DNA from: Alphaproteobacteria bacterium | GTDB taxonomy: Bacteria > Pseudomonadota > Alphaproteobacteria > ATCC43930 > CGMCC-115725 | Direction: 5' to 3' | DNA: 64,000 nt | Assembly: GCA_028871455.1 (NCBI GenBank) | Contig: JAGWNF010000003.1 | Location: 186,001 to 250,000, forward strand | In this document: positions 1 to 64,000 of the stretch, in pieces | Position numbering within the stretch: position 1 is the stretch's first letter | How the letters are laid out: each line of letters opens with the position of its first letter | Made by a program: the position numbers and the translations under genes | The notes under the pieces: model-generated | Databases searched by the model: none | What the model was told of the DNA's origin: nothing | What the model saw: the letters and a program-made list of their open reading frames with translations, nothing else

Positions 1-1079
1 GCAACGCCGAGCTGGCTGCCCATGCCGCCGAGCACCACGATCGACAGGACGGTGGCGGATTCCTGGAAGTTGAAGCTCTCCGGGCTGATGAAGCCGGCGC
101 GCGCTGCGAAGAGCGCGCCGGCGAAACCGCCGGTCATGGCGCCGATCGCGAAGGCCGACAGTTTGGTGGTCGTCGGATTGAGGCCGAGGGCGCGGCAGGC
201 GATCTCGTCCTCGCGCAGCGCCTCCCACGCCCGGCCGATCGGCAGGCGGCGGACGCGCAGGCTGAACCAGTTGATGGCGAGCGCCACCGCCAGGGCGACA
301 TAATAGAGCCAGATCAGGCGCTGAATCGGATCGTAGGCGATACCGAAAAAGTGATTGAACGTCGTCACGCCAGCCGGCGCGCCGGCCGCGATCGGCATGC
401 CGAACACGCTCGGACGCGGAATATCGCCGATGCCGTTCGGGCCGCCGGTCACCGCAGTCCAGTTGTTGAGCACGATGCGGACGATCTCGCCGAAGCCGAG
501 CGTTACGATCGCAAGATAGTCGCCGCGCAGACGCAAGACCGGTATGCCCAGAAGAATCCCGGCGGTGGCCGCGGTCATGCCCGACAGCGGCAACATCTCC
601 CAGAACGACACGTGGTACCATTGGGCCGCGAGCGCGAACGTGTAAGCGCCGACGGCGTAGAAGGCGACATAGCCGAGATCGAGGAGCCCGGCGAGACCGA
701 CGACGACATTCAGGCCCCAGCCGAGAATAACGTAGATGAGGGCCAGCGTGCCCAAATCGATCGACCGCCGCGACGCGAACGGCGTCACCGGCAACAGCAC
801 TGCAAACACGATCAGCGCGGCCGAGGCCAGTTTCACCAACTTACCCTGGGGTATCGCTGTCTTTCGCACCCCGAACTGGTGCAAGTGGAAACGTCGCGGT
901 ACCAGGCCAAACAGCAACCGTCCGGCGAAAACCACGGCAGCCGCGATTGCAACCCACGAGAACCGCGTCGAGAATCCGACGCCGGCATCGCTGGTTTCGA
1001 AGCCGATCAACGGGAAGGCAAGAGCGAGCGCGATCAACGCCGCGAGGCCAGCGTCTTTGACGCGCGGCGCCGCGCTCAT
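1..1079 (-). CDS. livM: Branched-chain amino acid ABC transporter permease LivM (3' end beyond window)
   Basis: This is the inner-membrane permease LivM of a high-affinity branched-chain amino acid (or related amide/carboxylate) ABC importer; it pairs with LivH. About 359 residues are visible and the C-terminus is cut off by the window edge. The translation is strongly hydrophobic after residue 50 and carries the LivM signature stretches GLAGLLDLGYVAFYAVGAYT, LRLRGDYLAIVTLGFGEIVR and ALREDEIACRALGLN. The start ATG overlaps the livH stop as TGATG, so the two are translationally coupled. The ATP-binding and periplasmic subunits are not in view, so the substrate cannot be fixed. Confidence 0.93.
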   Translation of the reverse strand, partial: MSAAPRVKDAGLAALIALALAFPLIGFETSDAGVGFSTRFSWVAIAAAVVFAGRLLFGLVPRRFHLHQFGVRKTAIPQGKLVKLASAALIVFAVLLPVTPFASRRSIDLGTLALIYVILGWGLNVVVGLAGLLDLGYVAFYAVGAYTFALAAQWYHVSFWEMLPLSGMTAATAGILLGIPVLRLRGDYLAIVTLGFGEIVRIVLNNWTAVTGGPNGIGDIPRPSVFGMPIAAGAPAGVTTFNHFFGIAYDPIQRLIWLYYVALAVALAINWFSLRVRRLPIGRAWEALREDEIACRALGLNPTTTKLSAFAIGAMTGGFAGALFAARAGFISPESFNFQESATVLSIVVLGGMGSQLGV

Positions 1080-1993
1080 CACACCTTCTCGACCTCAGGG
1101 CGTCCGAGCAGACCGCTCGGCCGGAACATCAATACCAGGATGAGCACCGCATACACCGCGACGTCCTTGTATTCGGACGGGCAATAGCCGGACCAGAACG
1201 CTTCGATGACGCCGATCAGCAAGCCGCCGAGAACCGCGCCGGGCAGCGAGCCGATGCCGCCCAGCACCGCGGCAGTGAACGCCTTGATGCCGGCGAGAAA
1301 GCCGATGAAGAAGTCGATCACGCCGTATTGCAGAGTCACCATGAGACCGGCGACCGCGGCGAGCGCTGCACCGATGACGAAGGTCAGCGAGATGGTGCGG
1401 TCGACATCGATGCCGAGCAGCGCCGCCATCGTCATGTCCTGCTCCGTCGCGCGTTGCGCCCGGCCGAGCGGCGTCAGCTGGATGATCGCCGTAAAGACGA
1501 CCATCAGCAGCAGCGTTGCGCCGACGATGATCAGCTGCAGCCAGCTCACGCTCACCACGAAGCCGCCCTGCTGCATCAGGTCGAACCCGCCCGTGATGAT
1601 CGGCGGCAGCGCCTTCTCGTGCGCGCCCTGAACCAGCAGCACGTAATTCTGCAGGAAGATCGACATGCCGATCGCCGAGATCAGCGGCGCCAGGCGGAAC
1701 GAGCCGCGCAGCGGCCGATAAGCGATGCGCTCGACCGCCCAGCCGTAGACCGCGGTCAACGCCATCGCGATCAGCAGCACCAGCAGCAGCGCCAATGGAA
1801 TCCACGTGATGCCGATCACGCCGAGCACGACGAAGAAGATCAACGAGATGAACGCGCCGATCATGAAGATTTCGCCGTGGGCGAAATTGATCATGCCGAC
1901 GATGCCGTAGACCATCGTGTAGCCGATGGCGATCAGGGCATAAATCGCGCCCAGCGTCAGCCCGTTGACGAGCTGCTGAATGAAATACGCCAT
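1079..1993 (-). CDS. livH: Branched-chain amino acid ABC transporter permease LivH
   Basis: LivH is the second membrane permease of the importer. The 304-residue product begins MAYFIQQLVNGLTLGAIYAL and contains the LivH hallmark MVYGIVGMINFAHGEIFMIG and a C-terminal FTAAVLGGIGSLPGAVLGG. I chose the internal ATG at 1993 because a GGGGGAGGGG Shine-Dalgarno stands directly upstream and the family begins there; the frame is open 15 codons further back. Its stop overlaps the livM start. It is the first visible gene of a leftward operon and is divergent from msrQ, leaving about 150 bp between them for promoters. Confidence 0.94.
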   Translation of the reverse strand: MAYFIQQLVNGLTLGAIYALIAIGYTMVYGIVGMINFAHGEIFMIGAFISLIFFVVLGVIGITWIPLALLLVLLIAMALTAVYGWAVERIAYRPLRGSFRLAPLISAIGMSIFLQNYVLLVQGAHEKALPPIITGGFDLMQQGGFVVSVSWLQLIIVGATLLLMVVFTAIIQLTPLGRAQRATEQDMTMAALLGIDVDRTISLTFVIGAALAAVAGLMVTLQYGVIDFFIGFLAGIKAFTAAVLGGIGSLPGAVLGGLLIGVIEAFWSGYCPSEYKDVAVYAVLILVLMFRPSGLLGRPEVEKV

Positions 1994-2142
1994 GCCCCTC
2001 CCCCGCGCGGCGAGCAACCGGCTCGCCACAGCGGCCACTCAAGGTAAAGGCGCGGTACGGGCGGGAGCAAGAGCCGCCAGGCTCCGCGACTCGTGATCGA
2101 AAGTGGCTGGGCGATGGCGCACCGGCACGTTAGATAGGAGCG

Positions 2143-2997
2143 ATGCAGCCCCTCAAGCGACCGTGGCGCGATTACAGCGGTCGAGTCTCGCCACTCAAGA
2201 CAGCGGTCTTCGTCGCCTTATTCATGCCCGGCGCATGGGTTGCCTACAAGTTCGCCACCGACCAGCTCGGCGCCCGGCCGTTGCAGGAGGCGCTGCTCGA
2301 GATCGGCCAATGGACACTGCGGCTGGTCTTTCTGGCGCTGGCGATCACGCCGCTGTCGCGCGTGCTGGTTTGGCCGCGGCTCAACTTGGTGCGACGTATG
2401 ATCGGCGTCGCGGCCTTCGCCTATGTTTGCACCCACCTGACGCTCTATACGGCCAGCGAAGCCTTCAATCTCGGCACGGTCGCCGGCGAGATCCTGAAGC
2501 GGGTTTATTTGTCGATCGGCTTCGTCGCCTTGCTCGGCTTGACCGCACTGGCGGCGACCTCGACCGATGCCATGGTCCGTCGCCTGAGTCCGCGGCGCTG
2601 GCAGGCGCTACACCGCTTCGTTTATCTCATCGCTGTCTTGGGCGCCTGGCATTTCTTCCTCCAGACCAAGCTCGACGAGTGGGAGCCGTTCGTGATGATC
2701 GGCCTGCTCGCTTGGCTGCTGGGATGGCGCGTCCTGGCGTGGAGCTTCGGCCGTCGTCCGGTGCCGCTGTGGAGCGTCGCGCTGCTGAGCCTCGCGGCCG
2801 GACCGTTTACCGCACTGGCCGAGGCGCTCTATTTCAATCTCAAGATGCACGTGCCGATCGAACGCGTGCTAATGGCGGACCTGTCGCTCGAGACCGGTCT
2901 GCGGCCAGCCTGGGTCGTGTTCGGCATCGTCGCCGCGGTAACCGTCGCGGCTTTCGGCCGCGCCGCGCTTCGCCGGCCGCGCCTCAAGCCCGCCTGA
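2143..2997 (+). CDS. msrQ: MsrQ-like heme-binding ferric-reductase-type membrane protein
   Basis: The 284-residue product matches the MsrQ (YedZ) family, the heme b membrane subunit that passes electrons to the periplasmic methionine sulfoxide reductase MsrP. It has about six hydrophobic segments in the core, with candidate heme-ligand histidines in YVCTHLTLY, ALHRFVYLIA and GAWHFFLQTK. The family is usually about 200 residues; here there are about 80 extra C-terminal residues containing two further hydrophobic segments and ending in an Arg-rich tail. No msrP gene lies next to it, so its partner is either elsewhere or different. RBS ATAGGAGCG precedes the ATG. Confidence 0.82.
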   Translation: MQPLKRPWRDYSGRVSPLKTAVFVALFMPGAWVAYKFATDQLGARPLQEALLEIGQWTLRLVFLALAITPLSRVLVWPRLNLVRRMIGVAAFAYVCTHLTLYTASEAFNLGTVAGEILKRVYLSIGFVALLGLTALAATSTDAMVRRLSPRRWQALHRFVYLIAVLGAWHFFLQTKLDEWEPFVMIGLLAWLLGWRVLAWSFGRRPVPLWSVALLSLAAGPFTALAEALYFNLKMHVPIERVLMADLSLETGLRPAWVVFGIVAAVTVAAFGRAALRRPRLKPA

Positions 2998-3040
2998 AGG
3001 CCAGTTGCCAGAGGCTTGATTTCAAACTAAGACGGGCACC

Positions 3041-4270
<1,230 letters not shown>

Positions 4271-4282
4271 ACTTCGCCCGTC

Positions 4283-5578
4283 CTATTCGCTCCACGTTGC
4301 GAACATCGCGACAACGACCGCGGCCATCACTGCGGTGGCGACCCACCCCGCGATCGTCAGCGACCGCGGCAGCGTGAAATTGCCCATGACCCGACGGTTG
4401 CGTGCCATCAGCATGGTGATGCCCATCAGCGGCACGGCGCAGATCCCGTTGAGCACCGCCGCCCAGAACAGCGCCTTGATCGGATCGATCGGCGTGATGT
4501 TCATCAGGACGCCGAGAGCGGTCGCGACGCCGATGGTCGTATAAAACGCCTTGGCGTCGAGTGGCAGGCGTGCGAGCCCGGCCGGCCACTGCAGGGCCTC
4601 GGCCAGCGCATAGGCCGCCGAGCCGGCGAGAACCGGCACCGCCAGCATCCCTGTGCCGATGACGCCGAGGGCGAACAGCCCGAAGGCGAAGGGACCCGCG
4701 ATCGGACGCAACGCCTGCGCCGCCTCGGCGGTCGTCGCAATGTTGGTGATGCCGTGTGCGTGCAGCGTCGCCGCGACGGCGATGATGATGAACCAGCCGA
4801 TGACGTTGGAGAAGAACATGCCGAGATAGGTATCGACGCGGATGCGCCGCAGCTCCTTTGGCGCCAGCAGCGGCGTCAGCAGCAGCGGACCGACCCCGTT
4901 CTGTTGTTCGTCTTCGGCCTCCTGCGACGATTGCCAGAAGAACAGATAAGGGCTGATCGTCGTGCCGAAGACGGCAACGATGGCGAGCGTGTAGGCGCTG
5001 TCGAACCGGAATGACGGCATGAACGTGTCGCGGATGACGCCCGACCAGTCGATTTTGACCGTCAGGGCCGTCGCGACATAGGCGAACAGCGCGATCGTCG
5101 ACCACTTCAGCAAGCTCACGTACCGGCGATACTGCATGAAGACCTCGAGCCCGACGCACAGCACACCGAAGCCCACGACATAGGCGAGCCGCGGCCCGCC
5201 GGCGAGCAGCCGAAGCGAATCTGCCATCGCGCCGAGATCGGCGCCGAGATTGATGATGTTCGCCGCCAGCAGCACTAAAACGGCGCCTTGCAGCAGATAC
5301 GGCGGATAATAGCGCCGGATGTTGCCGGCGATGCCGTTGCCGGTGACGACTCCAATGCGGGCGCAGATCTCCTGGATCGCCGCCATCAGCGGAAAGCTGA
5401 ACAGCATCGTCCAGGCCATGCCGGTGCCGAGCTGCGCGCCGACTTGGGAATAGGTCGCGATGCCGCTCGGATCGTCGTCCGATGCGCCGGTGATCAGCCC
5501 CGGTCCGAGAATCTGCCAGATGGTGCGCCCGCGCGCCGGCTGAGGCTTCGATTCAACCGGAGGGGCCGGACGACTCAT
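4283..5578 (-). CDS. NRAMP-family divalent cation transporter, non-canonical metal motifs
   Basis: The 431-residue protein has about eleven hydrophobic segments and the LeuT-like NRAMP layout, and would import a divalent cation with protons. In the first membrane helix the classical DPGN is DPSG (context [20 protein letters not shown]), and in the sixth helix the classical MPH region reads [20 protein letters not shown]. Both sites coordinate metal in canonical MntH/NRAMP proteins, so ion selectivity may differ from Mn/Fe. The first 20 or so residues are polar and proline-rich. It faces away from any obvious metal-responsive gene. The family is certain; the substrate is not. Confidence 0.85.
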
Positions 5579-5640
5579 GCTGGCAGCATGACGTGCGGCT
5601 CGCCTCCGTCAATCGTCCTGCGGACTCGGCAGCCGGTCGG

Positions 5641-5677
5641 AAAAGCAAAACGGCCGGTCCCTTGCGGAACCGGCCGT
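5641..5677 (-). terminator. Rho-independent terminator of the MarR-type gene
   Basis: Read on the minus strand, a 9-bp perfect stem (ACGGCCGGT at 5677-5669 pairing with 5658-5650) and a 10-nt loop are followed by TTTT and, four bases on, a second T run. It lies 24 bp past the stop of the MarR-type gene and upstream of the NRAMP gene, so it should separate the two transcription units. Confidence 0.85.
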
Positions 5678-5700
5678 GATGGAGGCGAAGATAAGGCGGT

Positions 5701-6180
5701 TCAGGCGGCCGAGGTGAAGGCGAGATTGCGCGCGCCGAGCTCGACGGCCTGAGTCCAGAAGCGCTCGAGGCGGCGCAGCGTCTTGTGCGCCTGCGCGAGC
5801 TCTTCGGTCGAGAGCACGCCCTGGCCCAGGGCGGCGATATGCCGCTGGTGCATGGCGTTCAGCTTCTCGTGCAGCGTCAAGCCCTTGTCGGTGAGACGGA
5901 CCCGCACGGAGCGGCGATCGTGCGGCGAACGCTCCTGCACGATATAGCCGTTCTCGAGCATTTTCTTCACATTGTAGGAAACATTGGAGCCGAGATAGCA
6001 GCCGCGCAGCGTCAGTTCGCCGACCGTCATCTCCATATCGCCGATGTTGTACAGGATCATGGCCTGCACGTTGTTGATGTCGTGCACGCCGTTGGTATCG
6101 AGCTCCAGCTTCACCACTTCCAGGAACTGGCGGTGAAGGCGCTCGACCAGCGCGATGAGGTCCATATAGGCGGTTTGCAT
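5701..6180 (-). CDS. ldtR: MarR-family transcriptional regulator, LdtR-like
   Basis: This 159-residue winged-helix regulator has the MarR fold with the wing sequence ERSPHDRRSVRVRLTDKG. The stretch LTLRGCYLGSNVSYNVKKM and the N-terminal MDLIALVERLHRQFLEVVKL agree with the alphaproteobacterial LdtR group, which controls L,D-transpeptidase genes and osmotic or cell-wall stress in Liberibacter and Sinorhizobium. I placed the start at the ATG at 6180, preceded by GAGG, because a longer frame adds 28 residues without family character. It stands alone as a single-gene unit closed by a strong terminator. The LdtR name is from motif memory, so the regulon is not shown here. Confidence 0.83.
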   Translation of the reverse strand: MQTAYMDLIALVERLHRQFLEVVKLELDTNGVHDINNVQAMILYNIGDMEMTVGELTLRGCYLGSNVSYNVKKMLENGYIVQERSPHDRRSVRVRLTDKGLTLHEKLNAMHQRHIAALGQGVLSTEELAQAHKTLRRLERFWTQAVELGARNLAFTSAA

Positions 6181-6364
6181 TGCTGCCTCGGCTGCTACTG
6201 TGGCGCTACTCGTTGCCGCGCAGTCTACGGTTCTGCAGGTTAATACATCATTTAAGCGAAACACTCCGCAGCATCGCCAAGAAACTTAGGGATCACCTCA
6301 AAATCACAGAGGTTTCCGGCAAGTAAAGATTGCCGGCCGGAACGCCGCGTGCTCATTCGACGAC

Positions 6365-7423
6365 TCAGGCGAAGCTCGGCTCTCGCGGGCCGAGTGCCGC
6401 GAAATACGCGTCGACGTCTTCAGCCGTCACCGCCACCAAGGATGCCGGCTGCCAGTGCGGTGCATTGTCCTTGTCGACCAGCACGGCGCGGATGCCCTCG
6501 AAGAAATCATGGCCGGCCAGAATGTGCTGCGTCAGCCGATACTCGAGCGCAAGCGCCGCCGGAACGCTTATTCCCTTGCCGATCTGCAGTTGGCGGAACG
6601 TGATCTTGAGCGACAGCGGCGAGGCGCGCGCGATGGCCGTTCTCGCCTCTTTTGCCCAGTCCGCTTTTTCGGTTTCCAGCGCCGCCACGATCGCTTCGAC
6701 CGACGGCGCTGAGAAAACCCGGTCGATCTCGCCGCGGAGATTCCCCAGTTCCGCCGCGCCGGCGGCGCTGGCGAAACGCGCGAGCGCGGCGTCGACCTGC
6801 GCGCCCGCGTCCGGCGCGCGCCATTCGGCTGCCGCCAGCGCATCGAGCAGCGCGGGCAACCGATCGCTCGGCACGTAATGCGTCGCCAAGCTACAATAAA
6901 GAGCGTCGGCGGCGCCGAGGCGGCGGCCGGTGAGCGCGAGATAAAGTCCAATGCGTCCTGGGCACCGGTTGAGGAAACGCGTCGCGCCGACGTCGGGAAA
7001 AAGTCCGATCTGGACCTCCGGCATCGCGAACAACGTCTTCTCGGTGGCGACGCGGTGCGAGCCGTTGATCGAGATGCCGGCGCCGCCGCCCATGACGATG
7101 CCGTCCATCAGCGCGATATACGGCTTGGGAAACCGGTGCACGTGCGCGATGAGCGAATATTCCTCGCGGAAGAAATCGGCGCTCTCGCTGCCGAGCTTGT
7201 TGCGCGCATCGTAGATCGCGCGCACGTCGCCACCGGCGCAGAACGCACGGCCACCCTCGCCCACCACCGCGATCGCGTGTACCGCAGGATCGTCGCCCCA
7301 GGCGACGAGTTGCGGCGCGAACCGGCGATACATGCCGAGCGAAAGCGTGTTGAGCGCCTTGGGACGATTGAGCCGCACCATGCCGAGCCCGCCGTGGCGC
7401 TCGAAAATGATCTCGTCGGTCAC
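6365..7423 (-). CDS. 3-hydroxyisobutyryl-CoA hydrolase (crotonase fold)
   Basis: This soluble 352-residue enzyme belongs to the crotonase superfamily and should hydrolyse 3-hydroxyisobutyryl-CoA in valine breakdown. Visible landmarks are LNRPKALNTLSLGMYR, the oxyanion-hole region GRAFCAGGDVRAIYD, MDGIVMGGGAGISINGSHRV and the catalytic MPEVQIGLFPDVGATRFLNR. The C-terminal extension with LEYRLTQHILAGHDFFEGIRAVLVDKD is typical of the hydrolase rather than a plain enoyl-CoA hydratase. It lies downstream of no obvious valine-pathway operon; its left neighbour starts 185 bp away with its own promoter region. Confidence 0.9.
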   Translation of the reverse strand: MTDEIIFERHGGLGMVRLNRPKALNTLSLGMYRRFAPQLVAWGDDPAVHAIAVVGEGGRAFCAGGDVRAIYDARNKLGSESADFFREEYSLIAHVHRFPKPYIALMDGIVMGGGAGISINGSHRVATEKTLFAMPEVQIGLFPDVGATRFLNRCPGRIGLYLALTGRRLGAADALYCSLATHYVPSDRLPALLDALAAAEWRAPDAGAQVDAALARFASAAGAAELGNLRGEIDRVFSAPSVEAIVAALETEKADWAKEARTAIARASPLSLKITFRQLQIGKGISVPAALALEYRLTQHILAGHDFFEGIRAVLVDKDNAPHWQPASLVAVTAEDVDAYFAALGPREPSFA

Positions 7424-7582
7424 GGCGCGGCCGCAGCTCGGAAGCTCATGGCCGGCGGATCATAGGAGCCGGCTGCCGAGCCATCAATGCACGCTGCCGA
7501 AATCGTTGACGTCGCGACCAAGTGCCGGACCGTCCGATGACCGGCCTCGCAAAGACTCGAACGGCGTCGCTACACTGCGCCG

Positions 7583-8071
7583 GTGCATCCGGTCGCGATC
7601 GCGCAAATCCTGGCTTTGCTCGCCGTGGCGAATGGCACACCGGTCCTCGCCCGCCGCCTGTTGCATGACCGGTGGGCATGGCCGGTCGACGGCGGTTTGC
7701 GGTTCGTCGACGGTCGACCGGTCCTCGGCATGTCCAAGACCATCCGCGGCATCGTCGTCGCCTTGGCGCTGACGACGGTCGTCGCGCCGCTCGTCGGTGT
7801 GACGCCGATCGTCGGCCTATGGGCCGCAGGCGCGGCCATGACCGGTGATCTCCTATCGAGCTTCACCAAACGCCGGCTCGGCTTGCCGCCGAGCAGTCGT
7901 GCGGCCGGCCTCGATCAGATTCCGGAATCACTGCTGCCGGCGCTGGCGTGCCAGGGCGCGCTGGGCTTCGGCGCCGGCGACATCGTCACGGTGACAGGGA
8001 TCTTCCTCGTTGGCGAGATCGTGCTATCGCGCCTGCTCTACCGCTGGCGCATCCGCGAACGGCCCTATTGA
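7583..8071 (+). CDS. CDP-archaeol synthase-like membrane protein (CarS/DUF46 family)
   Basis: The 162-residue integral membrane protein has about five hydrophobic segments and the conserved pieces of the CarS-like cytidylyltransferase family: GMSKTIRG near residue 50, MTGDLLSSFTKRRLGLPPSS in the middle and GLDQIPESLLPAL after it. In archaea the family makes CDP-archaeol from CTP; bacterial members are common and their substrate is not settled. The start is a GTG, since no in-frame ATG precedes the conserved part. It converges with the metallophosphoesterase gene, with 3 bp between the stops. Confidence 0.78.
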   Translation: MHPVAIAQILALLAVANGTPVLARRLLHDRWAWPVDGGLRFVDGRPVLGMSKTIRGIVVALALTTVVAPLVGVTPIVGLWAAGAAMTGDLLSSFTKRRLGLPPSSRAAGLDQIPESLLPALACQGALGFGAGDIVTVTGIFLVGEIVLSRLLYRWRIRERPY

Positions 8072-8074
8072 GGT

Positions 8075-10148
<2,074 letters not shown>

Positions 10149-10187
10149 TAGCTAGCATAAATTCCGACATACACGTTGGGGGGAAGC

Positions 10188-10751
10188 GTGTCTCTCCTAA
10201 TGCAATTTAAAGATCAATTGATTTCGCTTGCTTCCGCGATGGTCTTGCTCGGAATCGGCTACCTATTCCAAGCACGAGCACGTCTCGTCTGGGCCCACGC
10301 GCATAGCTTCGTATTTTTGCTGCAAGCGCAGGGACAGGCTGCGACCCCCATTCCGCAGAACTTCAACGTATACACTGCGTCTGTATATATCGGAAATTTA
10401 GGCCGTCGCGTGTCCGCCACCGAAGTCGAGGTGACATTTAACTGGGAGCCACCGAACTACAACATTTGGCCCGTCCGTCCTTACAACGTTCGTCATAACC
10501 CGGATGGCCGCTTCACGCTTATCTTTCCGAACCTTGCACCCCAAGAGCAGTTTCAAATTGAACTTCTCTCCGCAAACAACCAGTTACCCTCGGTGCTCAA
10601 TGTCCGGTCGAAGGAGTGCGTGGGACGTAGAATTCAAATGCGGCCGATGCGAGCTTTCCCCTCGTGGTTCAATGTCACGGTTGTCACTCTTCTTATACTG
10701 GGAATTGCTGCCATATTTTACGTTGTGATCGAACTCATTCGCCTCGCGTGA
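10188..10751 (+). CDS. Unknown protein with N- and C-terminal membrane segments
   Basis: I do not recognise this 187-residue product. It has a hydrophobic N-terminal segment (LISLASAMVLLGIGYLF), a soluble middle of beta character (YTASVYIGNLGRRVSATEVE, FTLIFPNLAPQEQFQIELL) that could be an immunoglobulin-like fold outside the membrane, and a strong C-terminal membrane helix (FNVTVVTLLILGIAAIFYVV). The GTG at 10188 follows GGGGGAAGC; a TTG 12 bases earlier is less likely. Base composition is clearly poorer in GC than its neighbours and codon use differs (ATA, TTA, AGT occur). Its end overlaps the convergent YheT gene by 17 bp. Transfer is likely; the function is open. Confidence 0.7.
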   Translation: MSLLMQFKDQLISLASAMVLLGIGYLFQARARLVWAHAHSFVFLLQAQGQAATPIPQNFNVYTASVYIGNLGRRVSATEVEVTFNWEPPNYNIWPVRPYNVRHNPDGRFTLIFPNLAPQEQFQIELLSANNQLPSVLNVRSKECVGRRIQMRPMRAFPSWFNVTVVTLLILGIAAIFYVVIELIRLA

Positions 10752-11727
10752 GGCTTTCGAAGAACCGCGCGATCGCGAGATCGTGCCAGGCGACCGCACC
10801 GGTGCCGTGGAAGCCGACATGGCCGCCCTGCCGCGTCACCAGGTTGGTGAGATTGGGATGGCGGCGCCAGTCGAACGCGCGATAGGGCTCCGGCGGAATC
10901 CACGGATCGTCGAGCGCATGAATGACCAGCGTTGGCACGGTCACGCCGGCGAGAAATCGGCCCGATGCGTTGCGCGCGTAGTAGTCCGCGGCACCGTCGA
11001 AGCCGCCGCGCGGCGCGCTGTAGACGTGATCGAACTCCCAGACGCTGCGCGCGCTCAGCACCGCACGGCGCTCGCTCGCCGACAGATCGGCGCCGGGTGC
11101 GATCGCCTCGTCCTTCATGTAGCGCAGCAGGTAGCCTTGATAGGGCGCGTTACGGAAGCGGCCGAGCCGGCGCGAAGTCCCGGCGAGGTCGAGCGGCGCG
11201 GAGACCACGGCCGCGGCGTCGATGCGGGCGTCCTTGCCCCGCTCGCCGAGATACTTGAGCAGCAGATTGGCGCCGAGCGAATAGCCGACCACGACGATGC
11301 CGTGTGTCGCGAGCGCCGGCGGCAACGAGGCAAAGACATGCGCCAGATCGTCGCTGCTGCCGGCGTGGTATTGGATCCGGCAATGCGGCCGCGACCGGCC
11401 GGCACCGCGCAGATTGAGCCGCAACACCGGAAAGCCGCGCGACAGCAGATGACCGGCGCTCTCCTGCATGTAGAAGCTGTCTTCGAGGCCGGTCAGGCCA
11501 TGCACCAGCACGGCCAGCGGCCGGGTCGTCGCGGCGACCGGCCGATTCAGCATCGCCGCCAGCCGGTCGCCGCTGCCGTCGGCGAAGGGAAAATAAAACC
11601 GCTCGCCGGCGTGGCCGTCGAGGGCGCGGCTTTTCACCACGACCGAACGGATGGTCTGGAGATCGGGTCCCCACCACGGCAGCCGCGGCCGGAATGGCGG
11701 CAGTCCGTCTAGGACAGCTTCAGCCAT
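10735..11727 (-). CDS. YheT-family alpha/beta hydrolase
   Basis: This 330-residue soluble esterase-type protein starts PPFRPRLPWWGPDLQTIRS, the typical YheT opening. It has the oxyanion region VLVHGLTGLEDSFY, the nucleophile elbow VVGYSLGANLLLKYLGE (Ser near 150), the acid in HALDDPWIPPE and the histidine in RQGGHVGFHG. Physiological substrates of the family are unknown. Its start overlaps the end of the RlmM-like methyltransferase gene by 19 bp, making a three-gene leftward unit with the next two genes. Confidence 0.9.
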   Translation of the reverse strand: MAEAVLDGLPPFRPRLPWWGPDLQTIRSVVVKSRALDGHAGERFYFPFADGSGDRLAAMLNRPVAATTRPLAVLVHGLTGLEDSFYMQESAGHLLSRGFPVLRLNLRGAGRSRPHCRIQYHAGSSDDLAHVFASLPPALATHGIVVVGYSLGANLLLKYLGERGKDARIDAAAVVSAPLDLAGTSRRLGRFRNAPYQGYLLRYMKDEAIAPGADLSASERRAVLSARSVWEFDHVYSAPRGGFDGAADYYARNASGRFLAGVTVPTLVIHALDDPWIPPEPYRAFDWRRHPNLTNLVTRQGGHVGFHGTGAVAWHDLAIARFFESLTRGE

Positions 11728-12608
11728 GTCAGCTCGTGTTTGTTATGGTGGAGATGCAGCAGCCGCGCGCCGGGCACCTGCGCGAACTGACGCGCGGTCG
11801 CGAAATCGGTCGCGCCCTGGAATTTGACGGTACACACGAAACGCCGCACGGTCCCTGCCTTCATCCACCTCTCGATCAGCGCGTAGAGCCGCGACGGATA
11901 GCATATAACGTCGGCGAACAACCAATCGAGCGGTCCGATGGAACGCGGCTCGAGCGCAAAGGCGCTCTGTTGCAGGACAGTGACATTCGGCAGCCGTGCG
12001 ACCGCCGACGCCAGCTCCGCCTTGTCGACGGCGGTGACGTGGGCACCGAGCCGCGCCAGCACCCACGTCCAACCGCACGGACTGGCCCCGAGATCGAGAC
12101 AGGTTTCGCCCGGAAGCGGGCGCTTGCCGATAAGGGTGAACAGCTCCCACAGCTTGAGATAAGCGCGGCTCGGCGCGGTTTTGTCCTCGACGAAGCGCGC
12201 CTCGCCGTTCGGAAACGGACTCGAACAGCGCGGCGACGCCAAGATCGTCTCGGGATCGAGCAGCGTCCACGAGCCGAGCGGTGCGCTCGGCGCCGGATCG
12301 CCGAAGCGCAACGGCTTGGCCGAGACCTTGGGCAGCTTCTCGACGATGAGCGCGGCGCGCCGGTGATGCGCCGTCGGATAGAGCGCCCAGTTGCGCTGCA
12401 TGGCGCGCAGCTGCTTCGCGGCATCGCTGATTGATGCGATCGTCAATCGCTGCGGCGCGTGCCAGACATTCGCCACCCAGGCGACCGGACGCGGCGCTCC
12501 TGCGGCGAGTACCAGACGGCCATGGGTTGCACGCACCGCGCCGCCCAGCTCGTGCTTGAGCTCGTCGACGAAGCCGGCGGGCGCGAGATAGCCCGTCGTC
12601 TCAGCCAC
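11709..12608 (-). CDS. FtsJ-type SAM-dependent RNA methyltransferase, RlmM-like
   Basis: The 299-residue protein has a C-terminal Rossmann methyltransferase domain with the SAM-binding motif CLDLGASPCGWTWVLARLGA, then VTAVDKAEL and DWLFADVICYP, and the FtsJ-family lysine in FVCTVKFQG. The N-terminal half (RNWALYPTAHHRRAALI, PSAPLGSWTLLDPETIL) fits RlmM, which 2'-O-methylates C2498 of 23S rRNA, although it is shorter than the enterobacterial enzyme. A neighbouring unknown RNA target is possible. It overlaps the preceding hydrolase gene by 8 bp and the following YheT gene by 19 bp, so all three should be one operon. Confidence 0.8.
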   Translation of the reverse strand: MAETTGYLAPAGFVDELKHELGGAVRATHGRLVLAAGAPRPVAWVANVWHAPQRLTIASISDAAKQLRAMQRNWALYPTAHHRRAALIVEKLPKVSAKPLRFGDPAPSAPLGSWTLLDPETILASPRCSSPFPNGEARFVEDKTAPSRAYLKLWELFTLIGKRPLPGETCLDLGASPCGWTWVLARLGAHVTAVDKAELASAVARLPNVTVLQQSAFALEPRSIGPLDWLFADVICYPSRLYALIERWMKAGTVRRFVCTVKFQGATDFATARQFAQVPGARLLHLHHNKHELTWLKLS

Positions 12609-13446
12609 GCAGGAAATCCCGCACGCAAGCGATCTGATCGGGCGTGGTCAGCGACGGCGCGTGACCGATGTCCGCGAACTCGACCAGTTTCGCACGCGGG
12701 CCGCGCCGGGTCATCGCTTCGCCGTCGACGCGACGCAGAATGTCGCTGTCGGCGCCGCGCAGCACCAACGTCGGACAGGCGATCGCGTCGTAGAGATTCC
12801 ACAACACCACATCGCGCACAAACCAGCCCTGCTTGAACGGCACCGCGATCTTCGGATCGTAGTTGAAGCCGAGCTTGCCGTTCGGCTTGGTGCGAACGCT
12901 CTGCTCGGCCATGCGCCGCCACGTGCTGTCCGGCAGCTTGCCGAAGCCCACAAAGATCCAGCGCAGCGTCTTTTCGAGCTCGGCAAGATCGTTGAAGCTT
13001 GGATCAAGGCCGACATAGCGTCGGATACGCTTCAGGCCGGCCTTCGCCACCAGCGGTCCGACGTCGTTGATCACCAGCTTGCGGATCGGATTTTTGGGCT
13101 GCGCCGCTAGCGCCATGCCGACGATGCCGCCCATCGAAGTGCCGACGATATCCACCCGCTCGACGTCGAGGCGCGCGATCAGCGCCGCCACGTCGGCGGC
13201 ATAGGTCTCGGTGAGGTAGTCGTGCGGATCCACCAGCCAGTCGCTTTTGCCGCGGCCGGGAAAATCCGGCGCGACGACGCGAAATTCGGCGCTCAGCGTT
13301 TCGGCCAGCACGTCGAAGTCGCGGCCATTGCGCGTCAGGCCGTGCAGGCAGAGCACCGTCGGCGCCCGCTGCGGACCGGCCCATTCGTAATAGACCAGCC
13401 GGTGAAAGCCGTGCCGGTCGAGGCAATGGAGGCTGCGTTCGATCAC
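12601..13446 (-). CDS. Alpha/beta-fold hydrolase
   Basis: A 281-residue member of the alpha/beta hydrolase superfamily. The oxyanion segment is CLHGLTRNGRDFD, the nucleophile elbow DIVGTSMGGIVGMALA (Ser near 106), the acid lies in VLRGADSDIL, and the histidine in FADIGHAPSLTTPDQ. A lid region of about 80 residues sits between strands 6 and 7. No cofactor motif gives a substrate. It is the first gene of the leftward three-gene unit and is divergent from the class III CoA-transferase gene. Confidence 0.88.
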   Translation of the reverse strand: MIERSLHCLDRHGFHRLVYYEWAGPQRAPTVLCLHGLTRNGRDFDVLAETLSAEFRVVAPDFPGRGKSDWLVDPHDYLTETYAADVAALIARLDVERVDIVGTSMGGIVGMALAAQPKNPIRKLVINDVGPLVAKAGLKRIRRYVGLDPSFNDLAELEKTLRWIFVGFGKLPDSTWRRMAEQSVRTKPNGKLGFNYDPKIAVPFKQGWFVRDVVLWNLYDAIACPTLVLRGADSDILRRVDGEAMTRRGPRAKLVEFADIGHAPSLTTPDQIACVRDFLRG

Positions 13447-13557
13447 CCGTCTAGCTTGCGCCGCCGGTAATCAGGCGATCAAGGATTGGACGCGGCCGGC
13501 CTCCTGGGCTAAGACGCCTCGGCCAAGTACCGGAAACCCCAGGGGACATGAACAACA

Positions 13558-14709
13558 ATGGCCGTCAAAGGGCCGCTCACGGGCATCACCGTCGTCGACC
13601 TGTCGCGCATTCTCGCCGGCCCCTATTGCACGTTTCTGATGGCCGAGCTCGGCGCCCGGATCATCAAGGTGGAGATGCCGCCCAAGGGTGACGACGCGCG
13701 CGAATACGGCCCGTTTCGCGGCGGCAAGTCGACTTATTTCTCGTCGATCAACCGCGGCAAGCAGTCGATCATGCTCGACCTCAAGCTGCCCGCCGACAAG
13801 CGTATCCTCGACGCCCTGCTCGCCAAGGCCGACGTGCTGGTCGAGAATTTCCGGCCCGGCACGATGGAAAGGCTCGGATATGGCTGGAGCGAGATTCACC
13901 AGCGATATCCGAAGCTGATTTACGCCGCCGCTTCGGGCTTCGGCCACAGCGGACCGTGGTCGAAGCGGCCGGCCTATGACATGGTCGTGCAGGGTCTCGG
14001 CGGCATGATGTCGATCACCGGCAATCCCGGCCAGCCGCCGGTGCGCGTCGGCATGTCGATCGGCGACATCGGCGCCGGACTTTATACCGCCGTCGCGGTC
14101 AACGCGGCGCTGGTCCAGCGCGAGCGCACCGGCGAAGGTGTGAAAGTCGACGTGTCGATGTTCGACTGCCAGCTGGCGCTGCTCGAGAACGCGATCATGC
14201 GCTACACCGTCACCGGTGAGATTCCGGGACCGCTCGGTGCGCGTCATCCGACCATCACGCCGTTCGAGGCTTTCGCCACCGCCGACGGCTACGTCATCAT
14301 CGCCGCCGGCAACGATCTGACTTTCGGCCGTCTGGCCGCCGCGCTCGGCAAACCGGCGATGGCCGAGAATCCGGATTACGTCAGCAACGAGCGGCGTCTC
14401 GCCAATCAGCCGACGCTCAAAGCCGAGATCGAGGCGCTGCTCAAAGACAAGCCGACGGCGCATTGGCTGACCGTTTTCGAGACTGTGGGCATTCCCGCCG
14501 GCCCGATCAACGACGTGAAGCAGGCGCTCGCGCATCCGCAGGTTGAGCCGCGTAACATGCTGGTGACGGTTGACGATCCGCGCTCCGGCACGCTCAAGCT
14601 CGTAGGCAATCCGATGAAAATTTCCGGCGCGGCCGATCCGCCGATGCGCGAGCCCGCGCCCGAGCTCGACGCCGATCGCGCGGCGATTCTGAAAGAGTTG
14701 AGACTTTAA
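13558..14709 (+). CDS. Class III (CaiB/BaiF) acyl-CoA transferase
   Basis: The 383-residue enzyme moves CoA between two carboxylic acids as a soluble interlocked dimer. It has the family opening GITVVDLSRILAGPYCTFLM, then GARIIKVEMP, SSINRGKQSIMLDLK, VLVENFRPGTMERLGYG and SGFGHSGPWSKRPAYD. The catalytic aspartate should be the one in MSIGDIGAGLYTAVAVNAAL, near residue 171. There are no neighbouring pathway genes, so the acid pair cannot be named. It starts 111 bp from the divergent hydrolase operon, with AGGGGACA upstream of the ATG. Confidence 0.92.
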   Translation: MAVKGPLTGITVVDLSRILAGPYCTFLMAELGARIIKVEMPPKGDDAREYGPFRGGKSTYFSSINRGKQSIMLDLKLPADKRILDALLAKADVLVENFRPGTMERLGYGWSEIHQRYPKLIYAAASGFGHSGPWSKRPAYDMVVQGLGGMMSITGNPGQPPVRVGMSIGDIGAGLYTAVAVNAALVQRERTGEGVKVDVSMFDCQLALLENAIMRYTVTGEIPGPLGARHPTITPFEAFATADGYVIIAAGNDLTFGRLAAALGKPAMAENPDYVSNERRLANQPTLKAEIEALLKDKPTAHWLTVFETVGIPAGPINDVKQALAHPQVEPRNMLVTVDDPRSGTLKLVGNPMKISGAADPPMREPAPELDADRAAILKELRL

Positions 14710-14775
14710 GCCCTCGCCGCCCTGCTCTACAGTCGCGCGCCGATATGAGTTCGCAAGCGCAGGACGGTCGCGCCG

Positions 14776-17115
14776 ATGGCGCCTAAAATCCGACGCCGTC
14801 CGCGCCGCGTCCTGGCGGCGATTGCGGCGCTTGTCGTCATCCTGGCGGGCGGCGGCTGGTTTTATCTGCGCAGCTCGCTGCCGCAGACCAGCGGCACGAT
14901 CGCCGTCGGCGGATTGAGCGCGCCGGTCACCGTCACCCGCGACGCGCACGGCATTCCCACCATCGTCGCCAAGACCGACGCCGACGCCGCGTTCGCGCTC
15001 GGCTATGTCCACGCGCAGGACCGTCTCTTCCAGATGGATCTGATGCGCCATTACGGTTCCGGCCGGCTCGCCGAGTGGTTCGGCGAAGCCGCCGTGCCGG
15101 TCGATCGCTTCACGCGCACGCTCGGCTTCTATCGCGCGGCGCAGGCGCAATACCGCTATCTCTCGCCCGCGGTGCGCGGCGTGCTCGATGCCTATGCCGC
15201 CGGCGTGAACGCCTGGATCGCGACGCATCGCGGTGGGCTGCCGCCGGAATACGCCGTCCTGCGCATCGGCGTCGCGCCGTGGCAGCCGGCCGACACGCTG
15301 GTCTGGGGCAAGATCATGGATCTGCAGCTCACCGCCAATTTTCGCGGCGAACTGCTGCGCGCCCGTATGTTGCAGCATGGACTCACGCCGGCGGAACTTG
15401 CGGTGCTCTATCCGTCCTATCCTGCCGATGCGCCGGTGACCGGCCAACGTGCCGAACTCGACGGTGAACTGCTCGACCGTCTCGCCGCGGCATTGCCGCC
15501 CGGCCCGGCGGAGCCGATCCGCGCCTCGAACAACTGGGTGGTCGCCGGCACGCGCACGGTCTCGGGCAAGCCGCTGCTCGCCAACGACACTCATCTCGGC
15601 TTCCATTCGCCGGGCGTGTGGTATCTCGCGCGCATCGAGGTCGGCGGCCAGGTGCTGACCGGTGCGACCGCGCCGGGGACGCCGTTCGTCGTCGTCGGCC
15701 ACAACAATCGCATTGCCTGGGGTTTCACCACGACCGCCAGCGACGTCGAGGATCTTTTCGTCGAGCAGACCGATCCGCACGATCCGGCGCGCTATCTCGC
15801 GCCGGGCGGCGCGCTGCCCTTCGTCACGCGGCAGGAAACCATCCGCGTGCGCGACGCCGCGCCCGTAACGTTCACCGTGCGTGCGACCCGGCACGGTCCG
15901 GTGATCTCCGATCTGGCCGGCTGGAATGCCGGCGACGGGAAAATTCTGGCGCTCGAGACGACGTGGCTCGCGGCCGACGACCGCACGCCGGATGCGCTGT
16001 GGAGACTGTCGCACGCCGGCAGCTGGACCGAGTTCCGCACTGCGTTGCGCGACTTCGTCGCGCCGCAGCAGAACATCGTCTATGCGGATGTCGACGGCAA
16101 TATCGGCTTCATCGCGCCGGCGCGCGTGCCGGTCCGCGCCAAGGGCGACGGCTGGCTGCCGGTGCCGGGCGCGGGCGGCGCCTATGACTGGACCGGCTTC
16201 GTGCCCTTCGACGATCTGCCCCAGGAGTACGATCCGTCGTCCGGCGAACTCGCCAGCGCCAACAACCGGATCGTCGCCAAGGGCGATTTCTATCTCGGCA
16301 GCGACTGAGACCTGCCCTATCGCATCGAACGCATCCGCGCCCTGCTCAACGCGACGCCGAAGCAGAGTCCGGCGACCGCCGCCGCGATGCAGGCCGACGT
16401 CACGTCGCTGATGGCGCGCGATCTTCTGCCGCTGATGCTACGCGGCCTGCCACATCTGAGCCGCGACGCGGCCGCCATCGCCGCGCTCACCGCCTGGGAC
16501 GATCGCATGGTGCGCAACCGCCCCGAGCCGCTGATCTTCGCGGCGTGGCTGCGCGAGGTCACGCGCGCGCTGTTCGCGCCGAAACTCGGGCCGCTGCTGT
16601 CGGATTATTGGGCGCCGCATCCCAATGTGGTGCGCGCGATCCTGACCAGCCACCCCGAGTGGTGCGACAAGGCCGGCTGCCCGGCGCTGCTGGCTGCGGC
16701 GCTCGATCATGCGCTCAACGGCCTGCGCCAGCGCTATGGCGACGATATGAGCGCGTGGCGGTGGGGCCATGCCCACCGAGCGGTCTTTCGCCACGCGCTG
16801 TGGTCGCGCCTCCCGCTGCTCGACCGCATCCTGACGCCGACGATCGCCGCGCCGGGCGCCAGCGACACGCTCAACGCCGGCGCCTTCCTATTCAGCGACG
16901 AATCCCGGCCGTTCGGTGACCGCCTTGGCCCAGTGCTGCGCATGATCGTCGACACGAGCGATCTGGATGCGGCCGAATTCATGATCGTGCCAGGCCAGTC
17001 GGGCAATCCACTGTCGTCCCACTGGGACGACCTGCTGAGACCATGGCACGACGTCCACTACGTCACCTTCGGCGACGACGCCAGCGGCGGCCGGCTGATG
17101 CTCGTGCCGCGCTGA
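14776..17115 (+). pseudogene. Penicillin acylase family protein, interrupted by one in-frame TGA
   Basis: The reading frame encodes a penicillin-amidase-type Ntn hydrolase: a signal or membrane anchor (VLAAIAALVVILAGGGWFYL), VTVTRDAHGIPTIVAKTDAD, FALGYVHAQDRLFQMDLMRH, a linker, and the beta-chain start RASNNWVVAGTRTVSGKPLL, where the Ser is the expected autoprocessing nucleophile. At 16306-16308 the frame hits TGA (GGC AGC GAC TGA GAC CTG). Past it the same frame continues without a break for 268 codons (DLPYRIERIRALL to GGRLMLVPR) with good family similarity. The stop sits where relatives have Trp in YLGSDWDLPYR, so TGG to TGA is the simplest change. The 510-residue product would lack half of the beta chain. 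Confidence 0.85.
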
Positions 17116-17207
17116 CGCCTCCGGCCGAGTCGCAAAAATGTCGCGCAACACGGCTTGCGCAGCCGCAGCGGCGACCGCCATAATCGGCGTCTGGCAGGAG
17201 TTGGTGC

Positions 17208-17987
17208 ATGCCCGAAGGCCGGACAGATGCAATTCGAGGCGTCGTAACGAAGTCCGCGCCGGCGCGCATCACGACCGCACTCGCACCACCGCATCACTTC
17301 TTCGCGACCAGCACCCTGCCGTGTCCCTATGTCAAGGGCCAGCGCGAGCGGAAGCTCGTGGTCGAGTTGTTTGGCCGCAACGCGCCGGAGTTCTACAACA
17401 CCTTGTCGCGCGCCGGATTCCGCCGCAGTCATTCGCTCGCCTATCGCCCGGCATGCGTCGACTGCGCGCGCTGCGTGCCGGTTCGCATTCCGGTGAGAGA
17501 TTTCGTCGAGAGCCGGTCACTCCGGCGCATCCGCAATGCCAACCGTGATCTCGCGACGAGCATCGGCGGCGTACGTGCCGATCACGACCAGTTCCGTCTC
17601 TTCCAGCGCTATCAGCACTCGCGGCACGCCGAAAGCGACATGGCGGCGATGACCTACGGCGACTATCGCGCGATGATCGAAGACACGCCGCTCACGACGA
17701 TGCTCGTACGTCTGCGCGATCCCGATGGCATGCTGTACGGCGCCTGTCTGACCGACCTGCTCGATGACGGCGTTTCGGCGGTCTACAGCTTTTACGATCC
17801 CGGCGAAGGCAAGCGCGGCCTCGGCACGATGCTGATTCTGTCACTGGTCGACGAAGCGCGACGCCGGCGGCTGCCGCATGTCTATCTCGGCTATTGGATC
17901 GCCGAGAGTCCCAAGATGGCGTACAAGGCGCGTTTCCGTCCGCTCGAAACGTTGCAGTCGGACGGTTGGCGCCGGATCTTCGACTAG
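17208..17987 (+). CDS. bpt: Aspartate/glutamate leucyltransferase (Bpt)
   Basis: This 259-residue enzyme transfers leucine from Leu-tRNA to N-terminal Asp or Glu of proteins, marking them for ClpS/ClpAP. It has the N-terminal cysteine block LPCPYVKGQRERKLVVE, YRPACVDCARCVPVRIPV, and the GNAT-like core YSFYDPGEGKRGLGTMLIL with HVYLGYWIAESPKMAYKARF. Length and order match the bacterial Bpt family. CAGGAG stands nine bases before the ATG. It lies 92 bp after the broken penicillin acylase gene and forms its own unit. Confidence 0.93.
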   Translation: MPEGRTDAIRGVVTKSAPARITTALAPPHHFFATSTLPCPYVKGQRERKLVVELFGRNAPEFYNTLSRAGFRRSHSLAYRPACVDCARCVPVRIPVRDFVESRSLRRIRNANRDLATSIGGVRADHDQFRLFQRYQHSRHAESDMAAMTYGDYRAMIEDTPLTTMLVRLRDPDGMLYGACLTDLLDDGVSAVYSFYDPGEGKRGLGTMLILSLVDEARRRRLPHVYLGYWIAESPKMAYKARFRPLETLQSDGWRRIFD

Positions 17988-18088
17988 ATCGTTACCGGCA
18001 AAACCGAACGACTCGGCTGATCGCGATCCACTTGCCGTCCAGGTCGAGTCGTGACCCAATTTTCCAACAAAGCTTTATAATCGGAATT

Positions 18089-18106
18089 CTGAAGAACATT
18101 CTTCAG
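18089..18106. repeat. Small dyad in AT-rich spacer
   Basis: An 8-bp inverted repeat, CTGAAGAA then TTCTTCAG with 2 bp between, lies in an AT-rich spacer between the converging bpt and oxidoreductase genes. It is not followed by a clear T run on either strand, so it is more like a protein-binding dyad or a weak bidirectional stop than a classic terminator. Confidence 0.4.
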
Positions 18107-18157
18107 GTAATAGATCATCTGAATCGACTCGAATAAGGGCATTGATTTTAAAAGATT

Positions 18158-21100
18158 CTACTCTGCTGCCTGTCGATATCCGAGTTGACGGAGGCATCGG
18201 TCGATCCAAAGCGTAGCGAGCTTTTCCGCGAGGGTATTTTGGGTGAGGCGGTCGCGGAGGGTCTGGAAGTCGACCTGGTCGAGGGGCTGGTCCTGGTTGA
18301 AGCAGGAAAAGACGACGACCTCGTCACCGGTGGCGGGGTCTTTGTGCGTCTGGAGGCACTGGGCGCAGATCTCCTTCATCATGCACTGCATGGGTGAATT
18401 GATGGAGGCGATGGCGGCGATGCCGGGCTTGAGACAGGGCTTGAGGACGCCATGGCGGGCTTGGGCGACGGCCGCCATCATGGCGTCGGAGCCGATGACG
18501 ATGAGGCGGTCGACATCGCCGAGCGGGATTGGCGGGGCGCCGAGCCGACCTTGGGCATAGGCCTGGAGCGCGGCGACGATATTGCCGACGAAGGCGCGGT
18601 CCTGTGGCCGGCCGGGGGTGAAGCCGGGCGCCTCGTCGCAGCACCAGACCACGGTGTCGGCAGCGGCTTCGATCTGCGGCACCTTGTAACGGTCCTGTTC
18701 GTGCTTGTAGCCGGCGAAGTAGAGCACGCGCGAACCGTTTTCGCGCAAGGCTTGGCCGATTGACAGGAGCACGGCATTGCCGAGGCCGCCGCCGACCAGC
18801 AGCGCGGTCTCGTCCGACGGCGTCTCGGTCGGTGTGCCGGTCGGGCCCATCAGCACCACCGGCTCGCCCGGCCGCAACAGCGTGCAGAGATCGGAGGAGC
18901 CGCCCATCTCGAGCACGATGGTCGAGAGCAAGCCCTTCTCCTTGTCGACCCAGGCGCCGGTCAGAGCGAGGCCCTCCATGGCGAGCGTCGTGCCGCCGGT
19001 CCGCGGCGCCAGAGCTTCGTAGTTCTGCAGCCGGTAGAACTGGCCCGGGTGGAACGCGCGCGCCGCGAGCGGCGCCTTGATCACCACCTCGACGATGGTC
19101 GGCGTCAGTCGCTCGACCGCCTGCACCGTCGCGCGCAACTCGCGGTTGAGCTTCGCCAGCAACAGCTCGGGCGCTGGCGCCGAAGGCGCATGCTTCGCCA
19201 GCACGCGGCTCACCACCGGATAGCCCTGCTTGGCACTCGCCATCGCCTTCACCACGTTGCCGGCATAGGAGGGATGCAGGTCGCCGAAGAAGCTGACGGC
19301 GCGGCCATCCGTGCGATGGCTCATCAGGACGCGCACCTGGGCGGGCTTTGCCATCGCCTCGGGCTTCACCTTCTGCCCGTCTTCGCCATAGGCCTGGAAG
19401 TAGCGGCCATCGAGCGTGACGTTGTGCGGATCCTCGCGGCCCAGCACCGTGTTGGGCTGCGTCCCGGCCGCCACCAGGATAGTCTTCGCCGGCAAGGTCA
19501 CGCGCTCGTCGCTCGCCACCATCTTGCGAATTGCCGCGTCATAGCGCCAGCGCTGCAGCGTCAGCGAAGCGGCATGGCCGAAGCGGTCGAGCCCCACCGC
19601 CTCGGGCGCGAGCATTTCGGCGAAGCGGATGCCCTCCTCCATCGCCTTGGCCACCTCCTCGTGGTTCAAAGTGTAGCTCGGCGCGTCGATCAGCCGTCGG
19701 CGATAGGCGATGGTGACGCCACCCCAGGAATCGATCAGCGCGGCCAACCGCGGCGCCCGGCCTTCGCGCCTGGCGGCGTCTCGCTCGGCCCGGAGCGCCC
19801 GCGCATGGGCGATGAACTCCGCCGCCGTCGCCTGATCCTCCGCGTTCCACGATTCCCGCACCGCCGCCTCGCCCCGCTCGGCCGCCAAGGTCTCGTAACG
19901 CTGGAGGAACTTCTCCACCTGCACCGCGTAATAGGCGAGCGATTCCGTCGCGGTGTCGATCGCCGTCAGGCCGCCGCCGATCACCACCACTGGCAGTCGT
20001 ACCGTCAAATTGGCGATGCTCGAGGCCTTCGCCGCCCCGGTCAGCTGCAGGGCCATCAGGAAGTCCGAGGCCTGGCGCACGCCGCGCGCCAAGCCGTTCT
20101 TCATGTTGACGATGGTCGGCTTGCCAGCGCCGGCGCAGAGCGCGATGTGGTCGAAACCCAGCGCGAACGCCTCCTCGATCCCGAGCGTGCCGCCGAAGCG
20201 CACCCCGCCGAACATCGTGAACTCCGATCGCCGCTCCAGCAGCAGCCGGATCACCTTGAGGAAGTTCTTGTCCCAGCGCACCGTGATGCCGTACTCGGCC
20301 ACGCCGCCGAACCCCGCCATCAGCCGGTCGTCGAGCGCCTCGCGGATCGTGTCGATGTCGCGGATCGGCCGCACCGCATGGCGCTGGCCGGCGAGATCGA
20401 TGCCCGACAGTTCCACCGGCAGGGGCTCGATCTTCAAGCCGTCGATCCCCACCACCGTGTGTCCGTCGTTCAGCAGGTGATGCGCCAGCGTGAACCCCGC
20501 CGGCCCCAGACCCACCACCAGAACCTTGTAGCCGGAAGGCGCCTTCGGCAGCGGCCGGCGCAGATTGAGTGGGTTCCACCGCGTCAACAGGCTGTAGATC
20601 TCGAAGCCCCAGGGCAGGTCGAGCACATCCTTCAGGGTGCGCGTCTCGACCTGTGGGATGTCGACCGGATCCTGCTTCTGATAGATGCACGCCTTCATGC
20701 AGTCGTTGCAGATCCGGTGACCGGTGCCTGCCACCATCGGATTGTCGATGACCGCGATCGCCAGCGCTCCGATCGTCAGCCCGCGCGCCTTGACCTGATT
20801 CATCTCCGAGATCTTCTCTTCCAGCGGGCAACCCGCCAGCGTCACCCCGAAGGCACTCTTCTGGAACGCCCCGGTCTTCTTGTCCTTCATACCGTGCGCG
20901 CAGCTATCCTTGCCCTGCTCGTGGCACCAGATGCAGTAGTTGGCGTTGTCGAGTGCCCCCGTCAGGTCCGTCCCCGCATCGGTCAACTTGAAGCCGTCGC
21001 GTGCCCGCCACTCGGCCGGCGGATAGCGATCGACGATCGTCCCATCGAACGCCTGCCGCTCCACATGCACCAGATGCAGCGGATCGAGCTTGTGCGGCTG

Positions 21101-21661
21101 CTTGAAAAGAACCCCCGCACCGTGCCGCGTTCGCCCCGCCGGCGACAGCGTCGCCCACGCCGCATAACGCGCCGCCAGATCCACGGCCGCCGCATGCGCC
21201 GCCTCGTCCTCGAGCCACCGCGCCACGTGCCGCGCGTAGCTCAGCTCCGTCAACGCCTCGCCGAACAGCGTCGCCAATTCCGCCGCGAGCGCCGGCCCGT
21301 CAAGCGAAACCGCCTGCTCCGCCGATACCCCCTTCACCGCCCGGCGCTGCACGAAGAGCCGCTTCACCGCGTAAATCGGCGCCAGCTCGTCATGCCGCGC
21401 CTGCAGCTCATGCACTTCCCGCCCGACCCCGAACAGGCCGCCGACAAAATCCTCGAGATGCGGCGCCAGCGCGATCACCAATTCCGATTCGTCTTTCGAC
21501 GCCAGGCCCGTGGGATTCTCTCGCGCCGCGACCAGCCGATCGCGCAGCTCGGAATCCACCCCCGCCAGATGCGTCAAAAACGCATCGTCCACCGCCGCCA
21601 GGCCCTCCAAACGATAAAGATCGTCGAAGGCCAGGCCGTATTTCAGCTCAAGTTCGGCCAT
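18158..21661 (-). CDS. Fused FAD/NAD(P) and iron-sulfur oxidoreductase (GltD/NfnB-like plus NfnA/PyrK-like)
   Basis: A 1167-residue cytoplasmic flavoprotein built like two enzymes in one chain. Residues 1-235 are helical and unassigned. Next come cysteine motifs (NYCIWCHEQGKDSCAHGMKD and HRICNDCMKACIYQKQDPV) that suggest Fe-S clusters as in GltD, NfnB and dihydropyrimidine dehydrogenase. An FAD/NAD(P) disulfide-reductase fold follows, starting VLVVGLGPAGFTLAHHLL (about 380) with a second nucleotide site VVVIGGGLTAIDTATES. From about 850 there is a ferredoxin-reductase-like domain (FHPGQFYRLQNYE, ETALLVGGGLGNAVLLSIG), and it ends in a cysteine set C-x5-C-x2-C-x17-C resembling the PyrK/NfnA 2Fe-2S site. 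It could bifurcate electrons between NAD(P)H and ferredoxin; this is inference. It stands alone between converging and co-directed genes. Confidence 0.82.
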   Translation of the reverse strand: MAELELKYGLAFDDLYRLEGLAAVDDAFLTHLAGVDSELRDRLVAARENPTGLASKDESELVIALAPHLEDFVGGLFGVGREVHELQARHDELAPIYAVKRLFVQRRAVKGVSAEQAVSLDGPALAAELATLFGEALTELSYARHVARWLEDEAAHAAAVDLAARYAAWATLSPAGRTRHGAGVLFKQPHKLDPLHLVHVERQAFDGTIVDRYPPAEWRARDGFKLTDAGTDLTGALDNANYCIWCHEQGKDSCAHGMKDKKTGAFQKSAFGVTLAGCPLEEKISEMNQVKARGLTIGALAIAVIDNPMVAGTGHRICNDCMKACIYQKQDPVDIPQVETRTLKDVLDLPWGFEIYSLLTRWNPLNLRRPLPKAPSGYKVLVVGLGPAGFTLAHHLLNDGHTVVGIDGLKIEPLPVELSGIDLAGQRHAVRPIRDIDTIREALDDRLMAGFGGVAEYGITVRWDKNFLKVIRLLLERRSEFTMFGGVRFGGTLGIEEAFALGFDHIALCAGAGKPTIVNMKNGLARGVRQASDFLMALQLTGAAKASSIANLTVRLPVVVIGGGLTAIDTATESLAYYAVQVEKFLQRYETLAAERGEAAVRESWNAEDQATAAEFIAHARALRAERDAARREGRAPRLAALIDSWGGVTIAYRRRLIDAPSYTLNHEEVAKAMEEGIRFAEMLAPEAVGLDRFGHAASLTLQRWRYDAAIRKMVASDERVTLPAKTILVAAGTQPNTVLGREDPHNVTLDGRYFQAYGEDGQKVKPEAMAKPAQVRVLMSHRTDGRAVSFFGDLHPSYAGNVVKAMASAKQGYPVVSRVLAKHAPSAPAPELLLAKLNRELRATVQAVERLTPTIVEVVIKAPLAARAFHPGQFYRLQNYEALAPRTGGTTLAMEGLALTGAWVDKEKGLLSTIVLEMGGSSDLCTLLRPGEPVVLMGPTGTPTETPSDETALLVGGGLGNAVLLSIGQALRENGSRVLYFAGYKHEQDRYKVPQIEAAADTVVWCCDEAPGFTPGRPQDRAFVGNIVAALQAYAQGRLGAPPIPLGDVDRLIVIGSDAMMAAVAQARHGVLKPCLKPGIAAIASINSPMQCMMKEICAQCLQTHKDPATGDEVVVFSCFNQDQPLDQVDFQTLRDRLTQNTLAEKLATLWIDRCLRQLGYRQAAE

Positions 21662-21794
21662 TGTTCTCAGTATCCGCGGCGCGTCCGCCGTTTAAAACCC
21701 CAAATTTTGTGTGGAAGGAGAAGAATTCCACTCTTGGCGGTGGAGTATTTACCGGAACGCCGGAACGAAGGGGCTGCGCGATTTTGCCGCGTTC

Positions 21795-23459
21795 CTAATA
21801 TCCGAGCGCGCAGCCGTCCTTGCGCGGATCAGAACCGCCGGTAAGCGTGCCGCGCGCGTGATCGATCCGGATCGCCTGCGCACCGCCTAGTGGCTTGCCC
21901 GGTCGCACGATCTTGTGGCCGCGTCGTGCCAGGTCCGCGACGATCTCGTCGCCGATGCCGCGTTCGAGCTGCAATACGCCGCCGATGGCAAAACTGCGCG
22001 GCTCCTCGGCGGCCGCCTGCGGGTCCATGCCGCGATCGAGGATCTGCGACAGGAAATGCGTATGGCCGTTCGCCTGATAGTGGCCGCCCATCACGCCGAA
22101 CGGCATCGTCGCCCGGCCGTCCTTCATCAACATGCCAGGAATGATGGTGTGCAGCGGTCGCTTGCCCGGCGCGATTGCGTTCGGATGGCCTGCCACCGTG
22201 CGGAAGATCTTGCCTCGGCTGTGCAGCAGCACGCCGCTTTCCGGTGCCATGATGCCGGTGCCGAACGTGTCGAAAAGCGAATTGATGAACGAGATGCAAT
22301 TGCGGTCGCGGTCGACGACGCAGAGATAGATCGTGTGCTTGTGCTCGGCGAACTCGAGCGACGCCGGCGTGCCGGCGCGGTCCATGCGGATGGCGGCACG
22401 CGCCGCGCGCGCCCAGTCCTCCGATAGGAGACGCTCGACCGGCACCTTGACCTGGCGCGGATCGCCGAAGACGGTGTCGCGCTCGGCATAGGCCGCCTTC
22501 GCGGTCTCGGCGAGCAAATGGATACGATCAGCCGTCGACAACTTGCCTTCACCGAGCTCGTAGCCGGCGAACACGCGCAGCATCATCAGCGCGGCGAGGC
22601 CCTGGCCGTTGGGCGGGCATTCGAAGACGTCGCAGCCGCGATAATCCGTCGAGATCGCCGTCGTCCATTCGGCGCGCTGCACCGCGAAGTCCTCCAGCGT
22701 GTGCAGGCCGCCGACCGCGTTCAGCTTGCGGACGATGTCTTGCGCGACTGGACCTTCGTAGAATCCCTTGCGTCCATCGTGCGCGATGCGCTTCAGGGTC
22801 GCCGCCAGCGCTGGAAACTTCAGCACGTCGCCGACACCCGGCAGCTTGCCGCCAGGCTTCAATACCTTGACGGCGTCGGCGTCGTGATCGAATTGAGCAT
22901 GGTCGAACGCGAAATCGAATGCGACGCGCGGCGCCAAGCGCACGCCGGTCTCCGCCAGGCGGATCGCAGGCGCGAGCAGCGCGGCCCAATCCTTGCTGCC
23001 GTGCGCGGCGTGCAGCGTGACCCAGGCGTCGACCGCACCCGGCACCGTGACGGCGTGCGGCGAACGCGACGGAATGTCCTTGAAGCCGCGCTCGGCGTAC
23101 CACGACACGACCGCCTTTGCCGGCGCGCCGCCCGAGCCGTTCAATGCCTTCGGCGCGCCGGCGCGCGGCGAATAGAGCACGAAGCAGTCGCCGCCGACGC
23201 CGGTCATCTGCGGCTCGGCGACGCACAGCACCGCCGACGCAGCGATCGCGGCGTCGACCGCATTGCCGCCGCCGCGCAGCACCTCGACCGCGGTCAGTGT
23301 CGCCAGTGGATGGGAGGTCGCCGCCATCGCTTCGCCGGCGATGGCCGGCGAACGCCGCGGCTGATGGAAATCGCGCATGCGGGCGGCATGCTTGGCACCG
23401 CCGCTGGACCGGGGCAAGCGGAAAAGCGACGCCGGATCGAGCGCCTTGTCGCGTGCCAT
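21795..23459 (-). CDS. Gamma-glutamyltransferase family protein
   Basis: The 554-residue protein is a gamma-glutamyltranspeptidase-type Ntn hydrolase, which acts on glutathione and related gamma-glutamyl bonds after cutting itself into two chains. It has AATSHPLATLTAVEVLRGGG, QMTGVGGDCFVLYS, PPNGQGLAALMML and the processing site EHKHTIYLCVVDRDRN, where the Thr near residue 370 is the expected nucleophile; FGVMGGHYQANGH follows. No clear signal peptide is seen, so the protein is probably cytoplasmic, unlike secreted GGT. The ATG at 23459 has GGAAGGAC upstream. Many such proteins are hydrolases of unknown substrate. Confidence 0.9.
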   Translation of the reverse strand: MARDKALDPASLFRLPRSSGGAKHAARMRDFHQPRRSPAIAGEAMAATSHPLATLTAVEVLRGGGNAVDAAIAASAVLCVAEPQMTGVGGDCFVLYSPRAGAPKALNGSGGAPAKAVVSWYAERGFKDIPSRSPHAVTVPGAVDAWVTLHAAHGSKDWAALLAPAIRLAETGVRLAPRVAFDFAFDHAQFDHDADAVKVLKPGGKLPGVGDVLKFPALAATLKRIAHDGRKGFYEGPVAQDIVRKLNAVGGLHTLEDFAVQRAEWTTAISTDYRGCDVFECPPNGQGLAALMMLRVFAGYELGEGKLSTADRIHLLAETAKAAYAERDTVFGDPRQVKVPVERLLSEDWARAARAAIRMDRAGTPASLEFAEHKHTIYLCVVDRDRNCISFINSLFDTFGTGIMAPESGVLLHSRGKIFRTVAGHPNAIAPGKRPLHTIIPGMLMKDGRATMPFGVMGGHYQANGHTHFLSQILDRGMDPQAAAEEPRSFAIGGVLQLERGIGDEIVADLARRGHKIVRPGKPLGGAQAIRIDHARGTLTGGSDPRKDGCALGY

Positions 23460-23580
23460 GTCCTTCCCTAACGTCGCCGTCGTCGGCGTGCTCGCCTATT
23501 TCACACTCGGCTACTTATATATGCACCGCCGTATCCGCCGCCGCGTCGAAGCCAAGACACTCCTCGAACTCGCGCTATGA
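23458..23580 (+). CDS. Possible 40-residue single-pass membrane protein
   Basis: This short frame runs divergently from the gamma-glutamyltransferase gene, sharing two bases with its start codon. It would encode a protein with one hydrophobic segment (VAVVGVLAYFTLGYLYM) followed by a basic tail (HRRIRRRVEAK), a common design for small bacterial membrane proteins. No Shine-Dalgarno is visible before the ATG, which argues against it. I list it because the hydrophobic then basic pattern is unlike a shadow frame of such a GC-rich gene, but the support is weak. Confidence 0.3.
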   Translation: MSFPNVAVVGVLAYFTLGYLYMHRRIRRRVEAKTLLELAL

Positions 23581-23692
23581 CGCCGACTGTGAAAATTCGG
23601 CGGCGTGGCATTGGTGCCAAGCGCGGGCGACGCGTGTGCCGCGCCGCAAGGCAACTGGATGGCGCTGGTGCGCAGCCTGAGCGACTGACGCG

Positions 23693-24379
23693 CTACATCG
23701 CCGGTGCGGTAAGCTTCTTCCAGTCATTGGCGAGCGTCAGCCGCGGCTCGGTCAGCTTCTGCAGCGCCGCAAGATCGAGGCCGTCGGCCATCTCGCGCAC
23801 GACGAGCCCGTCCGGCGTCACGTCGATCACGGCGAAATTGGTGTAGATGCGCTTGACGCAGCCCGGCGCGGTCAGCGGATAGGTGCACACCTTCTTGAGT
23901 CGCGGCTCGCCTTCTTTCGTGATGTGCTCCACTAGCACGCGCACTTCCTTGGCGCCGGCCGCCAGGTCCATCGCGCCACCGACGCCGGGCGTCGCCGTCG
24001 GATCATTGGTGATCCAGTTCGCGAGATCGCCTTTCTCCGAGACCTCGAACGCGCCGAGCAGCGCGATATCGATATGTCCGCCGCGGATCATCAGGAAGGC
24101 GTCGTTGTGGTGGAAGTAGCTGCCGCCCGGCACCAGCGTGACGAGCTGCTTGCCGGCGTTGATCAGGTCGGAATCCTCTTCGCCCTTTTTCGGCGCCGGT
24201 CCGGTGCCGAGCACACCGTTCTCGCTGTGGAACACGATCTCGCGTCCCGGCGGGATGTAGTCGCCGCACAGCGTCGGCAGGCCGATGCCGAGATTGACAT
24301 AGGCACCTTCGGGAAGGTCCTGCGCGGCGCGCCACGCCATCTGACGGCGGGAAAGCGGTTGCATCGTAGTTTCGCTCAT
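23693..24379 (-). CDS. 3-oxoacid / 3-oxoadipate CoA-transferase subunit B
   Basis: The beta subunit of a class I CoA-transferase, 228 residues. It has YVNLGIGLPTLCGDYIPPGR and the catalytic glutamate in FHSENGVLGTGP, followed by GGAMDLAAGAKEVRVLVEH. Such enzymes move CoA from succinyl-CoA to acetoacetate (ScoB) or 3-oxoadipate (PcaJ); sequence memory alone does not separate them. The nearby PHB depolymerase would favour acetoacetate, as 3-hydroxybutyrate released from PHB is oxidised to it. It follows subunit A by 4 bp. Confidence 0.88.
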   Translation of the reverse strand: MSETTMQPLSRRQMAWRAAQDLPEGAYVNLGIGLPTLCGDYIPPGREIVFHSENGVLGTGPAPKKGEEDSDLINAGKQLVTLVPGGSYFHHNDAFLMIRGGHIDIALLGAFEVSEKGDLANWITNDPTATPGVGGAMDLAAGAKEVRVLVEHITKEGEPRLKKVCTYPLTAPGCVKRIYTNFAVIDVTPDGLVVREMADGLDLAALQKLTEPRLTLANDWKKLTAPAM

Positions 24380-24383
24380 CTCG

Positions 24384-25046
24384 TCATCTAACCATGACGA
24401 CGCGGTCGACGAAGATGCCGGGCGTCACGATCGCCTCGGGATCGAGCGACCCGAGATCGACGATCATCTTCACTTGCACGACGGTCATATCGGCCGCGGG
24501 TGCCATCACCGGATTGAAACTCCGCGCCGACTTTCGGTAGACGAGGTTGCCCCAGCGGTCGCTTTTGTACGCGGCGATGAGTGCGACGTCGCCTTTCAGC
24601 GGTTTCTCCAGCACGTAGGTCTTGCCGTCGAGGACGCGCGTCTCCTTGCCCTCCGCCAAGCGCGTGCCGGCGGCGGTCGGCGTGTAGAAACCGCCGATTC
24701 CGGCGCCGGCGGCACGCAGCCGCTCGCTCAGCGTGCCCTGCGGCACTAGTTCGAGCTCGATCCTGCCCGCCTTATAGGCCGCCTCGAACGCGCGCGGATC
24801 CGTGGTGCGCGGATAGGAGCAGATCACCTTGCGCACGCGACCTTCGTTGATCAGCCGCGCGATACCGATTTCGCCGGTGCCGGCGTTGTTGGCGACGATC
24901 GTCAGATCGCGGATGCCGAGGTCGAGCAGCGCCTCGGTCAGTGCGATTGGCTCGCCGACCGCGCCGAAGCCGCCGCACAGCACGGTCGCGCCATTCTTGA
25001 TCCCGGCCACCGCCGCGGCCAGGTCCGGCACGCGCTTGTCAATCAT
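24384..25046 (-). CDS. 3-oxoacid / 3-oxoadipate CoA-transferase subunit A
   Basis: The alpha subunit, 220 residues, starting MIDKRVPDLAAAVAGIKNGA and carrying the glycine-rich CoA loop VLCGGFGAVGEPIALTEAL and the block GIGGFYTPTAAGTRLAEGKE. The start at 25046 is set by family length; the frame is open much further upstream but that part is not protein-like. The ATG overlaps the TGA of the upstream BKACE fragment as ATGA and has only a weak Shine-Dalgarno of its own, so its translation may depend on the fragment being read. Subunit B follows after 4 bp. Confidence 0.88.
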   Translation of the reverse strand: MIDKRVPDLAAAVAGIKNGATVLCGGFGAVGEPIALTEALLDLGIRDLTIVANNAGTGEIGIARLINEGRVRKVICSYPRTTDPRAFEAAYKAGRIELELVPQGTLSERLRAAGAGIGGFYTPTAAGTRLAEGKETRVLDGKTYVLEKPLKGDVALIAAYKSDRWGNLVYRKSARSFNPVMAPAADMTVVQVKMIVDLGSLDPEAIVTPGIFVDRVVMVR

Positions 25047-25171
25047 CCAGAAGCTGACCCGATCGCCTGTGCGGCGACCTCGTCCGGCGTCACCGGCAGA
25101 TGCGGACTCATGGTGGGAGTGTGGATCGACCCCGTCACCGCGCACGTAATGATGACCTTGCCGCGCTTCAT
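25043..25171 (-). pseudogene. N-terminal stump of a BKACE (beta-keto acid cleavage enzyme) gene
   Basis: A strong Shine-Dalgarno (GGGAGGGCG) and ATG open a 42-codon frame. Its first 37 residues (KVIITCAVTGSIHTPTMSPH, then PVTPDEVAAQAI) are the hallmark N-terminus of the BKACE/DUF849 family, zinc enzymes that use acetyl-CoA to cleave beta-keto acids. Full-length members have about 300 residues. After AAQAI the similarity stops, five codons follow, and TGA overlaps the start of the CoA-transferase subunit A gene. An internal deletion appears to have fused the beginning of a BKACE gene to the next gene of the operon. It may now serve as a leader for translational coupling. Confidence 0.75.
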
Positions 25172-25200
25172 CGCCCTCCCGTTTCGACCGCCTGCGGCGG

Positions 25201-26421
25201 TCACCCGTGGGCGAGGATGAACTCCCGCACCTTCGGGTAGATCTCGGTGCGCCACCGCCGACCGTTGAAGACGCCGTAGTGGCCGACCTCGGCCTGCACG
25301 TGATGCACTTTTCGGCTGGCCTTGAGGCCGCTGAGCAGCCCGTGCGCCGCGGCGGTCTGGCCGACGGCGCAAATGTCGTCATTCTCGCCCTCGACGGTCA
25401 AGAGCGCGGTGCGCGTAATTGCCGCCGGCTCGACCGGCTGGCTGCGCCACTCGAACGTGCCGAGCGGCAGCGCGTGGTCCTGGAAGACGCGTTTCACGGT
25501 ATCGATGTAGAAATCGGCCGGCAGATCCATCACCGACATGTACTCGTCGTAGAACTTGCGCGTGGTTGTGGCGCTCTCGCCGTCGCCGCGGACGAGATGA
25601 TTGAACAGGTCGACATGCGCGGTGACATGCCGGTCGAGATTCATCGTCATGAATCCGGCAAGCTGCAGGAAGCCGGGATAGACCCGGCGGAACGCGCCGG
25701 GATAACGCGCCGGCACCGCGGCGATGACGTTCTTCTCGAACCACGACAACGACCGCGTCGTGGCGAGCTTGTTGACCGCCGTCGGATTGACGCGCGTGTC
25801 GATCGGCCCGCCCATTAGCGTCATGGTGCGCGGCTGTGCCGGATCGCCGTCCGCGGCCAGCAGTGCCGCCGCCGCCAGCACCGGCACCGCCGTCTGGCAC
25901 ACCGCGATCACATTGAGATCGCCCGCCAGCTCGCGCATGTGCGAAATCATCAGCGCGATATGATCGTCGAGGTCGAACCGGCCGTAGAGCATCGGCACGT
26001 TGCGCGCATTCTGCCAGTCGGTGACGTAGACGTCGAAATCGGGCAACAGCGTCTCGACGGTGCCGCGCAGCAGCGTCGCAAAATGCCCGGACAGCGGTGC
26101 CACGACGAGAACGCGCGGCTGTACCGCGGCGATTCCCTCCTTGCGGAAATGCAGCAGGGTGCAGAACGGATGGCGCGCGACGACCGCTTCCTCGACCGGC
26201 AGCACGCGTCCGCCGACGGTGACCGTCTTGATGCCGAAAGCCGGTCGCTCGTGCCACATGCCGGCACGGGCCACCATCTCGCAGGCCGCCGCTGCCGTCC
26301 GCATCATCGGATGATGCGCGACCAACGGCCAAGGCTGGCTCAAAACACCTTGGACCGTCTGCGCGAACATGCGAACCGGCGCGAAAGCATCGCGATGCGC
26401 CTGGTAGGTTTCGTAGAGCAT
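25201..26421 (-). CDS. phaZ: Intracellular polyhydroxybutyrate depolymerase
   Basis: This 406-residue enzyme breaks down the carbon-storage polymer PHB inside the cell. The opening MLYETYQAHRDAFAPVRMFA, then VVAPLSGHFATLLRGTVETL, VYVTDWQNARNVPMLYGRFD and the cysteine-type lipase box VIAVCQTAVPVLAA follow the PhaZa1 group of Cupriavidus, where the Cys is the nucleophile. The acid and histidine should lie in TVEGENDDICAVGQ and AEVGHYGVFNGRRW. A GTG six bases upstream could also be the start; I chose the ATG at 26421 on family grounds. The CoA-transferase genes follow on the same strand and could handle the products. Confidence 0.9.
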   Translation of the reverse strand: MLYETYQAHRDAFAPVRMFAQTVQGVLSQPWPLVAHHPMMRTAAAACEMVARAGMWHERPAFGIKTVTVGGRVLPVEEAVVARHPFCTLLHFRKEGIAAVQPRVLVVAPLSGHFATLLRGTVETLLPDFDVYVTDWQNARNVPMLYGRFDLDDHIALMISHMRELAGDLNVIAVCQTAVPVLAAAALLAADGDPAQPRTMTLMGGPIDTRVNPTAVNKLATTRSLSWFEKNVIAAVPARYPGAFRRVYPGFLQLAGFMTMNLDRHVTAHVDLFNHLVRGDGESATTTRKFYDEYMSVMDLPADFYIDTVKRVFQDHALPLGTFEWRSQPVEPAAITRTALLTVEGENDDICAVGQTAAAHGLLSGLKASRKVHHVQAEVGHYGVFNGRRWRTEIYPKVREFILAHG

Positions 26422-26640
26422 CGCCACGGCCCTCCCCCGAGGATTAACTGAACGTAAAGGCCAAGCGTCGGGCGCACGGCCATGCCGGCGAAAAATCGAT
26501 CATGTTCGGTTTAGTTGGCTGCCATCCCAGGGTCAAGCAAACTTACCTAAGCTGCTCACGAATCGGGCAAATTCATGGGTCGTTAACGTCCTGGAACGAT
26601 AGTTAGCAGGTTTACACACCCGTAACGCGAGATCGCTGCT

Positions 26641-29908
<3,268 letters not shown>

Positions 29909-29931
29909 GCGGTCCAGGGAAGCGGCGCACG

Positions 29932-31122
<1,191 letters not shown>

Positions 31123-31159
31123 AGCACCGCCCTCCTAGAATGTGGCACCGCGACTGCAC

Positions 31160-31780
31160 CTAGCCGATCGGACCGGCGACGTGCGCCTTGAATCCGGGTC
31201 GCGGCTGCAGCCGCGCGTACCAACGCGCAAGATTCGGCAGCTCCGGCCGTTCGATCGGATACTGGTACCAGCGATGTACCCAGATGCCGATGCCGATATC
31301 GGCGAGCGTGAATTCGGCGCCCGCCATGTAATCCTGCGCCATCAACTGCTGCTCGACCAACTCCCACAGCGCGATCGCCTCCAACCGGAACTGCGCCAGC
31401 TTGGGAAAATCGCGCTGCGGCTCGGGTGTCCGGTAGTAGCCGCGGAGCAGCCCGGCGAGCGGCGTGTTCAAGCGCGACAGCTGCCAATCCATCCAGCGCT
31501 CGACGTGGGTGCGCGGCCCCGGATCTGTCGGCAGCAGCGCGGCGCCGCCGTAGACCGCACAGAGATAGCGCATGATGGTGTTGGACTCCCAGACAATGAG
31601 GTCGCCGTCCTTCACTGTCGGCACCAGGCCGTTGGGATTCATCGCTCGGTAGGACGGCACATCGTTGCCGCCGAACTTGCCGCCCCAGTCGAGCCGCTCG
31701 TATTCGATACCCAGCTCGGTGCAGACCCACAGCACTTTCTGCACGTTGGATGAAGTCGTGCGTCCCCAGATTGTCAGCAT
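31160..31780 (-). CDS. Glutathione S-transferase family protein
   Basis: The 206-residue cytosolic protein has a thioredoxin-like N-terminal domain (LTIWGRTTSSNVQKVLWVCT, LVPTVKDGDLIVWESNTIMR) with the glutathione gamma-glutamyl site ES in the usual place, and an all-helical C-terminal domain with MDWQLSRLNTP and AGAEFTLADIGIGIWVHRW. The catalytic residue of its class is probably the Ser in RTTSSNVQK. The electrophilic substrate cannot be inferred. It follows the suf operon in the same direction, 33 bp beyond sufT, and may share its transcript. Confidence 0.9.
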   Translation of the reverse strand: MLTIWGRTTSSNVQKVLWVCTELGIEYERLDWGGKFGGNDVPSYRAMNPNGLVPTVKDGDLIVWESNTIMRYLCAVYGGAALLPTDPGPRTHVERWMDWQLSRLNTPLAGLLRGYYRTPEPQRDFPKLAQFRLEAIALWELVEQQLMAQDYMAGAEFTLADIGIGIWVHRWYQYPIERPELPNLARWYARLQPRPGFKAHVAGPIG

Positions 31781-31813
31781 TTCCCCCTCGTGCGTCTGTC
31801 GCGGCCGGCGGCG

Positions 31814-32227
31814 CTAGTCGATCAGTCCGAGCTCCAGCTTGGCTTCCTCGGACATCCGGTCCTTGTCCCAGGGCGGCGTCCAGACCAGCTTCACGCGTGC
31901 GTCCTGCACGCCGGGCACGGCGGAGACTGCGTCGCGCACCTGGCCGGGCAGCGCGCCGGCCACCGGACAGGCGGGCGTCGTCAGCGTCATCTCGACATAG
32001 ACGACGCCATCCTTGTTGACAATCAACTCGTAGATCAGGCCGAGATCGACGAGGTTCACCGGAATCTCAGGATCGCGCACCGTCTTGAGCGCTTCAAGCA
32101 CCTGTTCGCGCAGCGCCGGATTGCCCTCGTCCGGCGCCGGCCGCTCGACGTCCGCCATGTCGGCAAGCTCCTCCGGATCGTCGCGGAGGAACTCGAACGG
32201 ATCGAGGCCGGTGTTCTCGCTGCTCAC
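31814..32227 (-). CDS. sufT: SUF-associated DUF59/MIP18-family protein (SufT)
   Basis: A 137-residue iron-sulfur cluster maturation factor. The N-terminus is acidic (NTGLDPFEFLRDDPEELADM) and the C-terminal 100 residues are the MIP18/DUF59 domain, with TVRDPEIPVNLVDLGLIYEL, the reactive cysteine in MTLTTPACPVAGALPGQV, and VKLVWTPPWDKDRMSEEAK. SufT proteins help place Fe-S clusters into target enzymes. It is the last suf gene, 3 bp after sufU. Confidence 0.92.
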   Translation of the reverse strand: MSSENTGLDPFEFLRDDPEELADMADVERPAPDEGNPALREQVLEALKTVRDPEIPVNLVDLGLIYELIVNKDGVVYVEMTLTTPACPVAGALPGQVRDAVSAVPGVQDARVKLVWTPPWDKDRMSEEAKLELGLID

Positions 32228-32230
32228 CGC

Positions 32231-32698
32231 CTACTCCGTCTTGACCGTAGCGGCGCCGTCGGCACGGTTCTTGAGCGCAGCTTCGAAAGCGTGCCACGCC
32301 AGCGTCGCGCACTTGACCCGCGTCGGATAGGCGCGCACGCCTTCGAGCGGCGCCAGCCGCTCCATGTCCTCCGCCAGCGCCGTCGGCACCACCGGCGCCG
32401 CCTTGCCGGTGACTTCGGCGTGGAAGCCCTTGAAGAGCGCATCGGCCTCGGCGAGCGTCTTGCCCTTCAGCACCTCGGTCATCAGCGACGCCGACGCGGT
32501 CGAGATCGCGCAGCCGCGGCCGTCGAAGCTCACGTCCTTGATCCGGTCGCCGTCCAATTCGAGATAGACGGTCACCCGGTCGCCGCACAGCGGATTATGG
32601 CCGTGCGCGAGGTTGGTCGGATGCACGAGCGCACGGAAATTCCGCGGATGGCGTCCGTGATCGAGAATGATGTCCTGATACAGCTCGCGGGCGTCCAT
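32231..32698 (-). CDS. sufU: Fe-S cluster assembly scaffold / sulfur acceptor SufU
   Basis: The 155-residue SufU-type protein receives sulfur from SufS. Its zinc or cluster residues are in place: PLCGDRVTVYLELDGD, FDGRGCAISTASASLMTEVL and TRVKCATLAWHAF, that is Cys-Gly-Asp plus two further cysteines. I set the start at the ATG at 32698 after TGAGGACC; a GTG nine bases earlier overlaps the sufS stop. As no sufE is visible, SufU is the likely sulfur relay for SufS here. Confidence 0.92.
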   Translation of the reverse strand: MDARELYQDIILDHGRHPRNFRALVHPTNLAHGHNPLCGDRVTVYLELDGDRIKDVSFDGRGCAISTASASLMTEVLKGKTLAEADALFKGFHAEVTGKAAPVVPTALAEDMERLAPLEGVRAYPTRVKCATLAWHAFEAALKNRADGAATVKTE

Positions 32699-32703
32699 GG
32701 TCC

Positions 32704-33996
32704 TCACGCAAACAGCTTCTGCGCCGCCGTCAGCGCGGCGGCGAGCGCGTCGATATCGCGCTCGTCGTTGTAGATGCCGAGCGACGCCCGCGTCGTGCCG
32801 GCGAGGCCGAGCTTGTCCATCAGCGGCTGGGCGCAGTGATGCCCGGCGCGGACGGCAACATGGTGCTGGTCGAGCACCGTCGCGAGATCGTGCGGGTGCA
32901 CGCCCGGCACGTCGACCGAGAGGATGCCGAGCCGTCGTTGACCCGCCGGGACGAGCCGGATGCCCGGCAGCCGCGACAGCTTGTCGACGCCGTAACCGGT
33001 GAGTTCCTCCTCATGGGCGAAGATCGCGTCGCGGCCGAGCGCCTCGATGTAATCGAGCGCCGCGGCGAGGCCGATCGCGCCCGAGATGTCGGGCGTGCCG
33101 GCCTCGAAGCGATGCGGCGGATGCTGGAAAGTCGTCTTCTCGAACGTCACCTGCTCGATCATGTCTCCGCCGCCCTGCCACGGCGGCATCGCCTCGAGAA
33201 TCTCGCGCTTGGCATAGAGCACGCCGATGCCGGTCGGGCCGTAGGTCTTGTGGCCGGAGAAGACGTAGAAATCGCAATCGAGCGCGCGCACGTCGACCGG
33301 CAGCCGCGGCGCCGCCTGGCAACCGTCGACCAGGATCTTGGCGCCGTGCCGATGCGCCAGCCGCGCCATCGCCTCGACCGGCAGCATCGCGCCGGTGGCG
33401 TTGGCGAGCTGCGTCACCGCGACCAGCCTCGTGCGCCTCGACAGCCGCGCCTCGAATTCGGCCATGTCGATGCCGCCCGAGGCGTCGATCGGCGTCACCA
33501 CCAGCTTGAGGCCGGTGCGCTCGCGGATCAGCTGCCAGGGCACGATGTTGGCATGATGCTCGAGCTCGGTGATCAACACCTCGTCGCCGGGCTTGAGGAA
33601 AGTCATGCCCCAGGAATAAGCGACCAGATTGATGCCTTCAGTGGCGCCGCGGACGAAAACGATCTCGTCGCTGCTGGCGGCGTTGAGGAACTTGCGTGCG
33701 GTCTCACGCGCACCTTCGTAGAGATCGGAGGAACGCGCCGACAGGCGATAAACACCGCGATGCACGTTGGCATAGTCGCTGCGGTAGAATTCCGTGACGC
33801 GGTCGATCACCGCCGCCGGCTTCTGCGCCGACGCCGCACTGTCGAGGAACACGAGGCCGGGATTGCGCTCGAAGATCGGAAAGTCGCGCTTGACGCGCGT
33901 CGGATCGAGCCCGTGCCGCGGCCGTTGGATGCGCGCATCGCCGGCGAAAGGCGGCGGATTGTTCGGCAACGGATTGAGCTTGGGCGCGTGGGTCAT
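32704..33996 (-). CDS. sufS: Cysteine desulfurase SufS
   Basis: This 430-residue PLP enzyme takes sulfur from cysteine for cluster assembly. It shows FLDSAASAQKPAAVIDRV, HRGVYRLSARSSDLYEGARE, ELEHHANIVPWQLI, the PLP lysine in YVFSGHKTYGPTGIGVLYAK, and the persulfide-forming Cys in VRAGHHCAQPLMDKLGL. The first 25 residues (PKLNPLPNNPPPF) are a Pro-rich tail seen in alphaproteobacterial SufS. Its ATG overlaps the sufD stop as ATGA. Confidence 0.95.
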   Translation of the reverse strand: MTHAPKLNPLPNNPPPFAGDARIQRPRHGLDPTRVKRDFPIFERNPGLVFLDSAASAQKPAAVIDRVTEFYRSDYANVHRGVYRLSARSSDLYEGARETARKFLNAASSDEIVFVRGATEGINLVAYSWGMTFLKPGDEVLITELEHHANIVPWQLIRERTGLKLVVTPIDASGGIDMAEFEARLSRRTRLVAVTQLANATGAMLPVEAMARLAHRHGAKILVDGCQAAPRLPVDVRALDCDFYVFSGHKTYGPTGIGVLYAKREILEAMPPWQGGGDMIEQVTFEKTTFQHPPHRFEAGTPDISGAIGLAAALDYIEALGRDAIFAHEEELTGYGVDKLSRLPGIRLVPAGQRRLGILSVDVPGVHPHDLATVLDQHHVAVRAGHHCAQPLMDKLGLAGTTRASLGIYNDERDIDALAAALTAAQKLFA

Positions 33997-35297
33997 CGCG
34001 CGATTCCCGCCGCCAGCCAGCGCGCGACGTGCCGGCTGAGATGCGCGCGCAGTACCGCGTCGTCCTCGATCCGCTCGATCACCTCGGTCGCGAAAGCTTC
34101 GATCAGCATGCGCCGCGCCTCGGCGACCGGAATGCCACGGCTTTCGAGATAGAACAGCGCCGCCTCGTCGAGATCGCCGACGGTCGCGCCGTGGCTGCAC
34201 TTGACGTCGTCGGCGAGAATCTCGAGCTCGGGCTTGGTGTCGATCGCCGCGCGACGACTGAGCAGCAGATTCTTGCTGAGCTGGTTGGCGTCTGTCTTCT
34301 GCGCTTGTGGCCGCACGCCGATGGTGCCGAGGAAGACGCCGTGGGCGCGATCGGCGGCGACACTCTTGAAATACTCGCGCGTGGTGCCATGCGGCGCCGC
34401 GTGATCGACCACCGTCGCAATGGTGCCTTCCTGCTCGTCGCGCAGCAGTGTCGCGCCATAGAGGCCGCAGGCTGCGCCTTCGCCGTCGAGCTTCAGGTGA
34501 ATGTCCGTGCGCGCGAGCCGGCCGCCGAGCGACAAGGTGAAATTCTCGTAGCGCGCGTCGCGGCCGAGCTCAATCCGGTTGTGACCGAAATGGATCGCGG
34601 CTTCGTCCTCGTCCTGCAGCTTGACGTGCCGCAGCACGGCGCCGATGCCGATGCCGACGACACCGACCGCATTGGTCCAATAGGCGCCCGCGCCTGCATA
34701 AGTCTCGATCAGCGTCGCCCGGCTGTTCGGTCCGAGCAGAATCAGGTTGCGCAGTTGTGCCGAACGGTTTGCCGCCCGGCCGAGGTGAACGATCTCGATC
34801 GCGCCGTCGAGCGCGATGCCGGGCTCAAGCGCCAGCACGAAGCCGTCGGCGAAGAGTGCCGCGTTGAGCGAGACGAAAGCCTGGCCGCCGAGCACGTCGG
34901 TTTCGCGCAGCGCCGGCTCGAGCAGCTCCGGCCGCTCGTGCAGCGTCTGCGACGTCGACGCGAGCCATGCCCCCTTCGGCAGGGTTCCGATCGCGGACAG
35001 CGCCGGGACGAATGCGCCGTCGACCAGCACGATCCGGTGTGCGGCGTTCGGATAGCGCCACGGCGCGACATCCGCTTCGGTCGCGTCGCCCGCCGCGGCG
35101 GCGGGCGGAAACGAACTTTTCTGCAATGGCCGCAGATCAGTGAAGCGCCACGCCTCCTGTTTGCGCGTCGGCCAGCCGAGCTCGCTGAAGCGGCGGATCG
35201 CGCCGTCGCGACGCTGCACCAGCCACGACGGTTCGGGCACCGGCGGCCGCGCCTTGAAAGCCTCGACATAAGGCTGGATCTCGGCGAGCGCGCTCAC
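33993..35297 (-). CDS. sufD: Fe-S cluster assembly protein SufD
   Basis: SufD, 434 residues, forms the SufBC2D scaffold complex. It has the beta-helix core and the family signature near the C-terminus: AIDTKPELEILADDVKCSHG, ATVGDLDEAALFYLESRGIP and ARRMLIEAFATEVIERI. The N-terminal part contains RKQEAWRFTDLRPLQ, which is typical of SufD. It overlaps both neighbours by ATGA junctions, consistent with stoichiometric synthesis of B, C and D. Confidence 0.95.
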   Translation of the reverse strand: MSALAEIQPYVEAFKARPPVPEPSWLVQRRDGAIRRFSELGWPTRKQEAWRFTDLRPLQKSSFPPAAAAGDATEADVAPWRYPNAAHRIVLVDGAFVPALSAIGTLPKGAWLASTSQTLHERPELLEPALRETDVLGGQAFVSLNAALFADGFVLALEPGIALDGAIEIVHLGRAANRSAQLRNLILLGPNSRATLIETYAGAGAYWTNAVGVVGIGIGAVLRHVKLQDEDEAAIHFGHNRIELGRDARYENFTLSLGGRLARTDIHLKLDGEGAACGLYGATLLRDEQEGTIATVVDHAAPHGTTREYFKSVAADRAHGVFLGTIGVRPQAQKTDANQLSKNLLLSRRAAIDTKPELEILADDVKCSHGATVGDLDEAALFYLESRGIPVAEARRMLIEAFATEVIERIEDDAVLRAHLSRHVARWLAAGIAR

Positions 35298-36043
35298 GCC
35301 GCGTCTCCGTAGGCGCCGTAGCCGGTCTCTTCGAGTTCGCGCGCCAGCGCCGCGTCGCCGGACTTGACGATGCGGCCGGCCGACAGCACGTGCACGCGAT
35401 CCGGCACGACGTAATTCAGCAGCCGCTGGTAGTGCGTGATCATCACGATGGCGCGGTCCGGTCCGCGCAAAGCATTGATGCCACGCGACACCATCTGCAA
35501 CGCGTCGATGTCGAGGCCGCTGTCGGTCTCGTCGAGGATGGCGAGCTTGGGATCGAGCATCGCCATCTGGAAAATCTCGTTGCGCTTCTTCTCGCCGCCG
35601 GAGAACCCGACGTTGACGCCGCGCTGGAGCAGGTCCTCGCCGATCTCGAGCAGCTTCAGTTTGGCACGCACCGCCTTGAGGAACTGGCCGGCGTCCATCT
35701 CGCTCTCGCCGCGCTGCTTGCGCACTGCGTTGAGCGCCGCGCGCAGAAAATACATGTTGTTCACGCCCGGAATCTCGACCGGATACTGGAACGCGAGGAA
35801 GACGCCGGCGCGGGCGCGCTCGTCCGCCGGCATCGCCAGCAGGTCGCGCCCTTCGTAGAGCACCTGGCCTTCCGTCACCTCGTAACCCGGCTTACCGGAC
35901 AGCACGCCGGCGAGCGTGCTTTTCCCCGAGCCGTTCGGCCCCATGATGGCGTGCACCTCGCCGGCCTTCACTGCCAGGTCGACGCCCTTGAGGATCTCGC
36001 GGCCGTCGGCGATCCGCGCGTGCAAATTCCCGATTTCAAGCAT
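35294..36043 (-). CDS. sufC: Fe-S cluster assembly ATPase SufC
   Basis: The 249-residue ABC-type ATPase of the SufBC2D complex. Walker A is IMGPNGSGKSTLAGVLSG, the Q loop FLAFQYPVEIPGVNNMYFLR, the signature GFSGGEKKRNEIFQM, Walker B AILDETDSGLDIDAL, and the switch histidine lies in VMITHYQRLLNYV. The ATG at 36043 begins MLEIGNLHARIADGREILKG; the longer frame upstream is sufB shadow. It lies 2 bp after sufB. Confidence 0.96.
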   Translation of the reverse strand: MLEIGNLHARIADGREILKGVDLAVKAGEVHAIMGPNGSGKSTLAGVLSGKPGYEVTEGQVLYEGRDLLAMPADERARAGVFLAFQYPVEIPGVNNMYFLRAALNAVRKQRGESEMDAGQFLKAVRAKLKLLEIGEDLLQRGVNVGFSGGEKKRNEIFQMAMLDPKLAILDETDSGLDIDALQMVSRGINALRGPDRAIVMITHYQRLLNYVVPDRVHVLSAGRIVKSGDAALARELEETGYGAYGDAA

Positions 36044-36045
36044 GA

Positions 36046-37490
<1,445 letters not shown>

Positions 37491-37494
<4 letters not shown>

Positions 37495-37961
37495 GGCGCG
37501 GCTCCCTGCCCCTCTTTCGGGCCGGGTTTCGGCGGCAGCTTCACCCACTGGGCGAAGATGGCGGCCGGCGTCATCTCGGCCAGCGTCATCGCCGCCAGTG
37601 CGGTGCCGACGGCGTCGTTGATCCGTTTCCAGTGCGGCTTGGTCGAGCAGAACTCCGTCCGCGTACAATCCGGACCGTGGATCGTGCACTGGGTGACGCC
37701 GATGGCGCCGTCAATCGCGGCTACCACCTCGGCGATCGAGATCGTCTCGGCCGGCCGCGCCAGCCGGTAACCGCCCGACGCGCCCCGCGAAGCGGTCACG
37801 ACGCCGCCATGCGCCAGCGCCTTCAGCAGCTTGGCCACCGTGGCGCGCGGCAGCCGCGCCTGTTCCGCCAGGGTTGCGGCATTCATCTGCCGGTCCGGCT
37901 GGGCCGCCAGTTGGGTCGCAACGATGACGCCATAATCGGCCAGCTTACTGAGAATGATCAT
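37491..37961 (-). CDS. Rrf2-family regulator of the suf operon
   Basis: The 156-residue winged-helix protein belongs to the Rrf2 family (SUF-associated subgroup, IscR-like). It begins [20 protein letters not shown], has the wing [20 protein letters not shown], and carries three cysteines ([20 protein letters not shown]) placed as in Fe-S binding Rrf2 proteins, so it can read cellular Fe-S status. I use the ATG at 37961; a TTG two codons upstream is possible. As first gene of rrf2-sufBCDSU-T it is expected to regulate its own operon through the dyad just upstream. Confidence 0.92.
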
Positions 37962-37975
37962 TGCCAACCGTTGAT

Positions 37976-38016
37976 ATTTAGGACTGTTTCGGTACTCATT
38001 TAGGTCGGCACTAAAT
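37976..38016 (-). promoter_or_regulatory. Candidate Rrf2 operator/promoter of the suf operon
   Basis: Just before the rrf2 start lie two copies of ATTTAGG (37976-37982 and 37998-38004, plus-strand reading, 22 bp apart) and, at the second, a perfect dyad ATTTAG-N7-CTAAAT (37998-38016). On the minus strand a TTGAAA at about 38023-38028 could be a -35, with the dyad covering the -10 zone. The position over the core promoter would suit repression by the Rrf2 product. Site and promoter are proposed by eye only. Confidence 0.5.
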
Positions 38017-38213
38017 CGCGCCTTTCAAGCCGAAACAACCCTTTTCTCGTCAGGGATTTGCGACCTGTCGCCACAGGCGGCGGAACGGCGTTAACCACGT
38101 TCGGCCGACGATGCTTAATCCAACATAGGGGCGTTAACCATATTCTAAAGCGACAGATTAACAATTCTCTGTGATATATTGGTTTTGAAACATTTTTATT
38201 CCGGTCGTTCCCG

Positions 38214-39674
38214 ATGCTCTTCCGCCGCGCCATTGCCCTTGCGGTGGCCGCCCTGGTGCTGGCCGCCACGCCCTCCCTCGCCGACATGATCATCAAACTG
38301 CGCGACGGCCAGGTGATCACGGTGCCGGTCCAGCCGGGCGACATCGAGTCGCTGAGCTTCACCGGTTCGGCCGTCCCGGCGCCGGCCGCCGCATCGTCCG
38401 CCGTGGCCGCGCCGATCTCGCTCGCGCCCGCCTCAACCGCCGCCGCGGCCAGCGCACCAGCCGAATCGCGCGATAGCGGCGTCCATCCACCGCCCAACGC
38501 GCTGGTCTTTCCGCCCATGCGGCCCGATCATCCGAGCGGCCGCGTCCTGCATGTCGGCCCGAGCCGCGAGCTCAAGGTGCCGAGCCAGGCCGCCAAGGAA
38601 GCGCGCAACGGCGACATCGTCGAGATCGACGCCGCCGATTACCGCGGTGACGTCGCGGTGTGGAACCAGAACGACATCGTCATCCGCGGCGTCGGCGGCC
38701 GGCCGCATCTCTACGCCGACGGCGATGCGGCGCAGGGCAAGGCGATCTGGGTGACCCACGGCAACAAGATCCGCATCTCGAACATCGAGTTTTCGGGCTG
38801 CAAGGTGGCGGACGGCAATGGCGCCGCCATCCGCGCCGAAGGCGCCGGCCTGACGCTGGTCAATGTCTACATCCACGACAACGAAGACGGTTTGCTCTCC
38901 GCTCCCAATCCTCAGAGCGACATCGTCATCGAGAATTCGGAATTCGCGCATAACGGCACGACCAGCGGCTCGACCCACGGCATCTATATCGGGCAGGTGC
39001 GCAATTTCGTGCTGCGCGGCAGCTATTTCCACGACACCGTGACCGGCCATCACGTCAAGACGCGCGCGCTCAACAACTACATCCTCTACAACCGCATCAT
39101 CGATTACTCGGACACCGCGAGCTATTCGATCGACGTGTCGAACGGCGGCCGCACCTACATCATCGGCAACGTCATCGAGAAAGGGCCGCGTGCCGAGAAC
39201 TACGCCATGATCGCCTATGCGATGGAAGGCCCGACCAATCCGTCGCAGAAGCTCTATGTCGTCGGCAACACCATGGTGATGAACCGCAGCTCCGGCCTGT
39301 TCATCCGCTCACGCTCTCCCGATCCTGCCTATGTGGCCGACAACATCATGGCCGGGCCTGGCATGCCGATCATCGGCGCCGGCGTCTTCGTCAACAACGT
39401 GCTCGCCGGCGCGCATGTCGACGCCGGCGTGCTCAACGCTAATGGCAGCCGCGGCAACCGCGTCGTTTCCAACGTACGCTTCGCCGACGCGGCGCATTAC
39501 GACTATCGCTTGCTGTCCGGCTCGCCAGCGATCGGCGCCGGTGTCGATCCTGGCAGCTCCGACGGCTTCAGCCTGCGGCCGACCTACGCTCCGCTGACGC
39601 CGCTTGGCATCGCCGCGCGCGCCACCACCGGCCCGCTCGACGACGGCGCGATCCCCTTCCAGCCGCAGGGCTGA
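38214..39674 (+). CDS. Secreted right-handed parallel beta-helix protein
   Basis: A 486-residue exported protein. The signal peptide is FRRAIALAVAALVLAATPSLA. Residues 24-50 (MIIKLRDGQVITVPVQPGDI) look like a short SH3-like or propeptide stretch, then comes an Ala/Pro-rich linker to about 85, then a parallel beta-helix from about 110 on with repeated turns such as GNKIRISNIEFSGCKVADGN, DIVIENSEFAHNG, NFVLRGSYFHDTVTGHHVKT and NYILYNRIIDYSDTASYSID. The fold is that of pectate-lyase-like proteins; no lyase active site could be assigned. It is divergent from the suf operon and converges with another beta-helix gene 6 bp away. Confidence 0.8.
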   Translation: MLFRRAIALAVAALVLAATPSLADMIIKLRDGQVITVPVQPGDIESLSFTGSAVPAPAAASSAVAAPISLAPASTAAAASAPAESRDSGVHPPPNALVFPPMRPDHPSGRVLHVGPSRELKVPSQAAKEARNGDIVEIDAADYRGDVAVWNQNDIVIRGVGGRPHLYADGDAAQGKAIWVTHGNKIRISNIEFSGCKVADGNGAAIRAEGAGLTLVNVYIHDNEDGLLSAPNPQSDIVIENSEFAHNGTTSGSTHGIYIGQVRNFVLRGSYFHDTVTGHHVKTRALNNYILYNRIIDYSDTASYSIDVSNGGRTYIIGNVIEKGPRAENYAMIAYAMEGPTNPSQKLYVVGNTMVMNRSSGLFIRSRSPDPAYVADNIMAGPGMPIIGAGVFVNNVLAGAHVDAGVLNANGSRGNRVVSNVRFADAAHYDYRLLSGSPAIGAGVDPGSSDGFSLRPTYAPLTPLGIAARATTGPLDDGAIPFQPQG

Positions 39675-39680
39675 AACGCG

Positions 39681-40802
39681 CTAGCGATCGCGCTTCGTCA
39701 GCGCATCCCAATAACGGCGATAGGCGGCAATCGCGCGCCGGGCGAAGTCCGGCGGCACCATGTGTGGATTGCCGCCGATATGGAAGCTGTGGCCGAGATC
39801 GAGACGCGCGCCGGCTTGGGCGACGACGCCACCACCGTCCACCGTGTTGTCCGTGACGGTCGCGCTAGTATCGGGCGAGATCGCCACGACGCCACCGGTG
39901 CTGATCAGCGTGTTGCCGGTCACCTGCGCGTTGGCGGCGCGGAAGAGATAGATGCCGGGCTCGGCCGGACAGGCCAGCACGACATTGCCGCGGATGACGC
40001 CGTCGCGATTCTCGTCGTGGTCACAGCTGCCCTCGCAGAATTCGGGACCGGTGCCACTGCCGCCAAGCGACAGGCCGCGGGTATAGCGCAGATGCGACAG
40101 CCGGTCGGCGCACAACACGACGTTGTGCTCGATCAGCGTGCCGGACGAGTTACCCTTGAAGAACAGCGCATAGCCATAGTCGTCGGTGCGTGTCGCCGGA
40201 TGGTCGAAGGTCTTGCCGTAGTCGGCGATCAGATTGCCGCGCACGACCCAGCGTTTGCCGCCGACCACGTCGATCGTCGCGATCGGATTGTCGGTATGGC
40301 GCACATGCGTGCCGAAGAGCCAGTTGTCCTCGATCCGCACGTCGTTCGGGAACCGGCCGCCCTCGCCGTTGCCCTTGATATGCGCGTTGTAGTCGTGGAC
40401 ACGGTTGTGCCGGATCAGCGTGCGATCGGCGCCGCTGACAATGTGGAAGGCATGCTCGCAGTCGGTGTCGGTCGGACAGGCGCCGGCGATATCGAGATTC
40501 TCGAATACCCAGTCCGGCGCCGATACCTTGAAGAACTCGGTGGCGTCTGACGTCAGCATGACATCGCCTAAGCGCCGCGCGCGCAGCGTGATCGGATGAC
40601 CCGGCGTGCCCCCGTGATGAATCCGGATCGGCGGCAGCACATAACGGCCCGGCGCGATGGTGATGACGTCGCCCGGTTCGGCACGCTGCAGCGCGGTCAA
40701 GATGTCGGCGACGGTGCCGACGGTGATCTCACGCGCCATGGCGGATCCCGCTAAGCCGCATAGCAGAATAAGCGCGACGAGCGCCGCTCGCTTTGTCATC
40801 AT
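39681..40802 (-). CDS. Secreted right-handed parallel beta-helix protein
   Basis: The 373-residue product starts with a signal peptide (RAALVALILLCGLAGSAMA) and follows with a pectate-lyase-like beta-helix: LQRAEPGDVITIAPGRYVLP, HPITLRARRLGDVMLTSD, WVFENLDIAGACPTDTDC, TLIRHNRVHDYNAHIKGNGE and EDNWLFGTHVRHTDNPIAT. The cysteine pairs CPTDTDC and CEGSCDHDENRDG may form disulfides in the periplasm. The start is ATG 40802 (a second ATG follows directly); the longer frame upstream lacks protein character. It faces the other beta-helix gene tail to tail. Confidence 0.8.
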   Translation of the reverse strand: MMTKRAALVALILLCGLAGSAMAREITVGTVADILTALQRAEPGDVITIAPGRYVLPPIRIHHGGTPGHPITLRARRLGDVMLTSDATEFFKVSAPDWVFENLDIAGACPTDTDCEHAFHIVSGADRTLIRHNRVHDYNAHIKGNGEGGRFPNDVRIEDNWLFGTHVRHTDNPIATIDVVGGKRWVVRGNLIADYGKTFDHPATRTDDYGYALFFKGNSSGTLIEHNVVLCADRLSHLRYTRGLSLGGSGTGPEFCEGSCDHDENRDGVIRGNVVLACPAEPGIYLFRAANAQVTGNTLISTGGVVAISPDTSATVTDNTVDGGGVVAQAGARLDLGHSFHIGGNPHMVPPDFARRAIAAYRRYWDALTKRDR

Positions 40803-40963
40803 CGCAATATGCCCTATTCTTCCGAGTCGACCAAAGCGGGGCCTCATGGATTTCGAATTCTCCGAAAGGTCGAAGGCGGCATGGCTGATGGACAGGGCCA
40901 GCAACAAAGCGGCGCGACGCGAGGTGGCGCCGATCAAGGCGGCGGAAGGCTCAAAACAACCGG

Positions 40964-41704
40964 CTAGTCGAGCAAACTGACTTTGCCGCTTGCAAGATCG
41001 TAATAGGCGGCAACGACTTTGAGTTGATCCTTCTTGAACGCGTCGGCGATGACCGGCGATGATTCGCGCAGCAACGCGGCTTGAATTCGCGCGTTCGCCT
41101 TGGTTGCGGCCTCAAGGTTGCGCCCGGCCTGGTCCACGGCGGGTCGGATATAGCGGTAAAGCCCGCTGATCTGTCCCGGAACAGCTTTCGCATCGATCGA
41201 AGCTTTGACGGCGCCGCAATTGGCATGACCCATCACGATGATCGCCTTCGTCCCGAGGACCGCGACGCCGTATTCGAGGCTGGCGATAATCTCCGACGAG
41301 GCAACATTGCCGGCAACGCGCGTGACGAACAGGCGTCCGATGCTTTGATCGAAAATCAGCTCGATCGGAACGCGCGAATCCGCACAGGAAAGCACGGCAC
41401 CGAACGGCTCCTGCTTCTCGAACGTTTTCGCCTTCAGCGCTTTGAGATCGTCGTTGAAGGACGTCATGCGACCTTCAACAAAGCGCCGGTTCCCCGCCAT
41501 CATTTCATGAAGCGCCGCTTCGGGATTCATGGTCGTTTGCGCGCGCGCCGCCGACGTCACGGCCAGCGCCGCACCGGATCCCGTCAATATTCCGGCGGCC
41601 ACGCCGGCGACGGACGATTGGAGAAAGCCACGCCGCGAACAGCAAACACTGCTCCCAGGACCAGCCGCGGCGGCTGACCGGTCGGTGTCCAAAGCTGATG
41701 CCAT
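40964..41704 (-). CDS. Beta-class carbonic anhydrase with Tat signal
   Basis: The 246-residue enzyme interconverts CO2 and bicarbonate. The N-terminus CCSRRGFLQSSVAGVAAGIL has a twin-arginine motif and a hydrophobic stretch ending at AARAQ, so it is likely exported folded with zinc. The mature part has the zinc site and dyad: AVLSCADSRVPIELIFDQ (Cys, Asp-Arg) and VMGHANCGAVKAS (His, Cys), in a single short domain. The ATG at 41704 follows AAGAAGGGGG. Its neighbours give no pathway; a role in periplasmic CO2 or pH handling is inferred. Confidence 0.9.
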   Translation of the reverse strand: MASALDTDRSAAAAGPGSSVCCSRRGFLQSSVAGVAAGILTGSGAALAVTSAARAQTTMNPEAALHEMMAGNRRFVEGRMTSFNDDLKALKAKTFEKQEPFGAVLSCADSRVPIELIFDQSIGRLFVTRVAGNVASSEIIASLEYGVAVLGTKAIIVMGHANCGAVKASIDAKAVPGQISGLYRYIRPAVDQAGRNLEAATKANARIQAALLRESSPVIADAFKKDQLKVVAAYYDLASGKVSLLD

Positions 41705-41897
41705 CGGTGCCCCCTTCTTGGAGCCGGCAGACCGCCGGCGGGTCGTTGCGAGCGTCGAAAGCGGGTCGGAAGAATACACGGGTCTTGAGCCCAGAGCGCG
41801 TTCCCGGTGGGCCGGTCCGCGATATGCCCCTGCGAAATGGAGGCTTGTTCCTCTTTTGTTCCTATGCTAGCGTCCTCCCCTCAAGTGGAGGAAAGCC

Positions 41898-41999
41898 ATG
41901 ATGCTCCGTACCAAACGCATCGCCGGCGGCTGGGATGGCCAGGCCATCGCCGTGCTGCTGTTCGGCTGGTTCGTCGCGCTCTACGTCACCCTCACCTGA
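41898..41999 (+). CDS. 33-residue single-pass membrane protein
   Basis: This short gene has an excellent Shine-Dalgarno (GTGGAGGAAAGCC directly before ATG). The product has a basic start (MMLRTKRIAGGWDG) followed by one hydrophobic helix (AIAVLLFGWFVALYVTLT) that reaches the C-terminus. No known family comes to mind. It stands alone between the divergent carbonic anhydrase gene and the two-component operon, about 120 bp before the response regulator. The ribosome site and the membrane-helix pattern make a real small protein likely. Confidence 0.65.
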   Translation: MMLRTKRIAGGWDGQAIAVLLFGWFVALYVTLT

Positions 42000-42122
42000 G
42001 GGATCGCGACCGCAAAAAAAATTAAATTCCGCGAAACAAAGCCAAAATACCCGCCGCGGCTGCGGGGCGTGGCATCACGGTGACGATTTCCGTAGCGTCG
42101 CGCCCGCGCTATGGTCGCCGCC

Positions 42123-42797
42123 ATGAAACTCCTGGTCATCGAGGATGACCGCGAGGCCGCGGCGTACATCGCCAAGGGCCTGGCGGAGTCCGGCTATGTC
42201 GTCGATCAGGCGTCTGAGGGCCGCGACGGCCTGTTCATGGCCTCGAGCGGCGGCTACGACGCTCTTGTCGTCGACCGCATGCTGCCGGGCATGGACGGAC
42301 TTTCGCTCATCGCCGCGCTGCGCGCCGCCAACATCCGCACGCCCGTGCTGATCCTGAGCGCGCTCGGCGCGGTCGACGATCGCGTCAAGGGTCTGCGCGC
42401 CGGCAGCGACGACTATCTCGTCAAGCCTTTCGCCTTCGCCGAGCTGCTGGCGCGCGTCGAGGCGCTGATCCGCCGCGGACCGCAGATACCGACCACCACT
42501 AAGCTCAAGGTCGGCGATCTCGAGCTCGATCTGCTGGCGCGCGCCGTGTCGCGCCAGGGTCGAGCGATCGAGCTCCTGCCCCGCGAATTTAGCCTGCTCG
42601 AATTCCTGATGCGCCACGCCGGCCAGGTGGTAACGCGCACCATGCTGCTCGAAAGCGTCTGGGATTATCATTTCGATCCCCAGACCAACGTCATCGACGT
42701 ACATATCAGCCGGCTGCGCCAGAAGCTCGACAAGGGTTTCGCCCATCCTATGCTCCAGACGGTGCGCGGCGCCGGCTATCGCTTGAGCGCCGAATAA
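42123..42797 (+). CDS. OmpR-family response regulator
   Basis: A 224-residue two-domain regulator. The receiver starts MKLLVIEDDREAAAYIAKGL, with the phospho-acceptor Asp in LVVDRMLPGMDGLSLI (near 51) and the Lys in DDYLVKPFAFAELLARVEAL. The winged-helix DNA-binding domain (about 125-224) has LLPREFSLLEFLMRHAGQVV and the recognition helix region NVIDVHISRLRQKLDKG, ending HPMLQTVRGAGYRL. A start four codons earlier is also possible. It is followed after 4 bp by its sensor kinase. Targets are unknown. Confidence 0.93.
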   Translation: MKLLVIEDDREAAAYIAKGLAESGYVVDQASEGRDGLFMASSGGYDALVVDRMLPGMDGLSLIAALRAANIRTPVLILSALGAVDDRVKGLRAGSDDYLVKPFAFAELLARVEALIRRGPQIPTTTKLKVGDLELDLLARAVSRQGRAIELLPREFSLLEFLMRHAGQVVTRTMLLESVWDYHFDPQTNVIDVHISRLRQKLDKGFAHPMLQTVRGAGYRLSAE

Positions 42798-42801
42798 TCC
42801 C

Positions 42802-44208
42802 TTGGGCCGCTTCTTCAACACCAACGCCTTCCGCCTCGCCGCGCTCTATTTCGCACTGTTCGCGGCGTCGGTGTTGACACTCTTCGCCTTCTTCTACCTG
42901 TCGACCGCCGGCTTCATCGAAGGCCAAGTCGAGCAGACGGTCGGCGCCGAGATCCGCGGCCTGCAGGAACAGTACGAGCAGCTCGGCCTCGCCGGTCTGG
43001 TCGCGCTGGTGCGGGAGCGCAGCCTGAACGAGCGGGTCGACAACATGATCTACATCATGACCGACCCGTTTCTGCATGAGGTCGCCGGCAATTTGTCGGG
43101 GTGGCCGCAGCGGACGACGCCGGTGAAGCCGGGCTGGATCACCTTCCCGTTCGAGGTCCACACCCCCCACGGCACCCAGACGCATACCGCGCTCGGCACG
43201 CAGCTCATCGTCGGCGGGGACCGCCTGCTGGTAGCGCGCGACCTACGCGATGCGACCGCGTTCCGCCAGCGTGTCCTTAGCACCATCGCCTGGGCGGCGC
43301 TGATCAGCCTTGCGCTCGGCATCGTCGGTGGGTTGCTGATGACGCGGCAGATGCTGCGGCGCGTGGAATCCGTCGCCAATACCACGCGCCACATCATTCA
43401 CGGCGATCTCGCCCAGCGCATCCCGCTGACCGGCAGCGGCGACGAGTTCGACCAGCTCGGCAGCAATCTCAACGCGATGCTCGACCAGATCGAACGATTG
43501 ATGGTCGGAATGCGCCAGGTCACCGACAACATCGCGCACGATTTGCGCACGCCACTGTCGCGCCTGCGCTCGCGGCTCGAGGTGACGCTGATCGAAAAGC
43601 CGAACACCGCGCGCTATGCCGAGGTGCTGCGCGAGACCATCGCCGAGGCCGACCAGTTGCTCGGTACCTTCAACGCACTGCTCAGCATCGCCGAGGCCGA
43701 GGCCGGCTCGCGCCGCGACACGACGACCACGGTCGACCTTGCCGAGATCGCGCGCAACGTCGCCGAGCTCTACGAGCCCGTCGCCGACGAGAAAGGGCTG
43801 ACGCTGGTCATCAACGTGCCCGATACGCTGCCGGTGCGCGGCGACCGCCACCTGCTGTCGCAGGCGATCGCCAACTTGCTCGACAACGCCTTGAAATACA
43901 CGCTGGCTGGCCGCGTCTCGCTGACGGTCGGCCGCGACGGGAACAGCGCGCGCATCGAGGTCGCCGACAGCGGCCCGGGCATTCCGCCAGACCGGTGCGA
44001 CGTCGTGTTCGATCGCTTCGTGCGGCTTGAAGGCAGCCGTTCGACGCCCGGCAACGGTCTCGGCCTCAGCCTGGTCCGCGCCGTTGCGACGTTGCACGGC
44101 GGCACGGTGCGGCTTCAGGACAACAATCCGGGTCTGATGGTTGTCTTCGCGTTCCCGGCGGCGCCGGTGGAACCGCTCAGGGCGTCAGACGCTCGCCCCG
44201 CAGCGTGA
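42802..44208 (+). CDS. Membrane sensor histidine kinase
   Basis: The 468-residue kinase begins at a TTG codon; no ATG stands between the regulator stop and the first membrane helix. It has a membrane helix at about 12-34, a periplasmic domain to about 155, a second helix (TIAWAALISLALGIVGGLLM), a HAMP linker (ANTTRHIIHGDLAQRIPLTG), the HisKA box VTDNIAHDLRTPLSRLRSRL with the His near 246, and HATPase motifs LLDNALKYTLAG, VADSGPGIPPD and GNGLGLSLVRAVATLHGG. It is the partner of the OmpR-type regulator upstream. Its last 32 bases overlap a convergent small gene. Confidence 0.92.
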   Translation: MGRFFNTNAFRLAALYFALFAASVLTLFAFFYLSTAGFIEGQVEQTVGAEIRGLQEQYEQLGLAGLVALVRERSLNERVDNMIYIMTDPFLHEVAGNLSGWPQRTTPVKPGWITFPFEVHTPHGTQTHTALGTQLIVGGDRLLVARDLRDATAFRQRVLSTIAWAALISLALGIVGGLLMTRQMLRRVESVANTTRHIIHGDLAQRIPLTGSGDEFDQLGSNLNAMLDQIERLMVGMRQVTDNIAHDLRTPLSRLRSRLEVTLIEKPNTARYAEVLRETIAEADQLLGTFNALLSIAEAEAGSRRDTTTTVDLAEIARNVAELYEPVADEKGLTLVINVPDTLPVRGDRHLLSQAIANLLDNALKYTLAGRVSLTVGRDGNSARIEVADSGPGIPPDRCDVVFDRFVRLEGSRSTPGNGLGLSLVRAVATLHGGTVRLQDNNPGLMVVFAFPAAPVEPLRASDARPAA

Positions 44209-44371
44209 AGACGGCGGATGGCGCGGCTCGGTGACCCAGGCGCCGCGCTAGCTCGGTGAGCTGGCGCCGGACATCGTCCGTGCTGACGCCGGCGCTGCGC
44301 ACCACCGGCACCATCAAGGCGTCGCCGAGAAGCTCGTCGAGTTCGACTTCGCCCGCCATCCGCCACCGCAT
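44177..44371 (-). CDS. Small protein of unknown function (64 residues)
   Basis: I do not recognise this short protein. Its ATG is preceded by TAAGGAG at ideal distance on the minus strand, and the composition is protein-like rather than shadow-like: GEVELDELLGDALMVPVVRS, then STDDVRRQLTELARRL and an FTLRGERL end, with two amphipathic helices. The 3' end overlaps the convergent kinase gene by 32 bp. It could be an antisense partner or simply a closely packed small gene. Confidence 0.55.
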   Translation of the reverse strand: MRWRMAGEVELDELLGDALMVPVVRSAGVSTDDVRRQLTELARRLGHRAAPSAVFTLRGERLTP

Positions 44372-44565
44372 GATCCACTCCTTAACCGCGACTTAACCAA
44401 ACCGCCCGCGATGGGCTGACTCGGAGTGTCGGTGTCAACCATGTCGGCATTAAGGCGTAGATCGGGCCGTTCCGCGGCATTCGAGCGGTGTCCGCGCGGG
44501 TGAAATGCGCTCCAGGGCCCCGGCGTAAGGCATTTCGTAAATCATTTTTCACTACGTTCGATGCA

Positions 44566-46485
44566 ATGGCGAACGCGATTTCGGGAGACCTCATCGGCGC
44601 CGGCCGGGAGGCGTTGCGGCAGGGCCGCTTCGCCGACGCCGAGCATTGGCTGGGTCTTGCGTTGCAGACCGCGCCAGCGAGCACCGAGCTCCTCTTCCTC
44701 TACGGCACCGCGCTGGCGCAGACCGACAAGCGCGTCGAAGCGACCCGTTTCCTCACCGCCGCGCTGAGCGCGGCGCCCAATGACCTCGCAATCATCAACA
44801 ATCTCGCCAACGTGCTGCGCCAAAGCGGTCGGCTTGACGAAGCCGAGCGCCAGTTGCGCCGCGGTCTCGCTCTCCATCCGAAATCGCCCGACCTACTCGT
44901 CAGCACCGGCCATGTGCTGCGCGCTCAGGGTCGCGACGCGCCGGCGGCGGAATGTGCCAGCTTGGCGCTGACCCTCGCACCCGATCGTCCCGAGGCACTG
45001 GTGCTGGCCGGACAGATACTGCGCGACGCCGGTAAGCCATCCGAAGCCATCGCCTATCTCGAGCGCGCCGTGGCCGCCAAGCCCGACCGCGCCGCCCTGC
45101 ATGTCGCCCTTGCCGAGGCGCGCTTCGCCGCCGGCGACGTCGCCGCCGGGGCCCCCGAATACGAGTGGCGCTGGCAACAGACGGCGATGCCCGAGATGCC
45201 GGCGCCGCTATGGGACGGCCGCGTGCTCGGCGACGACCGGACGCTCCTATTGTGGAGCGATGCCGGTGCGAGCGAGACGATCCGGCTGGTGCGCTTCGCC
45301 TATAATCTGCACGCATTCGTCGGGCGCATTGTCATTGCGGCGGCGCCCGAGCTGCTGTGGCTGATCGCTTCGGCGCCCGGCGTCGATGCCGTCGTAGCGC
45401 TCGGTGGTCCCTATCCGCCTTGCGACGCGCACCTACCGATCGGCAGCCTGCCGCATCGTCTTGATCTGCGCGGCGACGCGATCCCCGCCGACACGCCGTA
45501 CGTCGCCGCCGATCCTGAGCGTGCCGACGCCTATGCGACGCAGCTCGCTGGCGGCGGTTTCAAGGTCGGGCTCGCTTGGAGCGGCGAAAGCGGTGCTCGC
45601 GCGCCGAGCCTCGCCGAGCTTGCACCTCTGTTCGCCATCCCGAACGTCCGCCTCTTCGCGCTCGATCCCGCGGGACCGAGCGCTGCGGCGGCGGGCCTCG
45701 CCGACAAGCTCACCGATCTCTCCGGCTGCCTCGGCGATTACGCCGCCGCGGCCGCAGTGGTCGGTCGGCTCGACCTGGTGATCGCGGCGGATGGCCCGAT
45801 AGCACATATCGCCGGCGCGCTGGGCCGGCCCGGTTGGGTGATGCTGGGTCGCGATGCGCATTGGCGCTGGCCGGTCGGCCAATCGGCGAGTCCATGGTAT
45901 CCGTCACTGCTGCTGTTCCACGAGAACGGTGGCGGCTGGTTCGGCATCGCGCAGGAGATTGCGAACTCGCTGACGCTGTTCGCCGCCGCAGCCGAGCCCG
46001 TGCCGGTCATCGATCCGGCGCGCGTCGCCGGCTATGCCCGTTTCTTCGCCAGCGACGGACTCAAGATCGGTCTCGCGCTCGACGGCGAGACACCGTTGCT
46101 GTCGGATCTTGCGCCGGTACTGTCGCAGCCGGGCCTCCGCTTTTATGCGCTCGATCGCCGTGCGGCGATCCAGGCGGCGCGTAACACCTACGGCGCCCAG
46201 ATCGGTGATTTCGCCATTGCCGAAAGCGCGCCGGCGGACGCAGCGGCGCTGGTGAGCCAGCTCGATCTGGTCATCGGCGGCGACAACCGGATTGCGGCCA
46301 CCGCCGTCGCGCTCGGCATTCCCGCCTGGATCCTGCTGCCGGCCGATGCGCCAACACCGCGCACCCATGGCACCGCGACATGGCTCTTCCGCCGCGAATA
46401 CGGCACCGACTGGAGCGGCGTCGTCGAGCAGCTCGATCAGGCGCTCAGCGCCGCACTAGCGCCATCGCGCGCCCAAGCCGGCTGA
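44566..46485 (+). CDS. TPR protein with duplicated glycosyltransferase-like C-terminal domain
   Basis: A 639-residue cytoplasmic protein. Residues 1-200 form about five TPR units (GRFADAEHWLGLALQTAPAS, LFLYGTALAQTDKRVEATRF, NNLANVLRQSGRLDEAERQL, GQILRDAGKPSEAIAYLERA). From about 225 there is a domain like the GT-B/O-GlcNAc or heptosyltransferase fold (KVGLAWSGESGARAPSLAEL, DLVIAADGPIAHIAGALGRP). The last 160 residues look like a second, decayed copy (KIGLALDGETPLLSDLAPVL, DLVIGGDNRIAATAVALGIP). Similar TPR-glycosyltransferase proteins modify proteins or surface sugars. The start is uncertain: GTG 44488 is open upstream. Catalytic residues could not be confirmed. Confidence 0.8.
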   Translation: MANAISGDLIGAGREALRQGRFADAEHWLGLALQTAPASTELLFLYGTALAQTDKRVEATRFLTAALSAAPNDLAIINNLANVLRQSGRLDEAERQLRRGLALHPKSPDLLVSTGHVLRAQGRDAPAAECASLALTLAPDRPEALVLAGQILRDAGKPSEAIAYLERAVAAKPDRAALHVALAEARFAAGDVAAGAPEYEWRWQQTAMPEMPAPLWDGRVLGDDRTLLLWSDAGASETIRLVRFAYNLHAFVGRIVIAAAPELLWLIASAPGVDAVVALGGPYPPCDAHLPIGSLPHRLDLRGDAIPADTPYVAADPERADAYATQLAGGGFKVGLAWSGESGARAPSLAELAPLFAIPNVRLFALDPAGPSAAAAGLADKLTDLSGCLGDYAAAAAVVGRLDLVIAADGPIAHIAGALGRPGWVMLGRDAHWRWPVGQSASPWYPSLLLFHENGGGWFGIAQEIANSLTLFAAAAEPVPVIDPARVAGYARFFASDGLKIGLALDGETPLLSDLAPVLSQPGLRFYALDRRAAIQAARNTYGAQIGDFAIAESAPADAAALVSQLDLVIGGDNRIAATAVALGIPAWILLPADAPTPRTHGTATWLFRREYGTDWSGVVEQLDQALSAALAPSRAQAG

Positions 46486-46507
46486 CGTCTGGCGCAATCT
46501 CGAACGC

Positions 46508-46534
46508 AAAAAAGCCGCGCGGTTGACGCGCGGC
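46508..46534 (-). terminator. Rho-independent terminator of the Spy/YP-rich unit
   Basis: On the minus strand, a perfect 8-bp GC stem (GCCGCGCG at 46534-46527 with its complement at 46521-46514), a 5-nt loop and six T residues (46513-46508). It lies 30 bp after the stop of the Tyr/Pro-rich protein gene and also closes the region behind the TPR gene on the other strand. Confidence 0.88.
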
Positions 46535-46564
46535 TTCCTTGCGAACGCGGTAGGACTGCCGGGT

Positions 46565-46846
46565 TCAACGAATATTGAAGAACAGGCCGATCGACGGCGC
46601 CACGGGCGGCGCGTAGATCGGCTGCGGCGGCGCGTACACCACCGGCGGCGGCGGTGGATAGTAATAATAACTAGGCTGATTGTAGTAGTAGCTCCGCTCG
46701 TGGTGCTCGTGCCAGTCGCCGCGGTCTTGATCATGACCCCAGCCGTGACCTTCATCGGCGAACGCCGTGGCCGCCGCGCCGATCATCGCCGCCGCCAGGA
46801 CAACGGCGAAAATCGCGCGAGCCGGAAGACTGATCCGATTGCGCAT
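46565..46846 (-). CDS. Small secreted Tyr/Pro-rich protein
   Basis: A 93-residue exported protein of unknown function. The signal peptide is ARAIFAVVLAAAMIGAAATAFA; the mature part starts DEGHGWGHDQDRGDWHEHHE, rich in His and Asp and so possibly metal binding, then becomes Tyr/Pro-rich (SYYYYPPPPPVVYAPPQPIY) and ends GLFFNIR with a terminal aromatic-rich strand. The ATG at 46846 follows GGGAGGTGCGA, an almost perfect Shine-Dalgarno. It follows the Spy-like gene by 10 bp and ends at the terminator, so the two form an operon. Confidence 0.75.
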   Translation of the reverse strand: MRNRISLPARAIFAVVLAAAMIGAAATAFADEGHGWGHDQDRGDWHEHHERSYYYNQPSYYYYPPPPPVVYAPPQPIYAPPVAPSIGLFFNIR

Positions 46847-46856
46847 TCGCACCTCC

Positions 46857-47411
46857 CTACTTTTGCGCCGGCGGCGTCGCGGGCTTGGTCTTCGGCGCAG
46901 CACGCCGCGCATAGTGCTCGGCGATGGCGCGGAACACCGCGTCCGCGTTCTTCTTCTGCGCCGGCGACATCACCTGATAAAGGTTGTCGAACGCCGGCAC
47001 GAGCTTCTTCAGGCCGTCGCCATGCGCGTCGGCGATGGCGGCATAGGTTTTGAGGTTCTCGACGGCAGTCATCGTGCGCAGCTTCGCGTTGCGCTCACGC
47101 ACCATGCGATCGATGGTCTCGGCGTTCTCGCGCATCGTCGCCGCGACCTGTTCCCACTGCGGCTCCTGCGCCGCGGTGATGTGCAAGCGAGCATGCAAGC
47201 TGCGGATATGTGCTTCCATGGCCGACAGTCGTCGCGAAGTCGGTTTCGCCGGAGCCTTCGTCGACGGTGCCGGTGCTGGTGCAGCAGTCGGCGGCATTGG
47301 TGCGGGTGACGGCGCGCTCGAGGTCTGTGCAAATGCCGGAGCGATCAACAAGGCAGCCGCCAAGGCGATAACGCCGGCGAACGTGCCATGTCGTTTGGTG
47401 GAATCAATCAT
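46857..47411 (-). CDS. Spy/CpxP-like periplasmic protein (LTXXQ family)
   Basis: The 184-residue protein has a signal peptide (GVIALAAALLIAPAFA), a Pro/Ala-rich linker to about 55, and a helical domain with the LTxxQ-type motif region RLHITAAQEPQWEQVAATMR and later YQVMSPAQKKNADAVFRAI. Family members (Spy, CpxP, ZraP) are ATP-independent periplasmic chaperones or metal-stress sensors. The first gene of a two-gene unit; the start ATG follows GAGGACC. No regulator of the Cpx type is directly adjacent, although a two-component system lies 3 kb away. Confidence 0.8.
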   Translation of the reverse strand: MIDSTKRHGTFAGVIALAAALLIAPAFAQTSSAPSPAPMPPTAAPAPAPSTKAPAKPTSRRLSAMEAHIRSLHARLHITAAQEPQWEQVAATMRENAETIDRMVRERNAKLRTMTAVENLKTYAAIADAHGDGLKKLVPAFDNLYQVMSPAQKKNADAVFRAIAEHYARRAAPKTKPATPPAQK

Positions 47412-47870
47412 ATGGTCCTCGGAGTTGTTTGTGGGGTTGGAGACGAATACCGAAATCAGCCGTATAACGGCACCGCCGCGCTATCCTCTGAAGAACGTCA
47501 CGCGCGGGTGCCTCGTGGAGAATGTCGCCATGGCTTCGTGGCGCTTTTAAGGCACCGACGATCCGATCATTTACCGAGGAGGCGGTTGGCCCGTTGCCGC
47601 GTTTCAGGGCCGTGCCGCGGGTTTGGTGGGCAGTTCCCCCGTGCTATGTTCAACACAACCGGCGTGCGGATGGCCGGGCGACGGGAGGATAAATGAACGC
47701 AAGCAACCGCTTTTCGCCGCTGACGCGGCCGATGGTGAGAGCCTGATACCGTGCGCTTCGGAATTTTCGGCGGTGCGCGCGCCGGCATCGGCGGTCGCAC
47801 ACTAGCCACGGAACCTTCCCAAACCTTTCGCGTCTAATTTCTTAGAGTTCGTAGGTTCGCGGAGGTCGTG
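47412..47870. other. Spacer with two mini-frames, possible gene remnants
   Basis: No full gene is seen. The left part must hold the promoter of the Spy-like gene (leftward). At 47693-47746 a 17-codon frame (MNASNRFSPLTRPMVRA) follows a very good Shine-Dalgarno, GGGAGGATAA. At 47751-47837 a second frame opens with GTG and reads RFGIFGGARAGIGG, which resembles the first strand of LLM-class flavin-dependent oxidoreductases before it breaks off. They may be the leftovers of a deleted operon. The right end holds the GGAGGTC of the next gene. Confidence 0.4.
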
Positions 47871-48062
47871 ATGCTGCGCAAGCTGTGGCTTTTTGCGGCG
47901 ATGGCGGGCGCGTTTGCGCTCGCCGGCTGCGGTGTCGTCGCCGCGCCGTGTCGGGTCGGCTCCGGTGTGATCAAGGCGGTTCCGATCGTGGGGCATGTTG
48001 CTGCCACGCCAACCGACGCCTGCGCCGATGTGATTGATCCGGATTCGATCTCGCGTTCGTGA
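47871..48062 (+). CDS. Small lipoprotein, NF038104-like
   Basis: A 63-residue lipoprotein. The signal peptide LWLFAAMAGAFALAGCGVV has a clear lipobox (LAGC), so the mature protein begins at Cys. The mature part, CGVVAAPCRVGSGVIKAVPI followed by GHVAATPTDACADVID, matches the pattern I recall for the NF038104 lipoprotein family, whose function is unknown. GGAGGTC precedes the ATG; a GTG one codon earlier is too close to the Shine-Dalgarno. It sits 38 bp before the cupredoxin gene and is probably co-transcribed with it. Confidence 0.78.
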   Translation: MLRKLWLFAAMAGAFALAGCGVVAAPCRVGSGVIKAVPIVGHVAATPTDACADVIDPDSISRS

Positions 48063-48100
48063 CTTGCGCCGATCGGCGTGCGACGCTAACCCTTCGCACC

Positions 48101-48496
48101 ATGAGATGCGGGAAGTCCTGGCTGATATTGGCGTGTGCCGCCGTTCTGGCGGGTTGCGGTCTGAGCGGGGCCGCGCACGGACCGCCCGATTCTCGCGCCG
48201 CCGCCGTCGTCGACATGGGCTTCACCAGCTTCACGCCGGCGACCGTTACCATCAAGGCGGGCCAGATCGTCGAATGGCGCAACACGTCGCCGATCACGCA
48301 CTCGGTGAGCTTCAATCCGGCGGAGGCCAGTAAGCCGGCCGATGCGGCGCTGCCGCTAGGCGTGGCACCATTCGCATCCGGTGACATAGCCGCCGGCGAC
48401 GTTTTCCTGCACACCTTTGCCGCACCTGGCACATATCATTATTTCTGCACGCATCACGAAGGCCTTGGGATGGTCGGCACCATCATCGTGCAGTGA
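48101..48496 (+). CDS. Cupredoxin-domain lipoprotein
   Basis: The 131-residue protein has a lipoprotein signal (WLILACAAVLAGCGLSG) and a plastocyanin/azurin-type domain: MGFTSFTPATVTIKAGQIVE, the first copper histidine in SPITHSVSFNP, and the other three type-1 copper ligands in YFCTHHEGLGMVGTIIVQ (Cys, His, Met). It would carry electrons or bind copper at the periplasmic face of the inner membrane. The frame is open to 48059, but the ATG at 48101 gives a proper signal peptide. It converges with the MscS gene. Confidence 0.88.
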   Translation: MRCGKSWLILACAAVLAGCGLSGAAHGPPDSRAAAVVDMGFTSFTPATVTIKAGQIVEWRNTSPITHSVSFNPAEASKPADAALPLGVAPFASGDIAAGDVFLHTFAAPGTYHYFCTHHEGLGMVGTIIVQ

Positions 48497-48525
48497 AATT
48501 GGGCCGGTGCGCGACCGGCGCGGGT

Positions 48526-49671
48526 TCACGACGTGGCCGTACGGCGCGGCCGCCCCATCGACGAAATGGTCGGTTCCGGCGTATGCGACCGCGGATTGTC
48601 GATCTCGAAGCGGCGCCGCGGCAGCGCGTGCGGCATTTCCGCCTGGAGATAGGCGATGAGCTGCTCGCGCACGTAGCAGCGAAGGTCCCAGGCGTCGCCC
48701 GCGTTGCGCGCGCTCACCAACGCACGCAGCTCGATCGCCTCCGCCGTGACTTCGACCACCTGCAGGTTGACGACGTTGCCGTCCCATAGCTTGCTTTCAT
48801 GCACGATGGCGTCGAGTTGGCGGCGGATCGGCTCGACGGGCATCGTGTAGTCGACGTAGAGACGCACCGAGCCGATGAGCGACGCGCTTTCGCGCGTCCA
48901 GTTCTGGAACGGCTGCTCGAGCAGGCGGCTCAGCGGCACCACCAAGCGGCGCCAGTCCCAGATACGCACCACCACATAGGTGCTGGTGATGTCCTCGACC
49001 CAGCCCCACTCCCCTTCGACGACGACGGCGTCCTCGATCTTGATCGGCTGGGTCAGCGCGATCTGGATCCCGGCGAGCAGATTGGAAAGCACGGGCCGCG
49101 CTGCCAAGCCGACGATGATGCCTGCGGCGCCCGCCGAAGCGAACAGGCTGATGCCATATTGCCGGACCGATGGCAGCGTCATCAGCGCCGCACCGAGGCT
49201 GATGATGCCGATTAAGACCTTTATTGTCCGGCGCAGCACGCGCACTTGGGTGACATGCTTGCGCGCCAAGGCGTTGTCTTCGAGCCCCTGCTGGTAGCGG
49301 CCGAGGTACAAGTCCCCCACGAGACCGATGCCGGCGCTCGCCGCCCAGCCGACCACCAGGAGGAACAGCGCAAATACCACGTTCTCCAGCGTCTGGGTTG
49401 CCGACGCGCCGAGACCGAGCGCCGGGATCGCGACGCCGATGCCGAACAGAACCAGCACGGCGCGCGTCGGTCCGGCTCCCCGCTCGATAAGCAGCCGCCC
49501 GATATGACTGCGGCCGAGGCGCGATCCACGCGTCAAGCGCAGGCCCAATCCGTGCAGCGCGAGCGCAACCAGAACGGTCGCGGCGACGATGACGACTGCC
49601 GCGAGCCAGCCCGGCAGCCAGGCCAACACGCCGTGAATCATCGCAATTGCTGAATCGATATCGTGCGCCAT
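48526..49671 (-). CDS. MscS-family mechanosensitive ion channel
   Basis: A 381-residue inner-membrane channel. There are four hydrophobic helices, then the pore helix SLFASAGAAGIIVGLAARPV and the conserved beta-domain stretch LAGIQIALTQPIKIEDAVVV, EGEWGWVEDITSTYVVVRIW, and LIGSVRLYVDYTMPVEPIRR. The C-terminal tail is basic. It probably opens under membrane tension to release solutes. The start is the ATG at 49671; a GTG ten codons earlier is possible. Confidence 0.92.
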   Translation of the reverse strand: MAHDIDSAIAMIHGVLAWLPGWLAAVVIVAATVLVALALHGLGLRLTRGSRLGRSHIGRLLIERGAGPTRAVLVLFGIGVAIPALGLGASATQTLENVVFALFLLVVGWAASAGIGLVGDLYLGRYQQGLEDNALARKHVTQVRVLRRTIKVLIGIISLGAALMTLPSVRQYGISLFASAGAAGIIVGLAARPVLSNLLAGIQIALTQPIKIEDAVVVEGEWGWVEDITSTYVVVRIWDWRRLVVPLSRLLEQPFQNWTRESASLIGSVRLYVDYTMPVEPIRRQLDAIVHESKLWDGNVVNLQVVEVTAEAIELRALVSARNAGDAWDLRCYVREQLIAYLQAEMPHALPRRRFEIDNPRSHTPEPTISSMGRPRRTATS

Positions 49672-50133
49672 AACCAGCCCTTCCGTGCGTGGGATCTGCA
49701 CCGGTCAAACCGGTGCAGCGATGAAAAGGTTTCGCCGCCGCCGTCGCGCGCGGCATGCGCGGCGACTGGCCGCGCTCGGCCCGCTCAGGGCCGGAATTCG
49801 ACGTTCTTGCGGACGATGGCGACGCTGATCAACACGAACGCCAGAAGGCGCAAGACGTGGATGAACGGATCGGTGTTTTCGCTGTAGCCGCGCGATCGCC
49901 GCCGGCGCCGATCGAACGAGGTGGTCGCCCCACTCTAGGCCAATCGCGCAGCCAAAAGCGACCCGGTTTGCGCCGATCACGGCAGCAGATCGCATAAAAT
50001 TCCTGTAATGTGGCGTCGATAATAGGCGACCGAAAGGTCATAATTCGACAGTCGTCGGCCGCGCTTACGACCGACGTAACCGGATGGTCCGGAACTGCGC
50101 CAAGCTGCCCAACACAGCGAATGAAAGTTGCAG
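49672..50133. other. Spacer; possible remnant of a small membrane protein gene
   Basis: No complete gene is seen in about 460 bp. On the minus strand, ending at the TGA at 49787-49785, a frame without a usable start codon reads RGYSENTDPFIHVLRLLAFV and LISVAIVRKNVEFRP, which looks like the C-terminal end of a real single-pass protein; upstream it meets a TAG at about 49934. It may be a decayed gene. The right part must hold the promoter of the PAS-domain gene; no clear -35/-10 pair stands out. Confidence 0.4.
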
Positions 50134-50652
50134 ATGGATCCGTCGCCGATCACGCAACCGATCATCGCCGAGAGTTATGCATATTGGCAGCGTAAGCGCG
50201 GCGATCGTCCAATGCCCGCGCGCGCCGATCTCGACCCCAGCGAGATGAAGCGGATATTGCCGCATGTGATGCTGGTCGATGTCCTTGGACCGGGTCGCTA
50301 CCGTTATCGGCTCGTCGGCACCTCCTGTGTTGTGGCGCACGGCATCGATGCCACCGGCCTCACGCTCGATGCGGCGCTCAAGGACTAGGAATACCGGGAC
50401 CACGTCGTCGGCCTCTACGACCAATGCGTCAGCGAGCGGCGGCCGGTATATTCGGAGAGCCTGTTCTTCTATGAATCAGGCAGCGAGGTCGAACGCGATG
50501 TGAAGGTTCTGTTCATGCCCTTATCGACGGACGGCACCGTCGTCGACATGGTCTTCGTCGTGCAGGTCATCGCGTTCATGGACGAAGCCATGCGCAACCG
50601 GCACTTCACGTCGGTTCGGCCCCACAAGGAGATCGCCCGCGTCGTGCTCTGA
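50134..50652 (+). pseudogene. PAS-domain protein (PAS_5 type), interrupted by one in-frame TAG
   Basis: The frame opens MDPSPITQPIIAESYAYWQR and follows the PAS_5 pattern of alphaproteobacterial PAS-like proteins (MPARADLDPSEMKRILPHVM, YRYRLVGTSCVVAHGIDATG). At 50386-50388 it meets TAG (AAG GAC TAG GAA TAC). The same frame then runs on without a break for 87 codons (EYRDHVVGLYDQCVSERRPV, VKVLFMPLSTDGTVVDMVF) to a TGA at 50652, completing a PAS domain of the usual 170 residues. A CAG to TAG change would explain it. The 84-residue truncated product lacks half of the fold. Confidence 0.8.
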
Positions 50653-50700
50653 CCGGCGACGGGCTTCCCTGCGCGCGCACAGATCGAAGATAATCGGCGC

Positions 50701-50790
50701 GGATGGGTGGCCGAGCGGTTTAAGGCACCGGTCTTGAAAACCGGCACACGGGCAACCGTGTCGTGGGTTCGAATCCCACCCCATCCGCCA
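50701..50790 (+). tRNA. tRNA-Ser(UGA)
   Basis: A class II tRNA. The acceptor stem GGATGGG (50701-50707) pairs with CCCATCC (50780-50786), followed by G and an encoded CCA. The anticodon loop CTTGAAA sits on a CCGGT/ACCGG stem and gives anticodon TGA (serine, UCA). There is a long variable arm, as expected for serine, and the T arm has GGGTTCGAATCCC. The gene is intact although an integrase lies 137 bp downstream, so the element regenerates its 3' end on integration. Confidence 0.97.
50768..50790 (+). other. Probable attachment site (attL) in the tRNA-Ser 3' end
   Basis: Tyrosine integrases of this type usually recombine in the T arm and acceptor end of a tRNA gene, and one lies just downstream here. 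The 3' part of the tRNA from the T loop to CCA is therefore the likely core. I looked for a second copy in the rest of the window and saw none, so the right boundary must be beyond position 64000. Confidence 0.6.
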
Positions 50791-50902
50791 GAACATCCAT
50801 ATATGGACGCCCTTGGACAGTGGCTGGTCTTGAAACCGGCTGTTTTCCTAGTTTTTACATTTGCGTGGATGGCCGCGTGTCCATTACAATCCAATATATA
50901 GT

Positions 50903-50932
50903 CATGGGTATAGGCATGGGTAAGCCATGGGT
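50903..50932 (+). repeat. Three CATGGGT direct repeats at the integrase start
   Basis: The heptamer CATGGGT occurs at 50903-50909, 50915-50921 and 50926-50932, 12 and 11 bp apart, that is about one helical turn. The third includes the integrase start codon. Such spacing suits cooperative binding of a small protein, for example an arm-type or Xis-like site, and could let the element control its integrase. Confidence 0.5.
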
Positions 50933-52168
50933 CAGGTCATCGCGAAGCTGAGCGCGCTCCAGGTGGCGCGGTTGAAAGAGCCCGGCATGTATGCCGATGG
51001 CGCCGGGCTCTATCTTCAAGTCACCGGCGACGGACGCGACCGCGTCACCAAATCCTGGATATATCGCTACGGCGTCAACGGACGCACCCGCGACATGGGC
51101 CTCGGGTCCGTATTGGTGATCGGGCTGGCCGCCGCACGCGAAAAAGCGGCCGAGTGCCGGCGCATCCGCGACGCAGGGAAAGATCCAATCGATGTGCGCA
51201 AAGCTGATCGCGCCGCTGCGGCATTGGCTGCGGCGAGCGCGATGACCTTTAAGCAGGTCAGGGAAAAATTCATTGCCGCGAACCGCGCCGACTGGCGAAA
51301 CCCTAAGCACGCGGCGCAGTGGGAAACGACGTTGGAGCGCTACGCAGAGCCGGAGATTGGAGCGGTGTCGATCCAGGCGATCGATGCCGGGCTCGTCCTT
51401 AAAGTGATTGAGCCGATCTGGCGTCAGATACCCGAAACCGCGAGCCGGCTCCGAGGGCGAATCGAGGCAATCATTGATTTTGCGACGGTGCATGGCTGGC
51501 GCACCGGCGAGAACCCGGCGCGTTGGCGCGGGCATCTTGATAAGATTTTGCCGGCGCCGACGAAGGTGCGCGCCGTAAAACACCACGCTGCGCTTCCCTT
51601 TGACGAGCTGCCGGCTTTCCTCGCGGATCTACGGAATCAAGGCGGCGCTGCCGCGCGCGCACTCGAATTTACGATCCTAACCGTTGCGAGGACCAAACAG
51701 ACGATCGGCGCCCAGCCGTCGGAGGTTAGCGCGGCGTCGAAGATATGGACGGTGCCCGGCGAGCGCATGAAGGCCGGGAAAGAGCACCGCGTGCCCCTCG
51801 CCCCGCGCGCCCTCGAGCTGGCAGGCGAAGCTGCAGCTGGCTACCTGTTCCCTGGACCGGGCCGGGATCAGCCGCTCAGCAATATGGCGATGACGATGGT
51901 GCTGAGGCGAATGGGGCGAGACGACATAACGGTTCACGGCTTCCGCTCGACGTTTCGCGATTGGGCTGCGGAGCGCACGAATTTCCCGAGCGAGGTGGTC
52001 GAAATGGCGTTGGCGCATGCGATTGACGACAAGGTCGAAGCTGCGTATCGCCGCGGCGATCTTCTGGAGAAGCGGACGCGGCTCATGAATGCGTGGGCAA
52101 ATTTTTGTGCAACGGCGCCGGCGTCGAAAGGTGACAACGTCGTGAGACTCAAGGCGAGCGCCGGCTAG
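50927..52168 (+). CDS. int: Tyrosine-type site-specific integrase (P4-like, DUF4102 N-terminus)
   Basis: The 413-residue integrase inserts the element into the tRNA-Ser gene. The N-terminal DUF4102-like domain has LKEPGMYADGAGLYLQVTGD and SWIYRYGVNGRTRDMGLGSV, then a SAM-like core-binding domain, then the catalytic domain with the first Arg in ILTVARTKQTIGA, HGFRSTFRDWAAE (His-x-x-Arg), the fifth residue in EMALAHAIDDKVE, and the tyrosine nucleophile in AAYRRGDLLEKR. All catalytic residues are there, so it should be active. It points away from the tRNA into the element. Three CATGGGT repeats lie at its start. Confidence 0.95.
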   Translation: MGQVIAKLSALQVARLKEPGMYADGAGLYLQVTGDGRDRVTKSWIYRYGVNGRTRDMGLGSVLVIGLAAAREKAAECRRIRDAGKDPIDVRKADRAAAALAAASAMTFKQVREKFIAANRADWRNPKHAAQWETTLERYAEPEIGAVSIQAIDAGLVLKVIEPIWRQIPETASRLRGRIEAIIDFATVHGWRTGENPARWRGHLDKILPAPTKVRAVKHHAALPFDELPAFLADLRNQGGAAARALEFTILTVARTKQTIGAQPSEVSAASKIWTVPGERMKAGKEHRVPLAPRALELAGEAAAGYLFPGPGRDQPLSNMAMTMVLRRMGRDDITVHGFRSTFRDWAAERTNFPSEVVEMALAHAIDDKVEAAYRRGDLLEKRTRLMNAWANFCATAPASKGDNVVRLKASAG

Positions 52169-52261
52169 ATTCAATCGGCGCGGATAGGCCGACGGGCCGA
52201 AAAGCGCGTACCGCACGCGCCTTCTGCGCCGACCACTTTGCGGAGCCCAGCGGAGGGCGCA

Positions 52262-52924
52262 ATGCAGCCGATACCGCCTATACCGCATGAATGGCGGCAA
52301 TTCGTACCCGCCGCGCTTCTCGATGCGCACGATGCCGCCGTGCGCGATTGTGAGATCTCGGCCGCAAGAAACGGGCGCGTGGTAAGGATGGGCCGGTGGC
52401 TCAATGTCCCGGTGGCGGTCGTCGCAAGGGATTCGACGCCAGAAGGCCGCGTGTTGCGGACGATGGAGGCAGTCGCGCGAGAACTGATCGAACAGTTGCA
52501 ATCTGAAAGGCTCATCGCCCTTGGTCGCGACGACAAGCACGTTGGGGAACTCAAGCGGATCTATGCATCTGCGTTTCGAGGATCCGTCCCCGTTCACCGG
52601 CATGGCTTGGGTTCTGTAGAGAGATGTTTTACTGCGGCTATCAATTTTGCTGATCGCAGCTTTTCATTCTCCGACCGCAACCCGCCCATTTTTCATGACG
52701 TGCGGCTTGAGCGCCCGGGCAATGCGGAGGAGAGACGGCCGCGCGCTCGGCGTGAAAATCCTATGCTCACAAGGTTGAAAGAGTACGTCTCGGCCCGGGG
52801 CAACCTATCGAATCGCCGGCACGTGTATCGGACGATTCTCAAGGAAGCCGCCAAGGAAGAAAGCGATTCAGGCTGGCACCCGAAGACATTCGATAGGTTC
52901 TGGCGCGAGCTCGGCCTTTCTTAA
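52262..52924 (+). CDS. Unknown mobile-element protein
   Basis: I do not recognise this 220-residue protein. It begins MQPIPPIPHEWRQFVPAALL after a good Shine-Dalgarno (GGAGGGCGCA). The middle contains NGRVVRMGRWLNVPVAVVAR and a helical part EGRVLRTMEAVARELIEQLQ. The C-terminal 60 residues (LTRLKEYVSARGNLSNRRHV, TILKEAAKEESDSGWHPKTF) are basic and helical, as in DNA-binding tails. Between integrase and the HTH gene it takes the place where phage regulators or excision helpers usually sit, but no helix-turn-helix is clear. Confidence 0.65.
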   Translation: MQPIPPIPHEWRQFVPAALLDAHDAAVRDCEISAARNGRVVRMGRWLNVPVAVVARDSTPEGRVLRTMEAVARELIEQLQSERLIALGRDDKHVGELKRIYASAFRGSVPVHRHGLGSVERCFTAAINFADRSFSFSDRNPPIFHDVRLERPGNAEERRPRARRENPMLTRLKEYVSARGNLSNRRHVYRTILKEAAKEESDSGWHPKTFDRFWRELGLS

Positions 52925-53034
52925 GCGTAGGAATTCACTGGTCTCCGAGACTCATTTCCTCATTGAGGATTTGAGTTGCGGACAACTCGCGATCCAGTCG
53001 CGTACACCCGGACGGCAATTTCGCGGAGCCGTCC

Positions 53035-53220
53035 ATGGAGCATTCTGGCAAAGTTTCCTATTCGATCCCCGAAGCTGTTGACGCCACCGGCCTCAGCCGG
53101 TCGACCCTCTACGAGGCGTTGAGAGACGGCAAGCTCGTCGCGCGAAAATGTGGCGCGCGGACGGTGATCGAAGAGATCGAGCTCCGCCGCTTCATCAACG
53201 CGCTTCCTAAGGCGTGTTGA
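53035..53220 (+). CDS. Excisionase-like helix-turn-helix protein
   Basis: The 61-residue protein is a MerR/excisionase-type winged helix: VSYSIPEAVDATGLSRSTLY forms the helix-turn-helix and ALRDGKLVARKCGARTVIEE the wing. Such proteins (AlpA/Xis-like) bend DNA for excision or control integrase and replication genes. It stands 10 bp before the next small gene and about 370 bp before the first large palindrome, so it is one candidate for the protein that reads the element's palindromes. Confidence 0.8.
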   Translation: MEHSGKVSYSIPEAVDATGLSRSTLYEALRDGKLVARKCGARTVIEEIELRRFINALPKAC

Positions 53221-53230
53221 GGGGGCGGCG

Positions 53231-53548
53231 ATGGCGATGCCCGAACGTGATAACGGTGCCGGCCTCGCCGCGGCACTTGAGGTCCTCGCCGATGAGATGA
53301 GTGCCTTCGCCGCGCACCACTGGCGATCGAGTTTTCCTGCCGGCGTGGTCGAGGATGCCAACGAGATAGCGGACGCCGCAGGGAACCTCGCAAACGGTAT
53401 CCGCGCAACGTCGCGCTTCGGCGCACACTTCGGAGCCGACATCGCTCAAGAGCTCATCGAGTTTTCGCGCCGCTGGCAACAGTTCGGCGCTCGGATCAGC
53501 GCATATCTCCATGACTGGCCAGGCGACATCTCGCCCCGAGCGCGCTGA
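53231..53548 (+). CDS. Unknown small helical protein
   Basis: This 105-residue acidic protein is not one I know. It is predicted mostly helical (GLAAALEVLADEMSAFAAHH, DANEIADAAGNLANGIRATS, GADIAQELIEFSRRWQQFGA). A Shine-Dalgarno GAGGGGG lies before the ATG and the gene follows the HTH gene by 10 bp. Both are probably early genes of the element. Confidence 0.65.
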   Translation: MAMPERDNGAGLAAALEVLADEMSAFAAHHWRSSFPAGVVEDANEIADAAGNLANGIRATSRFGAHFGADIAQELIEFSRRWQQFGARISAYLHDWPGDISPRAR

Positions 53549-53590
53549 AATCCCCATGGAGCCCAGAACGTCCGCTGCGACCGGCAGGTC

Positions 53591-53614
53591 GCCGATGGCC
53601 AATTGGCCATCGGC
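53591..53614. repeat. Perfect 24-bp palindrome A
   Basis: A perfect palindrome with outer GCCGATGGCC and centre AATT, so that the core is GGCCAATTGGCC. It lies in the leader of the phage-type ATPase gene, about 60 bp before the chosen start, and 45 bp centre to centre from palindrome B. No T run follows, so it is not a terminator. Confidence 0.85.
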
Positions 53615-53635
53615 CAGAGGCACTCCCTCAACCTT

Positions 53636-53653
53636 GGGTGCCAATTGGCACCC
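53636..53653. repeat. Perfect 18-bp palindrome B
   Basis: The perfect palindrome GGGTGCCAATTGGCACCC lies 18 bp before the ATPase start codon and shares GCCAATTGGC with palindromes A and C. Its place over the ribosome-binding region suggests a role in controlling that gene. Confidence 0.85.
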
Positions 53654-53671
53654 GAACCAGGCGACCTTCCG

Positions 53672-55351
53672 ATGAGCGAGGAAGAGATCCGAAGCACCAT
53701 CGCCGAGGCGCGGACTCCAACCCATGCGGAGCTCCCCGAGCACGAGCGCGCCACGGTCTCGCTAACGGCCGCAAAGGCAGCTCGCCGGCACGCGGCGCGA
53801 GCCGAACGCGATCCCGATCTCCCCGATATTCGCGTGACCGACGGCGAGCTGCCGCGCGTCGTCGACGAAGCCGAGACCGCGCTGCTGAAGAGTGGCCAGG
53901 GGCTATACCAGCGCGGCGGGATGCTGGTGCGGCCGTACATCGAGCGCGTGCCCTGCGCCGCCGGCAGCATGACTCTCAGCTACCGAATGTCGCGCCCTTC
54001 AATTCCTCACCTTCGCGAATGCATGACGCGGAGCGCAAACTTTCTTCAATTTGACGCTCGATCGTCCGATTACGTCCTCCGTGATTGCCCGCGTGACATC
54101 GCCGAGGCCTACGCAGCTCGAGAAGGTCAATGGAAGGTCCCGCCACTCCGGGCCGTGATCACCGCTCCGACCCTTCGCCCTGACGGTTCGCTTCTCAATG
54201 TGCCCGGCTATGACGCGCATACCGCCCTGCTCTTCGATCCGTGCGCGCAAAGCTTTCCCGCCGTCTCGGGAACGCCGACGCGCGATGACGCGCTCGCCGC
54301 GATTCGCTATCTGCGCGAGCTGATCGCCTCCTATCCGTTCGTCGATCCGCAAAGCGAAGCGGTCGCGCTTTCCGGCATCCTGACGGCGACGGTAAGACGC
54401 ACGATCGGCACGGCGCCGATGCACGCCATTACGTCGCCGGTGCCAGGATCCGGAAAGACGCACCTGGTCGATGTCATTTGCTCGATAGCGACGGGACAGC
54501 GCGCGAGCGTGATTTCTCAGTCGCGCCTCGAGGAAGAAACTGAGAAGCGCATTGCAGCGGCCATCATCGCCGGCGACCCGTTCATATCCCTCGATAACTG
54601 CACGGCGCCCGTCGGCGGCTCACTTCTATGTGTCGCTGTCACCCAAGAGGCCGTGCGCATTCGCATCCTTGGCCAATCGTTTAATGCGGACGTGCCGAGC
54701 AACGCCATGATCTTCGCAACGGGCAACAACCTGCAGATCGGCGACGACATGGCCAGGCGCACGCTGATGTGCGCCCTCGATCCGCAGCTCGAGCGGCCTG
54801 AGCTGCGCGAATTCGAAAACGATCCGCTCACGCGCGCGACGGCACAGCGTCCGCGTTACATAGCCGCCGCGCTGCTGATTCTTCGTGCCTTCCATTTCGC
54901 CGGCCGGCCGGCGCGCGCGCCGCAACTCGGCTCGTTTTCCGAGTGGTCCAGCCTGGTCCGAAACGCCCTCCTCTGGCTTGACCAGGCCGACCCGGCGGAG
55001 ACGATGGAAAGAGCACGCGAAGCCGACGCCAAGCTTCGCGCGCTCGGCGCCGTGATGGACCAATGGGAACAGATCCCGGTGCTGATGGAGCGGCGCAAGA
55101 AGGTTTCCGAGATCATTGCGGTCGCATCCGAAGAGGAAGGCATGCCGGGCGGCTTGCGCTTCCGATACCCCGACTTTCGCGACGCTCTGATGGCGGTCGC
55201 TGGCGAGGGCAATTCTGGCGTCAACAGCCGCCGTCTGGGGAAGTGGCTGGCGGCCAATCGGGACCGCGTGTGCAACGGGCGGCGCATCGTTGCAGACGGC
55301 ACGCATGCCGGGATCGTTCTCTGGAAACTCGAATTGGTCGAGTCGCCATGA
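53672..55351 (+). CDS. Phage/plasmid-type replicative ATPase (primase-helicase-like)
   Basis: A 559-residue protein with an uncharacterised N-terminal half and a central ATPase domain. Walker A is SPVPGSGKTHLVDVICS (about 257-273), Walker B FISLDNCT (about 305), then IFATGNNLQIGDDMARRTLM (about 347), which combines a sensor Asn and an arginine-finger region as in AAA+/SF3-like helicases of mobile elements. The C-terminus (KWLAANRDRVCNGRRIVADG) looks like a winged-helix primase tail. It probably starts replication of the excised element. The start ATG gives MSEEEIRSTIAEAR; a TTG at 53603 lies inside palindrome A and is less likely. Confidence 0.75.
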   Translation: MSEEEIRSTIAEARTPTHAELPEHERATVSLTAAKAARRHAARAERDPDLPDIRVTDGELPRVVDEAETALLKSGQGLYQRGGMLVRPYIERVPCAAGSMTLSYRMSRPSIPHLRECMTRSANFLQFDARSSDYVLRDCPRDIAEAYAAREGQWKVPPLRAVITAPTLRPDGSLLNVPGYDAHTALLFDPCAQSFPAVSGTPTRDDALAAIRYLRELIASYPFVDPQSEAVALSGILTATVRRTIGTAPMHAITSPVPGSGKTHLVDVICSIATGQRASVISQSRLEEETEKRIAAAIIAGDPFISLDNCTAPVGGSLLCVAVTQEAVRIRILGQSFNADVPSNAMIFATGNNLQIGDDMARRTLMCALDPQLERPELREFENDPLTRATAQRPRYIAAALLILRAFHFAGRPARAPQLGSFSEWSSLVRNALLWLDQADPAETMERAREADAKLRALGAVMDQWEQIPVLMERRKKVSEIIAVASEEEGMPGGLRFRYPDFRDALMAVAGEGNSGVNSRRLGKWLAANRDRVCNGRRIVADGTHAGIVLWKLELVESP

Positions 55352-55696
55352 TGCTCGGCAGTGGGTTTGGTGGGATTTACCCCCCCTTTTTAATCTACGC
55401 GCGAAAAGTGTCATCGACTCGTAAAGTGACACTTTGTGGGTATAGAGCCAAAAAGGCCCTTCAAAGCCACCAAACCCACTGCGACCGATTCGGGCACCAC
55501 CCTCCCTCACTCCGGTCTAACGCTCGATCGAAAATGGCCAATTGGCCATTTTGGCGACTGCGCCCGATGGGGTGCCCTCCTTACAAACATTTGGGTCCTT
55601 CCGGCGACCATCCGGAAACGCGGGCATTGCGCGCGCGCGTTGTTTCGTCGCCGCGCTATAAAAAACTGGGCTCGTGTTTTTGTTATTGCTGCTGGC
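55352..55696. repeat. Non-coding region with nested inverted repeats (origin candidate)
   Basis: No gene is seen in these 345 bp. They hold a 15-bp perfect inverted repeat (CAGTGGGTTTGGTGG at 55359-55373 with its complement at 55467-55481), inside it a second 9-bp one (AAAGTGTCA at 55405-55413 and TGACACTTT at 55427-55435), a C7T5 tract next to an AT-rich stretch at 55381-55396, and then palindrome C. Directly behind the ATPase gene, this is a natural place for the element's replication origin. The right end must contain the promoter of the terminase-to-tail operon. Confidence 0.65.
55531..55552. repeat. Perfect 22-bp palindrome C
   Basis: A perfect palindrome with AAAA/TTTT ends and the core TGGCCAATTGGCCA. 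It shares GGCCAATTGGCC with palindrome A and lies 145 bp before the start of the terminase-to-tail operon. One side has TTTT, but the symmetric ends and shared core fit a binding site better than a terminator. Confidence 0.85.
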
Positions 55697-56251
55697 ATGC
55701 GTAGCGCGCTGGTCAACAAGCGCGAGCTCGCGACGCGCATTCTCAAATGCTCACTGCCGACGATCGATAATCTGCTCGCGCGCCATCCCGATTTCCCGGT
55801 TGAGCAGCGCGGCGATCTCGGGCGCTCGTGGATCTTCGATCCTCAGCGTGTCATCGACTTTCTGAAGGCGAAGCGCGATGAAGAGGAAGCGGCGGCCATC
55901 GAGCGCGCCGAGTTTTTCTCGCAATTTGATTTCGGTTTAGAACCGCCGGAGGAGATCAAGGGACTGTCGCCGGCGCAACGCCTGGCGATGGTGCGGGCGA
56001 AACGCGAGGAACGACGGCTTGCCATCGAGACTGGCTTCCTCGCCGACGTCGCGAAGCTTCGCGCCACGCTCGAGCCGGTGCTGCGAAAGCACGCTATCTT
56101 TTTTGACACGCTGCCGGCGAAGCTCGCGCGCGAGCTGAACCTGCCGGAAGAACTCATGCTCGCCCTGCGGCGCGAGCTGGACGCCGAGCGTCGCCAATTC
56201 GTGCAAGCGATCGGCGAAGCGCTCGCGGCCAACCAGGACGCGGTGAGCTGA
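55697..56251 (+). CDS. Phage terminase small subunit-like protein (Nu1/DUF1441 type)
   Basis: The 184-residue protein begins MRSALVNKRELATRILKCSL and continues PTIDNLLARHPDFPVEQRGD and GRSWIFDPQRVIDFLKAKRD, the winged-helix DNA-binding domain of Nu1-type small terminases that recognise pac or cos sites. A long helical region follows (LSPAQRLAMVRAKREERRLA to AFIFFDTLPAKLA-like oligomerisation helices). There is no strong Shine-Dalgarno, and the open frame begins earlier at 55436, but that part is not protein-like. No large terminase gene is found near it. It heads a run of genes that overlap by 1-4 bp up to 61414. Confidence 0.78.
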   Translation: MRSALVNKRELATRILKCSLPTIDNLLARHPDFPVEQRGDLGRSWIFDPQRVIDFLKAKRDEEEAAAIERAEFFSQFDFGLEPPEEIKGLSPAQRLAMVRAKREERRLAIETGFLADVAKLRATLEPVLRKHAIFFDTLPAKLARELNLPEELMLALRRELDAERRQFVQAIGEALAANQDAVS

Positions 56252-56659
56252 ATGAGCGCGCCGGCGGTGTCTGATGCCCTGAAAGTCGTCGCTCGGCTCG
56301 ATCGCGCAGAAGCGCTCCGATTGCTGGCGCTCGCGCGCATTGCGGAGCGGCACCGCGCACGCGAGGAGCGAGACGAATTCATCCGCGCTACCCGAGCCGA
56401 TTTCCTTCTTGAACTCAGCGCTGCCGCCGCGGCCGAGGAGCTCGCCGGCGCCTGGCGCGGCGCGCGCGTTCCGCGCATCGCCGATGATATGAACGATCGG
56501 CGCCGGCAATTGCGCGAGCGCATGGCCCGCTGCCCGCTCGCCGATGGGAAGGTCCTCAAAGCTCGAACCATACGGCAAATCCTTGAAACAAAAGACGACT
56601 CGTTGGCGGCCGACTGCGCTTTGAACCGCCAACGCGCTGCTAGACGATCGCCATCATGA
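56252..56659 (+). CDS. Unknown helical protein of the phage-like operon
   Basis: A 135-residue Ala/Arg-rich protein with long helices (RLDRAEALRLLALARIAERH, FLLELSAAAAAEELAGAWRG) and a basic end. I do not recognise it. Its ATG follows the terminase stop directly and its stop overlaps the next start as ATGA. It occupies the slot where a large terminase or portal gene would be expected, but it is far too short and lacks any ATPase or nuclease motif. Confidence 0.65.
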   Translation: MSAPAVSDALKVVARLDRAEALRLLALARIAERHRAREERDEFIRATRADFLLELSAAAAAEELAGAWRGARVPRIADDMNDRRRQLRERMARCPLADGKVLKARTIRQILETKDDSLAADCALNRQRAARRSPS

Positions 56660-56847
56660 TCGCTCGCAAAATTCACGTTACTGACAACCTGTGCATCCGT
56701 GGCCTTGAGCTCTCGCCGATCCGTCCGGACGATGCGGTGCATCTAGCCGTCGAGCTGCTCCGGAAAGCATCGAGGCGCATCGTGCTCGAAGCTGCTCGGC
56801 CGTCCCGGCGTCAGGCCGGCGAGCCGAAGCGGAGGGCCGCGCGATGA
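56656..56847 (+). CDS. Unknown 63-residue protein of the phage-like operon
   Basis: A short protein of unknown function: KIHVTDNLCIRGLELSPIRP is strand-like, DDAVHLAVELLRKASRRIVL is helical, and the end is very basic (SRRQAGEPKRRAA). It is joined to both neighbours by ATGA overlaps, which supports translation. The basic tail may bind DNA or RNA. Confidence 0.55.
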   Translation: MIARKIHVTDNLCIRGLELSPIRPDDAVHLAVELLRKASRRIVLEAARPSRRQAGEPKRRAAR

Positions 56848-57260
56848 ACTTGCCTGGCGGTTTGATTGCCGGCGCGTTCGCCATGCCGAGCGAGGCCGAG
56901 CTGCCCGGCCTGCTCGCGACCGTGGCGGATGCGCATCCTGAGCTGACGCTTTCAACGGGACAGCCGTTCGCGCGGCCCGCGATCCTCGCCGATTTCGGGC
57001 GCGCCTGCAGATTCATCTCGCAGCTTTACGAAGCGCCGGCGGTCGATACCGAAAAGAGCGCGCGCGATTGGGCGCGCGAGGCGAACGCCTGGAGCTACGA
57101 CAACGGCCTCGGCAGCGCGACGATCAGCGCCGACGTGTTCACAGCCGCTGCGATCGCGCTCGCCGCGACGTCCCAGACGACCAACGGCGAGACATTTTTC
57201 AACCTGAGCAACGGCTGGCCTTACACGCTCCCGACCCCGGGCGCTCCGATGGCGTTGTGA
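56844..57260 (+). CDS. Unknown protein of the phage-like operon
   Basis: This 138-residue protein is not known to me. It has a helical N-terminal half (PSEAELPGLLATVADAHPEL, ADFGRACRFISQLYEAPAVD) and a C-terminal part ATISADVFTAAAIALAATSQ, ending NGWPYTLPTPGAPMAL. It shows no signal peptide. Its stop overlaps the GTG of the next gene as GTGA. A virion-associated or packaging role is possible from position only. Confidence 0.6.
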   Translation: MNLPGGLIAGAFAMPSEAELPGLLATVADAHPELTLSTGQPFARPAILADFGRACRFISQLYEAPAVDTEKSARDWAREANAWSYDNGLGSATISADVFTAAAIALAATSQTTNGETFFNLSNGWPYTLPTPGAPMAL

Positions 57261-58081
57261 AGGCTGAAATCATGCTCAACTCCAAGAACCGTCGCCCAAC
57301 CGATTCTTTGTGGGGCATCCTCGCGCTCAATCGCCTCAAGTCTTGGGGCCGCGCAGCACGGCTGCGCGCAGCGCCCGGCCATCGCTCCGATCGCACGATC
57401 AGAGTGTCCGATGCTCCTCGCCTTCATGCGGATCATCAGGACCCGGGCGGTAACTCTTCCGCCTCACGCGCGAGTAAAACAGCGCTGGCTGCGGCCCGTC
57501 GTATCGCCAAGAGCGCCGGGACACGAACGCGAAGCATGCGCGCCGTTGGCAACGCACCCGAGGCGCGCAGAGCGCAAGCACAACCGGCGCAGGAACGAAG
57601 CTCCGAACGCCCGACCGTGGCGTTCGATTTTGGCCATTTGTCCGCCGACAATCGGGGACCAGAGGGGCCTTACCTCACACGCGCAGGGCGGGGCTTGCTA
57701 GCTGCCGTCCGCAGCGTCGCCAAGTTGGCCGAGGCGCGGCCAGCACAAGCGGACCCGGTGCCGACACTAAGCTCCGAGCGCCCAACCGGCGCGTTCGATT
57801 TCGGGCACCTTGGCGCGGATCATCGCGAAGGACGTGGCCCTTCCCTCACGCGCGCCGGCGCGGCGCTGGTTGCGCTCGCCCGCTCATGGGCGACGCCAGG
57901 CCAGCCACGCAAAACATCGGAAGCGCGGCGCGCCGATCGCACACGGGGCATGTTCGAGTTTTCTCGCCTTCGCGCGGATTACCGCGAGCCGGATTGGCCG
58001 CCGCTCACGCGCGCCGGCGAAGGCCTGGTTGCTACCGCTCGGGGCATGGTCAAGACCGACAAATCACGGAGGGCTCAATGA
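57257..58081 (+). CDS. Unknown protein with three tandem repeats of about 57 residues
   Basis: A 274-residue basic protein. The first 110 residues are Arg/Ser/Ala-rich and low in complexity. Then three copies of a unit follow at about residues 115, 172 and 229: SSERPTVAFDFGHLSADNRG..YLTRAGRGLLAAV; SSERPTGAFDFGHLGADHRE..SLTRAGAALVALAR; RTRGMFEFSRLRADYREPDW..PLTRAGEGLVATAR. Constant positions are F-x-F-x-x-L-x-A-D, L-T-R-A-G and an Ala/Leu helix. I know no family with this unit. The start is GTG 57257 in a GTGA overlap (an ATG at 57272 is the alternative). It lies in the terminase-to-tail operon. Confidence 0.65.
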   Translation: MKAEIMLNSKNRRPTDSLWGILALNRLKSWGRAARLRAAPGHRSDRTIRVSDAPRLHADHQDPGGNSSASRASKTALAAARRIAKSAGTRTRSMRAVGNAPEARRAQAQPAQERSSERPTVAFDFGHLSADNRGPEGPYLTRAGRGLLAAVRSVAKLAEARPAQADPVPTLSSERPTGAFDFGHLGADHREGRGPSLTRAGAALVALARSWATPGQPRKTSEARRADRTRGMFEFSRLRADYREPDWPPLTRAGEGLVATARGMVKTDKSRRAQ

Positions 58082-58683
58082 CCGATCACAAGCAACAGCT
58101 CGCGGCTGGCCTGGGTGCCGCACGCGATAAACTTGAGCGGCTCACGGCCGAAGATGCCGCGCTCGAGCGGCGCGCCTCGAAACTGTCGGCCGAGGTCGCC
58201 GCATCCGATTCCTCGGATGCCGAGGCGCTCGCCACCGTGCGAGGGGGTGCCCCAATGCGGAAAGCGCCCAAGCCGAACGATAGCGCGCGGCACGAACTCG
58301 ACACCATCACCGCAGCCCGTCGTGCGCTCGCCGCGGAAATCGCAACCACACAGCAAACAGTCGGATCGCTATCCCGCGATCTGGACCGCGCGACGATGCG
58401 CGAAATCGGCGCTCGCGTGGTTGCGAACGGCGCGCGCGTCGACAGGCTTCTTGTGGAACTCGACAACGCGATCGCGGAGAGCAATCGCCTCTACGAAGAT
58501 GCGATGGCTGATCGGCTGGCGTTTCGGCTCGGATTGCAAAGCGATCTGCTGGATCACCTCTGCGGCTCGTTCCGGATCGGCAACGCAATGTCACACAGGG
58601 TCCGCGACCTGGCGCGGGCGCCTTTCGGCGAGCGGCATCGCATCGAGGACCTCGACAGGATGTTTTTTAAACGGCTCGACTAA
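58078..58683 (+). CDS. Unknown coiled-coil protein of the phage-like operon
   Basis: The 201-residue protein begins MTDHKQQLAAGLGAARDKLE, overlaps the previous stop as ATGA and has CGGAGGG as Shine-Dalgarno. Two coiled-coil stretches are clear (LERLTAEDAALERRASKLSA; ELDTITAARRALAAEIATTQ), followed by a helical C-terminus with DRLLVELDNAIAESNRLYED. Proteins of this kind between packaging and tail genes are often scaffold or tail-assembly factors, but no family assignment is possible. Confidence 0.65.
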   Translation: MTDHKQQLAAGLGAARDKLERLTAEDAALERRASKLSAEVAASDSSDAEALATVRGGAPMRKAPKPNDSARHELDTITAARRALAAEIATTQQTVGSLSRDLDRATMREIGARVVANGARVDRLLVELDNAIAESNRLYEDAMADRLAFRLGLQSDLLDHLCGSFRIGNAMSHRVRDLARAPFGERHRIEDLDRMFFKRLD

Positions 58684-59765
58684 TGCCCGACGACGGCGAT
58701 CTCACGCTCACGGTCAATTCGCAGCGGCTAAACGGCTGGACTTCGGTGCGGGTGACCGCCGGCGTTGAGCGGTGTCCGCGGGATTTCGAGATCGGCATGA
58801 CCGAGCGCTATCCCGGCGAATTCAGCTCGGTCATCGTGCGCCCAGGTGATCCGTGCGAGGTTCGCATCGGCGGTGACCTGGTCGTCACCGGCTACGTTGA
58901 CCGCTTCATGCCCGTCCTCGACGCCGGCCAACATGCGATCCAAGTCGCAGGCCGTGGCACGTGCGGGGATCTGGTCGACTGCGCCGCGCAATGGCCAAGC
59001 AACCAGGTCGTCAACGCGACGATCCTGTCGCTCGCTACGAAACTCGCCGCGCCCTACGGAATCCAGGTCGAAGCGATCGGCGACATGGGAGAGCCCGTGC
59101 CGCAGATCAACATCATCTGGGGTGAAACCGCCTATTCGGTCATCGAGCGCGTCGCGCGTTATGAGGCGATCCTGGTCTACGAATCACCGGAGGGGAAGCT
59201 CGTCCTCGCGCCGATCGGCAGCGCGAGCCATGCGAGCGGCTTCGCGCAGGGCAAGAACGTCCAGCGTGCGGCGCCGTTCTTTAGCTGTGATCAGCGATAC
59301 AGCGAATATGTCGTGAGGACGCTGGCTTTCGATCTCAACGATATCGCTGGCACCGGCGATATCCTCGAGACGGTCGTCGACGACGCCATGGCGGCGCTCA
59401 AACGTCGCGATGGCTCGCCGCGTGAGCGCGTCCGCTACATCATCGCCGAGCAAGGCGATTACTACTCGTGGCCGATCACGAAAAAGCGCGGGCAGTGGGA
59501 AGCGGCGCGGCGCGCTGGCCGATCGTTCCGCGTCGAGCTCACAGCCGATAGCTGGCGCGACAGCGCGGGCAAGCTCTGGACGCCAAACCAATTCGCACAG
59601 GTCGAGCTGCCGGCGCTGAAATTGCCGTCGGTCAATTGGCTGATCGGCGAGGTCAGCTTCATCCGAGACGCGCAGGGCACGCGCGCCGACGTCACGCTGA
59701 TGCCGCCCGACGCATTCAAGCCCGAGCCGTTCCTGCTGCAACCCCTACTGCCGGATGTCCAATAA
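58683..59765 (+). CDS. Phage tail/baseplate protein, Mu gpP-like
   Basis: The 360-residue protein fits the gpP/gpD-like baseplate hub family (Mu gp44 type): an N-terminal beta domain with LTLTVNSQRLNGWTSVRVTA and EFSSVIVRPGDPCEVRIGGD, VVTGYVDRFMPVLDAGQHAI, then the conserved NIIWGETAYSVIERVARYEA and YESPEGKLVLAPIGS, and a C-terminal part with FRVELTADSWRDSAGKLWTP. In Mu this protein sits at the tip of the contractile tail. It is joined to its neighbours by TAATG overlaps on both sides. Confidence 0.85.
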   Translation: MPDDGDLTLTVNSQRLNGWTSVRVTAGVERCPRDFEIGMTERYPGEFSSVIVRPGDPCEVRIGGDLVVTGYVDRFMPVLDAGQHAIQVAGRGTCGDLVDCAAQWPSNQVVNATILSLATKLAAPYGIQVEAIGDMGEPVPQINIIWGETAYSVIERVARYEAILVYESPEGKLVLAPIGSASHASGFAQGKNVQRAAPFFSCDQRYSEYVVRTLAFDLNDIAGTGDILETVVDDAMAALKRRDGSPRERVRYIIAEQGDYYSWPITKKRGQWEAARRAGRSFRVELTADSWRDSAGKLWTPNQFAQVELPALKLPSVNWLIGEVSFIRDAQGTRADVTLMPPDAFKPEPFLLQPLLPDVQ

Positions 59766-61414
59766 TGGCGAACGAATTCAAAATCACGATCAGCGCCGCC
59801 GACAAGGCAACGTCCGTCATCAAGGGCGTCAATGCGGCGGTCGCCAAGGTGACGCGGCCGATCGCCGACATCGGCAAAGCCTCGAAAGCCATTGCCAAGG
59901 AGGCCGGTTTCGACAAGCTCGGGACCGCTATTGGCAAGGTGCGAAGCGTCGCCGACCAAGCGGCGAAATCGCTCGGTGTCATGCGGAGCCCGATCGCCCT
60001 CCTGGGGGGCGCCGGCACGCTCGCCGGCGTGGCGGCCCTGGCCGATGAGATCGGCCGGTACGGGATCGAGCTGACGAACACCGCCGCCGCGGCCGGGACA
60101 TCGGCGGCGCAGCTCTCGCGAATGCGCGGCGCCGCGCAGCTCGCCGGCGTCAGCGGTGCGACCGCAGCCTCGGCCCTCACTAATCTTAATAACGTGCTCG
60201 AGGACGCACAGTTCGGGCGCAACATGCTGGCGCTGTCGCAGCTGAACAAAGAACATATCTCGCTCCACAAAAACGCCCGTGGCCAGGTCGACACCATGCG
60301 CGCGCTCTACGACATACTCGACGCCATCTCGCGACAGAAAACCGCGGGCGCTCAGAACAAGCTCGCATCAATTTTCGGCGTCGAGGGGTTGCTGACTGCA
60401 GACGTTCGAAGCCGCGGCGCGGCCGCCCTTCGCGAGCGGGAACGGCTGGCACAAGCGACGGGCGAAGCGTTGTCGCCGGCGCAGACTGCTCAGGCAAACG
60501 CCTTCGGCCGCTCGCTCGCCGGCGTCAGATCGGCGGTCGCCGGCGTCGGCAACGCGATCGAATTCGATCTCATGCCCTGGATGCAGCCGCTCGCCGACGG
60601 CTTCACGAAATGGGAGATGCGGAATCGATCGACCGCAGCCCACATGACGGAGATCGGGGGCGCCGCCGGCATCGCCGCCGGCGGCATCGCTGCGCTGTCG
60701 GGCGCGCTAGCGGGCCTCGGCGCGATCGGCGCGACGCTGGCGACCGGCGGCATCGCGCTTGCAGTTGGCGGTCTTGCTGCAGCCGCTGTCTACGGCGCAA
60801 AGAAGCTTACGGACGTCAACCGCGATCTCGCAAAGTCTGGCGTGATACTTGATCCGGAAATGGGTCTCATTCCGATGCCGGGCGGCGGCGGCTCGACGGC
60901 GCCGGCGTCGCCCGGCGGCCGCGCGCCACGTGGCATCCGGCAGAACAACCCACTCAACCTGCGCAGCTGGGGAACCGCGCCGATCGTCGACGGCTATGCA
61001 TCGTTCGCAACGCCGCAGGAAGGCATCGACGCTGCGGCAAAACAGCTGCTGCTCTATCAGGGACGCGGAATCGACACCCTCGCCGGCATCGCGTCGACCT
61101 GGGCGCCGGCGGCCGACCACAACAACGTAGGCGCCTATGTCGCGGACCTGTCGAGACAGACGGGCTTCGGCGCGACGCAGCACCTCGATCTTCGCGACCC
61201 GACCGTCCTCGCCTCGGTCCTGTCGGCGATGATCCGGCACGAAAACGGTCAGGACCCCTATGGCCGAAGGATGATCGACGCCGAGGCGCAGAAAGTCACG
61301 GTCGAGGTTCAATTCCACAACGCACCGCCGGGCACAACGGCGACAGCGCGCACCGCCGGCGCGCGCGTTCCCTTGGCGGTGCATTACTCGATGCCGGTTG
61401 GGGAGATGCCGTAA
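59765..61414 (+). CDS. Short phage tape-measure protein with lysozyme-like C-terminus
   Basis: A 549-residue protein. The N-terminal 290 residues are helical with phage tape-measure features (FKITISAADKATSVIKGVNA, AAGTSAAQLSRMRGAAQLAG, TMRALYDILDAISRQKTAGA). Two hydrophobic segments follow at about 298-345 (GIAAGGIAALSGALAGLGAI, ATLATGGIALAVGGLAAAAV), which could cross a membrane. After a Gly/Pro linker comes a lysozyme-like domain, about 390-495 (GIRQNNPLNLRSWGTAPIVD, GYASFATPQEGIDAAAKQLL, DPTVLASVLSAMIRHENGQD), known from virion-associated murein enzymes. Tape length scales with tail length, so a short tail is implied. It ends before a strong terminator. Confidence 0.8.
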   Translation: MANEFKITISAADKATSVIKGVNAAVAKVTRPIADIGKASKAIAKEAGFDKLGTAIGKVRSVADQAAKSLGVMRSPIALLGGAGTLAGVAALADEIGRYGIELTNTAAAAGTSAAQLSRMRGAAQLAGVSGATAASALTNLNNVLEDAQFGRNMLALSQLNKEHISLHKNARGQVDTMRALYDILDAISRQKTAGAQNKLASIFGVEGLLTADVRSRGAAALRERERLAQATGEALSPAQTAQANAFGRSLAGVRSAVAGVGNAIEFDLMPWMQPLADGFTKWEMRNRSTAAHMTEIGGAAGIAAGGIAALSGALAGLGAIGATLATGGIALAVGGLAAAAVYGAKKLTDVNRDLAKSGVILDPEMGLIPMPGGGGSTAPASPGGRAPRGIRQNNPLNLRSWGTAPIVDGYASFATPQEGIDAAAKQLLLYQGRGIDTLAGIASTWAPAADHNNVGAYVADLSRQTGFGATQHLDLRDPTVLASVLSAMIRHENGQDPYGRRMIDAEAQKVTVEVQFHNAPPGTTATARTAGARVPLAVHYSMPVGEMP

Positions 61415-61760
61415 CGAGATCGGCGCCGCCGCGCCTTCCCTGGTCGCGCGTTCCGGCCGGGATCATCCGTCCTCGAGAAGCTGCGGCGCTGTCATGGCAG
61501 CTCGAGAAAGGGCGGAAGAACGCACGGCCAAGCGGCCCGGTGAGCTAGGCACCGGGCCGCTTCCGGTTCCAGACGCTGCCATCTGGACGAGTCAGGGTAC
61601 CAATTGGCGCTCTGGCGCCGGCAGCCCTCGACAGCGCAAGCCTGCGAGCCAAGCGCGATGCCGGCTACAGTTGAATGAAGGTCGCACCATCGGCTGGCGA
61701 CATCGCCCTGCCCCACATAGTATCGACGGCTATGGCTCACTGAGTTCGAGGCCGCGCGCC
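61415..61760. other. Spacer between the phage-like operon and the long cargo-type gene
   Basis: No gene is likely here. An open frame from an ATG at 61494 continues into the next gene, but its 89 extra residues are Arg/Pro-rich, cross the terminator hairpin and do not look like protein. The spacer holds the terminator at 61530-61562, a fourth CCAATTGG core at 61600-61607, and presumably the promoter of the next gene. Confidence 0.5.
61530..61562 (+). terminator. Strong hairpin after the tape-measure gene
   Basis: A perfect 13-bp stem AAGCGGCCCGGTG (61530-61542) with its complement at 61550-61562 and a 7-nt loop. On the plus strand only TTCC follows, so it is a T-poor terminator or an RNA-stabilising stem; it lies 116 bp after the tape-measure stop and separates it from the next gene. 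Confidence 0.75.
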
Positions 61761-64000
61761 GTGCCGACGGATACCGACCGCGAAATCGCTCAAGCGATCG
61801 AGACCGGAAAGAAGAATCAGCGGACGGCCGAGCTGATTCGCAACTGGTGCTCACACGCGCGCAGTGCGAAATGGAGCGGCGCCGGCGTAGGCCTCATCGA
61901 AGCCCACACCGGGCTGCCAATCGGACACATGGTGATGGAATGCGATTACGCGAGCGCGAGCGGCATCGCTGCTTGGGATCTGGCCGACGCCGCCGTTGAT
62001 TTCCACGATCGCAACTGCGTCGGCTGCGCCCATCGCGATCCGGTGCGCCTGCCCAATATCAGCGAACTCGTTCAGGCGCGCGATGAAGCACGGGCACGGT
62101 CGGCTGCAGCTGCAAGGCAGCACGAAGAAAAGGCTGCCGAAGCGCTAAAGCGACGCCAAGGCGAGCGCCAGGCTTTGAAGGCACGCCTTGATGCCATGCC
62201 GGCGACATTCGTCGACCTGATCGACGAACTCGATCGCGACCGTTCGCTGGCCGCGCGCGAAAAGTTTATCGGCGCCGTCCGCCTTGCGCGCGACCATTTT
62301 ACTCCCGAGCTCGTCGAATACGTCTTCCACCTGATTGAATCGCGCGAAGACTGGATGAACGAAGCTGGCCTGACGCTCTTGCGGGAACACGGCGTGGACC
62401 AGGCCAGGTTGACCCGCTGCGCGATGGTGAGCCTCGGCGATTACTCGGCGGTTGAGACGTCTACCGCCATCGTCGAAGAGAATCTCGCCTACGTCGAAGA
62501 TGGCCAAATCGCGGGTGCATTCGTCGCCCTGACGAATCTTGCGCACCCGCCCGATCTGGATGTCATGCTCGGCGAGCCTCGGCGCTGGGTTCCCCAGCCG
62601 CTCGTAAAATTGCATCGCGCTCGCCGGAAACCGGTAGAAGCAGCGCTCGGGCTTTATCTGGAAAAGAAACGCCCTGCCGAGGTGAGCGTCGCTGCGCGTG
62701 CGTTGCAGGTGCTGGTGAAAGGCGACAAGCAGCTCGCCGAGGCGTTCGCGCGGCCGCTCGCCGCCAAATTGGCGCGTGCGAAGCACCTTCTCAATCCCGG
62801 ACCTGGCCGGAGCGACGATAAGGCATTGAGAGAGATCGAAGCGGCCACCGCCGCCGCATTCGAGGAAGACCCGACGACCGTTGATGCCGCACTAGCCAGC
62901 TTTCTGAATGAAGCCCACGGCGACGACAGGGTGCGGCTCTATGGCGTCTACCGGCGCGTTCTCCGTGACGGGCGCCGCAGAAACCGGTTCGAAGAGAAGC
63001 GTGGCGCGCCGAGCGCGGCACAACGGACCGCATTCGGGCGCTTGATATGGGCGGCAACCAAACCGGAAGAGGACCGGGCGCTGGAGGAAATCTCGCACGC
63101 CTTCGCCCACGGCGCCGATGAGCTATGTGCGCTCGCCGCCGGCGAGCTCGAGCAGCTCTTGGGCGCGGCCTTGGTAATGGACGACAGGCTGCAAGAGTTT
63201 GATCAGAGAGAAAAACCGGCGCCCGATTTGTTGTCGCAGATCGAACATCGGAATCGGCGAGATTGCCTGTCCCGTCTCCAGGAAAATTTCGTCCGGTGGG
63301 CGGCCGAAGGGGCGGCGCTGTCTCCGACGGGAAGCCGGAAGCTGATCGAGCTGTATGAAGCGCTGCCCGAAGATCGCGACGGCGTTCGCTACGCCGTGGT
63401 CAAGCATATGCATGAACTTGTGGCCTCGCCGGACCGGCTCAACATCGTCCTTCCCGTCATTTATTCGGCGATGGTCGGTCCCTCGGCGCTGCTTCGCGCG
63501 GCAGCCGCCGAAACCATCGGGGAGTTCAGGCACATCCGGACCGAGGATCTGCCGATGCTCCTGTTTGAAGCCTTCGCGGTTCTGTTGCGCGATCCGTTCG
63601 TCATCGTGCACAAGACGGCGCTGCGAGCGCTTAGCCGATTCAATCTTCCCTCGGAGCTCGATGCGGAAGTCCGCGCCGCGGTGTTCGCATTGCTCGCCGC
63701 CTACGCCAACAAGAACGACCGTGCCGACGACGAGTTCGTGCTTCGATGCATGCGAATTTATTTGGGCCGCTATGTCTCGCGGGGCGCGATGAAGGGGGCA
63801 CGCGGGCGCGCGCTCGTTGCGGTGCTCGCAAGGATGCGTCCGTTCGAGGCGGCGCGGGAGCTCCGATGGATTTCCGATCACCTGCGCGGGACAGACGGAT
63901 ATGCGGATCTGTTGCTTCAGCTCGCCGCCGATCACGACGCGGTGGAATTCGAGCGGGACGAGATCATCGAGGCGCTCGCCGCCCTGCCTGGCGCCGACGT
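61761..64000 (+). CDS. Long unknown helical-repeat protein with four-cysteine N-terminus (3' end beyond window)
   Basis: At least 746 residues, not recognised. The GTG start gives PTDTDREIAQAIETGKKNQR. The N-terminal 105 residues carry four cysteines (C30 in LIRNWCSHAR, C61 in VMECDYASAS, C86 and C89 in DRNCVGCAHRDP) that could hold zinc or a 4Fe-4S cluster. A charged coiled coil follows (about 105-145), then only helices to the end, many in antiparallel pairs (LPMLLFEAFAVLLRDPFVIV, HKTALRALSRFNLPSELDAE; DDEFVLRCMRIYLGRYVS), as in HEAT/ARM-type solenoids. No ATPase or nuclease motif is visible so far. Behind a terminator in a mobile element it has the position of a cargo or defence gene; that is inference. 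Confidence 0.75.
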   Translation, partial: MPTDTDREIAQAIETGKKNQRTAELIRNWCSHARSAKWSGAGVGLIEAHTGLPIGHMVMECDYASASGIAAWDLADAAVDFHDRNCVGCAHRDPVRLPNISELVQARDEARARSAAAARQHEEKAAEALKRRQGERQALKARLDAMPATFVDLIDELDRDRSLAAREKFIGAVRLARDHFTPELVEYVFHLIESREDWMNEAGLTLLREHGVDQARLTRCAMVSLGDYSAVETSTAIVEENLAYVEDGQIAGAFVALTNLAHPPDLDVMLGEPRRWVPQPLVKLHRARRKPVEAALGLYLEKKRPAEVSVAARALQVLVKGDKQLAEAFARPLAAKLARAKHLLNPGPGRSDDKALREIEAATAAAFEEDPTTVDAALASFLNEAHGDDRVRLYGVYRRVLRDGRRRNRFEEKRGAPSAAQRTAFGRLIWAATKPEEDRALEEISHAFAHGADELCALAAGELEQLLGAALVMDDRLQEFDQREKPAPDLLSQIEHRNRRDCLSRLQENFVRWAAEGAALSPTGSRKLIELYEALPEDRDGVRYAVVKHMHELVASPDRLNIVLPVIYSAMVGPSALLRAAAAETIGEFRHIRTEDLPMLLFEAFAVLLRDPFVIVHKTALRALSRFNLPSELDAEVRAAVFALLAAYANKNDRADDEFVLRCMRIYLGRYVSRGAMKGARGRALVAVLARMRPFEAARELRWISDHLRGTDGYADLLLQLAADHDAVEFERDEIIEALAALPGAD

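Follow-up and report, generated by a model that had tools for sequence, protein, structure and literature searches.

The palindromes described here lie in a mobile element of about 17.7 kb that is inserted in a tRNA-Ser gene and, on its gene content, is PICI-like. The window, by which we mean the whole 64-kb stretch of DNA that was analysed, holds the element from its tRNA end onward; its far limit is a 15-bp copy of the tRNA-Ser 3′ end, 17.7 kb away in the next bases of the contig. The gene order is integrase, int-alpA RNA, AlpA-type helix-turn-helix (HTH) protein, a 105-aa orphan protein, a helicase-type Rep, a probable origin, the small terminase subunit gene terS and tail genes (Table 1). 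The tail genes comprise a Mu-like baseplate hub (phrog_177) and a tape measure (phrog_2276), beyond which further genes follow, including one for a 986-aa protein. At 52.5 bits, the int-alpA RNA exceeds the gathering score of its family (35.8). The match of the 61-aa AlpA-type protein to Phage_AlpA stays under that family's cutoff, and the Rep has no Pfam match. A scan of 52900–55900 for sigma-70-like promoters returned none, using a model that may not fit the host organism.

Table 1. Features of the element around the palindromes, in window coordinates.
Feature	Position	Strand	Basis or remark
Attachment core, tRNA-Ser 3′ end	50776–50790	+	15-bp copy outside the window, L008:4466-4480
Tyrosine integrase	50927–52168	+	phrog_1
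int-alpA RNA	52177–52243	+	Rfam RF02996
AlpA-type HTH_17 protein, 61 aa	53035–53220	+	HTH_17, E 3.9e-9
Orphan protein, 105 aa	53231–53548	+	tblastn relative in L315
Inverted copy of the 12-base flank motif, GGCGACCTGCCG	53582–53593	-	beside P1, overlaps its first three bases
P1 palindrome, 24 bp, GCCGATGGCCAATTGGCCATCGGC	53591–53614	no strand	leader of the helicase-type Rep gene
P2 palindrome, 18 bp, GGGTGCCAATTGGCACCC	53636–53653	no strand	Rep leader; exact 18-mer also twice in L315
Flank motif beside P2, GGCGACCTTCCG	53660–53671	+	ends at the Rep ATG; blastn match to L315
Helicase-type Rep, 559 aa (the ATPase of the earlier note)	53672–55351	+	phrog_29234, E 2.7e-178
Probable replication origin	55358–55482	no strand	iteron arms 55358–55373 and 55467–55482
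P3 palindrome, 22 bp, AAAATGGCCAATTGGCCATTTT	55531–55552	no strand	between origin and terS
Partial flank copy GGCGACT beside P3	55553–55559	+	one mismatch to GCGACYT
Terminase small subunit, terS	55697–56251	+	phrog_57

PICIs are generally taken to lack phage tail genes, and because the element has a baseplate hub and a tape measure we do not file it among them. It does have an integrase with a specific attachment site, an AlpA-type regulator and, going by sequence organisation, an origin 3′ of rep in which two sets of iterons lie around an AT-rich region. The integrase/AlpA/Rep/iteron-origin order resembles the replication module of Gram-negative PICIs, for which the available part of Fillol-Salom et al., 2018 (PMC6092414) describes an integrase, an AlpA-type regulator, Rep, an origin 3′ of rep and sometimes an adjoining terS, with AlpA acting as an activator of its own expression. 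The tape measure and baseplate hub set the element apart from the module as presented there, and a palindromic operator common to several sites, which would be a feature of the element, finds no mention in that part of the article.

The three perfect palindromes of 24, 18 and 22 bp with a common core that the earlier note had reported are exact. No other perfect palindrome in the window is as long, the next longest being five of 16 bp; base composition alone predicts, per 64 kb, about 0.54 of at least 18 bp, 0.04 of at least 22 bp and 0.011 of at least 24 bp. P1 and P3 have 16 bp in common (ATGGCCAATTGGCCAT) and P2 represents a second type (GGGTGCCAATTGGCACCC), a division that the earlier note had missed. 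The arms of the three differ at their outer ends, and each pair of arms stays complementary. The palindromes also lie between genes, as had been claimed: all three are outside the likely coding regions (the ATG codons of Rep and terS are at 53672 and 55697), despite overlapping longer mechanical open reading frames (ORFs). The locus shows one hallmark of an operator family of one regulator: several closely similar extragenic dyads that are absent from the background, here in two sequence types.

The octamer CCAATTGG occurs four times in the window against 0.67 expected, a number reached in 1 of 100 shuffles, and 27 times in the 3.0 Mb of the genome (about 0.57 per 64 kb), which bears out the earlier reckoning of less than one per 64 kb. 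The octamer at 61600–61607, which had been put forward as a fourth member of the family, is palindromic over 8 bp, stands inside a mechanical ORF (61398–64358) and fits the background rate, and we have dropped it. A genome-wide count, proposed earlier as a check, favors the rarity of the family: GCCAATTGGC has seven copies in the genome, three of them at P1, P2 and P3, and the remaining four, all outside the locus, are palindromic over just 10 bp, compared with 24, 18 and 22 bp.

The segment at 55358–55482, directly behind Rep, is probably the element's replication origin. Its spacer is 93 bp long with 45% GC, versus 63.6% for the element, and contains an inner dyad (55405–55413/55427–55435, AAAGTGTCA/TGACACTTT). 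According to the available text of PMC6092414, PICI origins lie 3′ of the gene for the replication initiator and have an AT-rich region with a set of iterons on either side. When viral_contigs and genome_contigs were scanned with the single Rep protein, no relative was confirmed; two alignment-based searches gave 99 helicase-related loci (51 in genome_contigs, 48 in viral_contigs). The figure of 99 is a tally neither of complete nor of independent elements, given that some loci are cut short and some contigs are in both collections; in at least five the sequence stops within 120 bp of the end of the helicase gene, and others are cut before that point. None of these helicases exceeds 51% identity to the window Rep, and close sisters are lacking among them. 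Once the window was added, and sequences extending less than 300 bp past the gene or duplicating another's first 120 bp were removed, 85 dereplicated sequences were left. Of these, 51 (the window among them) have an inverted repeat with a score of at least 14 in the first 300 bp past the helicase; the corresponding counts are 1 of 850 for shuffled sequences, 0 of 85 for controls inside the gene and 2 of 79 for controls placed further downstream. Many of the arms consist of two or three tandem units, the sequence of which varies between elements, and in 21 of the 51 the spacer contains TGTCA followed by TGACA.

Palindromes like P1, P2 or P3 are found in none of the 99 loci (0/99), which hold 11 CCAATTGG sites with a longest palindrome of 12 bp. 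With the origin structure in 51 of 85 sequences and the palindromes in 0 of 99 loci, several of them truncated, we reject the idea that the palindromes are a conserved part of the origin. The earlier note had offered membership in the origin as one of its two readings; the probable iteron origin falls inside the interval that it delimited, and the palindromes lie outside it, with P3 starting 48 bp past its end.

Conservation in sister elements, on which the earlier note had staked its reading, is thus lacking among the helicase-related loci, some of them cut, and is present in one independent element, L315 (IMGVR_UViG_3300017823_000043, IMG/VR contig 3300017823_000043, 16.7 kb). L315 was found, as L247, through a scan of viral_contigs for GTGCCAATTGGCAC, among the matches listed (80 of the 117 stretches that matched). 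It contains the exact 18-mer of P2 twice, once as GGGTGCCAATTGGCACCC and once within TCGGGTGCCAATTGGCACCCGA. The contig holds an integrated element, the ends of which are copies of at least 45 bp of a tRNA-Glu end about 11.7 kb apart, and this element encodes its own integrase (phrog_1), a D5_N/DUF5906 Rep, a tape measure, a relative of the 105-aa protein and a small HTH_17-like protein (E 3.6e-5, under the curated cutoff). An origin-like repeat of three plus three iterons with TTGCGG units lies directly behind its Rep. The first L315 palindrome is about 170 bp past this origin, inside a mechanical ORF of 155 aa, and lies between the Rep/origin repeat and the tape-measure gene, a placement like that of P3 between origin and terS. 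The second is about 210 bp before the tRNA, near the attachment site and not clearly before an operon. Single iteron hexamers stand near both palindromes (9709 and 14323), and the hexamer is found at many other places in L315 too. The AsnB protein encoded beside L315 is 79% identical to that of the window's own genome (G000) and of G034 and G036, two of the three other genomes of the genus, and at most 69% identical to those of other genera of the family; it has no match in the third, G035. From this comparison, the hosts of the two elements appear to belong to about one genus.

The family genomes were searched with the P2-type 12-mer core, TGCCAATTGGCA: it occurs once in G000, as P2, is absent from G034, G035 and G036, and has four other sites in the 39 family genomes that are palindromic over 12 bp at most. 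The 16-mer ATGGCCAATTGGCCAT occurs in 15 loci of viral_contigs, all of which were checked for palindromes; the longest, of 34 bp, are in L123 and L126, in loci of 35% GC. Searches with terS, the baseplate hub and the integrase led to no palindrome-bearing locus except the window's own.

What the two elements otherwise share is narrow. Among 12 window proteins compared with L315, a set that leaves out several small ORFs and all L008 genes except the 986-aa one, the sole clear tblastn match is the 105-aa orphan (38% over 98 aa, E 2.6e-21); the next best (E 0.018) involves 37 residues of the 986-aa protein. BLAST finds no match between the Reps of the two elements (best E 0.30) or between their tape measures (best E 3.4). 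The integrases are both assigned to phrog_1, yet there is no tblastn match between them, and the window AlpA-type protein matches nothing at the place where L315 encodes its HTH protein. Because L315 was found by the palindrome and not by the gene, the sharing of the palindrome and the sharing of the 105-aa gene are independent facts, each resting on two elements. In viral_contigs, 1 of 205 pattern stretches for the 105-aa protein was confirmed, and it lies on the L315 contig; among 385 genomes of the class it is found in its own genome only, and the phage collection, Pfam and PHROGs contain no relative. The own match is also the sole credible one in the 39 family genomes, where two weak matches to the 105-aa model (E 0.003 and 0.005) were set aside as spurious, with in-frame stops and in stretches without palindromes. 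The protein is acidic (pI 5.2 and 4.7) and is predicted to form three long helices (pLDDT 80.6, from an alignment of two sequences); a fold search with this model gave nothing at E ≤ 0.001.

The similarity to L315 extends beyond the dyad. The best blastn match of the whole element consists of P2 and its right flank (53635–53671 against L315 9752–9716; 37 bp, 86%, E 1.15e-5) and covers P2 plus 18 asymmetric flanking bases. The flank motif GGCGACYTKCCG is found without mismatch twice in the 18-kb stretch, next to P2 and, inverted, next to P1, and with one mismatch at three further places in the window element; in L315 it is found with one mismatch at two places, of which one adjoins the first palindrome. 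The flank of P3 (GCGACTG) and that of the second L315 palindrome (GCGGCTT) are each one mismatch from GCGACYT. As a background, GCGACYT stood at such a distance from 1.0% of 3000 randomly chosen window positions when it had to be exact, and from 15% when up to one mismatch was allowed. None of the four other genomic GCCAATTGGC sites has such a flank within one mismatch. The exact flank is found at 1 of 83 GTGCCAATTGGCAC sites (that of L315) in the 80 viral loci listed for the 117 stretches matched, a control weighted to AT-richer DNA (only 25 of the 83 come from loci with a GC content over 55%), and at 0 of the 15 viral ATGGCCAATTGGCCAT sites, where 1 of 15 has it with one mismatch. As GGCGACYTKCCG was written after the copies at P1, P2, P3 and L315 had been seen, these counts are post hoc, and the blastn E-value is the sole measure of the flank not chosen afterwards.

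We propose, with a probability of roughly 0.5, that the palindromes are operators of a dimeric regulator that is specific to a small group of satellites in the host lineage. A two-fold symmetric dyad at each site would be bound by a dimeric DNA-binding protein, and P1, P2 and the first L315 copy combine the dyad with an adjoining asymmetric part close to GGCGACYTKCCG. P1 and P2 make up an inverted pair in the Rep leader, with P3 placed between the origin and the terS and tail genes. Occupancy of these sites would then set Rep expression, and with it replication, as well as the switch to packaging and tail genes. The binder would be encoded by the element and would act on transcription; candidates for it are the AlpA-type protein and the 105-aa protein, singly or together. 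The former is HTH-like in both elements, with no detectable similarity between the two.

Several points speak for operators: the symmetry of the core, including its center, the presence of the same 18-mer in two elements, and the placement in the Rep leader and past the origin. The operator reading, which the earlier note had advanced as the family of one regulator, is strengthened because L315 has the exact 18-mer twice, one copy being placed like P3, and because the genome has no other long copy. The absence of any other extended copy in the genome, together with the absence of TGCCAATTGGCA from three genomes of the genus, also argues against an ordinary host regulon. Against operators stand the occurrence of the sites in two elements only, the 0 of 99 helicase-related loci, the lack of a sigma-70-like promoter, and outer arms that differ but remain complementary, as would be expected of a hairpin.

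The main rival, which we regard as possible but doubtful, is that the dyads are an origin-associated, partition-like or packaging site of the excised satellite and do not control transcription. The short distances of P3 and the first L315 copy from their origins fit such a role, as do the iteron hexamers near both L315 palindromes, frequent as the hexamer is elsewhere in L315, and the same palindrome in both elements despite different Reps and iterons. It is harder to reconcile with the position of P1 and P2 in the Rep leader, nearly 2 kb away from the origin, with the contrast between a widespread origin structure (51/85) and palindromes absent from the helicase-related loci (0/99), and with the lack of a convincing ParA/ParB match among the proteins scanned. 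A single weak CbiA match (E 0.032) falls on the L315 Rep. It is also conceivable, if unlikely, that the palindromes act in the leaders of Rep and terS as hairpins of RNA or single-stranded DNA, through attenuation, mRNA stability or priming. Folded, they would have AAUU loops closed by stems of 10, 7 and 9 pairs (-20.6, -13.5 and -11.3 kcal/mol); the Rep leader folds with a z of -4.8, its 93-nt core with -6.7 and the 96 nt around P3 with -4.2; and the variable yet complementary outer arms would suit pairing, though partly by definition, since perfect palindromes were selected. A hairpin does not, however, need an AATT loop that is self-complementary and identical in all sites, and the three GGGTGCCAATTGGCACCC copies in two elements retain arm sequence and not pairing alone. 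P3 by itself reaches a z of only -1.75, with 4 of 200 shuffles folding at least as well, and there is no T tract at P1 and P2. Intrinsic terminators were discarded as an explanation, as none of P1, P2 and P3 appears in the terminator scan with a stem and T tract.

We consider it quite unlikely that the palindromes are sites for a protein of the host or of a helper phage, or small mobile repeats of palindromic form that have spread within the host lineage. Because the hosts of both elements appear close (AsnB 79%, apparently about the same genus), a host factor keeps some plausibility; nevertheless, TGCCAATTGGCA is missing from G034, G035 and G036 and is found in G000 once, at P2, its four other sites among the 39 family genomes are palindromic over no more than 12 bp, and the site co-occurs with a shared gene of the element, that for the 105-aa protein. 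Chance, or neutral local palindromes, would be a very improbable source. The window does have its five 16-bp palindromes, and chance predicts about 0.54 in it at 18 bp or more; the expectation of 0.04 per 64 kb at 22 bp or more, the common core, and the identical 18-mer plus flank in the independent element L315 all weigh against this explanation.

A further and speculative extension, which we rate as doubtful, is that the palindrome and GGCGACYTKCCG, read by or with a novel class of small, acidic three-helix protein represented by the 105-aa orphan, form a satellite module that moves between replicons with unrelated Rep and origin and couples Rep, origin and packaging/tail functions. A site and an orphan gene that two satellites share although their replicons are unrelated provide a cis target and a candidate partner, which makes the control circuit directly testable.

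Origins and satellites of this type are already known; the palindrome family with its flank and 105-aa partner appears to be a novel variation on satellite control. The accessible part of PMC10803314 contains none of the terms 'palindrom', 'operator' and 'inverted repeat'. The literature searched contains neither the GTGCCAATTGGCAC nor the TGGCCAATTGGCCA string, no title on such a palindromic site and no relevant paper on the int-alpA RNA.

Dyads of comparable design occur in other systems. ParB/parS and KorA/KorB rely on perfect or near-perfect dyads of 12–18 bp dispersed over a small replicon, and the dispersal of dyads in the element is similar; the palindrome sequences differ, and no ParB/KorB match was found among the proteins scanned. 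The P2/P4 late-promoter dyads (a name unrelated to our palindrome P2) are bound by Ogr/Delta, activators that a satellite or its helper encodes and that are zinc-finger proteins, at a site described as TGT-N12-ACA, and both features set them apart by description from the palindromes. What the element has in common with P2/P4 is the reuse of a short dyad before satellite and late genes.

An origin-like inverted repeat lies 3' of the helicase gene in the window, and such a repeat is found in the same position in 51, the window among them, of the 85 dereplicated sequences drawn from the window and loci with related helicases (L023-L121). Across this set the repeat itself is conserved, the arms differing by element, and an inner TGTCA...TGACA dyad recurs among the repeats of these 51 sequences. 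An archaeal MAG contig (L073) is among the 51 carriers.

Features of the window and of related loci
Feature	Location	Context
int-alpA RNA (RF02996)	window 52177-52243	between integrase and AlpA-type gene
origin-like inverted repeat	window 55358-55482	3' of helicase
dyad TTCCGG-N7-CCGGAA	window 55599-55617	between palindrome P3 and terS
baseplate hub and tape measure	window 58683-61414	
head-protease-like protein and tape measure	L315:7006-12879	second satellite
16-bp palindrome GTAGGGCGCGCCCTAC, two identical copies	L078:353 and L078:1931	helicase-bearing locus
palindrome TGTTTCACGTGAAACA	L119	about 1240 bp beyond helicase match

The dyad before terS overlaps GGCGACCATCCG (55603), which has one mismatch to the asymmetric 12-base pattern flanking P1 and P2.

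Single phage structural genes are present in both the window satellite and the second satellite, L315 (IMGVR_UViG_3300017823_000043). Scans of a subset of the window proteins revealed no capsid, portal or large terminase.

Palindromes also occur in other loci. The two copies in L078 are a possible operator pair, and the palindrome of L119 is parS-like. Four viral loci retrieved by searches for the palindrome core (L123, L126, L221 and L260; 35-47% GC) carry perfect palindromes of 34-36 bp with the core of the window palindromes, and in L123 there are four palindromes, 32-34 bp long, whose cores vary.
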